NCBI RefSeq assembly: GCF_013394165.1
Contig: NZ_CP041330.1
Coordinates: 186,001 to 250,000 of the forward strand
Source: Pseudoalteromonas sp. Scap06
Lineage (GTDB): Bacteria > Pseudomonadota > Gammaproteobacteria > Enterobacterales > Alteromonadaceae
Direction of reading: 5' to 3'
DNA length: 64,000 bases
This document shows, in pieces, positions 1 through 64,000 of this stretch. Each line of letters opens with the position of its first letter. Within the stretch, counting starts at the first letter, position 1. Made by a program: the position numbers and the translations under genes. The notes under the pieces were generated by a model. The model ran no database searches. It had not been told where the DNA came from and worked only from the letters and a program-made list of their open reading frames with translations.

Positions 1-27
1 AAAAGCCAGTGATGCAAACTGGCTTTT
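1..27. terminator. Bidirectional Rho-independent terminator
   Basis: Nine-base perfect arms (1-9 and 19-27) around a nine-base loop, with A-rich and T-rich flanks so that it can end transcripts from either side. It lies 27 bases past the stop codon of the leftward S4-domain gene, whose terminator it probably is. Confidence 0.8.
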
Positions 28-53
28 AATAACACATATAACTTAAGCAAATG

Positions 54-440
54 TTAGCCAAATGAAATAGGGCGACGACCCGTTTTTTCATCAACTTTAG
101 GCTTTTTAGTGCGTTTGCGTTTATTTTTAGCCGGCTCTGTTGTTGCTACTGGCGCGGCTTTTTCTGCTGTAACTGTTTCATCAATAACTGGACGTTCTGC
201 TGGAGTGGCATCTTCACTTAACGTTAATTGAAACAACTCGCCATCAAATGCAAGTACATCACCGCTGTATAATTTTTTCCGTTTGATTGTACAAATTTCA
301 TGGTTAACACCGACATAGCCTTCGCTAATTAGGTTTTTTGCTTGACCACCACCTTCAACAAGATCTAATACCTTTAATAATTTGCACAGCTCTATAGGCT
401 CTTCTTCTAACTCAACTTCTATATATTCTTCGTTCATCAT
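54..440 (-). CDS. S4-domain RNA-binding protein (YbcJ-like)
   Basis: A 128-residue protein. Residues about 14-65 form an S4 RNA-binding domain: a first helix around LCKLLKVLDLV, a GGGQAKNLI turn, then the EGYVGVN and GDVLAF strands typical of stand-alone S4 proteins of the YbcJ type. The C-terminal third (about 75-128) is low-complexity: an Ala/Thr/Glu/Pro stretch and then a Lys/Arg-rich run (KNKRKRTKKPK) that could add non-specific RNA contact. E. coli YbcJ is only about 70 residues, so the basic tail is an addition. The RNA partner of this family is not known. Two ATG codons stand in tandem at the start. It appears to be transcribed alone. Confidence 0.8.
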   Translation of the reverse strand: MMNEEYIEVELEEEPIELCKLLKVLDLVEGGGQAKNLISEGYVGVNHEICTIKRKKLYSGDVLAFDGELFQLTLSEDATPAERPVIDETVTAEKAAPVATTEPAKNKRKRTKKPKVDEKTGRRPISFG

Positions 441-681
441 GTTTCTCAGTGGGGGTGGTATTAGCTGTAGTATAAAGGCTCAGTGGCTATTTTGCACCAA
501 AGTGAGCTTGTTAGGTGAGTTGATTATGTGATTTTTTATGAAACTTTGTATCTCTTTTTATAGTCTTTAAAAAAACTGAAGTAATTCAGGGTTAAGCTTC
601 TCGCGAAAAAAATTACACATTGGCGCGCTAATTGCCAATATCGGCCGTATAAGAGATTGAATATAAATAATGGAGTAAAAC

Positions 682-963
682 ATGGGCATAAGATTAGCGA
701 TGAAAAAAGAGCTAATGGGCTTAGAGCATTCAGATCTGTTAACCGCTGATGATGTAAGAGCGCATCTAGCACAACAGGTAAAAGAAGACACTGAACGTGG
801 CTTTTCAGTTATCTCTAAGTTTAACGATACCCATAGCCAGCTAACTAGCGGGCTTAAAACCAAACAAAGTGAGCTAGTATTTGAGCGTCATCGGTTATTT
901 AATGAAGTGCTGTACAAACGTCAGAGTGTCGATGCATGGCTAAATAACCAGACTTCAGGTTAA
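682..963 (+). CDS. Conserved hypothetical protein, 93 aa
   Basis: I do not recognise a family. The frame starts with ATG nine bases after a clear GGAG ribosome site (672-675) and is free of stops for 93 codons. The product is soluble, charged and predicted helical, with no signal peptide, membrane segment or Cys cluster. Opposite-strand frames across the same bases (536-863) have less plausible composition and no ribosome site, so the plus-strand reading is preferred. It is flanked by the leftward S4-domain gene and a rightward lipoprotein gene 66 bases downstream, and may share a transcript with the latter. Confidence 0.6.
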   Translation: MGIRLAMKKELMGLEHSDLLTADDVRAHLAQQVKEDTERGFSVISKFNDTHSQLTSGLKTKQSELVFERHRLFNEVLYKRQSVDAWLNNQTSG

Positions 964-1034
964 ACAGCCAAATAAATTAAGTTGCGATTTTAAATCACTC
1001 CTTTAGACTACACTTGTAATCAACGGGGGTGATA

Positions 1035-1700
1035 ATGAAAAATGGAATTTTAGCGTGTGCACTCATGCTATTGTTGAGTGCATGCCAACAGCCTACAGTG
1101 TATATATTTAGTAAAGGTTTATCGGACTCACAGCGCCAGCAGTTAGAGGCCGCACTCAAAACACAATCCCTACCTTACGAATATGTTGAGCATGACATTC
1201 CTCGGGAATTTGGCGTAGCTACTTTACTATTATCAAATGATAGAATTTTACGCCAAGAAACAGAGCAGTTAGCTACTATTATGCAAGGGTTAGGCTATCA
1301 ACCCGAAATTAGCTACACCACACGCGCAAATCACTTTTATGGTGATGGTAATATCGGTTTTTACCTAAAAAATACTAATGCAGACGACGCTTTTACCATG
1401 CCTTCTCGGTTGCGAACAACCCAGTGCGAAAAAGATGAGTTTAATGACCTAGTCGTAACCTTTACTGATCAACATGCTGAGTTCACATTAATCAGCGGCG
1501 CAAAAGTCACATTGAAATGGGAATATTTATACGGCTATTTAGTTATTTACTACAGCAATTATTCACAAACCTACACTCATTCACAGCCATTGGTTAAGAC
1601 TCCTTTTGGCGAAAAACCATCAGACACATATACCATAACAGCTCATGTAAATAAGCCAGGCTGGCTTAATTGCTCAATGCAGGTTGTTTATATGGATTAA
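1035..1700 (+). CDS. Putative lipoprotein of unknown function
   Basis: The ATG at 1035 is preferred over the in-frame GTG at 1029 because a GGGGG ribosome site (1025-1029) sits five bases before it. The first 17 residues (MKNGILACALMLLLSAC) are a lipoprotein signal peptide with lipobox LSAC, so Cys17 should be lipidated. The remaining roughly 205 residues show no domain I can name. The N-terminal part (SDSQRQQLEAALKTQ) resembles the helices of small periplasmic alpha/beta domains, while the C-terminal half is rich in Tyr and Thr and probably beta-structured. It converges on the cyclic-nucleotide-domain gene with only eight bases between stop codons. Confidence 0.7.
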   Translation: MKNGILACALMLLLSACQQPTVYIFSKGLSDSQRQQLEAALKTQSLPYEYVEHDIPREFGVATLLLSNDRILRQETEQLATIMQGLGYQPEISYTTRANHFYGDGNIGFYLKNTNADDAFTMPSRLRTTQCEKDEFNDLVVTFTDQHAEFTLISGAKVTLKWEYLYGYLVIYYSNYSQTYTHSQPLVKTPFGEKPSDTYTITAHVNKPGWLNCSMQVVYMD

Positions 1701-1708
1701 GTTAACTG

Positions 1709-2167
1709 TTAACCGTGCTCTTCTATATGCTCCGAGAGTTTTGCAATGCGCAGGCTCATACCTTCAATAATACGGTCTTTAATTTTTTCGCGTATGACAT
1801 TAGGTAGGCGGGTGAGAGCATCTGCAGTTATAGCCAGTACTATGGCGCTTTCTTTGGCGCGTGCATTAATACTGCGCTCTCGGTTATTAATAAATGCACC
1901 TTCACCAATAAATTCACCAGGTTCTATACTGCCCAGTTCCAGTAGGTGATTGTGTTTAAACACCATTAAAGATCCACTAAGCACAATAAACAGTCGCTTG
2001 TCGTTATCAAACTCTTTAAATAAAAACTGATTTTTATTTATTAAATAAAGTAAACCAAACGACTCAAGCAAAATCTGGCGCTCATTGAGTGTGAATTCTT
2101 TAAAAAAATCTAAGCGATTTATAATTTCCATTTGCTTAAACAAAGGGATGTTTTCAATTAACTTCAT
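1709..2167 (-). CDS. Cyclic-nucleotide-binding-domain protein without a DNA-binding domain
   Basis: A 152-residue single-domain protein. Residues about 15-125 form a CAP_ED/cNMP-binding beta-roll: the DFFKEFTLNERQIL entry helix, the GSLMVF strand, and a phosphate-binding-cassette-like stretch GEFIGEGAFINNRERSINARA, which keeps the GE pair and an Arg. There is no helix-turn-helix after the roll, so it is not a Crp/Fnr transcription factor but a sensor or partner-binding module. It starts 22 bases downstream of glnG on the same strand with no visible terminator, so it is probably the last gene of the glnL-glnG transcript. Whether it binds cAMP, c-di-GMP or nothing cannot be told from the sequence. 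Confidence 0.75.
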   Translation of the reverse strand: MKLIENIPLFKQMEIINRLDFFKEFTLNERQILLESFGLLYLINKNQFLFKEFDNDKRLFIVLSGSLMVFKHNHLLELGSIEPGEFIGEGAFINNRERSINARAKESAIVLAITADALTRLPNVIREKIKDRIIEGMSLRIAKLSEHIEEHG

Positions 2168-2189
2168 GCTTTCTCTATGCTTCTAACAA

Positions 2190-3575
2190 TCAGCTAATAT
2201 TGCGCTCTTTTAATTTTCGGGTCAACGTATTACGACCCCAACCAATTTTTACGGCAGCTTCTTGCTTATGGCCAGAACAATTAGCGAGGGCTGTTTTGAT
2301 TAAGCGGGTTTCTAGCTGGGCTTGAATATCCGGCCAAATATTTTCTTTACCTTGTTTAAATTCTTGATTAAGCCACTGCTGAAATGAATCTAGCCAATCC
2401 CCTTCTTGGGTTGCGGCGGCATTATCAATAATTTCAGGAGGTAAATCTTGCTCGCCAATCAGCTCTCCTGGCGCCATAACGGTTAACCAGCGGCAGGTGT
2501 TTTCAAGTTGGCGAACATTCCCAGGCCAATTAAATAAACACAATTGTTTAATTGCTTTAGGGCTTAATATTTTGCTATCTACTTGCAGGTCTTTTGCACT
2601 TTTATGTAAAAAGTGTAGCGCTAAGCGCTCTATATCTTCGGGACGCTCGCGTAAAGCAGGTAAACGCAGGCGAACCACGTTTAAACGATGAAATAAATCA
2701 TCCCTAAACTTACCTTGCTTTACCAGCTCTTCTAAATTTTGATGGGTAGCAGCAATAATGCGTACATCTACTTTTATACTTTGATGACCCCCCACGCGAT
2801 AAAATTCGCCATCGGCCAATACACGCAATAAGCGGGTTTGTACATCCAGTGGCATATCACCGATTTCATCCAAAAATAAGGTACCGCCATTAGCTTGTTC
2901 AAAGCGGCCTTTACGCACGCTATCAGCCCCGGTAAAAGCGCCTTTTTCGTGGCCAAACAGTTCAGATTCAACTAATTCTTTAGGGATGGCGGCCATATTA
3001 AGGGCTATAAATTGGTTTTCTTTACGCGGGCTGTGGTTATGTAAAGCGCTGGCAACCAACTCTTTACCTGTTCCTGACTCACCGTTGATGAGTACGCTCA
3101 TACTTGATGCTGACAGCTTACCTATAGCACGAAACACTTCCTGCATAGCCGGGGCTTCACCAATAATATGGGCACTTTTGGGGGGCGCGCTTTTACGTTT
3201 GGTTTTTTTAGTTGAATTAGCTCGATACGCACTTTCCACCAGTGCAACCGCTTCATTTAAATCAAACGGCTTGGCCAAATACTCAAATGCGCCTTTTTGG
3301 AATGCATTAACGGCTGAATCAAGGTCTGAGTGAGCGGTCATAATGATCACAGGTAGCCCTGGCGTTTGCTCTGCTATTAGCTCAAGTAATGCCATACCGT
3401 CCATGCCAGGCATTCGTACATCGGAAATTAATACGCTAGGTTGACTAAATTTTAGCGCGTTAAGTACATTTTGCGCATCTGCAAAACTTTCTACTTCAAA
3501 CCCTGCGCGAGTCAGTGCTTTTTCTAGTACAAAGCGAATTGAGGCATCATCATCTACAAGCCAAGCTGTTTTCAT
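2190..3575 (-). CDS. glnG: Nitrogen regulation response regulator NtrC (GlnG)
   Basis: A sigma-54-dependent enhancer-binding activator phosphorylated by NtrB under nitrogen limitation. At 461 residues it is close to the family length of about 469. Domains in order: receiver (1-120) with acidic pocket DDD at 8-10 and phosphoacceptor Asp52 in SDVRMPG; AAA+ domain (about 138-370) with Walker A GESGTGKE at 165-172, the sigma-54 contact loop GAFTGA at 212-217 and the LFLDEIGD Walker B; and a Fis-type helix-turn-helix at the C-terminus (about 430-461, ending TRKLKERNIS). It lies 15 bases after glnL. Likely targets in this window are the two GCAC-N7-GTGC boxes upstream of glnA and glnL. Confidence 0.97.
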   Translation of the reverse strand: MKTAWLVDDDASIRFVLEKALTRAGFEVESFADAQNVLNALKFSQPSVLISDVRMPGMDGMALLELIAEQTPGLPVIIMTAHSDLDSAVNAFQKGAFEYLAKPFDLNEAVALVESAYRANSTKKTKRKSAPPKSAHIIGEAPAMQEVFRAIGKLSASSMSVLINGESGTGKELVASALHNHSPRKENQFIALNMAAIPKELVESELFGHEKGAFTGADSVRKGRFEQANGGTLFLDEIGDMPLDVQTRLLRVLADGEFYRVGGHQSIKVDVRIIAATHQNLEELVKQGKFRDDLFHRLNVVRLRLPALRERPEDIERLALHFLHKSAKDLQVDSKILSPKAIKQLCLFNWPGNVRQLENTCRWLTVMAPGELIGEQDLPPEIIDNAAATQEGDWLDSFQQWLNQEFKQGKENIWPDIQAQLETRLIKTALANCSGHKQEAAVKIGWGRNTLTRKLKERNIS

Positions 3576-3590
3576 GCAAACTCCAAAGTA

Positions 3591-4661
3591 TTAATCTGTA
3601 AACGGCAGATAAATATTAAATTCAGTATGTCCCGGCCAACTATCACATTCGATATAGCCATCATGTTGATCAATCAAGGTTTGCGCTATAGATAATCCAA
3701 GTCCCGAGCCACCTTCTTTATTGGTGGTCATAGGGTAAAATAAGGTGTCGCGTAAATTGGCATCAATACCCGGGCCGTTATCCAATACTTGAATAAGGAG
3801 TGCCTTTTTAGGGGCTTTGCCAGGACGACGATGCTGGTAATTAATCCGCGTTTTTATTTTTATTTCGCCACCATCTACCAATGCTTGTTGTGCATTACGC
3901 ACAATGTTTAGCACTACCTGTTGAACTTTGCTCTGATCAATATAAACATCAGGAATACTCGGATCGTAGTCTTTAACTAACCGAATATCGCGGTTGTTAT
4001 CTAAGGTACTGAGTTTTACAACCGACTCTAATGTTTGATGTATATTGCCATACGATTTTTGCGGCAGCTGATTAGGCCCAAGGAGCCTATCAACTAATTC
4101 ACGCAATCGATCGGCTTGTTCAATTATCAGTTCTGCACATTGATCTCTTTCTTGCTGATCACCTTCATACTGCAATAATTGCGCCGCCCCGCGAATTCCA
4201 CCCAGTGGGTTTTTAATTTCATGGGCTAAACCGCGAATTAAGTTGCGTGCAGCTTGGTATTGATGCATTTGATTTGAGACTTGATCGTGCTTTATTTCGT
4301 CATCAGTTTGTCGACATTCAAATAAAATATAAAAGGTGTCGTTATGCTTTATTCGTCGTGTGCTTACCGCTAACTTTGCATGGCGAGAATCGATAAACAC
4401 CACGTCAGCTCTATGCTGGTGGCAGTCTACACCATCAACCAACGAATACTGTGCAATACGTTTTAAGTCTATAGAATGGTAATTAAATAAATCATCGAAC
4501 GCTTGTCCTGGTAAGCGCTTTTCGCCTAAGCCAAGTAATTCACTGGCACTGGTGTTGGCGTAAATGAGTGTAAAGCTCTCATCAAGTAACATCAGGGCGG
4601 TGGTTTGGTTTTGCCAAATTATATTTAGTAGCTCTGGGTTAAAATGTGTTTTGTTAATCAT
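3591..4661 (-). CDS. glnL: Nitrogen regulation sensor kinase NtrB (GlnL)
   Basis: A cytosolic histidine kinase/phosphatase that controls NtrC phosphorylation in response to PII protein. The 356 residues match the family (349 in E. coli). An N-terminal PAS domain covers about 14-120 (LMLLDESFTLIYANTSASELLG). The dimerisation/phosphoacceptor motif AHEIKNPLGG carries His147. The ATPase domain carries DNGPGID and GGSGLGLSIA. There are no membrane segments, as expected. The ATG at 4661 has no good Shine-Dalgarno; instead an NtrC-type palindrome occupies bases 5-19 upstream, which suggests NtrC acts directly on glnL expression, as at E. coli glnLp. Confidence 0.96.
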   Translation of the reverse strand: MINKTHFNPELLNIIWQNQTTALMLLDESFTLIYANTSASELLGLGEKRLPGQAFDDLFNYHSIDLKRIAQYSLVDGVDCHQHRADVVFIDSRHAKLAVSTRRIKHNDTFYILFECRQTDDEIKHDQVSNQMHQYQAARNLIRGLAHEIKNPLGGIRGAAQLLQYEGDQQERDQCAELIIEQADRLRELVDRLLGPNQLPQKSYGNIHQTLESVVKLSTLDNNRDIRLVKDYDPSIPDVYIDQSKVQQVVLNIVRNAQQALVDGGEIKIKTRINYQHRRPGKAPKKALLIQVLDNGPGIDANLRDTLFYPMTTNKEGGSGLGLSIAQTLIDQHDGYIECDSWPGHTEFNIYLPFTD

Positions 4662-4665
4662 TATT

Positions 4666-4680
4666 GCACCATTTTAGTGC
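4666..4680. promoter_or_regulatory. NtrC-binding box just upstream of glnL
   Basis: The 15-base palindrome GCACCATTTTAGTGC has the NtrC enhancer form GCAC-N7-GTGC with an A/T-rich centre. It ends five bases before the glnL start codon and covers the place a ribosome site would occupy. In E. coli, NtrC-phosphate represses the internal glnL promoter through a similar site, and autorepression is the likely role here. I infer this from the match to consensus and the position. Confidence 0.7.
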
Positions 4681-4742
4681 GCCTGGGGAGGTAGGCAAGG
4701 TTTTTAGTAAAATATACGCTAATTGTGCGTACTTAACTGCAA

Positions 4743-5279
4743 TTACCGACCTATATTAAGGCCTTTGCGATGCATAAAAAATATACTTTCAGGGCTAGTT
4801 GCAATTACCTGGTTTTGTTGATTATAAAGTTTAACTTGTAATATGTGTTGCCCGCGCTCTACATCTCTTAACGCCAGCGTAGTGGTGTCACTAGGTTCAC
4901 CAATGGCAACGCCATTTAAAAATAAACCAATGGTAAATCCAGCTTCAAACCGAGGCGCAATCTGAGTTGAAACATATACAGAGCCGGTGTTTTCTCTTAT
5001 AGCTTGGTTGGGCTCTGGTGATGTAATGCTAATTTTAAACTTTACCGCTGTTTTAGTTGGTGAAGTATCAAGAATATCAGTATTTGTTGCAGGCATGTTG
5101 AAGTGTTGGCTAGTGAGCTTTACCTCTTTAGCACCAGGTTGAGGGGTATCTGAAAAAACCAGTACACCATTTTTATCTTTCCATGCGTAAATTTTTTTAT
5201 TATTCGCATGGCTATTAAGGCTTAATATTAAAGCTATTAATAGCAATAAAACCTTACCTATCATCCTGCTAACCTGCAT
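4743..5279 (-). CDS. DUF4124 periplasmic protein
   Basis: A 178-residue exported protein. Residues 1-25 (MQVSRMIGKVLLLLIALILSLNSHA) form a signal peptide with cleavage after SHA. The DUF4124 domain follows (about 27-70) with its hallmark YAWKDKNGVLVFSDTPQPGA, that is, a Tyr-x-Trp-x-Asp turn and FSDTP. The remainder (about 80-178) is beta-rich with a GLFLNGVAIGE stretch and resembles the extra Ig-like half seen in some family members. Function is unknown for the family. It sits between glnA and glnL, after the glnA terminator and 81 bases before glnL, so it may share the glnL transcript or have its own promoter between 5280 and 5325. Confidence 0.85.
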   Translation of the reverse strand: MQVSRMIGKVLLLLIALILSLNSHANNKKIYAWKDKNGVLVFSDTPQPGAKEVKLTSQHFNMPATNTDILDTSPTKTAVKFKISITSPEPNQAIRENTGSVYVSTQIAPRFEAGFTIGLFLNGVAIGEPSDTTTLALRDVERGQHILQVKLYNQQNQVIATSPESIFFMHRKGLNIGR

Positions 5280-5325
5280 TGTTAAAACATACTTTACTTT
5301 AGTGTAGAACCGTTAAATTTACCAT

Positions 5326-5349
5326 AAAAAAAGCCCGCAGAGCGGGCTT
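5326..5349 (-). terminator. Rho-independent terminator of glnA
   Basis: Read leftward, an eight-base-pair GC-rich stem (5331-5338 with 5342-5349, three-base loop) is followed by a run of T. It lies 29 bases past the glnA stop codon and should separate glnA from the DUF4124-glnL-glnG genes. Confidence 0.85.
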
Positions 5350-5378
5350 AAAACACACATTATTTATCGGTTAATAAA

Positions 5379-6785
5379 TTAACAGCTGTAGTACATTTCA
5401 AACTCAACTGGGTGAGTTGTCATGTTAAGTTTTTCAACTTCTTTTGACTTAAGTGCAATGTAAGCATCAATTAGGTCGTTAGTAAATACGCCACCTTGGT
5501 TTAAGAACTCACGGTCTGCATCTAATGCCGCTAGTGCTTCATCTAATGAGGCTGCCACTGTTGGAATTTCTGCTGCTTCTTCAGCTGGTAAGTCGTATAA
5601 ATCCTTATCCATCGCATCGCCAGGGTGAATTTTGTTTTTAATTCCGTCAAGGCCAGCCATAAGCATTGCTGAGAATGCAAGATATGGGTTAGCAGTTGGA
5701 TCTGGGAAGCGCACTTCAATACGACGACCTTTTGCAGATGGAACCACTGGAATACGAATTGATGCTGAACGGTTACGGGCAGAGTATGCAAGCATTACCG
5801 GTGCTTCAAAGCCGGGTACTAAACGTTTGTACGAGTTAGTTGACGCGTTAGCAAAAGCGTTGATTGCTTTAGCATGTTTGATGATACCACCAATGTAGTA
5901 AAGCGCGTCTTCAGAAAGACCGCCGTACTTATCACCTGCGAATAAGTTTACGCCGTCTTTAGCTAAAGACTGGTGACAGTGCATACCTGAACCGTTATCG
6001 CCAACAACAGGCTTAGGCATAAAGGTTGCTGTCTTTCCGTATAAATGAGCCATGTTGTGTATAACATATTTCATTTCTTGGATTTCGTCTGCTTTTAATA
6101 CCATAGTGTTAAAACGAGTTGCGATTTCATTCTGACCGGCAGTCGCCACTTCGTGGTGATGTGCTTCAACAACTTGCCCTAGCTCTTCAAGAACTAAACA
6201 CGTTGCAGAACGCCAATCTTGGAAATCATCAACAGGTGCAACTGGGAAGTAACCGCCTTTAACACCTGGACGGTGGCCTGTGTTGCCATCTGCATATTCT
6301 TTATCTGAGTTCCAAGCTGCTTGCTTAGAATCAATTTTATACATTGAGCCTGACATGTCAGACTTGTATTTAACGTCGTCAAATACGAAAAACTCTGGCT
6401 CTGGACCAAATAAAACGGTATCAGCAATACCAGTAGAGCGCATGTACTCTTCAGCGCGTTTAGCTACTGAGCGTGGGTCGCGCTCATAACCTTGTAATGT
6501 AGAAGGCTCAACCACGTCACAACGAACGATTAGCGTTGTTTCTTCTGTGAAAGGGTCAAGCTTGATTGAATCTGCATCAGGTAATAACACCATGTCTGAT
6601 TCATTAATGCCTTTCCAGCCAGCAATTGAAGAACCGTCGAACATTTTTCCATCTTCAAAAAAGTCTTCATCAACTTGATGATGAGGAATAGAAACATGTT
6701 GCTCTTTACCTTTTGTGTCAGTAAAGCGTAAATCAATGAACTTAACGTCATTTTCTTTAATAAAATCTAAAACCGATTGTGACAT
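5379..6785 (-). CDS. glnA: Glutamine synthetase, type I (GSI-beta)
   Basis: Makes glutamine from glutamate, ammonia and ATP and is the main ammonia-assimilating enzyme under nitrogen limitation. The 468 residues match the dodecameric GSI family (469 in E. coli). Visible signatures are FDGSSIAGW (49-57), the metal-binding PEPEFF around 129-133, the ATP motif [16 protein letters not shown] (258-273) and the adenylylation site DLYDLP with Tyr397, which marks the GSI-beta class controlled by GlnE adenylyltransferase. The gene is monocistronic, with a terminator immediately downstream. Upstream lie a sigma-54 promoter and an NtrC box in the classical arrangement. Confidence 0.98.
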
Positions 6786-6841
6786 GTGTCCTCCAACTAT
6801 TGGGTTTTATTATTGCTGCTTAGATACTTTAAATACTAACA

Positions 6842-6857
6842 AGCTGATTTTATGCCA
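6842..6857 (-). promoter_or_regulatory. Sigma-54 promoter of glnA
   Basis: Read leftward, TGGCATAAAATCAGCT has the GG-N10-GC spacing required at -24/-12 and a good -24 element (TGGCA). The predicted start near 6831 gives a leader of about 45 bases before the glnA ATG at 6785. Its position about 65-80 bases from an NtrC box supports the call. Confidence 0.75.
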
Positions 6858-6920
6858 CTATTATAATCTATTGTTTTTTATGTAAAAATATATAAACAAC
6901 ATAAAGGTGATATAGATTAA

Positions 6921-6935
6921 GCACTGTTTTGGTGC
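6921..6935. promoter_or_regulatory. NtrC enhancer box upstream of glnA
   Basis: GCACTGTTTTGGTGC fits GCAC-N7-GTGC exactly. It is centred about 97 bases upstream of the predicted sigma-54 start, the usual distance for NtrC enhancers. A GTGC half-site follows at 6953-6956, with a degenerate partner that would lie 21 bases from the first box; I do not count it as a second full box. Confidence 0.75.
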
Positions 6936-7162
6936 GTAATAATTCCAAAAAGGTGCAACATTTACAGAGTCATAATTGCTTGCAAATTAATCACCTTAGA
7001 CTAACACAAAGAAAATGCAAAATGCGCAGTAAAGTCGCTTTAAATTAACTCAAAACCACCTTTTGAGATAAATTTATAAAAATTAATCATAAAAATTAAT
7101 TATTTTAAAACAAAGGGTTAATTATTTTATTGCGAAAGTTTGAAATTTTATTTTGGATAAAC

Positions 7163-7191
7163 TTTCATCCATTCCATTTATAGGGGATAAT
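7163..7191 (+). promoter_or_regulatory. Possible sigma-70 promoter for typA
   Basis: GATAAT at 7186-7191 matches five of six -10 bases. A 17-base spacer leads back to TTTCAT at 7163-7168, a poor -35. The A/T-rich stretch 7060-7160 upstream could act as an UP element. The rest of the glnA-typA gap, 6936-7160, shows no other feature I can support. Confidence 0.35.
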
Positions 7192-7293
7192 ATGCGCCCT
7201 TTTAAATCCTATGCTGGGACATCTCGTGAAAGCGCAGGTGAGTACGTATAGCCCCCTGCAGGATCAATGAGATCAATTTCTCTGAGTGAACAT

Positions 7294-9117
7294 ATGAGTA
7301 TCGAAAAGTTAAGAAATATAGCAATTATCGCCCACGTTGACCACGGTAAAACAACATTGGTTGATAAACTACTTGAGCAATCAGGTACATTAGAAACACG
7401 CGGCGGTAATGAAGAGCGCGTGATGGATTCAAACGACATTGAAAAAGAACGTGGTATTACCATTTTAGCGAAAAACACCGCTATATCTTGGAATGATTAC
7501 CATATCAATATCGTAGATACTCCAGGACACGCCGACTTCGGTGGTGAAGTTGAACGCGTACTTTCGATGGCTGACTCAGTACTACTACTTGTTGACGCTC
7601 AAGAAGGCCCAATGCCACAAACGCGTTTCGTAACGCAAAAGGCATTCGCGCAAGGCTTAAAGCCAATCGTTGTTATCAATAAAATTGATAAGCCAGGTGC
7701 TCGCCCTGATTGGGTTATGGATCAAATCTTTGATTTATTCGACAACTTAGGCGCAACTGATGAGCAGTTAGATTTTAAAGTAATCTACGCATCAGCAATC
7801 AATGGTTGGGCTACATTAGATTTAGACGAAGCATCAGATAACATGGAACCTATGTTCAAGATGATCGTTGACGAAGTATCACCACCGGATGCAGATCCTG
7901 AAGGTGACTTCCAAATGCAGATTTCACAGCTTGATTACAACTCTTATAAGGGTGTAATTGGTATCGGTCGTATTAAACGTGGTTCTGTTGCACCTAACCA
8001 ACAAGTTACGGTTATCAGTGCAGACGGCACAACTCGTAACGGTAAGATTGGTTCAGTACAAAGCTACTTAGGCCTTGAGCGTATTGAAACTGATAAAGCT
8101 TACGCTGGTAACATCGTAACAGTAACAGGTTTAGGCGAGCTTAAGATTTCAGATACGCTTTGTTGTCCTAACAACGTTGAAGCATTACCACCACTAAGTG
8201 TTGATGAGCCAACAGTAACAATGACGTTCTCTGTAAACAACTCTCCTTTCTGTGGTAAAGAAGGTAAGTTTGTAACATCACGTAATATTCGTGAGCGTTT
8301 AGACAAAGAATTAGTACATAACGTAGCACTTCGTGTTGCTGATACAGATAACCCAGATAGCTTCCGTGTATCAGGTCGTGGTGAATTACACCTAGGTATC
8401 TTAATCGAGAACATGCGTCGTGAAGGTTACGAGCTTGCTGTTTCTCGTCCAGAAGTAATCTTACGTACTGTTGATGGTGTGTTAGAAGAACCGTATGAAA
8501 CACTAACTATTGACTGTGAAGAAGAGCACCAAGGTTCTATCATGGAGCAAATTGGTCTTCGTAAGGGTGAACTTACTGACATGGCACCAGATGGTAAAGG
8601 CCGTATGCGTATGGACTTTATGATCCCAAGCCGTGGCTTAATCGGTTTCCAAACTGAGTTCATGACATTAACGTCGGGTTCTGGTTTACTTTACCATACA
8701 TTCGATCACTACGGTCCGCACAAAGGTGGCGAGCTAGGTGTTCGTAAGAACGGTGTAATGATTGCAAACGCAACAGGTAAAGCACTTACTAACGCACTAT
8801 TTAACTTACAAGAGCGCGGCCGTTTATTTATCGGTCACGGTGTTGAAGTTTATGAAGGTATGGTTATTGGTATTCATAGCCGTGATAACGACCTTACAGT
8901 TAACGCACTTAAAGGTAAGCAACTTACTAACGTTCGTGCATCTGGTACAGATGAAGCACAAACACTAACACCAGCACTTAACTATTCACTTGAGCAAGCG
9001 CTTGAGTTTATTGCTGATGATGAGTTAGTAGAAGTAACACCTGAGAACATTCGTATTCGTAAGCGTCATTTAACTGAAAATGAGCGTAAACGTGCGGGTC
9101 GTGCTCCTAAGTCATAA
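7294..9117 (+). CDS. typA: Ribosome-associated translational GTPase TypA/BipA
   Basis: A translation-factor GTPase of the EF-G/LepA group that binds the 70S ribosome and aids 50S assembly and stress adaptation, notably in the cold. Starting at ATG 7294 gives 607 residues, the same as E. coli BipA. The longer frame from 7267 adds nine residues with no family support. GTPase motifs are AHVDHGKT (13-20), the switch region RGITI, DTPGH and [15 protein letters not shown] domains II, III and V follow, then the TypA-specific C-terminal domain with the [12 protein letters not shown] loop. Codon use is strongly biased (CGT, GGT, CCA), as expected for high expression. A strong terminator follows. Confidence 0.97.
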
Positions 9118-9142
9118 TCTATTAATTTAGAACAATGATTTT

Positions 9143-9178
9143 AAAAGCCGCTGTATTGAAAGATACAGCGGCTTTTTT
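9143..9178 (+). terminator. Rho-independent terminator of typA
   Basis: A 13-base-pair stem around AGCCGCTGTAT and ATACAGCGGCT with a seven-base loop, followed by six T residues, 26 bases past the typA stop. Confidence 0.9.
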
Positions 9179-9211
9179 GTTTTTAAAGTAAGAGAAGCTT
9201 TCAGTTTTTAG

Positions 9212-9335
9212 TTATCAGTATTAAGCTCTAAAAGCGCAGCGCCTCTTACCCTCTTTGTAAAAAATTCACTTAAAAATATTTACACAAAGAGAAGAGAATG
9301 AGAAGTAAAAGAGTAAGAGCTAAAACAACTGATAA
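9212..9335. repeat. Long imperfect inverted repeat, MITE-like or relic
   Basis: Nested inverted segments can be paired: TTATCAG (9212-9218) with CTGATAA (9329-9335), TTAAGCTCT (9220-9228) with AGAGCTAAA (about 9316-9324), CTCTTAC (9243-9249) with GTAAGAG (9313-9319, overlapping the previous arm), and CTCTTTG (9251-9257) with CAAAGAG (9285-9291). The right arm is almost purely purine (GAGAAGAGAATGAGAAG). It lies between typA's terminator and the next gene and encodes nothing obvious. It resembles dispersed non-coding palindromes, but only a genome-wide search could show that it is repeated. Confidence 0.4.
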
Positions 9336-9352
9336 TGTAAAACCCCTATTTT

Positions 9353-9379
9353 TTTGGTTTCGTTGCGCTCAACCCAACA
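9353..9379. repeat. REP-like palindrome
   Basis: Arms TTGGTTT and AACCCAA (one mismatch) flank CGTTGCGCTC. The same kind of sequence, GTTGGGTT...AACCCAAC, recurs at 47946-47967. Short palindromes of this type are often dispersed in gammaproteobacterial intergenic DNA. Confidence 0.35.
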
Positions 9380-9402
9380 AAAAGGCCAGTTCGCTAACTT
9401 CA

Positions 9403-10131
9403 TCACTTTTTCGGTAGTAGAGTGATTTTTCCAAACACATCAGCATCTATATAGCCAAGGTTGCGACTGCCGTTAACAGGCTGTACTTCATGTGAACCCA
9501 TGAAGTGCTCACGAACTTTACTGCCGTCGTTATCGCAATATGCGAGCATAAAGCCGACTACTTGCTTTGGCGTTAATTTAAGCGGAGTGTTTTGTGCGCC
9601 TTGTTGGAAATCGTTTGGGTAGAGTTTTATCGCCACTTCCCACGTGATGTTATAGGGCGCAGTGGTATTGCGTTTCCAGTTACTAACTAAGTGGTCGGTA
9701 TATAAATGCGCTTTTTTATCAGGCCCATAATCGGCAGCTTGGTTATCAAGGCCAATATGATAAGCAAATGCTGTATGGTTAAATTGGTGATTACCGCCAG
9801 ATGCGTCACTATCTATAAACACTTCTAAGGCATCATCGTCCCAGTATTTATCCGTTGGATCTGGGTGAGTATCAATAAGCACATCATCACTAATGTCTGC
9901 TTGTAAATACAAGTAGTTTTCATCCCACAAAAGACGATAGCGACCTTTAAAATCCTTGTCTGAGTCTGGTAGGGTGCCGTCCATTAAGTATGGCATATTA
10001 TGCCAAGTGGCTTTGTCCCATGCACTTTCAGAAACCCCATCAATAGTAATAGCTGTTGGTGTATGACTAACGTTAATAGCCATGAGTGGCTGGGTAAAAA
10101 GTAAGCTAAAAGCAAGTAGTGTTTTTTTCAT
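9403..10131 (-). CDS. Secreted CBM9-like carbohydrate-binding protein
   Basis: A 242-residue protein with signal peptide MKKTLLAFSLLFTQPLMA. The mature part fits the CBM9-like/DOMON beta-sandwich of xylanase-associated modules: an opening TPTAITIDGVSESAWDKATW, the central YLYLQADISDD strand pair, the WDDDALEVFIDSD turn found across this family, and a C-terminal region ending GSRNLGYIDADVFGKI. The Asp-rich turns may bind Ca2+. It has no catalytic domain, so it is a stand-alone binding protein of the periplasm or outside. No polysaccharide-utilisation genes flank it; the neighbours are typA (convergent) and a BLUF gene 77 bases upstream on the same strand. Confidence 0.75.
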   Translation of the reverse strand: MKKTLLAFSLLFTQPLMAINVSHTPTAITIDGVSESAWDKATWHNMPYLMDGTLPDSDKDFKGRYRLLWDENYLYLQADISDDVLIDTHPDPTDKYWDDDALEVFIDSDASGGNHQFNHTAFAYHIGLDNQAADYGPDKKAHLYTDHLVSNWKRNTTAPYNITWEVAIKLYPNDFQQGAQNTPLKLTPKQVVGFMLAYCDNDGSKVREHFMGSHEVQPVNGSRNLGYIDADVFGKITLLPKK

Positions 10132-10208
10132 TAGTCATCTCATCAATTAAGGATGATTTAGCTTGGCTTAAATAGCTATTAAAAACAATCTCGTAGTCTA
10201 TTTTTATA

Positions 10209-10634
10209 CTAACTGATTGTGCCTGCTATGCTGTCTTTTAATGCGAGCATTAATAAATGCGCACTTTCTCCAGACATTTTAAAAGGATTAAAATCAATGG
10301 AGCCTGAAAACTTGAGATTCAGTGATTCGGTTAGCTTAGATTGCGGTACATAGCCCATTGACCATTTTTCAAACTCTCTTTCAGGAATTTGGGTATAGTT
10401 GAGCATAATTACATTATGGTGACGTTTATCGTTTAATATTTGTTGGTAGGTATTATTTACAGCGGTTCTAGAGCCTTCCAGACATTGTAAAAAGTAATCA
10501 TTGCTAAAACATAACATGCCGGTGACGTTTGTTTTTACATTATAGGTTCTAGCACTTTGTAAAATATTTTCTATATCTTCAGGCCCAAAATCACTACTTA
10601 TTTTGCTGGCGTAAATAAGTCGTACAAGAAACAT
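10209..10634 (-). CDS. BLUF-domain blue-light photoreceptor
   Basis: A short 141-residue protein that is nearly all BLUF domain (1-100), which binds FAD and senses blue light. All key photocycle residues are present and aligned with AppA: Tyr8 (LIYAS), Asn32, Gln50 (FLQCLEG), Trp91 and Met93 (KWSMGY). The 40-residue tail has no EAL, GGDEF or other output domain, so it should signal by binding a partner, as PixD-type proteins do. The partner is not identifiable here. The gene has its own upstream region (10635-10707) and is followed by the CBM9-like gene. Confidence 0.9.
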   Translation of the reverse strand: MFLVRLIYASKISSDFGPEDIENILQSARTYNVKTNVTGMLCFSNDYFLQCLEGSRTAVNNTYQQILNDKRHHNVIMLNYTQIPEREFEKWSMGYVPQSKLTESLNLKFSGSIDFNPFKMSGESAHLLMLALKDSIAGTIS

Positions 10635-10707
10635 AAAACCTCCACACTGTTTAGTTAATTAAACATAGTTCAGCAGAGAGGTTATTACTAAGTTTGTAAA
10701 TGACTGA

Positions 10708-11799
10708 TTAAAGTTTAATACTCTCACCTTCATTTAAAATATGCAGGGGGATTTTCGAATCCATTTTTTTGTGCATATACAATAAACGCAGTAAGGCTGA
10801 ATGGCTAGTGTGGTCGCCCATTTTCCATGATGAGTTACCGTATCCCCAAGGTATCATTATTTTACAGTTAAGTTCTTGTGCTGCTGTTAGAGCGTCTTCT
10901 GGGGTTGTATGAACGTAACGATACCATTTAGGGTTGTCTTCGCTGTAGTAAGAAGCTATAGGCATTAAGCACACATCAATATCGCCATATTTTTGCTGTA
11001 TATCGCTGAAGTGTTTTGAATAGCCAGTGTCGCCTGCAAAAAATAAGGAGCTGCCATTTTGTTCAAGTAGCCAGCCATTCCATAAGTCTTTATCGTTGTC
11101 TTCGTAAATAAAGGGCACTAATACACGACTGCTAAAGTGATGAGCAGGCAAGGCATGGATAGCTAAATCGCCAATATTTGTTTTTGCATACCACGCCATT
11201 TCACTAATATTAAACCCGCCTGTGGGGAAGTTGTCGGCCATGCCTAGTGGTGTTAAGTAGCGAGGTTTATTACCGATCTCTTCTATATCTGCTTTATTAA
11301 AGTGATCGTAATGAATATGCGAGTACATCACAGCGTCTAAGTTTTTCAGTTCACTATCTGTGAGCCAATCGCCGGGCTGTCGGTAAAACCCAGAGGCTAG
11401 TCTAAATGCTAAATCTACAGGTGAGTCAAACTGCTCTTTTACAGGATCAATTAACACTTGCTGTCCGTTAGGCGTGCGGATCATAAACCCAGCATGTCCC
11501 AGCCAGCGTAAGCTAAAGCCTGTATTTAAATTCATAGGCTGTTGCTCACCAATAAATTGGCAGTTTTCGCTGTCTTTTTCGCATTGTAGTTTTGGGCTAG
11601 TTGGATAGCAGTTGCTTTCACAGGTAGTCGTGTAAGTTTTTTCCCCCGGGTAGAGGTTATGAAAGCGTCCTTCTCGCTCGCCATCTTTATGTAGCGGGGT
11701 AATGGTTTGCTCCCCTGCAATAACTTCAACATGATTAGCTGTTTGGCAGGCGCTGAGCATTGTGCATGCAAGTATTAGGGTGATAGCTTTAAACTTCAT
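10708..11799 (-). CDS. Metallo-beta-lactamase-fold lipoprotein (UlaG/NAPE-PLD-like)
   Basis: A 363-residue lipoprotein with signal peptide ending LSAC (Cys18). From about residue 95 it has the metallo-beta-lactamase fold: LRWLGHAGFMIRT, then the zinc motif SHIHYDHFN (His161, His163, Asp165, His166), ALPAHHFSSR and FAGDTGYS. This is the L-ascorbate-6-phosphate lactonase/N-acyl-phosphatidylethanolamine phospholipase D branch, so a lipid or phosphodiester substrate at the envelope is plausible but unproven. An unusual feature is four Cys residues (60, 64, 73, 80) between the lipid anchor and the catalytic domain, which could form disulfides. It appears to be monocistronic. Confidence 0.85.
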   Translation of the reverse strand: MKFKAITLILACTMLSACQTANHVEVIAGEQTITPLHKDGEREGRFHNLYPGEKTYTTTCESNCYPTSPKLQCEKDSENCQFIGEQQPMNLNTGFSLRWLGHAGFMIRTPNGQQVLIDPVKEQFDSPVDLAFRLASGFYRQPGDWLTDSELKNLDAVMYSHIHYDHFNKADIEEIGNKPRYLTPLGMADNFPTGGFNISEMAWYAKTNIGDLAIHALPAHHFSSRVLVPFIYEDNDKDLWNGWLLEQNGSSLFFAGDTGYSKHFSDIQQKYGDIDVCLMPIASYYSEDNPKWYRYVHTTPEDALTAAQELNCKIMIPWGYGNSSWKMGDHTSHSALLRLLYMHKKMDSKIPLHILNEGESIKL

Positions 11800-11885
11800 T
11801 TTACTGTTCTAATTATTATTATTTTGTAAAAGTATAACAACAACAGCGGATTAACGAAGAGCTTAAAGGTAACAAAAAGTAACAA

Positions 11886-11912
11886 TAAAAAAGCCTACAA
11901 TTTAGTAGGCTT
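11886..11912 (-). terminator. Rho-independent terminator of the DUF2959 gene
   Basis: Read leftward, an eight-base-pair stem (AAGCCTAC paired with GTAGGCTT) is followed by six T residues, 21 bases past the stop codon of the DUF2959 lipoprotein gene. Confidence 0.85.
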
Positions 11913-11932
11913 ATTAAACGGACTTATAGTAA

Positions 11933-12589
11933 TTAGCCCACGGTATTCATTTGCTCAATAAATTTATTTGAGTCTTCAATCGACTTATTCATGTCATTCA
12001 TGAGTAACTGAATATCACGCTTAAGGTTAGTAAACTCACCTTTTATAGCGGCTACCGCTTGTGCGTTTAAGTTATGTTTTAAGTAAAGCACGTTATCTTG
12101 TAAAGACGATAATACTGGCTCCATTTTGCTCTCAGCGCTGCGCATTGAGCGAAGTAATTGGCTAAATTGGCGCTGAGTTGCAGCTAGTTTTTTACTGCTT
12201 TGACGCTTAAGTGAGGCGCTTTTGTATTGCTCTAACTCATCGCTCCACTCATCAAACAACGCATCAGCAACATCTTCTACTTTATTTATGTTACTTGATA
12301 CTTCATTTGCCGCCGCTAAGCTCGACTCGTAATCGTCATTAAGTTGATTGTAAGCGTCTTGCAACTCACCACCATCGAAATTAATTAAAGTAGTTAGACG
12401 CTCGAGTGCTGATTGAAATTCTTCTTGCGACTCTTGTTGTGAGTCTTTCGTTTCTTCAACGCGATCAATAAGGATGTCACGTTTATGGACACCTACTTTT
12501 TCCATTGCCGAATAATAAGCCGACTGACAACCTGAAAGCATCAGCATTAACGAGAGTATGGCTGTCCCTAATAATGTTTGTTTTTTCAT
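11933..12589 (-). CDS. DUF2959 lipoprotein
   Basis: A 218-residue predicted lipoprotein with lipobox LSGC (Cys21). The mature part begins QSAYYSAMEKVGVHKRDILIDRVEE, the conserved start of the DUF2959 family, and is otherwise all alpha-helical and coiled-coil prone, rich in Glu, Gln, Ser and Lys (for example the QESQEEFQSALERL repeat-like helix). The family is found in gammaproteobacteria and has no known function; an envelope structural or stress role is a guess. It is divergent from yihY with 86 bases between start codons, so the two may share a control region. Confidence 0.85.
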   Translation of the reverse strand: MKKQTLLGTAILSLMLMLSGCQSAYYSAMEKVGVHKRDILIDRVEETKDSQQESQEEFQSALERLTTLINFDGGELQDAYNQLNDDYESSLAAANEVSSNINKVEDVADALFDEWSDELEQYKSASLKRQSSKKLAATQRQFSQLLRSMRSAESKMEPVLSSLQDNVLYLKHNLNAQAVAAIKGEFTNLKRDIQLLMNDMNKSIEDSNKFIEQMNTVG

Positions 12590-12675
12590 CTGAATTCCTA
12601 TTTACGAGTGTTAATGCTGTAAATTATGGCCTTGATTGTTATTATAATCAAAAGCTCACCAACAAAGTTAATTGT

Positions 12676-13557
12676 ATGAATGATAAGCTCTCTCATTATA
12701 AACAGCAAGTTAAGGTGTTTCTAAAACAGCAACCAGGCTGGTGGATGCAATATTTCAATCGCTGTATAGACGATCAAATAACCATTAATGCAGGGTATTT
12801 AGCATACGTTACCTTGTTGTCGTTGGTTCCGTTGATAGCGGTGGGTGTGGCAATCTTCTCTGCTTTTCCGGGGTTTGAATCGACCCGTTTAGCCATTGAA
12901 AGTTTTTTATTTACTAACTTTGTGCCGACTTCTTCCGATGTTATTAAAGAGCATATTAGCTCGTTTGCTGGTAATGCTAATCAAATGACGGCGGTAGGTA
13001 TTGGTTTTTTGGCAGCCATTGCCTTGCTACTTATTCGTAATGTAGATGCCACACTAAACCGTATTTGGCGAGTAAAGAAAAAACGCCCAATGATGATATC
13101 CTTTGCTGTGTATTGGATGGTACTGAGCTTGGGACCTGTACTACTGGGTGCGAGTATTGGTGTCACCTCTTATATTGTGTCACTAGTGTCGTTTGCTGAT
13201 CAGGGGATCCCTGGGTTTAGTGGTTTTTTATTAAAACTACTCCCTTATGCTATTTCTATGGCAGGTTTTATCATGCTGTATACCTTAGTGCCGAATACAC
13301 GAGTTTCATTTAGGGCCGCTATTCCTGGTGCACTGTTTGCTGCAATGTTATTTGAGTTAACCAAAAAAGGCTTTGCTTTATACATTAGCCATTTTCCATC
13401 ATACGAAGTGATTTATGGTGCGGTAGCAACCATTCCTATTTTGTTTGTATGGGTATACTTGTCGTGGGTAGTCGTGCTACTAGGTGCTGAATTTACTGTG
13501 TGTATTAACATGCAACATTACAATAAAAAAGAGCAACAAGCAGAGGGTAGTGAATAA
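12676..13557 (+). CDS. YihY/BrkB family inner-membrane protein
   Basis: A 293-residue polytopic membrane protein of the YihY/BrkB (UPF0761) family. The ATG at 12676 gives the family length (290 in E. coli); the frame continues upstream into the DUF2959 gene but without a plausible start. The family signature GYLAYVTLLSLVPLIAVGVAIFSAFPGF comes early, followed by about six hydrophobic segments and the conserved RNVDATLNRIWRVKKKRP loop and YKVVYGAVATIP-like region near residue 240 (here YEVIYGAVATIP). Function is unknown; the old link to virulence came from BrkB of Bordetella. The stop codon TAA is immediately followed by the dtd ATG, so the two genes are translationally coupled. Confidence 0.85.
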   Translation: MNDKLSHYKQQVKVFLKQQPGWWMQYFNRCIDDQITINAGYLAYVTLLSLVPLIAVGVAIFSAFPGFESTRLAIESFLFTNFVPTSSDVIKEHISSFAGNANQMTAVGIGFLAAIALLLIRNVDATLNRIWRVKKKRPMMISFAVYWMVLSLGPVLLGASIGVTSYIVSLVSFADQGIPGFSGFLLKLLPYAISMAGFIMLYTLVPNTRVSFRAAIPGALFAAMLFELTKKGFALYISHFPSYEVIYGAVATIPILFVWVYLSWVVVLLGAEFTVCINMQHYNKKEQQAEGSE

Positions 13558-13995
13558 ATGCAAGGACTAATTCAACGGGTAACACACGCTAACGTAGCAA
13601 TAGAAAAACAGGTTGTTGGCGAAATAAAGCAAGGTATTGTATTACTGCTTGGTGTTGAAAAAGAAGATGATGAGCGTGTTGCTGATAAACTATTGCACAA
13701 AGTCAGTAATTATCGAATTTTTAGTGATGAAAACGATAAAATGAACCTCAGTCTTAAAGACATACAAGGCGAGCTATTAGTCATATCGCAATTTACACTT
13801 GCAGCTAATACCAAAAAAGGCATGCGTCCTAGTTTTTCATCGGCAGCCACACCAGATCAAGCGCAAGCATTATATAATTACTTTGTTGAGCAGGCTAAAT
13901 TACTCGGTATAAAGGTCGCTACCGGTGTATTTGCAGCCGATATGCAGGTTAGTTTATCTAACGACGGTCCGGTTACCTTTAATTTAACCGCTTAA
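13558..13995 (+). CDS. dtd: D-aminoacyl-tRNA deacylase
   Basis: Hydrolyses D-amino acids (classically D-Tyr) and glycine mischarged on tRNA, a proofreading step in the cytosol. The 145 residues equal the family length. Both active-site signatures are present: SQFTLAAN (about 76-83) and the GPVTF cross-subunit Gly-Pro loop near the C-terminus (NDGPVTFNL). The ATG follows the yihY stop codon with no gap. The yihY-dtd pair is a common arrangement in gammaproteobacteria. The gene ends in a TTAA that is shared with the stop codon of the convergent methyltransferase gene. Confidence 0.95.
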
Positions 13996-14738
13996 AGTGT
14001 TTTTTCTACAACCACAATGTGATTCACAAATCCGGTGATCTTTTTAATACTAACGGCTCCCCCAAACACGCGCTTAAGCACAAGTTGTAGCTGCGTAAGT
14101 TGGGAGCTATGTTGCGATAAAAAGTTAATAAATAAGATGCCCCGCTGAGCAAGCGCCTCATAAATTGTTTGATAAAAACATAAATCAAATAAGAATCTAG
14201 GGGCGTCTAGTTCACTAAATAAATCTAAAATAATCCAATCTATATTCACCGCTGACTTTAAAACTGTTTGTGCGTCTTCACAGTAAATTTGGCCCTGTTC
14301 ATTAAGGGCAAAAAAATCTTGATAACAGTCAATTATATGAGGGTTTTTTTCTACTGAAGTCAGCTGTACTCGAGGGTACTGTTTTAACAGGTAGTTGCGT
14401 ATAGCACCACCACCTAAACCGAGCTCAAGTATTTTTTTAGGCGCTGGTCGTTGCTGCCAAACCGTTGCTAAATAGGCAAGGTGAGGAAACAGTAATACTT
14501 GTGGGCTCCGGGTTAAAATAACTGATTGCAAGGTGTTGTTAATAAGTAGCCAGCGCAGTTGTTGATGCTCTCGAACTTGTATATTTATGCCATGTTGATT
14601 ATGCCAATAAAGTAACTGGCCTAGCGATGAACTATGCTCAATAAAGTGCCTGCTGATCAGGCCACTGCTATCATGGATATATTTATTCATGGTATTGAGC
14701 ATAAACCAGCAGGGGCAAAGCGCAATCGATTTTGTCAT
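13992..14738 (-). CDS. Spermidine-synthase-like SAM-dependent methyltransferase
   Basis: A 248-residue Rossmann-fold protein. The nucleotide-binding glycine loop is [14 protein letters not shown] (about 102-115), followed by the acidic VEKNPHIID strand-loop and then WIILDLFSE, in the order of the spermidine synthase/methyltransferase superfamily. It lacks the full polyamine-site motifs of true SpeE (no clear GGGDG, and D-to-other changes in the gate region), so a methyltransferase or orphan synthase-like role is more likely. The exact start is uncertain: ATG 14738 has no good ribosome site, and an internal ATG (residue 13, MLNTMNK) is possible. It may be relevant that speD lies elsewhere in this window, but there is no operon link. 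Confidence 0.65.
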
Positions 14739-14861
14739 TAATTTTTTACAGTCATTTATAGGAAACCAAAGTCGTATTTGCAGTTTTACCCAGATCGAGT
14801 ATGGTGTTTTTCACAAAATGCACAGCGTAATATTTTTACATTTTTAATTTATGGAGTCTGT

Positions 14862-15755
14862 ATGTTTCAAGTGAGCACCCCTCAAAGTAGTGAAGACTGG
14901 CAAGCCTATTATCAATTACGCTGGCAAGTTTTACGTGCACCATGGGGCGAACCTCGTGGTTCTGAGCAAGACGATTTAGAGCAAGAAGCTGAACACCGCT
15001 TTATTAAAAATAAAGCAGGTGAAGTACTGGGTGTGGCGCGTTTGCACTTTAATAATCAGCAACAAGCTCAAGTGCGTTATATGGCGGTTGCAGAGGGTAA
15101 CCGGAATCAACATATTGGCAGCCGCTTATTGCATGAACTCGAAAAAATAGCGTGGAATCAAGATGCTGATGAATTAGTGCTGTTTGCACGTGAACGTGCC
15201 CTGGAATTTTATCAGCGCCATGGCTACGAAAACAAAGAAAAGGCGCATTTAGCCTATGGTGATGTTCAACATTATAAAATGGTTAAGCTTAAGCCGAGTG
15301 AGCCAGGTTGGTTTCGTCACCCTAATTGGACTCAAGTACTGCAAAATACATGGCGTGAATCAATCCCTATTAGTGATGCAATGGGGATAAAAGTAGAAAG
15401 CTACACCGATTGGCAATTTACTACTCGTGCAGATTTAAATGCTAACTTAAACTTACACAACACCATGTTTGCAGGCTCTATTTATAGCCTAGCTACACTA
15501 ACGGGTTGGGGAGCAACGTACTTAGCATTAAAAGAAGCCGGACTTGAGGGTAATATAGTGTTAGCCGATGCTAATATTAAATACTTAAAACCACTTAATA
15601 CCGACCCTAAAGGCTGTGTTGATATTCAAACCTGTAAAGGTAACTTAATAGAGTTACAAGAGGCGGGTAAGGCGAGCTATTTAGTGCCAGTAACCATTTT
15701 TGATGGTGATCAAATAGTTGCTCAGTTTGAAGGGCAGTTTGTGGTTAAAAAGTAA
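14862..15755 (+). CDS. GNAT acetyltransferase fused to a YiiD-type hotdog thioesterase domain
   Basis: A two-domain protein of 297 residues. The N-terminal half (about 1-145) is a GNAT fold with the acyl-CoA loop VRYMAVAEGNRNQHIGSRLL and the YQRHGYEN strand. The C-terminal half (about 150-297) is the YiiD_C putative thioesterase, a hotdog fold with NLHNTMFAGSIYSLATLTGW and GNIVLADANIKYLKP. The arrangement is the same as in E. coli YiiD, which has been linked to initiation of fatty acid synthesis. The ATG at 14862 follows GGAG by seven bases; the upstream frame from 14778 is not needed. A terminator follows within 15 bases. Confidence 0.85.
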   Translation: MFQVSTPQSSEDWQAYYQLRWQVLRAPWGEPRGSEQDDLEQEAEHRFIKNKAGEVLGVARLHFNNQQQAQVRYMAVAEGNRNQHIGSRLLHELEKIAWNQDADELVLFARERALEFYQRHGYENKEKAHLAYGDVQHYKMVKLKPSEPGWFRHPNWTQVLQNTWRESIPISDAMGIKVESYTDWQFTTRADLNANLNLHNTMFAGSIYSLATLTGWGATYLALKEAGLEGNIVLADANIKYLKPLNTDPKGCVDIQTCKGNLIELQEAGKASYLVPVTIFDGDQIVAQFEGQFVVKK

Positions 15756-15767
15756 TAAGAATAAACG

Positions 15768-15797
15768 AAAAAGCCAAGCGAGTTGCTTGGCTTTTTT
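15768..15797. terminator. Bidirectional terminator between the GNAT-thioesterase gene and pldA
   Basis: A nine-base-pair stem (AAGCCAAGC with GCTTGGCTT) has T residues on the plus-strand side and A residues before it, so it can serve both convergent genes. Confidence 0.85.
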
Positions 15798-15808
15798 ATT
15801 AGCGGTTA

Positions 15809-16840
15809 TTACAGTAAGTCAGTCAGTAATATACCGACACCAAAGCGTTCAATATCGGCGTTATAGTCTATTAAACTCTCACCATAGCCATTAAAGTACT
15901 GCGCATAGCCGCGTACTCTTCCCCATAGAGGGAATGACCAATCAAGCTGAATTGCCCCGCGGTTATCTGAATTTAAATTATTACGAGTCATAAAACTAAA
16001 TTCATGATCGTGAAAGCGATACGCGCCACCAAATTCAAAGTAACCCATGTATTTATAGATATCAGGGTTATCGTCACCTCGTGCATCTAACGGCGCAGGC
16101 TTTTCATTTTCAGGAATGCGGTACCAAGGCTTAAAGCTGAATACAAAGCCGTCATTTTCCCAAATGAAATCGGCATATATACGGTTCCAAGAACGCGAGT
16201 TTGGTTGACTGCGGCCATTTGATTGGTGCGAAATACCAATGGCTATTGCCATTTCATCGCCCCATAAAACGTTTTCAGGGTCTAAGTAATTAATCCAGAA
16301 AATTTCTGGTTCGTAATTAGTTTCACGAAAAGGAGATGAAATATCGTCGTTATATACTTGCCAGTATGACTGCAGTGTAAAGCCAAAAAATATAGCTTGG
16401 TCTGAGTCGGCAAACTCATCATACAAAGGTACTTTAATTGATAACTGATATTTAGCTTCTAGGTTATCGAGAGGGTCGCCATCTTTTTTATCGGTTAATT
16501 CTGCAAATCCATCAAACGGGCGAGTGTTTGGGTTAGACATATATGAAACCGGTAAAATATAATTACGTTTATGCGGCGTAATTACATTACGATTCTTTTT
16601 GCCAACCGCTTCACGGGCTTGGCGTTTATCGATAGCTGTTAGCTGCTTGCTTTCTTCAACTGCAGAGCATTTTTCGCGCAATTGATCGAGGGTTTGCTTA
16701 CCGTCCCCACCGATCACTTCATTTAATATACATTGTTTAACCAGCTCAAGTTCATTGTTTTGCTCGTTTTTTGCTGTTTCTTCAGCAATAACAGCAGTAC
16801 TTAGTAATGTTGAGAGAAGTATCCAGTGGCGCCAACTCAT
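15809..16840 (-). CDS. pldA: Outer-membrane phospholipase A1 (OmpPLA)
   Basis: A calcium-dependent outer-membrane enzyme that hydrolyses phospholipids misplaced in the outer leaflet. Starting at ATG 16840, preceded by AAGGA, gives 343 residues and a proper signal peptide ending AVIAEE; the longer frame from 16903 would bury it. The catalytic triad is complete and spaced as in E. coli: His205, Ser207 and Asn219 in HQSNGRSQPNSRSWN. The product is longer than the E. coli enzyme (289) because of an N-terminal extension of about 60 residues with two Cys (37 and 58) before the barrel, a common form in marine relatives. The C-terminus ends in a hydrophobic beta strand suited to BAM assembly. Confidence 0.93.
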   Translation of the reverse strand: MSWRHWILLSTLLSTAVIAEETAKNEQNNELELVKQCILNEVIGGDGKQTLDQLREKCSAVEESKQLTAIDKRQAREAVGKKNRNVITPHKRNYILPVSYMSNPNTRPFDGFAELTDKKDGDPLDNLEAKYQLSIKVPLYDEFADSDQAIFFGFTLQSYWQVYNDDISSPFRETNYEPEIFWINYLDPENVLWGDEMAIAIGISHQSNGRSQPNSRSWNRIYADFIWENDGFVFSFKPWYRIPENEKPAPLDARGDDNPDIYKYMGYFEFGGAYRFHDHEFSFMTRNNLNSDNRGAIQLDWSFPLWGRVRGYAQYFNGYGESLIDYNADIERFGVGILLTDLL

Positions 16841-16937
16841 TGTAATTCCTTTGTAAGTGAGAGAAGTAACAGATTTGTGGTAATTATAACGCATTTTTAA
16901 CACATATACGGTGAACTTGCCCTGAACTTTAATAAAG

Positions 16938-16966
16938 CAAAAAGAAAAGCGACCTAAGTCGCTTTT
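16938..16966 (-). terminator. Terminator of the dap-like operon
   Basis: Read leftward, a nine-base-pair stem AAAAGCGAC/GTCGCTTTT is followed by a T-rich run. It lies about 60 bases beyond the last gene of the lysine-riboswitch operon and before pldA. A second small palindrome (about 16975-16997, AACTAGC...GCTAGTT) sits between the two. Confidence 0.8.
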
Positions 16967-17024
16967 ACTGGATAACTAGCTAATAGCTTGCTAGTTAGAC
17001 TCTCACGCAATGAGAAGGGGTGAG

Positions 17025-18146
17025 CTAAAGCTCAAAAACGTTTGTAAAAAACTTATAAAGCTCAGTGCCTTGGTTCACACTAGCTGAGGCAAAATGCAAT
17101 ATCGCAATCGCATCAAGATCAAAGCTTAATGTTTGCAGTGGTTGTTCGCTTAGGTAGCGTTCCATTCGCAGTATTTTAGCTATAGGTTCGCCCGCTTTAA
17201 TGTGCCCACCAAGAGGGGCTAAGTATTCAACCATGCCACCCATAGGTGCATAGTAAGCAATATAATCATTTAGTTGGCAGCCATACCTTGTCATCACCTT
17301 TGGCTTGTAGGAGGCATCAACAAATACTTTCTTATGATTTAAATAACTTAAAATACTATTGGCATCGTCTAGTGCAGCGCTTAAATCTATTTTTTCTTGG
17401 CTTCCTAGCTCTACCGTAAAGGCTTCAACTTGTACGTTAAAATTTCGGCCTTGCTGAGCAAGTTGCTCGCTAAGTTGCCACCATGGACAAAAGCTCGCTT
17501 CATCCATTGCCCCATCAAAGTCATTAGGGATCACTAGCACATGGGGAATATTAAAGTAACGGGCACTTTCTGTGGCATATTCAGGACAATATAAGTGCTG
17601 ACTAGAAATAGGGCCAGTGTGTAAATCTAAAACAATATCAGCCTGATGCGCTAGTCTTTGTAAGTTTAGCGCTATGCGTTTACCGGTTGTTAAACGATAG
17701 TCTGGGCCATTAAGTTGCTGCTCAACATCATTAATTAACGCGGTTTTAAATGCTGTTTTTAGAGCTGTATCGTCAGCGTCGCAGTATTGCTTTGCAAACT
17801 GTGATGCAAGCTGATTATTACAGTGATACATACGATTCCAATTAGTCCCCGTAATAGGATCGAATCGGCCAAGCGTAAATTCGCCCGATTTTTGATTACA
17901 GCCAATGGGGTTAGCGTAGGGAACTAAGGTAATGTCACCTTTTAAATTAAGGTTTTTTAGCTGTTCAAGTAGCTGATAAATAACCGCGTTACCTTGTACT
18001 TCGGCGCCATGCATATTAGCTTGTATATACACACTTGGGCCTGTGCCATCGCCCTTTAAACGATAGACAGAAATAGTCAGTGGTAGGCCATTTGCCACTT
18101 CACCAACTACAATATTTTCCTGGCTTATAGCTGTGGTGTTATTCAT
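17025..18146 (-). CDS. AstE/aspartoacylase-family zinc deacylase in the lysine operon
   Basis: A 373-residue member of the succinylglutamate desuccinylase/aspartoacylase family (M14-like zinc hydrolases). Zinc ligands are visible as His46 and Glu49 in ANMHGAEVQGN and His176 in DLHTG; the likely catalytic base is Glu246 in AFTVELGS. The C-terminal 80 residues form a beta-rich domain (YAPMGGMVEYLAPLGGHIKAGEPI) similar to a biotinyl-lipoyl fold, as in COG3608 deacylases. It is the fourth gene after a lysine riboswitch and dapA-, dapD- and lysA-like genes, five bases from lysA. By position it could remove the succinyl group that a DapD-like enzyme adds, a job normally done by DapE. This role is inference; it could also act on another N-acyl amino acid. 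Confidence 0.8.
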   Translation of the reverse strand: MNNTTAISQENIVVGEVANGLPLTISVYRLKGDGTGPSVYIQANMHGAEVQGNAVIYQLLEQLKNLNLKGDITLVPYANPIGCNQKSGEFTLGRFDPITGTNWNRMYHCNNQLASQFAKQYCDADDTALKTAFKTALINDVEQQLNGPDYRLTTGKRIALNLQRLAHQADIVLDLHTGPISSQHLYCPEYATESARYFNIPHVLVIPNDFDGAMDEASFCPWWQLSEQLAQQGRNFNVQVEAFTVELGSQEKIDLSAALDDANSILSYLNHKKVFVDASYKPKVMTRYGCQLNDYIAYYAPMGGMVEYLAPLGGHIKAGEPIAKILRMERYLSEQPLQTLSFDLDAIAILHFASASVNQGTELYKFFTNVFEL

Positions 18147-18151
18147 TTTTA

Positions 18152-19357
18152 TTACCTCAAGTAGTGGCTTGCATCTTCTGCTTGGCGAATACAGTTGATT
18201 TCGCCATGGTGTATAACATATTCACCGGCCAGTTCATGGCACAAAAAGTACGGCATACTTTCGGTAAAACCATAAGCACCGCATTGACTAAACACCAGCC
18301 AGTCGTGTTCATCTAAATCGCCCGGTAATTGGTGCTCCCCTAAGCAATCCAGCGCGGTACATAATGGCCCATATAGGCTCATTGCTTGGTTTGCTGCGTT
18401 TGAATCACGTAATAAACGCGCAGGAAAGTCTTGATTAGTAACCGCAGGGCGCAATAAGTGATTAATACCGCCGCTCATAATTACCTGCTGTTGGCCGTAG
18501 TTTAATTTGCGCTCAACCACCGGTGTGGCGTAGTGGCCGCATTCGCCTACAGCATAGCGACCTAGTTCCATCCACAGCTCTTTAACACCCGCATCGCGTT
18601 TAATCTTTGCAAGGGCTGCTATTAATGCATCCCAGCTTAAAGTCGGGTCATTAAGGGTGTAAGGAATACCTAAACCGCCACCTAAATCTAAAATATTCAG
18701 ATTTATATTTAAGTTATTAGCAAGGACTGTAAGTGGTGTAATCATTTGCGACCACAGATCTGCAAGTTTGTCGCTGCTGAGCATGTTACCCCACTGAAAA
18801 ATATGTAGGCCATCAAAGCTCAATGCTGTGTAGTCTTTAGTATTTAGCGATTGCCATTCATCGCACCCTAAGCCAAATGGAGTAAGGCTATCACCACCAA
18901 GTGGGTTTTTATCACCCTCGGGCCAGCGTAATTGAACACGCAGTAATACTTGCAACTGGCACTGCTGGGCATTGGCTTGTTCGTTTAACCAACGCACCTG
19001 ATTAAGACTTTCTGCCACAAAGGTGCGTACGCCACGTGCAATAAAATGTTTAATTTGTTTTGGGCTTTTAGCAGGGCCCGTGTTGAGCACGCGCTCGCTG
19101 TTAATTCCTTGGGCAAGTACTTGCTCAAGTTCGCCTTTACTTGCAACATCAAAGTTAAAACCAGCGTTATCTAAACTTTGTATCACTTTAGATAGGGGAT
19201 TGGCTTTAACCGCATACCAAAGCTTTACTTCGGTTTGCGCCACTAAGTGCGCAAGGTGCGCATCTAGTGAGTCGAGGTCGTAGACAAAAAATGGAGTATC
19301 GAGTTTACTCGAAAGCTCATCAATAGCGCTTTTAACGGGCGTGCTCAAAAAGGTCAT
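18152..19357 (-). CDS. Diaminopimelate-decarboxylase-like PLP enzyme (LysA family)
   Basis: A fold-III PLP-dependent decarboxylase of 401 residues, the family that includes LysA and carboxynorspermidine decarboxylase. The PLP lysine is Lys51 in YAVKANPLS. The phosphate-binding GGGLGIPY loop, the ELGRY substrate strand, PLCTALD with its Cys, and the CGAYGF motif with the catalytic Tyr are all present. In the lysine pathway it would convert meso-diaminopimelate to lysine. Its start codon overlaps the stop of the dapD-like gene by one base (TAATG), so they are translationally coupled. Carboxynorspermidine decarboxylase is the main alternative, but the lysine riboswitch upstream favours the lysine role. 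Confidence 0.82.
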   Translation of the reverse strand: MTFLSTPVKSAIDELSSKLDTPFFVYDLDSLDAHLAHLVAQTEVKLWYAVKANPLSKVIQSLDNAGFNFDVASKGELEQVLAQGINSERVLNTGPAKSPKQIKHFIARGVRTFVAESLNQVRWLNEQANAQQCQLQVLLRVQLRWPEGDKNPLGGDSLTPFGLGCDEWQSLNTKDYTALSFDGLHIFQWGNMLSSDKLADLWSQMITPLTVLANNLNINLNILDLGGGLGIPYTLNDPTLSWDALIAALAKIKRDAGVKELWMELGRYAVGECGHYATPVVERKLNYGQQQVIMSGGINHLLRPAVTNQDFPARLLRDSNAANQAMSLYGPLCTALDCLGEHQLPGDLDEHDWLVFSQCGAYGFTESMPYFLCHELAGEYVIHHGEINCIRQAEDASHYLR

Positions 19358-20097
19358 TAACGTAAAACCTCTTCAAGCAATAATGACGCGTCACTTTGCT
19401 CGTCCCGGTATTTAACAATTAAGGCACACGACATACTCAAGCCTTGAGCACGCGCCCAGTCGTTTGACGCAGGGCGAGAGCCTGGGATCACAATCGCGTA
19501 TTCAGGGATTGCTTCGCCTTTATCAAGCTGACGCTCATTAACGCAGTCATAAACAGGGATGGTTGCAGATAAGCGAACACCTGGGGCTAGTACCGCGCCT
19601 TTTTTAACTACCACGCCTTCAACAATCACACAGCCTGCACCAATGAATGCATCGTCTTCTATGACCACAGGGCTTGCGCCAATGGGCTCAAGTACCCCGC
19701 CTAATTGTACCGCGGCGCTCAAATGAACATTTTTACCCACTTGCGCACATGAGCCAACCAATGCGTGGCTATCTACCATAGTGCCCTCGTCAATAAAGGC
19801 GCCAATATTTACGTACGCAGGTGGCATAATAATAGTGCCTTTGGCAATATGTGCACCACGGCGCACACTTGAACCACCTGGCACCATGCGAACGCCTGCT
19901 GTGGCTTCAAAGCATTGCGGCGCTAGATTATGTTTATCTACAAAGCCACCAGGAAACTCCATGTTAGTGCCGTTTTTAAATGCCTCTAAAATGCCTTGCT
20001 TTACTTCTACGTTAGCGTGCCATTGGCCGTTTTCGTCTTGTGTTGCTGCGCGAACTGCGCCCGTTTCTAAATTATTTAATAGTTCTAACCAGCTCAT
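19357..20097 (-). CDS. Tetrahydrodipicolinate N-succinyltransferase-like enzyme (DapD family)
   Basis: A 246-residue left-handed beta-helix acyltransferase. From about residue 60 it shows hexapeptide repeats and the DapD signature: MVPGGSSVRRGAHIAKG, YVNIGAFIDEGTMVDSHALVGSCAQVG, and VQLGGVLEPIGASPVVIEDDAFIGAGC. It would acylate the amine of tetrahydrodipicolinate using succinyl-CoA. It is shorter than the usual gammaproteobacterial DapD (about 274 residues) at the N-terminus. It sits between dapA-like (15-base gap) and lysA-like genes in a riboswitch-controlled operon. I cannot tell succinyl-CoA from acetyl-CoA use by eye. Confidence 0.85.
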   Translation of the reverse strand: MSWLELLNNLETGAVRAATQDENGQWHANVEVKQGILEAFKNGTNMEFPGGFVDKHNLAPQCFEATAGVRMVPGGSSVRRGAHIAKGTIIMPPAYVNIGAFIDEGTMVDSHALVGSCAQVGKNVHLSAAVQLGGVLEPIGASPVVIEDDAFIGAGCVIVEGVVVKKGAVLAPGVRLSATIPVYDCVNERQLDKGEAIPEYAIVIPGSRPASNDWARAQGLSMSCALIVKYRDEQSDASLLLEEVLR

Positions 20098-20112
20098 TAT
20101 AAAAACCTGTAT

Positions 20113-20997
20113 TTAATGCCAAGATAAAATGGTGTTGTTTGCCGATGAAATGTCATCTGTGTGTGTCAGCTCAAGGTGTGTTAAAGGTGGACGTAAATGC
20201 GGACTGCTAATACGCCCTTGTAAATGCATTAACACTTTGACTGGGATAGGGTTTGCTACTGAAAATAAACTATTGATAGCGCTAGACCATTGGACAAAAA
20301 GATTAGGATGTTGGCCGCTTAAACTGCGCTTTACAAACTCATGGGTTTGCACTGGCCATGCATTGGCTGCAACCGACACTAAACCTTTTGCACCTGCTTG
20401 GGCAAAATAAGGCATGAGGGCATCGTCACCACTAAAAATGGCTAGTTCAGGCGCTGCTTGTCGATAGGCTTCAAATTGAGAAATACAGCCACTGGCTTCT
20501 TTGAGTGCCCATAAATTTTTATGTTGTTTGAGGTTTTCAATGGTTGCAATGGGAATGCTAACCGCACTACGTCCTGGTACGTTATAAAGCATACAAGGAT
20601 GAGAACTGGCATTGAGCAGGCTTTCAAACCAATGGGTTTGCCCCACTGCACCGGGTTTGGCGTACAAAGGCGAGCCAAGTAAAAAACCATGAATAGGCAG
20701 TTGGTTGCAGTAGTTAACCCATTCAAGCTGCTGCTTTAAGTTACTACCACCGACTGCGACCATAAGCGGGACGCTCGGCTCTAATTGGCAGACATGCTCT
20801 ACGATGGCTTGCTGCTCTTTTAGGGTCAGGGCTAACCCTTCGCCAGTGCTACCAAGTAATAAAATGCCGTTGTTAGCGGCTTCTTGTTCGGCCACCAAGG
20901 TGTCTAAGGTTGCGTAATCAACTAGGCCATTTTGATCAAATGGGGTGATCAGCGCAGTCCATAAATGGAAATTGTTAATATTGAAGTTGTTGATCAT
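20113..20997 (-). CDS. dapA: 4-hydroxy-tetrahydrodipicolinate synthase (DapA family)
   Basis: A class I aldolase-fold enzyme of 294 residues that condenses pyruvate with aspartate semialdehyde in lysine and diaminopimelate synthesis. The catalytic Schiff-base Lys is in LWALKEASG, the Tyr/Arg pair in YNVPGRS and the Tyr donor in SPLYAKPG. The substrate loop reads GSTGEGLAL where the usual form is GTTGE, a conservative Thr-to-Ser change. It is the first gene after the lysine riboswitch, with a leader of about 130 bases between the aptamer and the ATG. I expect another dapA elsewhere in the genome, since a cell with a single copy usually has it outside such an operon, but this cannot be seen here. 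Confidence 0.88.
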   Translation of the reverse strand: MINNFNINNFHLWTALITPFDQNGLVDYATLDTLVAEQEAANNGILLLGSTGEGLALTLKEQQAIVEHVCQLEPSVPLMVAVGGSNLKQQLEWVNYCNQLPIHGFLLGSPLYAKPGAVGQTHWFESLLNASSHPCMLYNVPGRSAVSIPIATIENLKQHKNLWALKEASGCISQFEAYRQAAPELAIFSGDDALMPYFAQAGAKGLVSVAANAWPVQTHEFVKRSLSGQHPNLFVQWSSAINSLFSVANPIPVKVLMHLQGRISSPHLRPPLTHLELTHTDDISSANNTILSWH

Positions 20998-21128
20998 CTC
21001 TCACGAACTTATAGGGCATTCGTCGAGTTATTGGCGGGTATTTAGGGTGCCTGACTCTTTGAATGTATTTATAATTCGAAGAGCGAATGGGCTTAAATAA
21101 TAGGGCGCACGGCCTTATTATACTAAGA

Positions 21129-21300
21129 CCAGAAGCTCTCCACCAAATATGTTATTGGTGACAGTCGCTAGGATTCAACCTAGTCGCCCGAAGTAACCTT
21201 TCACAAAAAAGTGTTACCTCTCGGCGTTAATTCCCCTCACGTATGCTCAATGGAGTTTGCGCTCCTAACATACGCTACCTGAATAACGCACCTCTTCCAG
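21129..21300 (-). ncRNA. Lysine riboswitch (L-box)
   Basis: Read leftward, the strand carries the L-box consensus in order: GGAAGAGGTGCG, GTTAGGAGC, TGAGGGGAATTAACGCCGAG, a variable hairpin (GGTAAC...GTTACT-like), GGGCGACTAGG with its partner CCTAGCGACTGTCACC, and GGTGGAGAGCTTCTGG. P1 forms from CTGGAAG (21294-21300) with CTTCTGG (21129-21135), including two wobble pairs. It sits in the 5' leader of the dapA-dapD-lysA-deacylase operon. Downstream (about 21085-21125) a weak stem AATAAGGC...GCCCTATT followed by ATTT might be the expression platform, but there is no strong terminator, so translational control is also possible. Confidence 0.93.
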
Positions 21301-21491
21301 CCCTTTGCACTTGCTATTGAAAAATCAATCAACAAATACAATGTAATAGGGTAAGTGTGGCGATTAAACCACTTTAGCCGTCTAGGTGTCAAGTGACTAA
21401 ATACAGAATAGTTCATCGATAATAGCAACGGTTACGTATTGGCTGCTTTTCTCGTAAACTAGTTTCATGGTCGAAGTAAGGTATTAAGCAG

Positions 21492-22190
21492 ATGGAAAAA
21501 TTTAGCGATATTTATAAGCGTGCAGTGGAGCGAAAGGGCTCTGAAAAAATGCTTAAATTGTTACTCTCAAAACCTTTATCAACAAAGCAACTCGTCACAT
21601 TAAGTGATGATGATTGGCTAGAAGAATTTACTCGGAAAGTTTTTCAAAGTGGTTTTTATTGGTCGGTGATCAACAGTAAGTGGGCCGGATTTAGAGAGGT
21701 TTTCTGGGATTTCAGTGTTGAAAAATTATTGATGATGCCACCAGACATTTTAGAACAAAAAGCCAGTGACGAACGGATTGTGCGCAATTATAAAAAAGTA
21801 AAAACCATTACTGATAATGCGTATATGATCCACGAAGTTGCAGAGCAACACGGCAGCTTTAGTGAGTTTATTGCTAACTGGCCAAGTGAAGATATTATTG
21901 GCTTGTGGGCGTATTTAAAAAAGCATGGTGCGAGGCTGGGTGGTAATACCGGCCCTTATGCGCTGCGCGCCTTAGGAAAAGATACTTTTTTACTTTCAAG
22001 AGACGTAGAAAGCTATTTGCGTGCACATAAAATTATAGATGGTGGATTGCAAACTAAAAAGTCACTAAGTGCGGCGCAGGCATTCTTTAATGAACTGCAG
22101 CAGCAAAGCGGCTTAAGCATGCAAGAGCTAAGCTTAATTGTCGCTTATGGTGTCGGCGACAATCGCGTAGGTATCAGCCAAAAACAATAG
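21492..22190 (+). CDS. Tag-like HhH-GPD DNA-3-methyladenine glycosylase
   Basis: A 232-residue protein of the 3-methyladenine DNA glycosylase I (Tag) fold. Helical signatures are EEFTRKVFQSGFYWSVINSKWAGFREVFWDF and the helix-hairpin-helix area GLWAYLKKHGARLGGNTGPYALRALGKDTFLLSRDVESYL. The zinc-snap residues of E. coli Tag (Cys near the N-terminus, C-terminal His and Cys) are absent, so it is a divergent branch whose base specificity is open. It ends eight bases before selO, so the two are likely one operon, divergent from the riboswitch operon. Confidence 0.75.
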   Translation: MEKFSDIYKRAVERKGSEKMLKLLLSKPLSTKQLVTLSDDDWLEEFTRKVFQSGFYWSVINSKWAGFREVFWDFSVEKLLMMPPDILEQKASDERIVRNYKKVKTITDNAYMIHEVAEQHGSFSEFIANWPSEDIIGLWAYLKKHGARLGGNTGPYALRALGKDTFLLSRDVESYLRAHKIIDGGLQTKKSLSAAQAFFNELQQQSGLSMQELSLIVAYGVGDNRVGISQKQ

Positions 22191-22198
22191 GATTAAAC

Positions 22199-23608
22199 AT
22201 GAAATTAGTGCCAAGGTATACCGACATTGGTGAGGGGTTTGCAATTAGCGATCATCCAGCCAAGGTGACAGCGCCACAGTTATTGTTATGGAATGAGCCC
22301 TTAGCCGAACAATTTAATATACAAGTGAATGCCGATTCTCGGGCAAATATATTCAGTGGAAATGAACCTCAAGCAGTTTCTGCAGTTGCATTAGGGTATT
22401 CGGGTCATCAGTTTGGTCATTTTTCTCCACGCTTAGGAGACGGCCGAGCGCATTTACTTGGCGCGATTAGTGATGATAAAAACCAGCTTTGGGATGTGCA
22501 ATTAAAAGGCGCTGGCGCTACGCCATTCTCGCGTGGTGGAGATGGGCGCTGTGCATTAGGTCCCGCCATTCGCGAGTACGTAATGAGCGAAGCAATGCAT
22601 GCGCTTGGCATTCCAACAACGCGTTGTTTAGCCGTGGTTGGTAGTGGTGAAACTGTTTATCGTAACCCACCTCAACCTGGCGCTATTGTAACGCGACTCG
22701 CGAGTAGCCATATTCGAGTAGGCTCATTTCAATATTTAGCTACCCAAGGCGATTTGACCAGTCTAAAAAACTTAGCCGATTTAGCCATTCAAAGACATTA
22801 CCCTGAAATTAACAGCACTGGCGCCCAGCGATACTTGGATTTTTTAGCCGCAGTGATAACCAATCAAGTTAACTTAATCGTAAGTTGGATGAGGGTGGGG
22901 TTTATTCATGGGGTAATGAATACCGACAACACCTTAATTAGTGGTGAAACCATAGATTACGGTCCATGTGCCATGATGAACCAGTTTGATTTTGATACCG
23001 TGTTTAGCTCTATTGATAAGCAAGGGCGTTACGCATTTGGTAATCAGCCAAACATGGCGAGTTGGAACTGTGCTCGCTTAGCAGAGAGTCTAATGGCACT
23101 AATAAGTGACGACGATGAGCAAGCCGTAGCAAGGCTGACACCTATCATTGCAGACTTTTCGACCCAATTTAATCAGCAATTTAGCGCTATGTGGGCACAA
23201 AAGTTAGGGCTAACAATAGCTGATGCTAAAGATAATGAGCTGGTGGGAGAGTTGCTAGGGTTATTAAAAGAATACCAGCTTGATTATACCAATACTTTTA
23301 ATGCGTTAACTGAGTCGTTAAATGGGCAAGCTGAAATACCATCAGTACTCGCCTCTTGGGCGCAGAAATGGCAAACACGAACTAATGAGCACAGCTATCA
23401 AGTGATGCGACAAGCCAATCCGGGTGTGATTCCTCGTAATCATATTATTGAAGAGATTATTTCTCAGTACACTACGCATGGGGATAGTGAGCTACTCAGT
23501 CGTTTTAGCAAAGTGATGTCGAGCCCTTACACAAGCAATATGCAAGCTACAGAGTTTCAAACGCCGCCCGAAGATGATAAGAATTATCGTACTTTTTGTG
23601 GTACTTAA
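22199..23608 (+). CDS. selO: Protein adenylyltransferase SelO (YdiU)
   Basis: A pseudokinase-fold enzyme that transfers AMP from ATP to protein Ser, Thr or Tyr residues and takes part in the oxidative stress response. The 469 residues are close to E. coli YdiU (478). Family signatures are GYSGHQFGHFSPRLGDGRAH, the Lys-containing LKGAGATPFSRGGDGRC, the IREYVMSEAM helix, GVMNTDNT (metal-binding Asn and Asp) and DYGP. The C-terminus ends FCGT with a Cys near the end, in the place where some homologues carry the redox Cys or selenocysteine; there is no in-frame TGA to suggest selenocysteine here. It follows the Tag-like gene at eight bases. Confidence 0.93.
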   Translation: MKLVPRYTDIGEGFAISDHPAKVTAPQLLLWNEPLAEQFNIQVNADSRANIFSGNEPQAVSAVALGYSGHQFGHFSPRLGDGRAHLLGAISDDKNQLWDVQLKGAGATPFSRGGDGRCALGPAIREYVMSEAMHALGIPTTRCLAVVGSGETVYRNPPQPGAIVTRLASSHIRVGSFQYLATQGDLTSLKNLADLAIQRHYPEINSTGAQRYLDFLAAVITNQVNLIVSWMRVGFIHGVMNTDNTLISGETIDYGPCAMMNQFDFDTVFSSIDKQGRYAFGNQPNMASWNCARLAESLMALISDDDEQAVARLTPIIADFSTQFNQQFSAMWAQKLGLTIADAKDNELVGELLGLLKEYQLDYTNTFNALTESLNGQAEIPSVLASWAQKWQTRTNEHSYQVMRQANPGVIPRNHIIEEIISQYTTHGDSELLSRFSKVMSSPYTSNMQATEFQTPPEDDKNYRTFCGT

Positions 23609-23929
23609 GTGTTGCTTTTTGCATTTGAAAATGAATATAAAAGGTCATTTTTTACCACGGCGATGTTCATTCATAGAGCAAACTATGAGCGGGTGATACC
23701 ATGATACCTATAAAGGCCAGTGATCGTATGGGGTTTAAAGCGATTGTTTGCTTTTTGAACTAGTCTTTGTTCAGTAACATTTTTTATGGGCTAGTTTTAT
23801 TATCCTAGATATTGGAAAAATATATTTGCGTTAAGTATTGATTAACAAAGGCTCAGTTACTGTATAGGTAAGTTAGAAGGGCTAGCAATGCTTAGCTACA
23901 TTTTTAGTTGTTAAAATGGGAAGAAAACA
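23609..23929 (+). other. Intergenic region selO-ompA family gene
   Basis: A stretch of 321 bases with no convincing gene and no clear terminator. TTGATT (about 23838) followed after 17 bases by TGTATA is a weak promoter candidate for the OmpA-family gene, whose ribosome site GGAAG is at about 23918-23922. Confidence 0.4.
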
Positions 23930-24991
23930 ATGAAATTGAAATCACTTACAATTGCCATTGCGTTAGCTGCAACTAGCGCATCAACTTTTGCTGCCGAACA
24001 AGAAGGTTTTTACATCGGTGCGTTCGGTGACTACTACGATGCTTCGTGGAAAAACATGCGTGATCAAGCTGGCCTTGACGTTAATGAGTCAACAGGTTGG
24101 GGTGCTGAATTAGGTTACCGCTTTAATGATTACTGGAGCGCGCGTTTAGAATACGCAGACCTAGACTTCAATGCACATGATAAAGTACTTAACAACCGCA
24201 ACGATATTGACGGCGAACGTTACGGTATTGATGCGCTTTACCACTTTGGCGGCGGTCCTTTTTACGGTTTATTCGGTTTGAAAGATATTGATGTTGTTGA
24301 TGACAACACGTTTGTAAATGCAGGTGTAGGTTACCGACACTTTGTTACAGACAACTTCTTTGTAAATGCTGAAACCAGTGTTTACCAAGGTTTAGATAAA
24401 GGCTACACAGATGTTGGCGCAAAGTTAGGTATTAACTACTTCTTTGGCCAGAAATCAGCACCAGTAGCACCAGTTGAACCTGCTCCTGAGCCTGTAGTTG
24501 AAGCTGCAGTAGTTGCTCCTCTAGATAGTGACAACGACGGCGTGATTGATGCTAATGACAAATGCGCCAACACACCAGTAACAGATGCAGTTGATAGTGA
24601 CGGGTGCACTTTATACGAAGAGTCTAAAGTAACTACTAAGCTATTAGTCACTTTCCCACATGACTCAGCCATTGTTAAACAAAGATATTTTGATGATATA
24701 GCTGCGGTATCAAAATTCATGAAAGAGTATACAGATACAACTGTACTACTTGAGGGTCATGCTTCAGCAGTGGGTGATGCTGGCTACAATAAAAAGCTTT
24801 CTCAAAAGCGTGCCGACGATGTTGCCGATGAGTTAGTAAAAGATGGTATTTCAAGAGAGCGTATCAGTACAATAGGTTATGGTGAGGAGCGTCTTGTAAA
24901 TAAAGCGAATACGGCAGAAGCACACGCAGAAAATCGCCGTGTTGAAGCGCATATATCAACCGTTGAGCGCGTAAAAGTTAAACGTAAATAG
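23930..24991 (+). CDS. OmpA-family outer-membrane protein with TSP3 linker
   Basis: A 353-residue outer-membrane protein with signal peptide MKLKSLTIAIALAATSASTFA. Residues about 24-180 form an eight-strand barrel, with alternating aromatic strands such as GFYIGAFGDYYDAS and YWSARLEYADL, ending in NYFFGQK. A proline-rich linker (VAPVEPAPEPVVEA) leads to one thrombospondin type 3 calcium repeat (DSDNDGVIDANDKCANTPV...DSDGC) with two Cys. The C-terminal OmpA domain (about 235-345) binds peptidoglycan through LLEGHAS, the NKKLSQKRADDV helix and NRRVE. It tethers outer membrane to cell wall. It is monocistronic with its own terminator. Confidence 0.9.
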   Translation: MKLKSLTIAIALAATSASTFAAEQEGFYIGAFGDYYDASWKNMRDQAGLDVNESTGWGAELGYRFNDYWSARLEYADLDFNAHDKVLNNRNDIDGERYGIDALYHFGGGPFYGLFGLKDIDVVDDNTFVNAGVGYRHFVTDNFFVNAETSVYQGLDKGYTDVGAKLGINYFFGQKSAPVAPVEPAPEPVVEAAVVAPLDSDNDGVIDANDKCANTPVTDAVDSDGCTLYEESKVTTKLLVTFPHDSAIVKQRYFDDIAAVSKFMKEYTDTTVLLEGHASAVGDAGYNKKLSQKRADDVADELVKDGISRERISTIGYGEERLVNKANTAEAHAENRRVEAHISTVERVKVKRK

Positions 24992-25009
24992 TACTACTAC
25001 TTTACAAAT

Positions 25010-25034
25010 AACCCAGCTTAGGCTGGGTTTTTTT
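25010..25034 (+). terminator. Rho-independent terminator of the OmpA-family gene
   Basis: An eight-base-pair AACCCAGC/GCTGGGTT stem with a four-base loop, then seven T residues, 18 bases past the stop codon. Confidence 0.9.
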
Positions 25035-25243
25035 ATGGCTGTTAATAAGTATTCATGAAAGTTGATTTTATGAAATCCACTATTCATATTATTAATAATC
25101 GGTATAACTAGCTGCCTAAGTGGATGGATTTTAATCTATGCATAAAAGCTTTATAATCGAGCGTTAGAATACTATAAGTATTGGGTTATGGTTTGTTTTA
25201 TAAACACTTCCGAATACTTTCACGTCACCAAGAGGGCAATACT

Positions 25244-27841
25244 GTGCTACAAGAATATCGTAAACACGTAGAAGAACGTGCCGCGTTAGGTATCGTACCA
25301 GCGCCATTAGATGCTCAGCAAACGGCTGATCTTATTGAGCTAATTAAAACCCCACCTGCAGGTGAAGAAGAGTTCGTACTAGAACTACTAATCAATCGTG
25401 TACCGCCGGGTGTTGATGATGCAGCCTATATTAAAGCTGGTTTTTTAGCGGCTGTTGCTAAAGGTGAAGCCGTTTCTCCACTTATCTCTAAAGAAAAAGC
25501 AGCTGAATTGCTAGGTACTATGCTTGGTGGCTACAATATCGCGCCAATGGTTGACCTACTTGATGACGAAGCGTTAGCGCCAATCGTAGTTAAGGGCCTT
25601 TCAAACACATTATTAATGTTTGATGCGTTTTACGATGTAGAAGAAAAAGCAAAAGCAGGTAATACATACGCCAAACAAATCATTGAGTCTTGGGCTGCCG
25701 CAGAATGGTTTACTAATAAGCCAGCTGTTGCTGAAAAGATCTCGGTTACTGTATTTAAAGTCACTGGTGAGACAAACACTGATGACTTATCGCCAGCCCC
25801 AGATGCATGGTCACGTCCTGATATTCCACTTCACGCACTAGCGATGCTTAAAACAGAACGTGATGGCATTAACCCTGATAAAAACGGTGAAGTAGGTCCA
25901 GTTACCCAGCTCGAAGAATTAAAAACTAAAGGCTTACCACTTGCTTACGTAGGTGATGTTGTTGGTACGGGATCTTCACGTAAATCAGCAACTAACTCTG
26001 TGCTTTGGTTTATGGGTGTTGATATCCCATTTGTACCAAATAAGCGCGTAGGTGGTGTCTGTTTAGGTAATAAGATTGCGCCTATTTTCTTTAATACAAT
26101 GGAAGACTCGGGTGCATTACCAATCGAATTAAATGTTGATGAATTCAACATGGGTGACCAAATCGACATTTACCCTTATGAAGGGGTTGTTAAACGTCAC
26201 GGTACTGATGACGTGATCTCTACGTTCACACTTAAATCAGACGTCATTCTTGATGAGGTTCGTGCTGGTGGTCGTATTCCACTGATCATTGGTCGCGGTC
26301 TTACAGACAAAGCACGTACATCACTGGGTTTAGGTGCAACTGACGTATTTAAAGTACCAGCAGTTACTGAAGTGTCAGATAAAGGCTTTACGCTTGCGCA
26401 AAAAATGGTGGGTAAAGCATGTAATGTTGCCGGTATTCGCCCAGGCCAATACTGTGAACCAAAAATGACTACGGTTGGCTCGCAAGATACCACCGGTCCT
26501 ATGACACGTGATGAGCTTAAAGACTTAGCCTGTTTAGGCTTCTCTGCAGATTTAACCATGCAGTCTTTCTGTCATACATCGGCTTACCCTAAACCAATTG
26601 ACGTAAATACGCATCATACACTTCCTGATTTCATCATGAACCGTGGCGGTGTATCGCTTCGTCCTGGTGATGGTGTAATTCACTCATGGTTGAACCGTAT
26701 GTTATTACCAGACACCGTAGGTACCGGTGGTGATTCACATACGCGTTTCCCATTAGGTATTTCATTCCCAGCGGGTTCAGGTGCGGTCGCATTTGCAGCA
26801 GCAACAGGTGTTATGCCACTTGATATGCCTGAATCGATTTTGGTTCGTTTTAAAGGTGAAATGCAGCCTGGTATCACGTTGCGTGACCTCGTTCATGCCA
26901 TCCCTTACTACGGTATTAAAGAAGGGCTATTAACGGTTGAGAAGAAAGGTAAAATCAACGAGTTCTCTGGTCGTATACTAGAAATTGAAGGAGTTGAGCA
27001 CTTAACTGTTGAGCAAGCATTTGAACTATCAGATGCATCAGCAGAGCGCTCAGCAGCAGGTTGTACTGTTAAGCTTTCTAAAGAGTCGATCAGCGAATAC
27101 CTTGAGTCTAACATTGTTATGCTTAAGTGGATGATTTCTGAGGGTTACGGCGATGTTCGTACGATTGAGCGCCGCATTACAGCAATGCAAGAATGGCTAG
27201 CTAACCCAGAACTAATGGAAGCGGACAAAGATGCAGAGTACAAGCATGTGCTTGAAATCGACTTAGCTGACATTAAAGAGCCAGTACTGTGTGCGCCAAA
27301 TGACCCTGATGATGCGCGTTTACTATCTGACGTAACAGGCGAGAAAATTGATGAGGTATTCATCGGTTCTTGTATGACTAACATTGGTCACTTCCGCGCC
27401 GCGGGTAAATTACTCGATGGTTTTACAGGTCGTATCCCAACACAGCTTTGGGTTGCACCACCAACGAAGATGGACAAAGACCAGCTTACGGACGAAGGTT
27501 ACTACGGTATCTTTGGTCGTGTTGGAGCACGTATTGAAACGCCTGGGTGTTCACTGTGTATGGGTAACCAAGCACGTGTTGCAGATAAAGCAACTGTTGT
27601 GTCTACCTCAACACGTAATTTCCCTAACCGTTTAGGTACAGGCGCAAATGTGTTCTTAGCTTCAGCAGAGCTGGCAGCAGTAGCGGCAATTTTAGGTAAA
27701 TTACCTACTCCGGCTGAGTACCAAGAATATGCAGCGAAAATCAATGCAACGGCAGCAGATACCTACCGTTACTTGAACTTCCACCGTATGCCTCAGTACA
27801 CTAAAAAAGCAGACAACGTAATTATTCAGCAAGCTGTATAA
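25244..27841 (+). CDS. acnB: Aconitate hydratase B
   Basis: The main TCA-cycle aconitase (citrate to isocitrate) and also the 2-methylisocitrate dehydratase of propionate use, with a 4Fe-4S cluster. Starting at GTG 25244 (after AGAGGG) gives 865 residues, exactly the length of E. coli AcnB; the frame from 25181 adds 21 unsupported residues. The HEAT-like N-terminal domain begins [15 protein letters not shown]. The swivel domain with [19 protein letters not shown] comes before the catalytic domains, the order that defines AcnB. Cluster cysteines are in GSCMTNIGH and [11 protein letters not shown]. It is monocistronic with a terminator downstream. Confidence 0.97.
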
Positions 27842-27860
27842 TTAATAGAGTTTGAATGAA

Positions 27861-27883
27861 AAGCCCGCTTCGGCGGGTTTTTT
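27861..27883 (+). terminator. Rho-independent terminator of acnB
   Basis: An eight-base-pair stem (AAGCCCGC with GCGGGTTT, one G-T pair) and a T run, 20 bases past the acnB stop. Confidence 0.88.
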
Positions 27884-28040
27884 ATCGTTTAAATTTAATT
27901 TGGATTATTCATGCTTTAATAATCTTATATTGAATTAAATTTAATTATTATTTGCTTTTGAGTTGGATAATAAAGCAAAAAATCCTCGCTATATGCATTA
28001 AAATCCCTGCCAATATTATCATTATTATAAGCAGGATTTT

Positions 28041-28673
28041 ATGACCGCATTAAACAACCAGAATTTACTGCAACTTCGTTTTATTAACCAAGCCAACATT
28101 GATTTGGTTAAGCCTTCTTTTGATAACTTACCTGCAAACCCATATGCAGATGGTGCGTTTCGCAAACGCCGTTATTCAGTAGTTAAACTACAAAATGATG
28201 AGCTCAACCTTCAAGCGACTAAAGCGTTTGTGCAAGACGATTCAATTAATACCTTTCAAGGTAATGTTGAACGTACTTACGAAAATTTAGAGCAAAGCTT
28301 GCTTGAGTCTGAGGGTATGAAAAATATTGTTAGCGAATTTTGTGCGATTACCGGTATTGATGCAGATCGTGATATTGAAATTCACCAATTTAGAATGCTT
28401 GCGATTGATAGCGACACGCCAGCAGCCCCTGAAGGTGTGCATCAAGACGGGTTTGACCATGTATGCGTATGTGGTGTTTCTCATGAAAATTTAGAAGGCG
28501 GTGAGCTATTGGTTTATGAAAACCAACAAGCAGAACCGTGTTTTAAAATGGAAATAAAAGACGGCATGTTTGCACTAATTAATGATCGTCAGGTATGGCA
28601 TAACGCCACGCCAATGAACAAAATTGATGCCAATAAACCAGGTTACCTGGATTGTTTTGTACTAACTGCTTAA
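28041..28673 (+). CDS. 2-oxoglutarate/Fe(II) dioxygenase (PF10014 type)
   Basis: A 210-residue member of the 2OG-Fe dioxygenase family that includes free-amino-acid hydroxylases such as L-isoleucine dioxygenase. The iron triad is visible as His134 and Asp136 (GVHQDGFDH) with the distal His187 (QVWHNATP); GGELLVYE and FALINDRQ are the family strands. The substrate is not known; a free amino acid is plausible from the family. Ten bases separate it from the cysteine-desulfurase-like gene, so the two are almost certainly one operon. Confidence 0.85.
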   Translation: MTALNNQNLLQLRFINQANIDLVKPSFDNLPANPYADGAFRKRRYSVVKLQNDELNLQATKAFVQDDSINTFQGNVERTYENLEQSLLESEGMKNIVSEFCAITGIDADRDIEIHQFRMLAIDSDTPAAPEGVHQDGFDHVCVCGVSHENLEGGELLVYENQQAEPCFKMEIKDGMFALINDRQVWHNATPMNKIDANKPGYLDCFVLTA

Positions 28674-28683
28674 GAGAAATAAA

Positions 28684-29919
28684 ATGAATTTAATGCAATT
28701 GCGCGCGCAATTTCCCGCTTTAATGCAAACGGTTGATGGCAAGTCACCGGTGTTTTTAGATGGACCAGGTGGCTCACAAGTACCACAACCGGTACTCAGT
28801 GCCATGACTGCTTATTTAGGGCATTATAATTCAAACTTGGGCGGTGCGTTTTTCTCAAGTGACAAAACGGTTGAACTGATGGCTAATGCGCGTCAAGCGG
28901 CGGCTGATTTGTTAAATGCCCCTAGTGCACAAAATATTGTATTTGGCCCTAATATGACCAGCCTTACGTTTAGCTTCAGCCGCGCGATTTCACGCAGTTG
29001 GCAAGCAGGCGATGAAATTATTGTGACCAATGCAGATCATTTTTCAAATGTATCGTCTTGGCAGCAAGCCGCTGAAGATAAAGGTGCAGTGGTTAACACA
29101 GCGCTAATTAACGAAGCTGATTGCAGTTTAGATATGGCGCATTTTGAAAGCTTATTAAACGCTAACACTAAATTAGTTGCGGTTACGTATGCATCAAATA
29201 CCACAGGCTCTATTAACGATATTAAACGCATTATAGAGCTTGCTCACAATGTCGGTGCATTGGTGTATGTTGATGCTGTGCATTATGCCCCTCATGAACT
29301 AATCGATGTGCAAGCATTAGATTGCGATTTTTTAGCGTGTTCTGCATATAAGTTTTTTGGCCCGCACTTAGGTATGGTATACGGTAAAGCTTCGCATTTA
29401 GAAGGGTTTACACCTTATAAAGTAGAGCCAGCAAAAGATGTTGCTCCAGGTCGCTGGGAAACTGGCACACAAAGTTTTGAAGCACTAGCGGGCTTTATTG
29501 CGGGTGTTGATTACATTGCGGCAATTAGCGAACTTGATGACAGTCACTCACGCCGTGAAAAACTACGTGTTGCGTTTGAAAAAACGAAACAACACGAGAT
29601 GGCGCTTAGTGAATACTTTTTAACACGTCTGGTTAATTACCCGCGTATTAAATTGTTTGGTATTGATGACTTAGCACGTTTAAGTGAGCGAACTCCTACG
29701 TTTGCACTGACCTTTGAAGGGTTAGAGCCTCGCCAAGTGTCTGAATTTTTGGGTAAACAACATGTATGTGTATGGGATGGTAATTTCTACGCCCAAGGTT
29801 TATGCAAACAACTGGGTGTGCTTGATAAGGGTGGCGTAGTGCGCATTGGTTGCATGCACTACAACACCCTAGAAGAAATGGACACGCTATTTAATTTGTT
29901 TGATGAGCTGCTAGGCTAA
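28684..29919 (+). CDS. Cysteine-desulfurase-like aminotransferase class V (VC1184 subfamily)
   Basis: A fold-I PLP enzyme of 411 residues. The PLP lysine is Lys223 in CSAYKFFGPHLG, with Asp197 and His200 in VYVDAVHYAP holding the cofactor. It resembles the VC1184-type branch of cysteine-desulfurase-related proteins, which are annotated by similarity rather than by demonstrated sulfur transfer. I do not see the SufS-type active-site Cys loop near the C-terminus (the late Cys residues are in VCVWDGN and LCKQLG), so desulfurase activity is uncertain; a C-S or C-N lyase or transaminase is as likely. It is coupled to the upstream dioxygenase gene, which points to a shared amino-acid substrate. Confidence 0.78.
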   Translation: MNLMQLRAQFPALMQTVDGKSPVFLDGPGGSQVPQPVLSAMTAYLGHYNSNLGGAFFSSDKTVELMANARQAAADLLNAPSAQNIVFGPNMTSLTFSFSRAISRSWQAGDEIIVTNADHFSNVSSWQQAAEDKGAVVNTALINEADCSLDMAHFESLLNANTKLVAVTYASNTTGSINDIKRIIELAHNVGALVYVDAVHYAPHELIDVQALDCDFLACSAYKFFGPHLGMVYGKASHLEGFTPYKVEPAKDVAPGRWETGTQSFEALAGFIAGVDYIAAISELDDSHSRREKLRVAFEKTKQHEMALSEYFLTRLVNYPRIKLFGIDDLARLSERTPTFALTFEGLEPRQVSEFLGKQHVCVWDGNFYAQGLCKQLGVLDKGGVVRIGCMHYNTLEEMDTLFNLFDELLG

Positions 29920-29943
29920 ACCCTTATTTGTTAAGCGTTTTTT

Positions 29944-29977
29944 AAAGCCATAAGTAAAAATTACTTATGGCTTTTTT
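29944..29977. terminator. Bidirectional terminator
   Basis: A 14-base-pair perfect stem around GCCATAAGTAA with a three-base loop, T-rich on the plus side and A-rich on the other, between two convergent genes. Confidence 0.88.
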
Positions 29978-29990
29978 ATTGGCTGATTAC

Positions 29991-30695
29991 TTAGCTTTGC
30001 GGCGTTCCATATATTTGCTCTGCTCGATTGAACAAAACCCATGAGGTTAAAATATACTTATCATTTGATACTGGCTTATTGCCTCTATGTGTATGCGTGA
30101 AATATCCTGGAGCAACCACCATACTGCCTTTTTTAGGGGCTATTTTACGATTTTGATAATAAAACTCGGTTTCTCCGCCTTCTTCAACATCATTTAAATA
30201 AAACATAAATAACAATACCCGATGCAGGGCTTCATTATGTTGTAACTGCGGATACACCTCACTATGCCAATACGGGTAGCCCCCTTTATTGACCTCATAT
30301 TTTTGTGCTTGAATATTACCGAGCCTAAAAATTTGCTGCACCAATAAAGGAAGTTGTGGTTTACCTACTTCGTCATAATTGGCATGAGTCAAATCTACCG
30401 GCTGACCTGTTTTTGGGTGATACACTTTTAAGCCAAATGCCCCAATCATCATAAAAATATGTTCTTCAATGTATTTAAAAACAAACTGTGCAGTGGTTTG
30501 TTGAATATGTTTTAATTGTTCTGCGTACTCAGGATGATTGTTTAAGTGCAGGTCGTGGCTATCTTTTTTATTAAGATCAACGCCACCCGATGTCATCCCT
30601 TGTTTAATATGCGGGCTTTGAGAAAAGGTAGTGATAAAGTTATCACAAAAGTCACTGCTGAGCGCGTTGTCATACACGCGGATAAAGTCCGTCAT
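29991..30695 (-). CDS. Prolyl-4-hydroxylase-like 2OG-Fe(II) oxygenase with HxE motif
   Basis: A 234-residue protein of the P4Hc oxygenase family. The core shows YWHSEVYPQ, then VLLFMFYLNDVEEGGETEFYY, GSMVVAPGYFTHTHRG and a basic residue in NDKYILTSW (Lys213) that should bind 2-oxoglutarate. The first metal motif is His144-x-Glu146 where the family normally has His-x-Asp, so either the metal site is altered or Glu replaces Asp; the distal ligand would be His201 or His203. The substrate is unknown. It is flanked by the terminator above and by a divergent thioesterase gene 30 bases upstream. Confidence 0.82.
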   Translation of the reverse strand: MTDFIRVYDNALSSDFCDNFITTFSQSPHIKQGMTSGGVDLNKKDSHDLHLNNHPEYAEQLKHIQQTTAQFVFKYIEEHIFMMIGAFGLKVYHPKTGQPVDLTHANYDEVGKPQLPLLVQQIFRLGNIQAQKYEVNKGGYPYWHSEVYPQLQHNEALHRVLLFMFYLNDVEEGGETEFYYQNRKIAPKKGSMVVAPGYFTHTHRGNKPVSNDKYILTSWVLFNRAEQIYGTPQS

Positions 30696-30725
30696 GAGTT
30701 ACCTGTTTAATTATTATGGATTATT

Positions 30726-31124
30726 ATGTTTACTGAAAAAGTGATGCCGCGCTTTAGCGAAACGGATGCACTCGGACACATCAACAATACCGTACTCCCA
30801 GTTTGGTTTGAAGCAGCCCGAGTACCTATTTTTAAATTTTTTACCCCTGATCTTAATCCTCACAATTGGAAGTTAATTATTGCTAAGGTTGAAGTGTCGT
30901 TTGTCGGCGAGCTATTTTATGCTCATGAGGTGACAATTAACACCAGCATAGAGCAGATTGGTAATAGCTCATTTGTGATCCGCCAAGAAGCCTGGCAGCA
31001 AGATAAGTGCTGTGCAATTGGTAAAACTGTCATGGTGCGATACGACTTTGCCAGCAAAACAAAGCAAACGCTTTCGGCTGATGAAAAAGCCGCATTAACA
31101 CAGCACCTTGTTGCCACGAGTTAA
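30726..31124 (+). CDS. Acyl-CoA thioesterase (4HBT/YbgC-FadM type)
   Basis: A hotdog-fold protein of 132 residues. The signature SETDALGHINNTVLPVWFEAAR contains the catalytic Asp followed by GHINN, diagnostic of 4-hydroxybenzoyl-CoA/acyl-CoA thioesterases, and the strand LIIAKVEVSFVGELFY completes the fold. It hydrolyses short- to long-chain acyl-CoA in the cytosol; chain specificity cannot be read. It is divergent from the P4H-like gene and convergent with glpD. Confidence 0.85.
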   Translation: MFTEKVMPRFSETDALGHINNTVLPVWFEAARVPIFKFFTPDLNPHNWKLIIAKVEVSFVGELFYAHEVTINTSIEQIGNSSFVIRQEAWQQDKCCAIGKTVMVRYDFASKTKQTLSADEKAALTQHLVATS

Positions 31125-31131
31125 TCGCAGT

Positions 31132-32634
31132 TTAGTTGTGGCAAGCAGGATGTTTAGTTAAATATTGCGCCAGAGCAATGACTTGTTTTTCAGTAAAGCG
31201 TAGTCCGAGCTTAGTTCTGCGCCACAATATATCTGCGCTGCTTTTTGCCCATTCATGGTTTACTAAGTAATCAACTTCTTTTGCATATAAGCCATGGCCA
31301 AAGTGATAACCTAAATCGCCGATTGCTTGACTTTTACCCAATAATTGATAGCTAAGCGTACCATAGCTGCGAGCCATACGTTTTAAGGTGTCGATTGGCA
31401 GCCAAGAATAGCTGCTTTCTAACTGTGCGATAAGGTATGCTTGGTTACTAAAGTCGCCACCTGGTAAAGGGGTGTCTTTCGTCCACGAGCGACTCAATTT
31501 TGGGTAAAGGGGCGCTAATTTATTAACGGCATTTTCTGCAAGCTTTCTATAGGTGGTAATTTTGCCACCAAATACGCTTAATAATGGGGCGTGATCAGCT
31601 TCATTATTTAATATCAGTTTGTAATCGCGGGTGACCGCTTGGGCATCCGTTGATTTGTCATCTAACAGCGGGCGCACGCCACTAAACGTGTGCACAATAT
31701 CCGCTTTGCTTATTGGCTTTTTAAAGTAATGATTAGTAATACTGATCAGGTATTCGATTTCTTGCTCACTAATTTTTACATCAGCAATATCGCCGGAATA
31801 ATCTTCATCAGTGGTGCCAATTAGTGAGTAATCTTGCTCATAAGGAATAACAAATACAATACGGTTATCCTCGTTTTGTAAAATATAGGCAACCGGCTGG
31901 CTATGAACTCGAGGCACCACAATGTGACTGCCTTTTACAAGGCGAACAGTATGTGGTGTGGGCTGGGTAAATACATCTTCAAATAATGACGCGACCCAAG
32001 GGCCTGCAGCATTTACAACACTTTTAGCCTTAATATTTAGGTGTTGCTTGCTAGCTTGCTGCTCTAAAATTACATTCCAATAGTTTGCGTTACGGGTGGC
32101 TTTAATACAGCGCGTGCGTGTTGCAATTGTGGCGCCCAAATTATGCGCTGCTTGTGCGTTTAAAATCACTAAGCGCGCGTCATCAACCCAGCAGTCTGCG
32201 TATTCAAAGCCTTGGGTGACGCTGCTGTTAAGTACGCTATCGCTGTTAAACTCAATCGCCTTTGAAGGGGGTAAAGTATTACGCCAGGCTAGATGGTCAT
32301 AAATAAATAACCCCATGCGAATCATCCATGGCGAACGCAAATGTGCTTGGTGCGGCAGTCGAAAAGACAGTGGCCACATAATATGCGGTGCTTTTTTTAA
32401 CAGTACTTCACGCTCACGCAAGGCCTCTCTTACCAATCTAAATTGATAATTCTCTAAATAGCGAAGCCCGCCATGAATAAGTTTGCTGCTATTAGAAGAG
32501 GTAGCAGAGGCTAAATCGTTCTGCTCACATAAGAGTACTTTTAAGCCACGACCACTAGCATCGGCTGCAATGCCAGCGCCGTTAATACCACCGCCAATAA
32601 TGAGTAAGTCATATTCGTTGTCGTGTGCGCTCAT
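31132..32634 (-). CDS. glpD: Aerobic glycerol-3-phosphate dehydrogenase
   Basis: A membrane-associated FAD enzyme that oxidises sn-glycerol-3-phosphate to dihydroxyacetone phosphate and feeds electrons to quinone. The 500 residues match the family (501 in E. coli). FAD-binding GGGINGAGIAADASGRG comes at 14-30, then the SSNSSKLIHGGLRYLENYQF motif and GGKITTYRKLAENAV near 355-369; the C-terminal helical domain is complete. It lies 14 bases downstream of glpK on the same strand, so glpK-glpD is one unit; glpF is not in this cluster. Confidence 0.95.
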   Translation of the reverse strand: MSAHDNEYDLLIIGGGINGAGIAADASGRGLKVLLCEQNDLASATSSNSSKLIHGGLRYLENYQFRLVREALREREVLLKKAPHIMWPLSFRLPHQAHLRSPWMIRMGLFIYDHLAWRNTLPPSKAIEFNSDSVLNSSVTQGFEYADCWVDDARLVILNAQAAHNLGATIATRTRCIKATRNANYWNVILEQQASKQHLNIKAKSVVNAAGPWVASLFEDVFTQPTPHTVRLVKGSHIVVPRVHSQPVAYILQNEDNRIVFVIPYEQDYSLIGTTDEDYSGDIADVKISEQEIEYLISITNHYFKKPISKADIVHTFSGVRPLLDDKSTDAQAVTRDYKLILNNEADHAPLLSVFGGKITTYRKLAENAVNKLAPLYPKLSRSWTKDTPLPGGDFSNQAYLIAQLESSYSWLPIDTLKRMARSYGTLSYQLLGKSQAIGDLGYHFGHGLYAKEVDYLVNHEWAKSSADILWRRTKLGLRFTEKQVIALAQYLTKHPACHN

Positions 32635-32648
32635 AGATTTCCCTGTGT

Positions 32649-34154
32649 TTAGTCACTCTCGTCGTCAGTACTATTAGAAAGTCTAACTTGTGCAATGCAA
32701 TGTAGCCACTTTGCGTATAAATCGTTGCGCTCTTCACTGCTCATGGTTGGTTCAAAGCGACGATCGCTTTTCCACATGTTGGCAAGCTGCGCAGTTGATT
32801 CATACACCCCAGTTTGCAGCCCTGCTAAGTAGGCAACCCCCAATGAAGTGGTTTCGGTTAAGGTTGGGCGTTCAACGCTTGCGCCTAAAATGTTAGCTAA
32901 AAATGCCATGGCCCAATTATTGTTTGCCATGCCGCCATCAACCCTTAAAATACTAGGACGAAGCCCGTCACCCTCCATGGCTTTTTGTAAATCTTTGGTT
33001 TGATAACCCACCGACTGTAAGGCAGCTGCCACAATAGTACTAATGCCTGAATCTCGGGTTAGGCCTAAAATAGCGCCTCTTGCATTTGCATCCCAATAGG
33101 GCGCTCCTAAGCCAGTAAACGAGGGCACTAAAAACACCCCATGATCTAAGGGAACACCTTTGACAAGGGCTTCACTTTCACCTGCGTTTTCTAATAACTT
33201 TAGGCCTTCTACTATCCACTGCATGGTGGCACCGGCCATAAAAATGCTGCCTTCAATCGCATAGGTGGGTTTGCCGTTGAGCCGATATGCAAGAGTGGTT
33301 AATAAACGATTATTTGATTTTAGTGCTTTATCGCCAGTGTTAAGCATTAAAAAGCAGCCCGTGCCGTAGGTGCTTTTTGCCATACCTTCTTCAAAACAGG
33401 CTTGACCAATTAAAGCCGCTTGCTGATCGCCTGCAATACCACAAATAGGAATTTCACTACCGAACAACTCGCCGCTTGTTATCCCAAAATCAGCCGCTGA
33501 GTCCATTACCTCAGGCAACATAGCCAGTGGGATATCAAATAAAGCCAGTAATTCTTCATCCCAGCATTGCTGATGAATATTAAACAGTAAAGTTCGTGAG
33601 GCATTAGTGGCATCGGTTTTGTGCACTTTACCGTCGGTTAATTGCCACAATAAGTAGGTATCTACCGTGCCAAATGCTAGTTCACCTGCATGTGCTTGCT
33701 CTTTAGCGCCAGTGACGTTATCTAAAATCCAACGAACTTTGGTTGCAGAAAAATAAGGGTCGAGTACTAAACCGGTTTTATCATTCACCATTTTTGTATG
33801 CCCAGCATGACGTAAACTATCGCAATATTCACTAGTGCGTCGGTCTTGCCATACAATCGCGTTATAAATAGGTTGCCCAGTTTTTTTATTCCACACTAAA
33901 GTGGTTTCTCGCTGATTAGCAATGCCGATGGCAATTATGTCGGCGGCGGTTACTTGTTGCTGCGCTAAGAGGTTTTTGACGCTGGTTAATACAGTTTGCC
34001 AAATATCTACAGGGTTGTGTTCAACCCAACCATTTTTTACAAAATGCTGAGGGAAGGTTTGTTGAGCACTCCCTATCATCTGTGCATCTTTGCTATATAA
34101 AATAGCCCGAGAGCTTGTCGTTCCTTGATCAATCGAGAGTAAGTATTTAGCCAT
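32649..34154 (-). CDS. glpK: Glycerol kinase
   Basis: Phosphorylates glycerol to sn-glycerol-3-phosphate with ATP. The 501 residues match the FGGY kinase family (502 in E. coli). The [10 protein letters not shown] phosphate loop begins at residue 8, [10 protein letters not shown] and the catalytic Asp region [13 protein letters not shown] are present, and [10 protein letters not shown] is the second FGGY signature. The order glpK-glpD without glpF suggests that another permease or diffusion supplies glycerol. Its upstream region (34155-34285) contains no operator I can assign to GlpR with confidence. Confidence 0.96.
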
Positions 34155-34285
34155 AAAAAATAACGTTGTTTAATTTAGATAAAGATAGCTTGTCTTTAAG
34201 CTAAACGAATAGCAATGCTTTTGCACCATAATGGTTAAAATTATAGATTAGCAGAGGGTAGGAGAGGGAAATGATAATTAAATTA

Positions 34286-34311
34286 TGGCGCCTATTATTT
34301 AATAGACGCCA
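34286..34311 (-). terminator. Probable terminator of the YdcH-like gene
   Basis: TGGCG and CGCCA arms with a matching CTATTA/AATAG inner stem (one mismatch) form a hairpin 12 bases beyond the stop codon of the leftward YdcH-like gene; the tail is A/T-rich but not a clean T run. Confidence 0.5.
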
Positions 34312-34322
34312 AGCAATAGTGA

Positions 34323-34565
34323 TTAATTAGTACTCGTTAATTGTTGATGTAACCAATCTTTTAATACCATTCTGTCGTGCTTTAGCTGCTGCATAGCTTC
34401 GTCATCGATAGGTGAATCTTGTAGTTCAAGTACCCGAATTTCTTTATCGATTTCATTGTATTGTTTTGCTTTAGTAGCAAAGTTTTCATCATTTGCATTG
34501 AGTTTTGCAATTGTTTGCGTGTAATCAGGAAAGTCTTTAGTTAATGAATGGTCTTCGCCTAACAT
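34323..34565 (-). CDS. YdcH-family protein (DUF465)
   Basis: An 80-residue, highly charged, helical coiled-coil protein. The C-terminal half contains the DUF465 consensus: the run LNANDENFATKAKQYNEIDKEI, a short break and LKHDRMVLKDWLHQQL. YdcH-type proteins are small and of unknown function. It appears to be transcribed alone. The 249 bases upstream (34566-34814) hold only divergent promoter space with pabA and nothing I can name. Confidence 0.82.
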   Translation of the reverse strand: MLGEDHSLTKDFPDYTQTIAKLNANDENFATKAKQYNEIDKEIRVLELQDSPIDDEAMQQLKHDRMVLKDWLHQQLTSTN

Positions 34566-34814
34566 AGGTTACTCCTTGCTTATACGTATTTAATGCGTTG
34601 TTGGATAATGCAGGTCACTTTACTGATAGACAGTTTGTAACTACTGAATTACTCATATAATAGAGCTTGGGCTGATTTAAAATAAATCAACCATTGCTGA
34701 TTGTAAGCGAGCTATTTGTATTAGCTGAGCTGCAAAACACTGACACCTGCAAAGCCTTCAGTTAGAATATGCATGCAATAACCATCCGCCTAATTACTTT
34801 GAGTACTTTAATAC

Positions 34815-35396
34815 ATGCTTTTAATGATCGATAACTACGACTCGTTTACCTACAATTTGGTACAGTATTTTCAACGATTAGATCAAGAAGTGGTGGTAAA
34901 ACGTAACGACCAAATAACGCTGAGCGAAATTAAACAGTTAAACCCCGATCATATTGTGATTTCTCCAGGCCCTAAAAGCCCAAGTGAAGCGGGAGTATCG
35001 TTATCTGTTGTAGAGCAATTTAAAGGAACTTATCCTATATTAGGTATTTGTTTGGGGCACCAAACTATTGCTCAGGTGCTAGGTGGAAAGGTGGTGCGCG
35101 CTAAACAGGTTATGCATGGAAAAACATCGCCAATTTATCACCAGCATCAAGGTATGTTTAAAGGTTTACCCAACCCGCTGACAGTGTGCCGCTACCATTC
35201 TTTAATTGTTGAAGCGCACTCATTGCCTAAAGAACTAGAAGTAACAGCATGGACACAAAGCAACACTGGGCTGCGTGATGAAATTATGGGATTGTTGCAT
35301 AATGAGCTCGCACTTGAAGGCGTGCAGTTTCACCCTGAAGCAATTTTGACCGAGCAAGGCTTAGCCTTACTTGATAACTTTTTAACGCGCTTCTAG
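34815..35396 (+). CDS. pabA: Glutamine amidotransferase subunit of aminodeoxychorismate/anthranilate synthase
   Basis: A class I glutamine amidotransferase of 193 residues that supplies ammonia to chorismate-using synthases for folate (PabB) or tryptophan (TrpE). The start [15 protein letters not shown] aligns with PabA/TrpG proteins. The oxyanion loop ISPGPKSP and catalytic Cys79 in GICLGHQ are intact, and the His-Glu pair is in [13 protein letters not shown]. No trpE or pabB is adjacent, so PabA (often used by both pathways) is the better label, though TrpG cannot be excluded. Confidence 0.85.
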
Positions 35397-35443
35397 GCTT
35401 ATACCTGTAAGCTATTTTCCTTTTTTGCCTTAAGATAGAGTTT

Positions 35444-36604
35444 ATGACCGATACATTGCAGCAACAGCGAATTGTTAACGTGCTACACCAACGAGCGCAT
35501 GATTTGCTACTGGGTCATAGTTTTGCTAATCAGCAAATAGGCTTTATTCATACCTTAGACCTCAATGACGGTAAACCCGTTAAAAAGCGTACCTTATTAG
35601 AAGTTGAAGTGGCCGCTCAGCAAAAGCGTCAACAAAAAAGTACTTCACATCAAAAGTTACAGGCAAAAACCAGTCAAAAATTACATACGGTTATTGAAAC
35701 CGTGATGGCCAAACGTCTTGAAGACATAGATTTAGTCATCAAAGACACTGTTGGTATAGATGATAATGTGCCCGCTATACTTGATATTCTTGCAACACGC
35801 GCGGCATCGGTCGGTCGTTTAGAGCCGCTAATTAACGATTTAAACTGGCTTGGACGAGAGCTGGTTACCTTAGTTAATTTACCTTTTTATCGTAAGCAAC
35901 GCAGTAAAGGCACCTCAGTCAAAGTAGATACCCCAGCATTGGCATTACGTTATTTAGGCTTAGACAACCTGCAACTGGTAGTGCCTACTTTTGCAGTGCG
36001 CCATTGGATGCCAAACAGCACCGCACCATTTCCGCTATTAAAGCGCAGGTTAAAAGACAACACTATGTCATGTGCTATTGCGGCACAAACTCTAGCGCAG
36101 CTTAATGGGTTAAATCCCATGCATGCATTTACCTTAGGCATGTTATTAAATGTGGGGCAAATTGCCTTAGTGCGCTTATACTTAAAAGTGTTTGAGCAAG
36201 TATGGCAACGCAAAATACAGCGTGCTCGTGAAGAAGGTGACAAAAACCTACACACTGCGTTGTTAGAGTTAAAACCTGACCCGCTATTTTTAACGACATT
36301 GCTGAATGAAAAATCACTGCTTGTTAGCACCAAGGTGATTGAAACCATGTCATTTAAATACTTACCCTTTAACACTGTTATGCAGCAGTTAGTGAATGGG
36401 ACAGAAAAAGGTGATAGCTTATTGCCATTATCGCAAGTAATTTTAAAAGCTCGCTGCTACTCTCAGTACTTAAATTTAAAAGAGCACCAGCTTATTGAAG
36501 ACGATGAATTACAAAGCTGGTTTAGCTATTATAAGTTTACAAAAAAAGAGTTAGAGACCTTACAAACAGCTAATTTTACTAATTTGGCACTTCAAATCGA
36601 TTAA
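35444..36604 (+). CDS. HDOD-domain protein
   Basis: A 386-residue protein. A Lys/Gln-rich, coiled-coil-like segment occupies about 50-85. The middle and C-terminal part (about 100-330) resembles the HDOD fold, a catalytically dead HD-related helical domain, with DNVPAILDILATRAASVGRLEPLINDLNWLG and the ALRYLGLDNLQL, AIAAQTLAQLNGLNPMHAFTLGMLLNVGQIAL pattern typical of HDOD regulators. The HD metal-binding pairs are absent. HDOD proteins take part in signalling, motility or stress. It follows pabA by 47 bases; the pair could share a transcript. Confidence 0.72.
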   Translation: MTDTLQQQRIVNVLHQRAHDLLLGHSFANQQIGFIHTLDLNDGKPVKKRTLLEVEVAAQQKRQQKSTSHQKLQAKTSQKLHTVIETVMAKRLEDIDLVIKDTVGIDDNVPAILDILATRAASVGRLEPLINDLNWLGRELVTLVNLPFYRKQRSKGTSVKVDTPALALRYLGLDNLQLVVPTFAVRHWMPNSTAPFPLLKRRLKDNTMSCAIAAQTLAQLNGLNPMHAFTLGMLLNVGQIALVRLYLKVFEQVWQRKIQRAREEGDKNLHTALLELKPDPLFLTTLLNEKSLLVSTKVIETMSFKYLPFNTVMQQLVNGTEKGDSLLPLSQVILKARCYSQYLNLKEHQLIEDDELQSWFSYYKFTKKELETLQTANFTNLALQID

Positions 36605-38180
<1,576 letters not shown>

Positions 38181-38264
38181 TCGCTAATTCAACTTCTCTA
38201 AGGGCAAACATTGTTTGCCCTGCAGTTCCTATTTACCGTTATATATAAGGGAGTAAGCGGATTC

Positions 38265-39281
38265 ATGATGATCCTTCGCCCAATCCAAAAAAGTGATTAT
38301 GCAGCTTTAGTAACCATTGCCGACGAGTCGGGACATGGCTTTACTTCTTTACCTAATAATGAAGAGTTATTACAAAAGAAGATTGCACATTCAGTTAATT
38401 CATTTACAAAAACCACGTCACAGCCTGGTGATGAAGGGTACTTATTTGTTCTTGAAGATACTGAAACTGGTGAAGTAGTTGGTACTTCAGGTATTGAAGC
38501 GGCAGTTGGCTTAGATGACGCATTTTATCACTATCATTTGAGTAAAGTGATTCACTCTTCGCGCACGCTAGATGTATATAAAGCGGTAGATATTCTCACC
38601 CTTTGTAATGACTACACTGGGGCTACAGAGCTGTGTACGCTGTTTTTAAAAGACGGTTATCGTAAAAATTGTAACGGTAAGCTGCTTTCAAAAGCACGCT
38701 TTATGTTTATAAAACAGCACCAGCAACGCTTTGCACAAACCGTTATCGCAGAAATGCGTGGCGTATCTGACGAAAACGGCAGTAGCCCGTTTTGGCAGTG
38801 GCTTGAAGAGCACTTTTTCTCAATGGATTTTCCAACCGCAGATTATCTGACGGGAATTGGCCAAAAAGTGTTTATTGCTGAGTTAATGCCTAAATACCCA
38901 ATTTACGTCAACTTATTGAGTAAAGAAGCGCAAGCGGTTATTGGTCAAGTACACGATAATACGCGCCCAGCTATTCAGTTATTAAAAAGTGAAGGCTTTA
39001 CTTTTAATGGTTACGTCGACATTTTTGATGCAGGCCCAACCGTTGAAGCAAAAGTAGATAACATTGCTACTGTACGTAATGCACAAAACTTTAGTGTTGA
39101 AATTGGCGAAATGACAGGTGATACCATGGTATTGCTAGCCAATGATAAGCTTGAAGACTTTAGAGCAACCGTTGTTCCTATGGCATTTGATTCACGTTCA
39201 AACAGCCTTGTGCTTACGCAAGAACTTGCTGATGCATTACATTTAAAATCGGGCGACTTTGTTACTGCTACCCCAGTTTAA
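38265..39281 (+). CDS. astA: Arginine N-succinyltransferase
   Basis: Committed step of the AST pathway: succinyl-CoA plus L-arginine gives N2-succinylarginine. The start MMILRPIQKSDYAAL at 38265 matches E. coli AstA (MMVIRPVERSD) and follows GGGAG; the frame from 38211 adds 18 residues outside the family. The 338-residue length agrees with the family (344). The signature RFMFIKQHQQRFAQTVIAEMRG (split here as ARFMFIKQHQQRF and VIAEMRG) and PIYVNLLSKEAQAVIGQVHDNTRPA are present. It is operon-coupled to astD by 15 bases. Confidence 0.95.
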   Translation: MMILRPIQKSDYAALVTIADESGHGFTSLPNNEELLQKKIAHSVNSFTKTTSQPGDEGYLFVLEDTETGEVVGTSGIEAAVGLDDAFYHYHLSKVIHSSRTLDVYKAVDILTLCNDYTGATELCTLFLKDGYRKNCNGKLLSKARFMFIKQHQQRFAQTVIAEMRGVSDENGSSPFWQWLEEHFFSMDFPTADYLTGIGQKVFIAELMPKYPIYVNLLSKEAQAVIGQVHDNTRPAIQLLKSEGFTFNGYVDIFDAGPTVEAKVDNIATVRNAQNFSVEIGEMTGDTMVLLANDKLEDFRATVVPMAFDSRSNSLVLTQELADALHLKSGDFVTATPV

Positions 39282-39296
39282 TTTAGGAGAAAGTAT

Positions 39297-40766
39297 ATGA
39301 CTCATCCTGCACAATTTATTAATGGTCAATGGTCGCAAGGCCAAGGCACAGAATTTAACTCAGTTAATCCTGCAAATAACGACGTTATTTGGCAGGCATC
39401 AGCTGCAAGCGCAGAGCAAGTAGATAGCGCTGTAGCATCAGCACGTGAAGCATTTTACAGTTGGGCTGATAAAAGCTTTAGCGAGCGTTTAGAGATTGTA
39501 AAAACCTTTGCTGCAACATTAAAAGAGCACAGCGAAGATCTAGCGGTTGCTATTGCACAAGAAACAGGTAAACCACTTTGGGAAACACGTACTGAAGCGG
39601 GCGCCATGGTAGGTAAAATTGCCATTGCTGAAAAAGCATTTTTAGAGCGTACTGGTGATGTTGAAAACGCTATGCCGCAAGGTCGTGCGATGATCCGTCA
39701 TAAGCCACATGGTGTTGTTGCTGTATTTGGTCCTTACAACTTCCCTGGGCACTTACCAAATGGCCACATTGTACCTGCACTTTTAGCCGGTAATACTGTG
39801 GTATTTAAACCATCTGAACTTACACCTATGGTGGCTGAGCTAACCCTTAAACTATGGGAAAAAGCCGGTTTACCTGCTGGGGTAATTAACCTAGTTCAAG
39901 GTGAAGTAGAAACAGGTAAAGCATTGGCGTCACACAAAGGCATTGATGGTTTATTCTTTACTGGATCTTCACGTACGGGTCATATTTTACATGAACAGTT
40001 CGCAGGTCAACCAGGTAAAATTTTAGCGCTTGAAATGGGTGGTAATAATCCACTAATCGTTAAAGATGCAGAAGATACTCTTGCTGTAGTGCATGATATT
40101 GTGCAGTCTGCGTTTATCTCAAGCGGCCAACGTTGTACCTGTGCGCGTAAATTGTTTTTACCAACAGGCGCTAAAGGCGATGAAATTTTAGCGCGCTTAA
40201 TTACAGCGACTAAAGCAATTAAAGTTGGTAACTACGACGACGCTGACCAACCGTTTATGGGTTCAATGATCTCAGCGGCCGCTGCTGCTGGTATGGTTAA
40301 AGCGCAAGACGAGTTAAAAGCCATGGGTGGTGACGTGTTAGTTGAGCTTGAGCATACAGCTAACACCGGTTTTGTTACACCAGGTATTATTGAGTGTACT
40401 AATATTAATGACTTCCCAGATGAAGAGCATTTTGGTCCACTTTTAAAAGTATTCCGCTTTGATGACTTTGACCAAGCAATTGATAAAGCAAACGACACTA
40501 GCTTTGGTTTATCAGCAGGTTTATTAAGTGATAACCAAGCTGATTACGATCATTTCTTACGTCGTATTCGTGCGGGTATTGTTAACTGGAACCGTCCAAT
40601 TACAGGCGCCTCAAGTGCTGCGCCGTTTGGTGGTATTGGTGCCTCAGGTAATCATAGAGCGAGCGCTTATTACGCTGCCGATTACTGTGCATACCCTGTT
40701 GCTTCTGTGGAACTTGAAAAAGTAACCATGCCAGCAACATTAAGCCCAGGCTTAAAAATAGATTAA
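39297..40766 (+). CDS. astD: Succinylglutamic semialdehyde dehydrogenase
   Basis: An NAD(P)+-dependent aldehyde dehydrogenase of 489 residues (492 in E. coli AstD) that oxidises N-succinylglutamate semialdehyde. The cofactor segment [14 protein letters not shown], the catalytic Glu in [13 protein letters not shown] and the nucleophilic Cys in [11 protein letters not shown] are in the right order, and [17 protein letters not shown] is the AstD-like ending. It is followed by a terminator. The usual next genes astB (succinylarginine dihydrolase) and astE (desuccinylase) are not found downstream. Confidence 0.94.
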
Positions 40767-40804
40767 GTACTCTGAACGTTAGTTAAGTACTACTTAATTA
40801 GTAT

Positions 40805-40829
40805 AAAAGCAGCTTCGGCTGCTTTTTTT
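40805..40829 (+). terminator. Rho-independent terminator of astCAD
   Basis: A short GC stem AGCAGC/GCTGCT around a TTCG tetraloop followed by seven T residues, about 40 bases past the astD stop. Confidence 0.85.
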
Positions 40830-40910
40830 GTATTGCAATCTCACAAAGCTAGCAATTATCAGTGCTTTCTGCTTAAATTAAGCAATCAGTATTTTTGAGG
40901 TAAATAAACG

Positions 40911-41249
40911 ATGGTTTTAAACAGGCAAGGGTACGATGATTTAATAATGTACCTAACTCAGAACTTAGCGTTGTTTGAAAAGGCAGGTGAAATAAAGCCA
41001 GGTGCGCCAACCGTTATTGAGTTAATTGAAGATGTAATTGCCGAAAATGTCATACGCATTTGTCAACAACACCCAGACCTTTCTACAGAGCAACGCAGTC
41101 AAATTGTGCGCGAGGTTGATGGCATTGTTTACGATTTACAAGAAGTGCTTAGTAGTGTGACCTCTCACACTGTTACAGTAGAACAGCATGCTTTTATTGA
41201 CGAGTTTGCTGGACTAGTTAAAAACTTATTTGATAACGCTATTAATTAA
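40911..41249 (+). CDS. DUF3802 family protein
   Basis: A 112-residue acidic helical protein. The run VIELIEDVIAENVIRICQQHPDL, the EVDGIVYDLQEVLSSV helix and the final FIDEFAGLVKNLFDNAI match the DUF3802 family of Vibrio, Shewanella and relatives as I remember it, which supports both the call and the lineage. It is not predicted to be exported. Function is unknown. The gap to the OsmC-type gene downstream is 101 bases. Confidence 0.78.
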   Translation: MVLNRQGYDDLIMYLTQNLALFEKAGEIKPGAPTVIELIEDVIAENVIRICQQHPDLSTEQRSQIVREVDGIVYDLQEVLSSVTSHTVTVEQHAFIDEFAGLVKNLFDNAIN

Positions 41250-41350
41250 TATTTCCCCCTTTAAAAACCACGCTTTATTCGCTATTTAATTTAAATGCGC
41301 GTGAGAGCCTGCGTGTAATGAATGCAAAATTAAACTAATGAGATAAAACA

Positions 41351-41764
41351 ATGCAAGCAAATGTAAAATGGGTTGAAGGTAATACCTATATAGGCCGCTC
41401 TAATAGTAATCATAATGTGGTATTTGATGCGGGTAGTGACGGAGCAGCACCAAGCCCAATGGAAATGGTGCTTATGTCTGTCGGTGGCTGTTCATCGGTT
41501 GATGTGGTAAGTATTTTAAAAAAAACCAAGCAAGACTTCTCATCCGTTGATGTGCAATTAACTGCTGAACGAGCAGAAACAGCCCCGCGCGTGTTCACTA
41601 AAATTAATTTGCACTTTGTTGTAACTGGTAAGAATGTATCTGAAAAACACCTAGAGCGAGCGGTTTCGCTTTCTGCCGAAAAGTATTGCTCAGTTGCATT
41701 AATGCTTGATAAAACAGTAGAAATTACCCATAGCCATGAAGTTGTTGAAGATCAGGGAAAATAA
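41351..41764 (+). CDS. OsmC-family protein (YhfA-like)
   Basis: A 137-residue OsmC-fold protein of the YhfA branch. Family motifs are SDGAAPSPMEMVLMSVGGCSSVDVV with the redox-relevant Cys in GGCSS, and EKYCSVALMLDKTVEITH with the second Cys. The two Cys correspond to the active pair of Ohr/OsmC peroxidases, so thiol-dependent peroxide reduction is possible but the YhfA branch is not characterised. It is cytosolic. Confidence 0.85.
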   Translation: MQANVKWVEGNTYIGRSNSNHNVVFDAGSDGAAPSPMEMVLMSVGGCSSVDVVSILKKTKQDFSSVDVQLTAERAETAPRVFTKINLHFVVTGKNVSEKHLERAVSLSAEKYCSVALMLDKTVEITHSHEVVEDQGK

Positions 41765-41851
41765 CGCTTTTTCCGTGAGTGAAATTCGTATAAAATCCGC
41801 GAACTTTTCATTCTGCAGGTGCAGATTTCACTAATTTATAGGTTGGTTTAT

Positions 41852-42664
41852 ATGAACAAACCCTTCGATAAACTTAAACTTCATGGCTTTAATAATTTAA
41901 CTAAAAGCCTAAGCTTTAGTATTTACGATATTTGCTATGCAAAAACAGAGCAACAACGTAAAGAATATATAGAATATATCGATGAGCAGTATAGTGCAGA
42001 TAGACTAACCGACATTTTAGGTGATGTGGTTGATATTATTGGTGCCAATATTTTAAATGTTGCACGTCAAGATTATGAGCCACAAGGTGCCAGTGTAACT
42101 ATTTTAGTTTCAGAAGAGCCTGTAGAAGAGCAGCAAAACTATGATGCTGACGAAGCACCAGGGCCATTACCTGACTCAGTGGTTGCACACCTTGATAAAA
42201 GCCACATTTGTGTTCACACATACCCTGAAGCACACCCAGATGATGGTATTTGTACTTTCCGTGCGGATATTGAAGTATCAACCTGTGGCATTATCTCGCC
42301 GCTTAAAGCGTTAAACTTCTTAATCCATAGTCTTGAGTCTGATGTAGTAACGATTGATTACCGCGTACGTGGTTTTACCCGTGATGTAAACGGCGTTAAA
42401 CATTACATTGATCATGCAATTAATTCGATTCAAAACTTCATGACAGAAGATACCAAAGAAGCGTACCAAATGATGGACGTGAACGTGTATCAAGAAAACC
42501 TGTTCCATACCAAAATGATGTTAAAAGAAACCGATTTAAATACGTATTTATTTGGTTTATCTACTGATGATTTGTCAGATGACGAAGAAGAAGAGATTCG
42601 CTCAAAGCTAACACGTGAAATGCAAGAAATATTCTATGGCCGTAACCTGCCAGATACAGAATAA
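41852..42664 (+). CDS. speD: S-adenosylmethionine decarboxylase, proenzyme
   Basis: Makes decarboxylated SAM, the aminopropyl donor for spermidine synthesis. The ATG at 41852 gives 270 residues (264 in E. coli SpeD); the frame from 41819 adds 11 residues without support. The self-cleavage site is [11 protein letters not shown] with Ser117 becoming the pyruvoyl group, followed by the catalytic Cys in STCGIISPL. No speE is adjacent, but a spermidine-synthase-like gene is at 13992-14738. A strong terminator follows. Confidence 0.95.
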
Positions 42665-42681
42665 TAGCAATTAGATTAAAT

Positions 42682-42710
42682 AAAAATGGCGCTCATTGAG
42701 CGCCATTTTT
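42682..42710. terminator. Bidirectional terminator after speD
   Basis: A 13-base-pair perfect stem AAAAATGGCGCTC/GAGCGCCATTTTT with a three-base loop, between the convergent speD and M24 peptidase genes. Confidence 0.9.
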
Positions 42711-42727
42711 GTATGTGTTGTTTAATG

Positions 42728-44065
42728 CTACTTAACAAGTAATAACTGGGTTTGTCGGCCATTGAGGTACCACACACCGGTTTTATCAAACATAGCATCT
42801 TCTTCAAGCATTATTCTTATTTCTTTATTCCACGGTTTTATAAACACCGCATTGTTAAGCTCAATCGAGTACGCCGTGTTTAAATGCAACGGGTAATCGC
42901 CATCCCCCGGCACACCTTGCTGAGCATCCCACATACCTAGTGTTGTACCAGCTGCATGACCATGATAGCCGAGCGGGTGAGTATAAATAGTGGGCTTTAA
43001 CCCCTGTGCAATGGCTTTTTCGCGGGCGGCTTTTAATACCTGATTACCTGTTTTCCCAGCTGTAAATTCAGCCGTAAAAATGTCTTGTAGCTTATTGCCC
43101 TTTTTTAACGCATCAACAAGGTAATCGGGGGCTTTTGTTTCGTCTGGTTTTAAAACATAAGCGTGTTGTTGAGTGTCTGTATTTAAACGCAAATAATTAA
43201 TACCAAAATCGATATGTAATAAGTCGCCTGCTTGAATAACATTATCGGCATAGCCGTTGGTAAAGCTGTCTTCGTGGTCGAACGATTTACTGTCGGCGCG
43301 TTGTATTGCAATACTAGGGTGAAACCACGTTTGCAGCTTAAGCTCCCTTACGCGCTCTCTAAACCACCATACTAAGTCGTCGCTGGTTGTTTTGCCCACC
43401 GTAATTACTTTATTTGAAAAGCCCTCAGCAATAATAGAGTGAGCAATAGCAACAATGTGTTTGTACATGTCCACTTCTTCTGGAATGCGTTGCTCTAACC
43501 ATGCAACAGCCAGCGGCTCGGCTGAGGTTATTTTATTTTTATATATCGCAGGTAAGTTGGCCATTAAAGTGGTGTAATCGCCAAGCACTAGCCCATCGGC
43601 ATGTGCCCAATCTGTAGATGTGTTGAGAGCAATATTTCGCGGTTGGTATTGCTCAATAAGCGTATTGAGCGCTTGCCACTGATTAGGCTGTGCTTGCTTA
43701 TCCCAGGCTTTTTTAAAAACACTCCCTATTTTGTAAGGCGCAATTGCAAAGGCGTCAACACCGCCTTGTTTGTTAACTGCAAATAATAAAATAGTGGTGC
43801 GCCTTGCCGAGAGCCATGTAGCAGGCAGCATGGTTTTTAATATCGGGTCTTCATTATATTCGCGGCTTATCATTAGCCACATATCTATACTGTGTTGCTG
43901 CATTAATGTGGGTAATAAAGTCTTAATACGTTTTTCGGTAATGCTATCGATAAACGCAGCCCTTTCTTTCATTGATAGAATAGTAGGGGGCTCAGCGGCT
44001 TTAATGTCAGGGCTAAATAGTATGAGTATAAAAGTGAGTAAAAAAACGTATTTATTATTTTGCAT
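42728..44065 (-). CDS. Exported M24-family metallopeptidase (Xaa-Pro aminopeptidase-like)
   Basis: A pita-bread-fold peptidase of 445 residues if started at ATG 44065, where a signal peptide (MQNNKYVFLLTFILILFSPDIKA) begins; the frame from 44131 would prepend 22 residues. The creatinase-like N-terminal half precedes the metal site: Asp in HIDFGINY, a second Asp in RLNTD, His in HPLGYHGHAAGT, Glu in SIELNNAV and Glu in MLEEDAMFD, which is the D-D-H-E-E set of M24 enzymes. It is thus a predicted periplasmic or surface Xaa-Pro or related dipeptidase. Confidence 0.82.
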   Translation of the reverse strand: MQNNKYVFLLTFILILFSPDIKAAEPPTILSMKERAAFIDSITEKRIKTLLPTLMQQHSIDMWLMISREYNEDPILKTMLPATWLSARRTTILLFAVNKQGGVDAFAIAPYKIGSVFKKAWDKQAQPNQWQALNTLIEQYQPRNIALNTSTDWAHADGLVLGDYTTLMANLPAIYKNKITSAEPLAVAWLEQRIPEEVDMYKHIVAIAHSIIAEGFSNKVITVGKTTSDDLVWWFRERVRELKLQTWFHPSIAIQRADSKSFDHEDSFTNGYADNVIQAGDLLHIDFGINYLRLNTDTQQHAYVLKPDETKAPDYLVDALKKGNKLQDIFTAEFTAGKTGNQVLKAAREKAIAQGLKPTIYTHPLGYHGHAAGTTLGMWDAQQGVPGDGDYPLHLNTAYSIELNNAVFIKPWNKEIRIMLEEDAMFDKTGVWYLNGRQTQLLLVK

Positions 44066-44151
44066 GGCTGGCTTGTTTTTTAAACGAATATATAAGCTAA
44101 CATTGCACAAACAATAAGATAAACAAATCATTTGCGATAAATCGTAGACAC

Positions 44152-44181
44152 AAAAAAGCCCAGCAAAATACTGGGCTTTTG
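44152..44181. terminator. Terminator downstream of the serine transporter gene
   Basis: A nine-base-pair stem AAAGCCCAG/CTGGGCTTT with flanking A and T runs, 14 bases past the stop of the leftward transporter gene. Confidence 0.85.
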
Positions 44182-44194
44182 TAATAAATACTGC

Positions 44195-45466
44195 TTAGCC
44201 AAGCATGCTGTACAGTAACGCAAATACAGCTAATGAGCCAACAGCCAGTACAAATAAGGTACTTAAACGGTTACGGTATTTTTGTAAGCTAGGCACTTTG
44301 TAAACTGCAATCATTGGCATAATGAATAAAATCATCGCAATGATTGGCCCCGATAACTGATCCATCATATCTAGTATGCTTGGGTTCTTAACCGCGCAGA
44401 ACCAAATAGCGAAAAACATCAGTACCGCACCCACTTTGTCAGCGACTTTAGGGCTCATGCTTGAGTGTTTAGTCACTAACCCAGTAAAGCTTTCGCGTGC
44501 CCCTAAAAAGTGACCTAAAAACGACGACATAATCGCAATAAAGGCAACCAAAGGTCCCAGCGTTGCAATGAATGAGTTTTCTGTAATATTAGCCAAGTAA
44601 GATAAAACAGAGACGTTTGCCGCTTTTGCTTCAGCCATTTGGTCGCCGGTAAGCGATAACACGCATGAGAACACAAATAATAAAACAAAGGTGATCAGCA
44701 ATAAGCTAGTGCGCTTTAAAATCGCTTCTGACTTAGACGTTGCTAGGTCACCGTAGTGACTACGTTGCTTATTAACAAAGCTTGAAATAGCCGCTGCATG
44801 GCTAAACGAAAACACAATAATAGGAATCGATAACCAAAGTGTTTTACTAAAGCTACCTAGCTCAGGCAAAGCTGTATCGGGCATTTGCCAGCTTGGGATT
44901 AAATACAAAGACAAAAAGAATAAAATACCCACTAGCGGGTACACTAAAATAGCAAAGGCGCGCAGCATTAAGCGTTCACCGCCCATCATTAAGCCAATCA
45001 TTAGTGCAACTAAAATACCCGATAAAGCAACGCGTGACGGCGACTCCATCCCTAACTGATTGACCATAAAGCTGTCTACCGTATTGGTTAAACCCACACC
45101 GTAAATAAGCAAAATAGGAAAAATTGATAAAAAGTATAATAAGGAGATCAGTCGACCCGCGTTTACGCCAAAGTGTTCTTCTACTACATCGGTAAAATCA
45201 GCCTCTTTATTTTTTGATGATAATACAAAACGCGCCAAACCACGGTGCGCTAAAAAGGTCATTGGAAAGGCTAAACACGCCATAATAATCAGTGGCCAAA
45301 AACCACCAATACCAATATTAATCGGTAAAAATAAAATACCAGCACCTACTGCGGTGCCAAAAAGGCTCAGTGTCCACTGCGTATCGTGCAGGTTCCATTT
45401 TGACTTAGACGTGTGTGCGTCTTGTGCTGGTGCATTTGAAAGCGTTGCACCTTGAGATGTTGTCAT
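44195..45466 (-). CDS. sdaC: Serine/H+ symporter of the HAAAP family (SdaC-like)
   Basis: An inner-membrane amino-acid permease of about 11 membrane helices and 423 residues. The first helix motif GTAVGAGILFLPINIGIGGF, LAFPMTFLAHRGLARFVLS, VVEEHFG, VFSFSHAAAISSF and the LGHFLGARESF helix align closely with E. coli SdaC. The ATG at 45466, after a GGAT-like ribosome site, gives the family N-terminus (MTTSQGATLSN); the frame from 45526 adds 20 hydrophobic residues. Related permeases (TdcC, YhaO) are possible alternatives. No serine deaminase is adjacent. Confidence 0.88.
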   Translation of the reverse strand: MTTSQGATLSNAPAQDAHTSKSKWNLHDTQWTLSLFGTAVGAGILFLPINIGIGGFWPLIIMACLAFPMTFLAHRGLARFVLSSKNKEADFTDVVEEHFGVNAGRLISLLYFLSIFPILLIYGVGLTNTVDSFMVNQLGMESPSRVALSGILVALMIGLMMGGERLMLRAFAILVYPLVGILFFLSLYLIPSWQMPDTALPELGSFSKTLWLSIPIIVFSFSHAAAISSFVNKQRSHYGDLATSKSEAILKRTSLLLITFVLLFVFSCVLSLTGDQMAEAKAANVSVLSYLANITENSFIATLGPLVAFIAIMSSFLGHFLGARESFTGLVTKHSSMSPKVADKVGAVLMFFAIWFCAVKNPSILDMMDQLSGPIIAMILFIMPMIAVYKVPSLQKYRNRLSTLFVLAVGSLAVFALLYSMLG

Positions 45467-45941
45467 GTGTGTATATCCATTATTTATCATAATAATTGCG
45501 CCGAAGAATATAGTTTTTAACCACACATTTCATGTGTTTTTATGTCTTGGATATAAATTTGTTGTAGCGTATTAGTTACTGACTGTCACGAATATGAAAC
45601 AGTGTTTAAAAGCTGCGCAGTTAGTGCAGGAATATGCTGCGAAATGCGTGAATAATCAGCAAAGATGCTATTGAAGGAGGGACATACAATTTGAAAAGTT
45701 ATTTTCAAGCCAATGTGTACTTGGTATGCATTAACCAGCGAATGGTTGGTAAGGGTATTATGAGAATTGAAAATATTTGGCCACTTTCTTGCCCAGTTAA
45801 TTGATAACTAACAACTCAAAGCGAGTTTTACCCTGTAATATTGAAGCCATTAATCGGAACTTCATAAGAGATTTTTTCTAAACTCCGTTATACTTTCTAC
45901 AATTTAATCAGCCAACTGAAGTAAATAGGCCGCTAACTGCA
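45467..45941. other. Intergenic region between sdaC and the alpha/beta hydrolase
   Basis: A 475-base divergent spacer with promoter room on both sides. It also holds a short candidate reading frame with a strong ribosome site at 45691-45804, given separately. No repeat or known RNA seen. Confidence 0.45.
45691..45804 (+). CDS. Possible 37-codon small ORF with strong ribosome site
   Basis: AAGGAGGGA (45674-45682) stands eight bases before a TTG codon that opens a 37-codon frame ending in TGA at 45802-45804; the product starts MKSYFQANVYLVC and ends PLSCPVN. The near-perfect Shine-Dalgarno is the only evidence. There is no homolog that I recognise, and the composition is not decisive. It could equally be a chance match. 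Confidence 0.25.
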   Translation: MKSYFQANVYLVCINQRMVGKGIMRIENIWPLSCPVN

Positions 45942-46739
45942 ATGAGCAAAGACATTCTTTTCCATACTATTTTTGTGCATGAAACCAGTAAAACATGGGT
46001 AGTATTTGTTCATGGCGCAGGGGGGAGTTCGGCAATCTGGTTTCGTCAGCTTAAAGCTTATAAAAAAGAATATAATGTGTTGTTGCTTGATCTTCGTGGT
46101 CACGGTAAATCAAATGATCTATTACAAAACTTTGTTGATAATAATTACTCATTTAATAATGTCTCTAAAGACATTATCGATGTGTTAGATCATAACAATA
46201 TAACCAGCGCACATTTTGTTGGTATTTCATTGGGCACAATTCTTATTCGAAATATTGCAGAAATTGCCCCGCAATATGTTTCTAGTATGGTGCTAGGTGG
46301 GGCGGTTACTCGTTTTAATACCCGTAGTAATACATTGGTTTATTTAGGCAATACCTTTAAACACTTGTTGCCTTACATGTGGTTGTATCGTTTATTTGCT
46401 TTTATTATGATGCCGAAAAAGCGTCATAAAGAGTCTCGACTTTTGTTTATTCGTGAAGCAAAACGCTTGTGCCAAAAAGAGTTTATAAAATGGTTTAAAT
46501 TAGCCATGGACGTAAATCCTTTAATGCAGTATTTCAAAGAAAAAGACATTGATATACCCATTCTTTACATTATGGGTAAAGAAGAGCATATGTTCCTTGG
46601 CCCGGTTAAAGAAATGGTTAAGCGCCATAAAAATAGCGTATTGCAAACCATTCACCATTGCGGCCATGTTTGTAACGTAGAACGCCCAGACTTATTCAAT
46701 CAACACTCGCTTGCTTTTATAGCACAGCAAAATCGTTAG
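45942..46739 (+). CDS. Alpha/beta hydrolase
   Basis: A 265-residue cytosolic alpha/beta hydrolase. The opening strand VVFVHGAGGSSAIWF carries the oxyanion HG, then LLLDLRGHGKS, the nucleophile Ser in VGISLGT and the catalytic His in HHCGHVCNVERPD. It has a cap-like helical insert rich in Arg/Lys and aromatics (about 140-180). Substrate unknown; the fold covers esterases, epoxide hydrolases and peroxidases. The following gene is the broken lipoprotein gene, separated by about 290 bases. Confidence 0.85.
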   Translation: MSKDILFHTIFVHETSKTWVVFVHGAGGSSAIWFRQLKAYKKEYNVLLLDLRGHGKSNDLLQNFVDNNYSFNNVSKDIIDVLDHNNITSAHFVGISLGTILIRNIAEIAPQYVSSMVLGGAVTRFNTRSNTLVYLGNTFKHLLPYMWLYRLFAFIMMPKKRHKESRLLFIREAKRLCQKEFIKWFKLAMDVNPLMQYFKEKDIDIPILYIMGKEEHMFLGPVKEMVKRHKNSVLQTIHHCGHVCNVERPDLFNQHSLAFIAQQNR

Positions 46740-47026
46740 GGGTTACCGCTTTTAAAAAGTGTTTAATTCATGGTAGGTAATTAGAAAAACTTATAACCGA
46801 TATTACTAGCAAACTGGAGCAGGTCATTCTTTTGGACTTTTATCGAAAACTAAAAACAAGGCCTTACTCCATGTCATACTTTTTACACATAGTAGAATAC
46901 CTCGCTTAAATATAATTGGTAATCATTTACACAGTTTGCTACTAATAGATGTTCACAAAATAAGAACGCGCTCATGTGAACTATAAGGATGTAATTTGAG
47001 CAAGTTACTAGAATGCAGGGAAGTGT
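46740..47026 (+). other. Intergenic region, nothing clear
   Basis: A stretch of 287 A/T-rich bases with no reading frame of note and no terminator hairpin. Short TTG-led frames here (for example near 46833) lack properly spaced ribosome sites. Confidence 0.4.
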
Positions 47027-47390
47027 GTGAGAATATGTTTAGTTTTAATATCATTACTTCTTAATGGGTGCTCTCCAATTTGGGAGGAGCAACACTTATA
47101 AAGTGTATTACATTGATGATACCAAAAGGTTAGGTTACAGCCTTGATCAGGGCGCATATATTGGGCGACTCGATGAACTAATAAATATTAAATCTAACGA
47201 AAAAAATATTTCGGCTTATGCTTGTCCGAATAAGGTTTGTGCTTTTTACTATATTGATAAAGTCAAAGATAACAAGTTTGCTGAACACAACGAATTTGTT
47301 TATGGACCATACACAAAAGCTCAATTTTCAGCGATAACTAAAAAATTAGGGTTACCGACTATAAATTCCATCGCTAACAACGCAATTTAA
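47027..47390 (+). pseudogene. Small lipoprotein gene broken by a one-base frameshift
   Basis: Two adjoining frames make sense only together. Frame 1: GTG 47027, five bases after AGGGA, gives MRICLVLISLLLNGCSPIWEEQHL and stops at 47099-47101; this is a textbook lipoprotein signal with lipobox LNGC. Frame 2 (+1, offset by one base) is open through 47064-47390, giving YKVYYIDDTKRLGYSLDQGA onward, about 97 residues of mature-type sequence with two Cys in ACPNKVC, without its own signal or a good ribosome site. An extra base between about 47060 and 47098, where GGG runs occur (47066-47068 and 47082-47084), would explain the break. It may be a real decay, a sequencing error, or a frameshifting gene. 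Function unknown. Confidence 0.6.
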
Positions 47391-47508
47391 TAAAGGCTAA
47401 AAACTTTACTTAGATTTTCACAGGCTACAACACGTCCAAATCTTTTAACTAAAACGCCTATTAAGGTTTATAAATAAAGAACTTAAAGAACAAATAAAGG
47501 CGGTCAGT

Positions 47509-47790
47509 ATGGATAAAAAGAAAGCCATTGTTATATTATTCGGTATTTTATGGTTTGTGTTAGGAGCTACTTTTTTCATAGGTTTTGAGTCAGTAGAAAA
47601 GTTGTTGTTTTGCGTGTTTGTATTTTTCTTTTGTTATAGATATATCTATGCATTTATATTAAAAAGAAGTATTTATGCACCATATACCGGTGAGGAAATT
47701 TCTCCTACTGAAGGTAATTTAATAAAGCGGCTCTTTATGCTGATTATAGGCATCGGTGCGTGTACCTATTTTACTTTCTTTATCTCTTAA
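47509..47790 (+). CDS. Small inner-membrane protein of unknown function
   Basis: A 93-residue protein with about three hydrophobic segments (about 7-27, 31-50 and 75-92) separated by the loop LKRSIYAPYTGEEISPTEGN, with a Lys-rich N-terminus (MDKKK) that would stay inside. No conserved domain recognised. A weak ribosome site (GGCGGT) lies at about 47499-47504. Low-GC and small, it is in the accessory-looking stretch between the alpha/beta hydrolase and the cys operon. Confidence 0.55.
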   Translation: MDKKKAIVILFGILWFVLGATFFIGFESVEKLLFCVFVFFFCYRYIYAFILKRSIYAPYTGEEISPTEGNLIKRLFMLIIGIGACTYFTFFIS

Positions 47791-47936
47791 AAAGCATACT
47801 TGACCAAAAGCCTGAACAAACCCTAATAGAAAAGGTTATATTATCACTTGGTATGTTCATAACCTTGCTGTGTTTTAGTGCACTTTATCATTCGTGGACA
47901 AGTTCTTGTTTAGTGCGAAATAGCGAGGATGGTTAA
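47760..47936 (+). CDS. Possible overlapping 58-residue membrane ORF
   Basis: Starting at GTG 47760, inside the end of the previous gene but in another frame, an open run of 58 codons continues past that gene's stop to TAA at 47934-47936. It reads as two hydrophobic stretches (VYLFYFLYLL and VILSLGMFITLLCFSALY) around a charged LDQKPEQTLIEK loop, a composition that looks coding. It may be a small coupled gene or a frameshifted continuation of the upstream gene. No clean ribosome site was seen. Confidence 0.3.
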   Translation: MYLFYFLYLLKSILDQKPEQTLIEKVILSLGMFITLLCFSALYHSWTSSCLVRNSEDG

Positions 47937-47945
47937 CGGGTACTT

Positions 47946-47967
47946 GTTGGGTTCCACTCAACCCAAC
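47946..47967. repeat. REP-like palindrome
   Basis: Perfect eight-base arms GTTGGGTT and AACCCAAC around CCACTC. A related palindrome occurs at 9353-9379. Another palindrome, CGAGCTG/CAGCTCG, follows at 47989-48013 just after the cysQ stop region, without a T run. Confidence 0.4.
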
Positions 47968-48029
47968 CTAAGGTGTTTAGGTTTACATCGAGCTGCTCGT
48001 GGCTAACAGCTCGAAACTCTTAGCTTTTA

Positions 48030-48797
48030 TTATTCCACCGCACTCACCACAAAATACGGATTCAAATATTCATCTTTGCTGTTATAGACAAGCGGGCTGC
48101 CATCGAGCTTAGTCACTTTTGCACCGGCTATTTCAGCAATGGCATGGCCTGCGCCGGTATCCCATTCACAGGTTGGGCCTAAGCGTGGGTAAATGTCGGC
48201 ACTGCCCTCGGCGACTAAACACAGTTTGAGTGAGCTGCCTTTTGACACCATTTCAACCTCATCAAAGCGTTTTACAAATTCAGCTAAATCAGGAGAGGGG
48301 TGCGAGCGACTGCCTACAACACGTATAAGGCCTTTGTTAGGTTTGGTGGTAACTTTAAGCTCGATGCGCTCATCGCCTTTGTCTTTAAAAGCACCAATGG
48401 CTTCGGCGGCTATGTACGATACACCTAGCGCAGGGGCATCAACCACAGCTAAAACTGGTTTGCCGTTTTCGATTAGGGCAATATTAACGGTAAACTCGCC
48501 GTTCTTTTTAATAAATTCTTTGGTGCCATCAATTGGGTCAACCAGCCAATAGCTGTTCCATGTTTGGCGTACGTCCCAACCAATATCTGCACTTTCTTCA
48601 CTCAATACAGGAATGTCTGGAGTGAGCTTTTTGAGCCCTGCACTAATGATTTTATGAGCTGCTAAGTCGGCGTCGGTTACGGGGCTTTCATCAGCTTTGT
48701 ATTCAACGTTAAAGTCTTTGTTGTAAATACCCATAATCGCGCTTCCCGCTTCGCGAGCGAGAATAAGGGTTTCTTCTAGCAGTTCAGTTTGGTTCAT
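48030..48797 (-). CDS. cysQ: 3'(2'),5'-bisphosphate nucleotidase
   Basis: Hydrolyses 3'-phosphoadenosine 5'-phosphate (PAP) left by PAPS reductase, keeping the assimilation flux open. The 255 residues fit the inositol-monophosphatase fold (246 in E. coli CysQ). Metal motifs are ESPVTDADLAAHKII, LSEES, WLVDPIDGTKEFI and CEWDTGAGHAI. It is the last gene of the operon, nine bases downstream of cysC, where this gene is not always found. Confidence 0.93.
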   Translation of the reverse strand: MNQTELLEETLILAREAGSAIMGIYNKDFNVEYKADESPVTDADLAAHKIISAGLKKLTPDIPVLSEESADIGWDVRQTWNSYWLVDPIDGTKEFIKKNGEFTVNIALIENGKPVLAVVDAPALGVSYIAAEAIGAFKDKGDERIELKVTTKPNKGLIRVVGSRSHPSPDLAEFVKRFDEVEMVSKGSSLKLCLVAEGSADIYPRLGPTCEWDTGAGHAIAEIAGAKVTKLDGSPLVYNSKDEYLNPYFVVSAVE

Positions 48798-48806
48798 TAC
48801 ATGGGC

Positions 48807-49400
48807 CTATAGTATATGCTGATGTTTTAGATACGTTATCAGTTGAGCTACCGATTGGTCTAGGGTGTTTTTACTGGTATCTAAAATTATTTCAGGATTA
48901 ACCGGCGGCTGGTAAGTTGAATCAATCCCAGTAAAGTGTTTAATTTCACCGGCGCGTGCCTTTTTATATAAGCCTTTTGGGTCGCGACTTTCACACACCT
49001 CAAGAGGGGTGTCGATGAATACTTCGATAAATTCACCCTCATCAACTAACTCACGAACCATGTCGCGCTCAGCTTTAAAAGGAGATATAAACGCAGTAAG
49101 GACTAACAAACCAGCATCAACCATTAGCTTGGCGGTTTCGCCTACGCGGCGGATATTCTCAACGCGATCGGCATCACTAAAACCTAAATCTTTACATAAA
49201 CCATGGCGTACATTGTCGCCATCAAGTAAATAGGTGTGTGCGCCTTGCTGATTGAGTGCTGCTTCTAGTGCATTCGCAACGGTGCTTTTACCTGAGCCAG
49301 AAAAACCAGTAAACCATATAATAGCGCTCTTATGATTTTTTTGTTCACTGCGCTGCATTTTAGTAGTGGCGTAATTATGCCAAACAATATTGTTATCCAT
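48807..49400 (-). CDS. cysC: Adenylylsulfate kinase (APS kinase)
   Basis: Phosphorylates adenylylsulfate to PAPS with ATP. The 197 residues match the family (201 in E. coli). The Walker A loop is GFSGSGKST, with [16 protein letters not shown], the Arg-containing [13 protein letters not shown] and the [18 protein letters not shown] lid segment. The presence of cysC with a PAPS route fits cysQ downstream. Confidence 0.96.
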
Positions 49401-49433
49401 TTGCTGTGTCTCTTTATGCTATAAGCGCGGGCA

Positions 49434-51158
49434 TTAAAACGGAAATACCAGCGGGATCAAAGTTAGTACGGTAATTGAATAAATAATAGAAAGCGGTAGC
49501 CCCATCATTACATAGTCTTTAAGTCGATAGTTACCTGCGCTATAAACCATCAGGTTAGTTTGATAACCAAAAGGTGAAATAAAGCTGGCTGAAGCGCCAA
49601 ATGCAACTGCCATAATAAACGGCAAAGGTTCTACGTTAAAGCCAATGGCTAGTGAGTAGGCAACCGGGAACGATAGCGCTGCTGCGGCATTATTGGTGAT
49701 TAATTCGGTGAATAATACGGTCATTAAAAAGATAGCGATAAACGCGCCATAAGGGCCAAAGTCGCCTAGCACTACAAACATGGCGTCTGATATTTGCCCA
49801 GCAAGGCCGGTGCCTATCATCAGCTTAGCTAAACCTATGGCACTGCCCACGACAGCAAGTAACTCAATAGGAAAACGGCGCTTTATTTCGCTTAGCTTAA
49901 TAGTACCACACAGCATTAGGCCAATAAGAAACACTAACAAGCCTTTAACCAGCGGTACTGCACCTAAAATACTTAATCCCAGCACACCCGCAAAGCTTAA
50001 CAACACAATATTTGATTGCTTTGTACCGAGGTGGGTTTGTAAATCAAGCCCTGAAATATACACAAACTCGCGTTTTAAGTTAGTTAAGTCATAAAAGCTT
50101 TTACCAGGGGCAAGAATTAATGAGTCACCCGCTTGTAATCGCACTTGTCCAAGCCCGCCTTGTAAGCGGTCATGCCCACGGCGAATAGCAATAACGGCTG
50201 CATGAAATTGTTCTCTAAAGCGGGCTTCTTTTACCGTTTTGCCAATTAACTTAGACGATTGGCTAACGACAACTTCAACGAGGTGTTCTATGTCTTTTTC
50301 GTGTTTGTCGTGCACCACTTTTAAGCCATCAAAGCGAGTAAGCAAAGGTACTGACTTTATGTCGCCCACAAACAGCAGTATGTCGTCTTGTTGAATAATA
50401 TGTTGGGGGGTCACGGCGCAAATTCGGTTGCCGTCACGAATAATTTCAGCCAAAAACAAGTCTTTTAGATCGCGTAAACCGTTTTCCTCTACAGTACAAT
50501 TTATTAACTTTGAGCCAGTTTGCACTTTCCCTTCTAAATAAAAAGGCACTACCTCTTGGCTATTTTTACCGTTGTCGGGCAGGCATTTTAGCATCACCAA
50601 AATAGTAATTAAGCCCACACTAAGAGCGCCTAAACCCACCAAGGTAAAATCAAAAAAGCCCAGTGGCGCCATGCCCGCATCTACTGCAAAGCCATTTACG
50701 ATTAAGTTAGTAGAGGTGCCAATAAGCGTAATAGTACCCCCTAAAATCGCGGTGTACGACAAGGGCAGCAATAGCTTTGAGGGAGAGTGGTTTGGGTTAT
50801 CCTTTATGGCGGTAATTAATGAGGCAACTACCGCGGTATTATTAGTAAACGACGATAAAAAGGCAGTAGACAGCCCTAGTTTAGTTACTGACTTAACTAA
50901 ACTACCACTGGATAACGATTTGGCTAAGCGCTGAATAAGCGTGGTTTTTTCTATTGCTATCGACACTAAAATTAATAACACTAAAGTAATTAATGATGAG
51001 TTAGTGTAATTAACCAGCATGCTTTCTAAATCTATTAACCCGGTTAGGTAGCTGGTGCCTATGGCACTAACAAATAACCATGCAGGATTAATACGGGTGC
51101 CAAAAAGGCACCCGACTAAAAGCAACATAATGCCTGTTAAAATGAGCTGTTCTACCAT
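49434..51158 (-). CDS. SLC13-family permease with TrkA-C domains (candidate sulfate transporter)
   Basis: A 574-residue inner-membrane protein of about ten hydrophobic helices. The N-terminal DASS-type half contains TNNTAVVASLITA and IGTSTNLIVNG; the C-terminal half contains LITNNAAAALSFPVAYSLA. These are the SNT-like motifs of Na+-coupled SLC13 carriers. Two TrkA-C/RCK-like cytosolic domains lie between the halves (about 205-370). The form is that of the SAC1-like carriers found in sulfate operons. It sits between cysN and cysC, in place of the ABC sulfate transporter genes (cysPTWA), so sulfate is the probable substrate. Confidence 0.82.
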   Translation of the reverse strand: MVEQLILTGIMLLLVGCLFGTRINPAWLFVSAIGTSYLTGLIDLESMLVNYTNSSLITLVLLILVSIAIEKTTLIQRLAKSLSSGSLVKSVTKLGLSTAFLSSFTNNTAVVASLITAIKDNPNHSPSKLLLPLSYTAILGGTITLIGTSTNLIVNGFAVDAGMAPLGFFDFTLVGLGALSVGLITILVMLKCLPDNGKNSQEVVPFYLEGKVQTGSKLINCTVEENGLRDLKDLFLAEIIRDGNRICAVTPQHIIQQDDILLFVGDIKSVPLLTRFDGLKVVHDKHEKDIEHLVEVVVSQSSKLIGKTVKEARFREQFHAAVIAIRRGHDRLQGGLGQVRLQAGDSLILAPGKSFYDLTNLKREFVYISGLDLQTHLGTKQSNIVLLSFAGVLGLSILGAVPLVKGLLVFLIGLMLCGTIKLSEIKRRFPIELLAVVGSAIGLAKLMIGTGLAGQISDAMFVVLGDFGPYGAFIAIFLMTVLFTELITNNAAAALSFPVAYSLAIGFNVEPLPFIMAVAFGASASFISPFGYQTNLMVYSAGNYRLKDYVMMGLPLSIIYSITVLTLIPLVFPF

Positions 51159-51191
51159 GCTTTAAATGTTCCTAACAGGCGTTCATTAACG

Positions 51192-52616
51192 TTATAGCTT
51201 TGAAATATCAAGTGCTTGCCAATGCGGGAAGTGCTTGCGTACAAGGGCATTAAATTCAACTTCAAAGTCGCTGAATTGTCCTGCATTTTCTTCACTTTTC
51301 AGTACCTGTTCTATCATTCCTGCTGCAACCGTTAAATTTGATAAGCGGTCAATAAGAATAAACGAGCCGGTTTCATGATTATGATGGTACTGATCGGCTA
51401 AAATAGTCTCGGTTAGCTCCAGTGTCACAATTGCAATTTCGTTTAACTGCAATGAATCTGCACTGCCATGCTCTAGCGTGTTTACATCAATAGTGTGGTC
51501 AATTTTTGTGACCGTGGCCGAGGTGTTTTTGCTGCCAAGTTTAAGGTTGTAACTTTTACCGAGCACCAATGGTGACTCGTGCATCCACACAATTTTAGCC
51601 TGTAATTGGTTGGTTACTTGAGCTTGCGAATTCGCAGGTACAATAACGTCCCCTCGGCTAATATCTATTTCAGTATTAAGTGTCACTGTAATTGCTTGGC
51701 CTGCCTCGGCGGTGTCGAGGTTGCCATCAAAAGTAACAATTTCTTTAATATGTGATTTTTTACCTGAAGGCAGTACCTTCACCTCATCACCTACACGTAA
51801 TTTACCCGATGTCAGCGTGCCTTGAAAGCCACGGAAGTTTAGATTAGGGCGCACCACGTATTGCACCGGAAGACGCGCTTCAAAACCAGTGTCGATTTCA
51901 GCGGCTGGTGAGTCTTCTAACAGCTCAAGCAACGGCTTGTCGGTGTAATAAGGAGTATGTGCAGAGCGGGTTACTACGTTATCGCCTTTAAGTGCCGACA
52001 TAGGCACAAACTTAATATTTGATACGTTAAGTTGCTTGGCAAATTTTAAATAATCGGCTTTAATTTTTTCATAAACGGTTTCATCAAAATCAACAATATC
52101 CATTTTGTTAACCGCAACCACGAACTGCTTAATGCCTAATGAGTCACAAATAAAACTATGACGCTTAGTTTGTACCTGCACGCCATAGCGCGCATCCACT
52201 AAAATAATGGCAACATCACTGGTTGAAGCACCGGTAACCATGTTTCGGGTGTACTGCTCATGCCCTGGGGTGTCGGCAATAATAAATTTACGCTTAGCGG
52301 TTGAGAAATAACGGTACGCTACGTCAATTGTTATACCTTGCTCACGCTCAGCTTGTAGGCCATCTACTAACAATGCTAAATCAAGCTCTTCACCGGCATT
52401 ACCGACTTTTTCGTTATCTTTATGAAGTGCGGCTAGCTGATCTTCATAAATTTGGTGACTGTCGTGTAATAGGCGGCCAATTAGGGTTGATTTACCGTCA
52501 TCCACACTGCCACAAGTCAGCATACGCAACAAGCTTTTATCTTGTTGACGTGCTAGGTAAGCGTCTATACCAATTTCTTTTACTTCATTAAATGTATCGT
52601 TATTTAGGTTAGACAT
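51192..52616 (-). CDS. cysN: Sulfate adenylyltransferase large subunit (GTPase)
   Basis: GTP hydrolysis by CysN powers APS synthesis by CysD. The 474 residues match E. coli CysN (475). The GTPase motifs are CGSVDDGKSTLIG, QGITID, DTPGHEQYTRNM and NKMD; EF-Tu-like domains II and III follow. It does not carry a fused APS kinase domain, since cysC is separate. The start codon overlaps the cysD stop by one base (TAATG). Confidence 0.97.
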   Translation of the reverse strand: MSNLNNDTFNEVKEIGIDAYLARQQDKSLLRMLTCGSVDDGKSTLIGRLLHDSHQIYEDQLAALHKDNEKVGNAGEELDLALLVDGLQAEREQGITIDVAYRYFSTAKRKFIIADTPGHEQYTRNMVTGASTSDVAIILVDARYGVQVQTKRHSFICDSLGIKQFVVAVNKMDIVDFDETVYEKIKADYLKFAKQLNVSNIKFVPMSALKGDNVVTRSAHTPYYTDKPLLELLEDSPAAEIDTGFEARLPVQYVVRPNLNFRGFQGTLTSGKLRVGDEVKVLPSGKKSHIKEIVTFDGNLDTAEAGQAITVTLNTEIDISRGDVIVPANSQAQVTNQLQAKIVWMHESPLVLGKSYNLKLGSKNTSATVTKIDHTIDVNTLEHGSADSLQLNEIAIVTLELTETILADQYHHNHETGSFILIDRLSNLTVAAGMIEQVLKSEENAGQFSDFEVEFNALVRKHFPHWQALDISKL

Positions 52617-53515
52617 TAGAAATACCCCTCACGTTTTTTCTTCTCCATAGAGCCTGCTGAATCATGATCAATCACTCGACCTTCACGTTCAGATGACGAT
52701 GACAGCAGCATTTCTTCAATAATTTCGGTTAGATTGCTGGCGGTAGATTCCACTGCACCTGTGAGTGGGTAACAGCCTAATGTTCTAAAGCGAACCGACT
52801 TCATTTGCGGTACTTCACCTTCATTAAGTGGCATGCGATCGTCATCAACCATAATTAAAGTACCATCGCGCTCTACTACAGGGCGCTCTTTAGCAAGGTA
52901 AAGTGGCACCATTTCGATGTTTTCTTGATATATGTATTGCCAAATATCTAGTTCAGTCCAGTTAGACAGTGGGAATACACGAATGCTTTCTCCTGGGTTC
53001 ACTTGGCTGTTATAGGTATTCCAAAGCTCAGGACGTTGGTTTTTAGGATCCCAGCGATGGTGTTTATCACGAAATGAGTAAACACGCTCTTTAGCCCGTG
53101 ATTTTTCTTCATCACGACGTGCGCCACCAAATGCGGCATCAAAACCGTATTTATTAAGCGCTTGCTTTAGCCCTTGAGTTTTCATGATATCGGTATGTTT
53201 ACCCGAACCATGAGTGAACGGGCCTACACCCATTTCGATACCTTCAGGGTTTTTGTGTACGATTAAATCAAAGCCGTACTCTTTAGCTAAACGGTCGCGA
53301 AACTCAATCATTTCACGAAACTTCCAGTTGGTGTCTACGTGTAATAACGGAAACGGAATTTTCGCAGGGTAAAATGCTTTACGAGCTAAATGCAAAAGTA
53401 CCGATGAATCTTTACCGATTGAGTAAAGCATAACTGGGTTCTCAAACTCAGCGGCGACTTCGCGCATGATTTTGATACTTTCAGCTTCAAGTTGCTGAAG
53501 GTGAGTTAAAGCCAT
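52616..53515 (-). CDS. cysD: Sulfate adenylyltransferase small subunit
   Basis: Catalytic subunit that makes APS from sulfate and ATP. The 299 residues are typical (302 in E. coli). The PP-loop is [13 protein letters not shown], followed by [29 protein letters not shown] and [18 protein letters not shown] complete the family signature. It lies 43 bases downstream of cysG and is coupled to cysN. Confidence 0.97.
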
Positions 53516-53558
53516 TGTTGGTCGTCCTACTAAAATGATTAAATTAAAATCTGTTAAA

Positions 53559-54980
53559 CTACGCTACGTCTGTAAGCGGTTGAGCAAAGCTACTGATCTG
53601 TGCTTTTTCGCCAAACCAGTTTAATTCTTTATGCAGCGAAGCCACTTCACCAATAATGAGTAATGCCGGTGAAATAATATCATATTGTTCAATTAGCTGT
53701 GCTAATTGGTCTAACTGTCCGGTAACTACGCGTTGATTTTTACGTGTGCCGTTTTCAATAATTGCCACTGTTGTTGTTGCTTCTCGCCCATGTTTTAATA
53801 GCTCGGCTTGAATATGCGGCGATTTAATCACCCCCATATAAATAGCCAGTGTTTGGTTTTTTTGTGCAAGCGACTGCCAATTAAGCTCTTGGCCTTCCTT
53901 TTTACAGTGACCAGTAACAAATTGAATAGCTTGAGCATGATCGCGATGCGTTAAAGGAATACCTGCATAGGCACTACAGCCTGCGGCTGCCGTTATACCT
54001 GGCACTATTTGGTAATTTACGTTATTGGCTGCCAGTACTTGTACTTCTTCGCCACCACGACCATAAATAAATGGGTCGCCGCCTTTAATACGACATACTT
54101 TTTTACCTTGTTGCGCTAAATCAACTAGCATCTTATTGGTATCTTCTTGAGCTACGCTATGATCGCCTAAGCGCTTACCCACACAAATTAAATCGGCATC
54201 GCGGCGTACTAACTCCATGATTTCATCAGAAACTAAGTAATCATATACCACCACGTCGGCTTGTTGCATTAGCTGCAATGCTTTTAGGGTGAGTAGCTCT
54301 GGGTCGCCTGGGCCTGCACCGACTACGTATACTTCACCTTCAGGCTCTACTTTGGCATCTAGCATTTGCTCTAGTTGTTGCTCAGCGCTATGGGTATCAC
54401 CGGTTTGGACTTTACTCACTACTGATGAATCAAACACGCCTTCCCAAAACTGGCGACGATCGGCGAAGTGTTTAAAGCGTTGTTTTACTTTGTGACGAAA
54501 ACCACCGACTAAGTTGGCGAGAGGGCCAATATGCTGTGGAATAAGTGTTTCGAGCTTTTCACGTAAACGCCTTGCTAATACCGGTGCTGTGCCTGCACTT
54601 GAAATCGCAATAGTAATTGGGTTGCGATCAACAATAGAGGGGAAAATAAACGTACATTTAGGTTGATCATCCACCACGTTTACAAACACATTACGGGCAT
54701 TGGCGAGTTCAAATACCGTATTATTAACTTCATCATTGTCGGTGGCGGCAATAATCAAAATTTTGCCATCAAGATGTGACTCTTCAAAATAGGCATCTAT
54801 TAAAGTAACTTCATTGTTGTGCGCATGTTCTTTTAATTCATCACAAAACCACGGGGCAACTAAGGTTACTGCAGCACGTGCTTTTAAAAACGCGCGGCAT
54901 TTTCGCAAGGCAACTTCTCCACCGCCAACAACCAATACTGGTTTGTTGTCGAGTTTGGTAAAGATAGGTAAATATTGCAC
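53559..54980 (-). CDS. cysG: Multifunctional siroheme synthase
   Basis: Makes siroheme for sulfite and nitrite reductases. The 473 residues match CysG (457 in E. coli) with a C-terminal extension. N-terminal half: precorrin-2 dehydrogenase/ferrochelatase with [20 protein letters not shown] and [16 protein letters not shown]-terminal half: uroporphyrinogen III methyltransferase with [32 protein letters not shown] and [13 protein letters not shown]. It is first in the cys operon. The 264-base gap to deoC (54981-55244) holds divergent promoter space; I could not assign a CysB site. Confidence 0.95.
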
Positions 54981-55244
54981 TGAGTAACGCCCCTAAAAAG
55001 ATAATAAAGTGTTTAACACAAAGGCAGAATATAGCGGCTATTGATAAGTAAAAAATAATTAAATCTTAGTTGATATACTTAAAAGTTATATAAACTGTGT
55101 TTTTTAGGTCTAAATCTTATTTAGTAAGGGTTAGAATGCTGTTTAGTATAAAAAACGCGCTTATAGTGTTTGGTTATGAGCTATAGCAAGATTAAGCTAT
55201 GATGCTTATATAGTTTAAGATTTTTAAAATTTCATGGGCATAAA

Positions 55245-55997
55245 ATGACAAATAATACTCAAAACGCCATGCTAGTTGTTAGTTTAATGGATTTAACCAG
55301 TTTAAACACCGATGATAATCAAGCTAGTATTAATGCATTAGTAAACAGTATTGATCTTAAGTTAGGCATACCCGCTGCAGTTTGTGTGTTTAGTGAATTT
55401 GTAGATGATGCAAAAATAGCGCTCGCAAATCGGCTATTGAGTCATGTAAAAGTGGCCACAGTGACTAACTTTCCTACAGGTGATGCGCCACTTAATGAAG
55501 TACTTAATGAAACACTAATAGCCATAGAGCGCGGGGCCGATGAAATTGACTTAGTCATTCCTTATAAAGCACTTATAAAAGGCGAAGCCGATACAGTACT
55601 GGAATACGTGAGTGAAAGTAAAAAAGCATGTGGTAGTCGCGCTAAACTTAAAGTGATTATTGAAAGCGGTGAGCTAAAAACACCTGCGCTTATTGCTCAA
55701 GCAACCGAGCTTGCTATTCAAGGGGGAGCTGATTTTGTAAAAACCAGCACCGGTAAAGTCGCGGTTAACGCCACGCTTGAAGCAACTGAAATTATGCTTA
55801 ATGCCATCAAAAAGTCATCAAAACCAGTTGGTTTTAAGGCCGCAGGCGGTGTGAAAACGACAGGTGATGCCAATGCTTATTTGCAGCTAACAACTGAGAT
55901 TATGGGGCATGAATATTTAGCACCAGAGACATTTAGGTTTGGCGCTTCCTCGCTTTTAAATGACGTTTATAAGGTATTGCATGAAGCGCAGCAGTGA
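55245..55997 (+). CDS. deoC: Deoxyribose-phosphate aldolase
   Basis: A class I aldolase cleaving deoxyribose-5-phosphate to glyceraldehyde-3-phosphate and acetaldehyde in nucleoside catabolism. The 250 residues match E. coli DeoC (259). The Schiff-base Lys is in DFVKTSTGK, the assisting Lys in GFKAAGGVKT and the Asp in EIDLVIPY. The usual deoABD partners are absent nearby. The next gene begins inside its last 17 bases. Confidence 0.93.
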   Translation: MTNNTQNAMLVVSLMDLTSLNTDDNQASINALVNSIDLKLGIPAAVCVFSEFVDDAKIALANRLLSHVKVATVTNFPTGDAPLNEVLNETLIAIERGADEIDLVIPYKALIKGEADTVLEYVSESKKACGSRAKLKVIIESGELKTPALIAQATELAIQGGADFVKTSTGKVAVNATLEATEIMLNAIKKSSKPVGFKAAGGVKTTGDANAYLQLTTEIMGHEYLAPETFRFGASSLLNDVYKVLHEAQQ

Positions 55998-56481
55998 TGC
56001 CGAAAAACAACAGCTAGAGCACGATGCAGCTAAGTTGTTTTTGCGTTGCTATGAGCAGCAAACCGGTATTCATATGCGCCACATTTGGCATAATAAACCA
56101 AATAGACCCGATGTAAGTTGTTATCAAGAAAATGAGCAACTCGATATAGAAGTAGCGCATTTATATGCCAGCGAAACCGAAGCAATGGCCGTGTTAGGTC
56201 GGCCATTATCAATACATATGCAACGTGATTTAGCTGACATGGCACAACAGCCCAGTGAAAACCGACTGCAATCAGCATTAGGACGATTGCTTAAACAAAA
56301 AGCGACTAAGCGTTATTACTCAAAACGTACCTGGTTGCTAATTCGTAACGCTAGCACTATTTGGCATAAGAGCGACTTTGAAGCGGCAATAAAAACAATA
56401 GTTTTTCCAAATACCCATCAATTTGAGCAAATATGGTTACTGTGTGATTTTTATCGCGGTGAGTTATTACGAGTAGATTAA
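55981..56481 (+). CDS. Hypothetical protein overlapping deoC, possible nuclease-like fold
   Basis: The ATG at 55981, six bases after AAGG, is preferred over the ATG at 55960, which lies within deoC; the frame then gives 166 residues and overlaps deoC by 17 bases. I do not recognise the family. A charged basic protein with PDVSCYQENEQLDIEVAHLY: the PD, then LDIEVAHL pattern recalls a PD-(D/E)XK nuclease core but the expected Lys is not evident, so this is a weak hint. Further features are the KQKATKRYYSKRTWLLIRN strand and the WLLCDFYRGELLRV end. A terminator follows. Coupling to deoC may be simple economy. Confidence 0.6.
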   Translation: MKRSSDAEKQQLEHDAAKLFLRCYEQQTGIHMRHIWHNKPNRPDVSCYQENEQLDIEVAHLYASETEAMAVLGRPLSIHMQRDLADMAQQPSENRLQSALGRLLKQKATKRYYSKRTWLLIRNASTIWHKSDFEAAIKTIVFPNTHQFEQIWLLCDFYRGELLRVD

Positions 56482-56507
56482 AAGCGACTAGGGGATAGCC
56501 GCTTTTT
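56480..56507 (+). terminator. Probable terminator after the deoC-coupled gene
   Basis: AAAGCG-a-CTA paired with TAG-c-CGCTTT (one mismatched pair) and a T run follow the stop codon directly. The deoC transcript and the convergent lipoprotein gene meet here. Confidence 0.65.
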
Positions 56508-56529
56508 TATTTAAATTGAATTGTGTTGC

Positions 56530-57657
56530 TTAGTTAAATTGAAACATGCTGCCTAAGCTTTCAAGCCCTGATTTTTGAGTTTTAGCTAAACATTTTGTGT
56601 CATCTAAAGATTTCTTTGTTGTTTCATCGGCAAGGCCTGTTACTTCTAAGCTCTTTTCTTGTTGATATTCGCGTAGTGCTAATACAGTTTGACGGTCGTA
56701 TTTTACGTCTTCAGTCTCAAATTCTTCATAATTAGGTTGGTTTTTTAAATAGCCTAAGCAAACCAAGTTCATACGAGACATTGCTAAGTCCATTTTTTCA
56801 TAATGTGGCATTCTATGATTCGGCACATCAACAGCAGCAGCAGGTGCTGCTTTTTTACTAGCTACCTTTTGCGGTGGTGGTGCTGTATAGCCTGCAGCAA
56901 GCGTGTTGTTTTGGTTATAGCGATAATAGGTGTCTGGGATTTTAGTTTCTAAAAACTCAACGGCTTTAATTATTACTTCACGTAGTGCTTTTTCTTTTGG
57001 TGTATCTGACCAGCCGCTAAGACTCCCTCCAACCAATGCGCCACCAAAGTTTGTTGCTGCGCTGGTAAAGTTAAAATCTTTACTACCGCCTTCAACACTA
57101 GTTGCAGCTAAAATACGTGAAGTGCGCGTATCAATTAACCTTAGGTCAATAGCCATATGCGATCCAGAAAAGCCAGCAGAAACAGAGCTAAACACATCAC
57201 CAATAAAACCGCCCGAACCAACACTTGCACCTGAACTGTCATCATCAAACTCGGTAACCGCTGCAACGACTACAATCTCAGCGCCTTCAATTTCGCCATA
57301 TGCAGCCCCAGATTGTGCACTCACTCTGCCTGATACTGCTAAATCTTGCTCCGAAAGCACAGCGTCTAGTGCTTGGCGTTCTAATACAATAAAGCGATTA
57401 GTGCCAACAAGTGCGGTGGTAAGTTGATCTGCCATACCTTCACCAATTTCTTTTCGCCACCATCTTGAGTTATTTGACTTATCAGTGAAACGTGCCACGG
57501 CGATACGTGCTTTAGGACCATTGTATTTTTGTTTACTTACTTCATTAATGTCAGGTGAATTTTTATTTGAAGTGACATTGGTTGAAGTGCTTTGACATGC
57601 GCTTAAGCTCGTTATTAATGCTGTGGCAAGTAGCGTTTTTTGTATGGATGAGAGCAT
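56530..57657 (-). CDS. CsgG/HfaB-family lipoprotein with C-terminal peptidoglycan-binding-like domain
   Basis: A 375-residue lipoprotein with lipobox LSAC (Cys21). Residues about 45-245 form a CsgG/HfaB-type domain: RIAVARFTDKSN, GEGMADQLTTALVGTNRFIVLERQALDAVLSEQDLA and MAIDLRLIDTRTSRILAATSVEG. A Pro/Ala/Lys linker (about 268-288) leads to a C-terminal region with YDRQTVLALREYQQEKSLEVTGLADETTKKSL, the pattern of a PG_binding_1 domain (with Cys at both ends, CLGYL and KCLAK). CsgG is the curli secretion pore; this combination suggests an outer-membrane or periplasmic assembly with cell-wall contact. No csgA, csgB or csgE-like genes are adjacent. It is followed upstream by the hybrid sensor gene. 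Confidence 0.8.
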   Translation of the reverse strand: MLSSIQKTLLATALITSLSACQSTSTNVTSNKNSPDINEVSKQKYNGPKARIAVARFTDKSNNSRWWRKEIGEGMADQLTTALVGTNRFIVLERQALDAVLSEQDLAVSGRVSAQSGAAYGEIEGAEIVVVAAVTEFDDDSSGASVGSGGFIGDVFSSVSAGFSGSHMAIDLRLIDTRTSRILAATSVEGGSKDFNFTSAATNFGGALVGGSLSGWSDTPKEKALREVIIKAVEFLETKIPDTYYRYNQNNTLAAGYTAPPPQKVASKKAAPAAAVDVPNHRMPHYEKMDLAMSRMNLVCLGYLKNQPNYEEFETEDVKYDRQTVLALREYQQEKSLEVTGLADETTKKSLDDTKCLAKTQKSGLESLGSMFQFN

Positions 57658-57789
57658 AGTATTTTCCTTAATTTATCTGCTTAATTACATTTGTAGTTAT
57701 TTTTTAGCAATGGCTAATTAAGGTTAATTTAAATAAATCAGTAGCTTAAAAATAGTACTCAGGCGAAAGCTTTGAGTACAGATGCGAAG

Positions 57790-60700
57790 CTAATGACTTT
57801 TACATGTTTGTGCTTCTCTATATTGTTTAGGTGTCACTGTATATTTGGCTTTAAAGCAACGAGCAAAGTAACTTTGAGAACTAAAGCCGGTGTTATCTGC
57901 AACTAAGCCTATAGTTAAGTCGCTATCAGCTAATAATTTTGCTGCATATTCTAGACGGGTATTGCGAATGTAATCACTGGGTGTAACGTCAAAAAGAGCT
58001 TTCATTTTTAATTGTAGTGCGCGAGGGCTCAAACACATTGCGCTGGCAAACTCTTCGACGCTAAACAGTTCATTTTGATAATTTTCGCGCAAGATTGTTT
58101 TTAAGCGTTCTGTAAATGTGTAATCTTTATTTTGCTCTATTTGCGCATCTAAGGTTACAGCATGTACTTGAGCTGATAACTGTTTAACTAAGTGTTTATT
58201 TAACGCATCACGAATACCTAATAAGCCATGAATCCGACTCTTTAATAATGATGCTTCAAAGGGTTTACACAGGTAGTCATCGGCCAGTAAATCAAGCCCT
58301 TTTATACGGCTATTACTGTCTGCTTTGGCAGAGAGTAATAAAACAGGAATATGGTTTATCGAAATGTCTGAGCGAATAGCGCTTAGAAGTTGATATCCAT
58401 CCATCGTTGGCATCATCACGTCACTGAGCACCACATCGGGCATTTGAGTTTGGCACAGCAAAAGCCCTTCTTCTCCATTATTAGCGCTCAGACAGGTATA
58501 GTCATCACTAAACAGTGAAACCAGTAACTCACGCATTTCCACGTTATCTTCAACAATGAGTAGTTTTTTGTTGTTTTTTAGCGGCATAGTTTGAGAGGAC
58601 GATAATTGTTTATCCGTTAATAAGTTACTTGATTCACACAATGGCAAAGTGACTGTGAAGCAACTTCCCTTGTTGATTTTACTAACTAATGAAATTTGCC
58701 CACCGTATTGCTCTACAAGCTGCTTAACCAGCGCGAGACCTATACCACTGCCTGTTTGGTTGTGTGCTGCAACACGAGTAAAACGTTCAAAAATAAGCGC
58801 TTGCTGGTGTTCTTCGATACCAATACCAGTATCAGATACCGTTATAACAACATTATTGTTTGTGTTAGAAAGCGTTAGATTAACGCTTTCATTTGATGGG
58901 GTGTATTTAAGTGCATTGGTCAATAAGTTATCAATAATAGATAAAGCATGTTTAGTTTCTAAATTTATATAATTAGGCTGTTGCGTATTGTCTTTAAAGG
59001 AAAAACTAATATTTTTTTGAGCAAACAAAATAGCGAAGTCGTCTACTATTTGTTCTATAAAAGGGCTTATAGAATAAGCGGATACATATTCTATAGTCGC
59101 ACTTGGGCGCTGACTGAGCTGTAATAGCTCATTAATTAAATTAAGTAGGCGGAGCCCGTTACGCTTGATTATAGAAACTTGATGTTGCGCTTGAGCACCG
59201 AGTTGTTGCTGTTGTAAGTTTTCTACTGGCGCTAAAATTAAGCTTAATGGCGTTTTAAGTTCATGGCTAATATTATCTAAAAATTGGGTCTTTAGTTGAT
59301 TAAGCTTTCTTTCTTGTTGAATGAGTTGCTCTGCGGTTTTAGCTCGATAGCGTGACGCTAAAATTAACCATGTAATAATCAAAACTATTATAAGGTAAGC
59401 CGCATACGCCAATTTCGTTTGCCACCAAGGAGGCGTTACTGTCAGCTTTAGCACAGTGTGAACTTTGCTCCATTGCCCGTATTGATCGCTTACTTTTAAT
59501 TGTAATTGATAATTACCTGCACTTAGCTGCGAATAGTTAACTTGTCGTTGGCTTGCATCGGTATAGATAAATTGCTTATCTAAACCACTTAGCTTGTAAG
59601 CATACTGGTATTGATTAGCTGATGAGGCATTATTAACGGCGGAATATTTAAAGCCAATGACCCCTTGGCTAGTTGGAAAAGAGAGTTTTTTAGTATGATT
59701 TATTAGTTTTGCTGGCTTTTTTTGATCTGTTAGATAGTTTTTTGTTGAACTTGCTTGGTTATAAATTAATAGCTCAGTTAATACTGGGGTTGGGGCTGAA
59801 GTACTCAATAGCAGTTTACTAGGGTAAAACTGATTAAAGCCATTGATTCCGCCAAAAAATAGCTCGCCATCAGCTGCTTGAAAAGCGGCACCTAAAATAA
59901 ACGAATTATGCTGCACGCCGTCACGAGGTAAAAAATGCTGCATAGCTTGATTCGTGGGATTATAGCGAGTGAGCCCTTGGTTACTGCTTACCCATAAGTG
60001 GCCTTTACTATCATCTTTAATAGCAAAAATATTATCGTTCAGTAATCCATCATGTTCGGTAATGTAAGAGATTTTTTGTGTTTTTTTATCAAGGCGGTTT
60101 AAACCACCAAAGGTACCCACCCATAGGGTATCGTTATTTTGCAAGTGCAAAGAGGTGACCATATTATGGCTTAAACCAGTCTGCGATGTCTGATCCGAGG
60201 GGTAATGAGTAAATGATTCATCCGCCATACTTAGATAGTCTAAACCTGCACGCGTCCCGACCCATAATCCGTTCGCATTGTGATCAAAAAGCAGAGTAAA
60301 TACGGTATTGTTAGCAAGGCTATTTACTGAGTCGTCGTGCTTGTAATGTTGAACCTCTAAGGTGTCGGGATTAAAGCGTGTTAAACCTTGGTTGCTACCT
60401 AGCCATAAATTTCCTTTAGGATCGCTCGTTATCGCATAAACACGATCGCTGCTAAGTTGATGACTTTGCGTTGTATAGGCAATAAAATTATCTTCAGCTG
60501 GATTGTATTGCAGTAACCCACCGCCATAGGTACCAATCCAAAGTCGCTGTTGGTTATCTTCATGCAGGCTAAATACATTATTATTAGTAAGGCCGCTTTG
60601 CAATTTTGAGTTAACTTTATAGCGCTTAAAGCCAGTGTCGGTTTGTTTGTTTAAGCCATCACGCGTACCAACCCATAACTGACCTTGTGAATCTTTAAGT

Positions 60701-61779
60701 AGAGCGCGAACAAAATTATGACTAATGGTAGTCTCATCATCGCTCAAATGCTGTTGATGCGAAAATTGATTTTGCTTTTTATCATAACGTTGCAAGCCAT
60801 AGCCATCAGTACCAATCCAAATGACACCGAACTGATCTTGATAAAGTGACAATAGGTAATCATTAGCAAGCCCATTTTGTTGCTGTTTATTGTGCGGTAT
60901 GTGCTCAAAGTTATTTTTAGATGTACTTTGCTCTGTTTTATAAAATAAACCTTTTCCATAACTTGTCAGCCACATGGTATCGGTGTCGTCAATTAATATA
61001 TCGGTGATCCATACATCTGTAAATTGAGCAAACTCCGCAAAAACCTCTGTTGTTGGAATAAATAAGCTAAGGCCTTGTTTGCTTGCTAGTAAAAGCTGCC
61101 CTTGTGTATTTAAGTGTAACCGCCATAAATTCTTATGGCTCTTTGCTATGTGTTTAAACGTTTTTAGCTCTGGGTTAAATTTAATTAATCCCTCGTTGGT
61201 CGCTAACCAGATATTCTGTTGAGCATCTATTACGATATCTTGTATTACGGTATTAGCTTGCTCGGGGCTATTATAGCTAAATGACTCAACTTCATTATTG
61301 ACTATATTTAATCGTGTTAACTTTCCATGTTCATGGCCTAACCAAATATTATTTAGGTTATCTGACGCCAGTGACCATATACGGTTATCAGTAATCGCCA
61401 ACTCAGTTTGCGTAGTAAAAACCTTAAATTGACCGGTTTGAGTATCAAGTAAGTTTAAACCATTACTGGCTGTAGAAAACCAGATAGCATGAGGGCCGCC
61501 AGCAAGGCAATCGGTGACCCAGTTTCCTGAAATACTAGCCTCAGTAGGGTGAGACTTGAAGCGTTTAAACTCATAACCATCAAAGCGATTAAGACCGCCT
61601 TGTGTGGCAAACCAATGAAACCCTTGCTCATCAGTGATGCTGCATGTAATCGAGTTTTGCGATAATCCTTGCTCACTCGAATATGTATCTAAGTGAATAG
61701 GGCGGGCAATAAGCATGCTATGAAACAAGCAAAAAATACTTAAAATGAGGGTTTTGAATAGGGTTTGAAGTAAAGGCAC
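57790..61779 (-). CDS. Hybrid two-component system sensor/AraC regulator (HTCS) with beta-propeller sensor
   Basis: A 1329-residue one-protein signalling system. Signal peptide (about 1-26), then about 12-14 two-component-regulator-propeller (Reg_prop) repeats, each with the pattern WxGTxxGLxxxD (for example IWIGTDGYGLQRYD, LWIGTYGGGLLQYN), filling about 30-690 as a periplasmic double beta-propeller; a Y_Y_Y beta domain (about 715-790); one membrane helix (about 797-818); HisKA with phosphoacceptor His839 in ISHELKTPLS; HATPase with GTG-type SGIGLALV; a receiver domain with Asp1120 in LSDVMMPTMDG; and an AraC helix-turn-helix at about 1225-1320. HTCS proteins usually detect an extracellular polysaccharide or its fragment and activate its utilisation locus. 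No such locus is seen close by. Confidence 0.92.
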   Translation of the reverse strand: MPLLQTLFKTLILSIFCLFHSMLIARPIHLDTYSSEQGLSQNSITCSITDEQGFHWFATQGGLNRFDGYEFKRFKSHPTEASISGNWVTDCLAGGPHAIWFSTASNGLNLLDTQTGQFKVFTTQTELAITDNRIWSLASDNLNNIWLGHEHGKLTRLNIVNNEVESFSYNSPEQANTVIQDIVIDAQQNIWLATNEGLIKFNPELKTFKHIAKSHKNLWRLHLNTQGQLLLASKQGLSLFIPTTEVFAEFAQFTDVWITDILIDDTDTMWLTSYGKGLFYKTEQSTSKNNFEHIPHNKQQQNGLANDYLLSLYQDQFGVIWIGTDGYGLQRYDKKQNQFSHQQHLSDDETTISHNFVRALLKDSQGQLWVGTRDGLNKQTDTGFKRYKVNSKLQSGLTNNNVFSLHEDNQQRLWIGTYGGGLLQYNPAEDNFIAYTTQSHQLSSDRVYAITSDPKGNLWLGSNQGLTRFNPDTLEVQHYKHDDSVNSLANNTVFTLLFDHNANGLWVGTRAGLDYLSMADESFTHYPSDQTSQTGLSHNMVTSLHLQNNDTLWVGTFGGLNRLDKKTQKISYITEHDGLLNDNIFAIKDDSKGHLWVSSNQGLTRYNPTNQAMQHFLPRDGVQHNSFILGAAFQAADGELFFGGINGFNQFYPSKLLLSTSAPTPVLTELLIYNQASSTKNYLTDQKKPAKLINHTKKLSFPTSQGVIGFKYSAVNNASSANQYQYAYKLSGLDKQFIYTDASQRQVNYSQLSAGNYQLQLKVSDQYGQWSKVHTVLKLTVTPPWWQTKLAYAAYLIIVLIITWLILASRYRAKTAEQLIQQERKLNQLKTQFLDNISHELKTPLSLILAPVENLQQQQLGAQAQHQVSIIKRNGLRLLNLINELLQLSQRPSATIEYVSAYSISPFIEQIVDDFAILFAQKNISFSFKDNTQQPNYINLETKHALSIIDNLLTNALKYTPSNESVNLTLSNTNNNVVITVSDTGIGIEEHQQALIFERFTRVAAHNQTGSGIGLALVKQLVEQYGGQISLVSKINKGSCFTVTLPLCESSNLLTDKQLSSSQTMPLKNNKKLLIVEDNVEMRELLVSLFSDDYTCLSANNGEEGLLLCQTQMPDVVLSDVMMPTMDGYQLLSAIRSDISINHIPVLLLSAKADSNSRIKGLDLLADDYLCKPFEASLLKSRIHGLLGIRDALNKHLVKQLSAQVHAVTLDAQIEQNKDYTFTERLKTILRENYQNELFSVEEFASAMCLSPRALQLKMKALFDVTPSDYIRNTRLEYAAKLLADSDLTIGLVADNTGFSSQSYFARCFKAKYTVTPKQYREAQTCKSH

Positions 61780-61901
61780 TGGCTTCCTTGTGCGAACAGT
61801 ATTCCTAAAATTGAAACAATCATAAACTGCTTTTTTAATAATGTTAAGTTTGATTTTTACAGCCGTCAGTGAGATTTTAAGTTATGGGTATCTTTTTACT
61901 C

Positions 61902-61929
61902 TTGTGTTAATGAATTGCGTAAGTATAAT
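61902..61929 (+). promoter_or_regulatory. Sigma-70 promoter of tRNA-Trp and secE-nusG
   Basis: A consensus TATAAT (61924-61929) stands 16 bases after TTGTGT (61902-61907). The predicted start at about 61936 is nine bases before the tRNA 5' end. The transcript most likely runs through tRNA-Trp into secE and nusG. Confidence 0.7.
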
Positions 61930-61944
61930 AGGCATCCACTTTGC

Positions 61945-62021
61945 AGGGGCGTAGTTCCAATTGGTAGAACAGCGGTCTCCAAAACCGACGGTTGGGAGTT
62001 CGAATCTCTCCGCCCCTGCCA
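61945..62021 (+). tRNA. trnW: tRNA-Trp (anticodon CCA)
   Basis: A 77-nucleotide cloverleaf including a genome-encoded CCA. Acceptor stem AGGGGCG/CGCCCCT, D arm GTTC/GAAC, anticodon loop CTCCAAA with CCA at 61979-61981, T arm GGGAG/CTCTC with TTCGAAT. The outermost anticodon-stem pair is G-A rather than Watson-Crick; the E. coli sequence has C-G there, and I do not know how common this is in relatives. It stands before secE, as in other proteobacteria, but no tuf gene lies upstream. Confidence 0.97.
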
Positions 62022-62152
62022 ATTTTTTACAAAGTGAGTAAAGTCTAGAACTAAAAATCGGTTTAAGTAAGCTTGTTTTTAAGTTTAGATTTTAATGGAT
62101 TAACCCTGTCGACGTGCAGGGTTGTTGTGTCTGTAGTTAAGGTAATAATATT

Positions 62153-62530
62153 ATGAGCACGAATATAGAAACACCATCGAGTGGGATGGAGTCAGTAAAG
62201 TGGTTAGTAGCAATTGCGCTACTTGCAGGCGCAGTCGTTGGTAACCATATGTTTGCAGATCAGTCTGTATTACTACGTGCTATTGGCGTTGTGGTTGCGA
62301 TAGCTGCGGGTTTAGCTATTGCTTCGCAAACTTTCAAGGGACGTACATTCCTTGCTTTTGCAAAAGAAGCGCGTATCGAAGTACGCAAGGTAGTTTGGCC
62401 GACGCGTCAAGAAACAACGCACACGACATTAATTGTAATGGTTGCAACAGTGATTATGGCATTAATCCTTTGGGGATTAGATGGCATTTTATTCCGCGCT
62501 GTAGGCTTTTTAACTGGATTGGAGATCTGA
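62153..62530 (+). CDS. secE: Preprotein translocase subunit SecE
   Basis: An essential SecYEG channel component. The 125 residues and three predicted membrane helices match the gammaproteobacterial form (127 in E. coli). The amphipathic hinge [15 protein letters not shown] (residues about 73-87), the diagnostic part that clamps SecY, is intact, and the C-terminal helix [16 protein letters not shown] follows. It is coupled to nusG by four bases. Confidence 0.97.
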
Positions 62531-62534
62531 TCCC

Positions 62535-63092
62535 ATGTCGGATGAGAATAACGAAAAGAAACTACGTTGGTACGTAGTACAGGCTTTCTCAGGTTATGAG
62601 AAGCGTGTTGCTCAAACATTATTAGAGCATATTAAAATCAAAGGTCTAGAAGATAGCTTTGGTGAAGTATTAGTTCCTACTGAAGAAGTCGTAGAGATGC
62701 GTGCTGGTCAAAAGCGTAAATCTGAGCGTAAATTCTTCCCAGGTTACGTACTAGTACAAATGGATATGAATGATGCAAGCTGGCACTTAGTAAATAGCAC
62801 TGAACGTGTTATGGGCTTTATTGGTGGCACATCAGACCGTCCAGCACCTATTAGCACCAAAGAAGCTGATCGTATTCTTAACCGTCTACAAGAGAACGCA
62901 GAAGCGCCTAAACCAGCAACATTATTTGAGCCGGGTGAAGTGGTTCGTGTTACTGATGGTCCATTTGCAGACTTTAGTGGTGTGGTTGAAGAAGTTGACT
63001 ACGAAAAGAGCCGCGTTAAAGTGTCGGTACTTATTTTTGGTCGCTCTACGCCAGTTGAACTTGAATTTGGTCAAGTTGAACAAGATAAGTAA
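62535..63092 (+). CDS. nusG: Transcription termination/antitermination factor NusG
   Basis: Binds RNA polymerase, and couples it to Rho or to the ribosome. The 185 residues match E. coli NusG (181). The NGN domain starts [17 protein letters not shown] and includes [12 protein letters not shown]; the C-terminal KOW domain includes [35 protein letters not shown]. The gene is followed by a strong terminator. Confidence 0.98.
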
Positions 63093-63143
63093 TTGATTTA
63101 AAGCGTCGCGTTAAAAACTTTTAAATTTTTGGCACGAAGCTTG

Positions 63144-63182
63144 AAAAAGGCCGCTGATTAACTTATAATCAGCGGCCTTTTT
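63144..63182 (+). terminator. Strong Rho-independent terminator after nusG
   Basis: A perfect inverted repeat of about 17 bases (AAAAAGGCCGCTGATTA with its complement, five-base loop) followed by T residues. It separates the secE-nusG transcript from the rplK-rplA ribosomal operon. Confidence 0.92.
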
Positions 63183-63309
63183 GTATTCAGGGAAAACGTT
63201 TGTTTAACTGTTTACTAAAAAGTGAGAAACCAATTTTTAAACTGGGAAGCCGCTAGAGTACGCGTCCTCGCGCGCACAAGGCTAAGACCCACCTAATGAG
63301 GTATTTATA

Positions 63310-64000
<691 letters not shown>

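Follow-up and report, generated by a model that had tools for sequence, protein, structure and literature searches.

To our knowledge, all diaminopimelate (DAP) routes to lysine end in meso-DAP, which is common to peptidoglycan synthesis. A Pseudoalteromonas operon of the form dapA-dapD-lysA-hypothetical1-hypothetical2, placed behind a lysine riboswitch, is already in print (PMC5584792, Table 1), as are, for Colwellia psychrerythraea, a riboswitch ahead of dapD and, for Bacteriovorax marinus, the order lysC-dapB-dapA-dapD-lysA (PMC5584792). The first of these is the same operon, with the same riboswitch, as the one analyzed here, with its later genes described there as hypothetical and its lysA listed as an ordinary lysine gene. 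It is described there as restricted to Pseudoalteromonas, and in the parts of PMC5584792 considered here no pathway is put forward; the corresponding parts of PMC3766115 contain neither dapD nor lysA. Among the open-licence papers surveyed, we saw no proposal of succinyl-lysine as a lysine precursor.

The window analyzed here comprises 64,000 nucleotides of Pseudoalteromonas sp. Scap06 (contig NZ_CP041330.1, positions 186,001 to 250,000), and the operon lies on its minus strand, as do all features given below in window coordinates. A full-length lysine riboswitch aptamer (L-box, RF00168; 21125..21304; model positions 1-182 of 182; 102.8 bits, gathering score 30) precedes dapA2 (20113..20997), dapD2 (19357..20097), lysA2 and a zinc deacylase gene. 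The covariance model and the reading-frame coordinates confirm the riboswitch-led dapA-dapD-lysA-deacylase unit of the first-pass annotation, with gaps of 15, -1 and 5 bases. The terminator that it placed after the last gene corresponds to a terminator-like hairpin with a T run directly behind the deacylase gene (16945..16966), a chance-prone pattern match for which the evidence is position rather than count, with three such patterns found in the region against 5.4 expected by chance.

The product of dapA2 (294 aa) is a 4-hydroxy-tetrahydrodipicolinate synthase paralog (TIGR00674, 260 bits, cut-off 206) and the best DapA match of the genome. Its GTTGE motif reads GSTGE both in the window and in all 10 operon relatives printed, and the Thr-to-Ser change noted previously is thus real. 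The short dapD2 product (246 aa) is a tetrahydrodipicolinate N-succinyltransferase paralog (NF008808, 293 bits, cut-off 204) that falls under the cut-off of TIGR00965 (182 against 375 bits) and scores lower still with the acetyl-form model TIGR03532 (101 bits). Canonical dapD (385 bits) and lysA (538 bits) are found elsewhere in the genome, in agreement with the suggestion of a paralogous set that is controlled by lysine and includes an acylation gene of the dapD type. The genome also carries a full dapE (556 bits, cut-off 361.8) and a second dapE-like gene (361.9 bits; NF009557, 395.6 bits, cut-off 284). The claim that the deacylase stands in place of dapE is therefore not borne out, and we reject it as a substitute for a missing dapE in this strain. 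A search for operon genomes without canonical lysA gave no clean case, with lysA found in 28 of 29, including 20 of the 21 LysA2 carriers.

The co-occurrence that the first-pass annotation suggested looking for is seen in related genomes. Among the best 80 of 154 relatives, for which the named loci were fetched, dapD2, lysA2 and the deacylase gene lie together in this order on one strand in 79 loci, with dapA2 upstream in 75 of the 80, and the riboswitch is recovered by Rfam in all but one of the 22 loci scanned out of those 80. Because the order is kept in 79/80 loci, we take the arrangement of these three genes to be more than chance. In one related genome, a class-I aminotransferase gene is the last gene of the operon.

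The third gene, lysA2 (18152..19357), encodes a fold-III PLP decarboxylase of 401 aa that scores below the TIGR01048 equivalog cut-off (187 against 297.9 bits), and a 100/100 branch of the tree separates LysA2 from the meso-DAP decarboxylase LysA. The Glu that reads the distal amine of DAP, present in 38/38 canonical LysA rows, is replaced by Thr334 in all 338 aligned LysA2 rows. The catalytic Lys51, Cys333 and the two distal-carboxylate arginines, Arg267 and Arg303, are invariant in the aligned rows, and LysA2 does not have the lid motif given for canonical LysA. We predict LysA2 to be an N-succinyl-LL-DAP decarboxylase, with His300, Gln188 and Trp189 as candidate residues for holding the carboxylate of the succinyl group. 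We note that it scores below the cut-offs of the acyl-amino-acid decarboxylase models FslC (48.7 against 500 bits) and TIGR03099 (204 against 478 bits), that the branch of BtrK in the tree is too long for its placement to inform, and that a fold comparison meant to distinguish DAPDC from acyl-decarboxylases gives ties.

The last gene (17025..18146) encodes an AstE/AspA-family zinc deacylase of 373 aa (AstE_AspA_cat, PF24827, 104 bits, cut-off 25), predicted here to be an N2-succinyl-L-lysine desuccinylase. In profile searches at E 0.001 the sole hits among these families were PF24827 and, below its threshold, M14, with no DapE model, in line with the earlier statement that the enzyme is unrelated to M20 DapE; the AstE equivalog model likewise gave no match at E 0.001. 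Since the genome has a separate AstE gene (NF003706, 428 bits, cut-off 170), the deacylase is not needed as a succinylglutamate enzyme, and we reject its assignment as the arginine-catabolic AstE. His46, Glu49, His176, Arg105 and Glu246, which we take to be the catalytic residues of the AstE/AspA superfamily (with His46 a zinc ligand), are present in 92/92 operon deacylases. The protein is an ortholog of the solved structures 3FMC (SAMA_0604) and 3LWU, and its closest relative of known function among solved structures is CphZ, a cyanophycin dipeptide hydrolase (8EIN, 8EIP). Comparing operon, lysC-linked and stand-alone deacylases gives five group-specific positions (45, 60, 204, 299 and 331), none of them catalytic, and thus no evidence of a substrate change between these groups. 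As a separate observation, position 45 adjoins the zinc ligand His46.

We propose, with a probability of roughly 0.47, that the operon constitutes a succinylase-pathway branch that serves lysine only, running via N2-succinyl-L-lysine and turned on by the riboswitch when lysine is low. On the basis of family-level homology, DapA2 would feed the pathway and DapD2 would succinylate tetrahydrodipicolinate, the latter presumably formed by the housekeeping DapB, and an aminotransferase (in this genome probably a housekeeping one) would yield N-succinyl-LL-diaminopimelate. LysA2 would then decarboxylate the free L-end of this compound to give N2-succinyl-L-lysine, as suggested by its fixed active-site changes, its enzyme relatives and the gene linkage, and the zinc deacylase, judging from its kinship to CphZ and from gene order, would release L-lysine and succinate. 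Since LysA2 lacks the DAP-reading Glu, the likely substrate of the deacylase shifts from N-succinyl-DAP to N2-succinyl-lysine. DapE, DapF and meso-DAP would be bypassed, with cell-wall DAP still supplied by the housekeeping dapD and dapE, and lysine could therefore switch off its own supply without starving the wall of DAP.

The main rival to this proposal, which we nevertheless consider unlikely, is that the deacylase acts as an additional desuccinylase of N-succinyl-LL-DAP and thus as a DapE analog, with DapF epimerizing its product, LysA2 acting as an ordinary meso-DAP decarboxylase and the operon boosting flux at low lysine. The riboswitch-lysC-deacylase arrangements without LysA2 seen in genus g23 and in genome G078 would be simplest to understand if the substrate were the single acylated intermediate that the ordinary pathway has, and they argue against a lysine-only branch, as do those LysA2 operons that lack the deacylase and those that lack the riboswitch. 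Furthermore, the two of 80 genomes checked that have no dapE over the cut-off (G029 and G380) both carry LysA2, which is suggestive of DapE replacement; however, G380 has no deacylase, and G029, which does, is 92% complete. Set against this are the intact dapE of Scap06, the presence of dapE over the cut-off in 19/21 LysA2 carriers and 59/59 other genomes among these 80, the absence of the amine-reading Glu from every LysA2 row, and the fact that, among deacylase relatives whose function is known, the nearest one cuts dipeptides of basic amino acids. The DapE-analog idea of the first-pass annotation, which had itself listed a conserved dapE as part of what would count against it, is thus weakened, but the lysC-linked arrangements keep it in place as the main competitor.

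The other explanations all appear to us considerably less probable. The deacylase could be a lysine-salvage enzyme that acts on N2-acyl-lysines or beta-Asp-Lys and simply shares its regulation with a paralogous set of lysine genes, in line with the hydrolysis of beta-Asp-Lys by CphZ-type relatives and with the many genomes in which the deacylase occurs with lysC only or the other three genes are not nearby; this would, however, leave both the fixed LysA2 changes and the conserved dapD2-lysA2-deacylase order unexplained, and we consider it improbable. Slightly more doubtful is a direct action of LysA2 on LL-DAP, once DapE or the deacylase has removed the acyl group, such that only DapF is bypassed. 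The missing lid motif and the action of the best PDB sequence matches of LysA2 on L-centres would fit, as would the lack of dapF in the 11 LysA2 operons inspected by eye, but with a free distal amine one would expect an acidic residue (Glu or Asp, for example) to be retained for reading it, going by the part of PMC8277567 considered here, rather than the Thr of all LysA2 rows. We note that the lack of dapE or dapF in these operons argues only weakly for any bypass, because the ordinary riboswitch operons in Table 1 of PMC5584792 often lack them too. Finally, the score of LysA2 under the LysA equivalog cut-off could point to a different product, for example an acylated or decarboxylated diamine, made under lysine control; this is the least probable explanation, since no tailoring or export gene lies inside the window's operon, and the sister operons of family f76 contain lysC, dapB-like, dapA, dapD and lysA2 genes downstream of lysine riboswitches.

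If the lysine-only branch is real, it would be another variant of the lysine pathways, account for the additional dapD-lysA set that these bacteria keep behind a lysine riboswitch, suggest a function for 3FMC and 3LWU, and mean that many database "diaminopimelate decarboxylase" proteins are misnamed. In its broader form, we tentatively, and at slightly under even odds, suggest an undescribed variant in which a dedicated decarboxylase and desuccinylase convert N-succinyl-LL-DAP to N2-succinyl-L-lysine and then lysine, without DapE, DapF or meso-DAP and uncoupled by the riboswitch from wall DAP, occurring in marine Gammaproteobacteria and, from decarboxylase kinship, in Bacteriovorax-type predators.

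Compared to the succinylase branch (DapD, DapC, DapE, DapF, LysA), the window's operon shares the first acyl step, through the DapD family, and the pathway logic, but has no dapE or dapF, a changed distal site in its decarboxylase and a deacylase of AstE/AspA fold. LysA2 has the fold, Lys51, Cys333 and both distal-carboxylate arginines in common with the meso-DAP decarboxylase LysA (TIGR01048; 2YXX, 1KO0), from which it differs in the Glu-to-Thr replacement and in altered lid and PLP-stacking residues. With the acyl-substrate decarboxylases BtrK and SbnH it shares C-T at the specificity loop, and the L-amino-acid substrates of BtrK, SbnH and FigC/FslC (in the part of PMC7857480 considered here) are a further likeness, although sequence similarity to these enzymes is low and LysA2 retains the distal-carboxylate Arg of DAPDC. 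The deacylase orthologs 3FMC and 3LWU, both from Shewanella, are titled only "putative succinylglutamate desuccinylase/aspartoacylase". CphZ, in turn, cleaves beta-Asp-Arg, in which a basic amino acid carries an amino-succinyl group, and is akin to the window's deacylase in fold and sequence, albeit at ~22% identity, whereas the latter sits in a lysine-synthesis context.

The window, which spans C1:186001-250000 of its genome, encodes a compact operon in which all features lie on the reverse strand: a full-length lysine riboswitch (21125-21304, Rfam, 102.8 bits) is followed by open reading frames for dapA2 (20113-20997), dapD2 (19357-20097), lysA2 (18152-19357) and a zinc deacylase of the AstE/AspA family (17025-18146), with gaps of 15, -1 and 5 bases between the four leftward genes and a terminator-like hairpin (pattern match) 3' of the last. 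Rederiving the reading frames, the riboswitch model and the gaps confirmed the coordinates and layout given in the first-pass annotation, and the operon is real, conserved and riboswitch-controlled. We note that a PldA-like phospholipase A1 gene (15809-16903, reverse strand) lies downstream, outside the operon, and adjoins it in many Pseudoalteromonas loci. The divergent neighbor (21492-22190, forward strand) is a Tag-like DNA glycosylase homolog (Adenine_glyco, 57 bits; 37 bits with the Tag model, far under its cutoff of 232.5), which adjoins the operon in part of the Pseudoalteromonas loci only.

The suggestion that the deacylase stands in place of dapE is not borne out, because the same genome (4.13 Mb, two contigs, completeness rating 100%) holds a canonical dapE (C1:1486984 on the window's contig, 556 bits), dapD (385 bits) and lysA (538 bits), as well as a true AstE as a separate gene, such that the operon is an added set rather than a replacement. 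A second dapE-like gene (C1:1051243-1052346) scores 361.9 bits against the DapE cutoff of 361.8, and the reading frame directly downstream of canonical lysA, on the same strand, is DapF as read by eye. Among the DapA matches of the genome, the window copy ranks first (260 bits), ahead of one on contig 2 (213 bits), which is the second to exceed the cutoff.

The lysA-like decarboxylase LysA2 reaches neither the LysA equivalog cutoff (187 vs 297.9 bits) nor that of the exosortase-associated decarboxylase model (204 vs 478 bits), and among PDB sequences it matches BtrK best (119 bits), then 6KNH (110 bits; SbnH by entry title), ahead of the top-scoring diaminopimelate (DAP) decarboxylase, DAPDC (98.6 bits). 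In an alignment of 98 locus and 240 database rows of LysA2 against 38 canonical LysA rows, position 334 is Thr in every LysA2 row and Glu in all 38 canonical ones, while Arg267 and Arg303 are invariant in both; Phe187-Gln188-Trp189 and His300 are fixed in LysA2, where canonical LysA has His-Ile-Gly and Asp, and HPYISTG, the lid motif in the three displayed rows of canonical LysA, is missing from the eight LysA2 rows displayed. According to the accessible part of PMC8277567, Glu315 of Thermotoga DAPDC recognizes the distal amino group, with the distal carboxylate bound by Arg249 and Arg285, and an E315T mutant lost most DAP activity and retained its D-preference. We equate Glu315 with position 334, because of the C-E versus C-T motif and the 36-residue Arg-Arg spacing in both proteins. 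A tree separates 27 LysA2 rows from the 38 canonical rows by a 100/100 branch. The AlphaFold model of LysA2 (pLDDT 89) resembles DAPDC, BtrK and SbnH to the same degree, and the fold therefore does not discriminate between them.

We propose that DapD2 would succinylate tetrahydrodipicolinate and an aminotransferase would form N-succinyl-LL-DAP, which has a free end of L configuration and carries the acyl group on its other amine; LysA2, having kept its putative carboxylate readers and lost the amine reader, would decarboxylate this free end, and the deacylase would release lysine as the last step. The operon gene order is that of the proposed steps. Such a route would make dapE and dapF dispensable, and the riboswitch would control lysine while leaving the DAP supply for the cell wall untouched. 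By sequence comparison, each enzyme is demonstrably homologous to its family; the substrates we infer. For the scheme as a whole, we put the probability at about 0.47, slightly short of even odds.

The wider distribution bears on this estimate. Among 394 genomes of the order, the deacylase (E 1e-60) occurs in 65 and LysA2 (E 1e-70) in 21, 19 of which carry both; the others are G165, where a contig end falls inside lysA2, and G380. When 40 of the 65 deacylase neighborhoods were compared with the operon proteins and the riboswitch 3' motif (reading frames read by eye in 13), dapD2-lysA2-deacylase was found in 15. All seven loci of family f16 have dapA2 too, with the motif ~1.3-1.7 kb further upstream, and an aspartokinase lies between motif and dapA2 in the two f16 loci read, L151 (Rfam riboswitch 3061-3235; lysC NF006570, 657 bits) and L152, and in L209 (the latter two by eye). 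In all ten loci of genus g23 (family f6) and in genome G078, the motif lies ~1.5 kb upstream of the deacylase, without dapA2, dapD2 or lysA2; this genus is probably Shewanella, judging by the origin of the orthologous structures 3FMC and 3LWU. L154, L163 and L157 were read frame by frame, the other g23 loci by protein comparison and motif: models confirm riboswitch and lysC in L154 (5789-8563), with a one-base overlap of deacylase start and lysC stop, and L163 and L157 have the 3' motif, lysC (by eye) and deacylase without LysA2. In the remaining 14 of the 40 loci, including that of G072, the vicinity of the deacylase holds no dapA2, dapD2 or lysA2. The G029 operon reads dapB-like-dapD2-lysA2-deacylase (dapB 106.7 bits, cutoff 122). 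Rfam found no riboswitch in LysA2 loci L149, L170 and L208, nor did a motif search find the 3' motif in L183. L208 is a dapD2-lysA2 pair with transposase-like frames (by eye) some kilobases off, and may have been acquired by transfer; in its one-contig genome, G380, neither a dapE over the cutoff nor a deacylase (at 1e-60) was found. Five genomes show an additional LysA-like match (214-261 bits) interrupted by one stop codon, which is either a decayed gene or a match overrunning the gene end (G079:C9, G152:C123, G016:C32, G234:C1:666568 and G134:C1:4098534).

In a class sample of 369 genomes, LysA2 (E 1e-75) is limited to the window's genome and three members of family f76; in the latter, an Rfam riboswitch precedes lysC-dapB-dapA-dapD-lysA2 (genes partly scanned by model, the rest read by eye; the lysC frame is partial in L244, and dapB of L246 scores 95 bits, under the cutoff). 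A class-I aminotransferase gene closes the L246 operon and has its own riboswitch in L245, where two lysine riboswitches lie within 1.8 kb (1470-3217), before this gene and before lysC-dapB-dapA-dapD-lysA2; in L244, an asd-like gene and an aminotransferase lie on the riboswitch's far side. None of these aminotransferases reached the cutoff of an aminotransferase model, and no deacylase was seen within the f76 stretches read. LysA2-type database relatives include proteins named Halobacteriovorax and Bacteriovorax, and excerpts of PMC5584792 give lysC-dapB-dapA-dapD-lysA for Bacteriovorax marinus. No dapE or dapF was seen in 11 LysA2 operons read by eye, which is weak support, because Table 1 of PMC5584792, as excerpted, lists Lactobacillus riboswitch operons with neither gene, as well as operons of Thermotoga that contain dapF together with an amidohydrolase.

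Several observations speak against lysine formation via decarboxylation of the succinylated intermediate: lysC-linked deacylases without LysA2 and lone deacylases exist, as do LysA2 operons that lack the deacylase (G380, and f76 over the stretches read) or the riboswitch; canonical lysA is nearly universal (28 of 29 genomes) and dapE is present in 78 of 80, the two exceptions being LysA2 carriers, one 92% complete and the other without deacylase; and the Thermotoga E315T mutant keeps its D-preference. There is therefore room for rivals, chiefly a deacylase acting as a DapE analog. The operon probably encodes a novel variant route to lysine.

Conservation among close relatives was followed by a genome-contig scan with the deacylase as query, keeping the best 80 of 154 relatives, which belong to Pseudoalteromonas, Colwellia, Thalassotalea and one Colwelliaceae bin; the nearest named ones are Pseudoalteromonas (top locus 94% identity in the deacylase). 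Among these best 80, dapD2-lysA2-deacylase stands in that order on one strand in 79, the sole exception, L100, having the deacylase alone, and dapA2 lies upstream in 75. Of the 22 loci scanned with Rfam, 21 carry the riboswitch, the one negative being L100; in L092, L097 and L102, all without dapA2, it lies 132, 152 and 522 bases before the dapD2 match. The operon is already in print, listed without explanation in the accessible part of PMC5584792, whose Table 1 gives dapA-dapD-lysA-hypothetical1-hypothetical2 under a lysine riboswitch in Pseudoalteromonas. Whereas the operon is said there to occur in this genus only, we find the three-gene core also in Colwellia and Thalassotalea.
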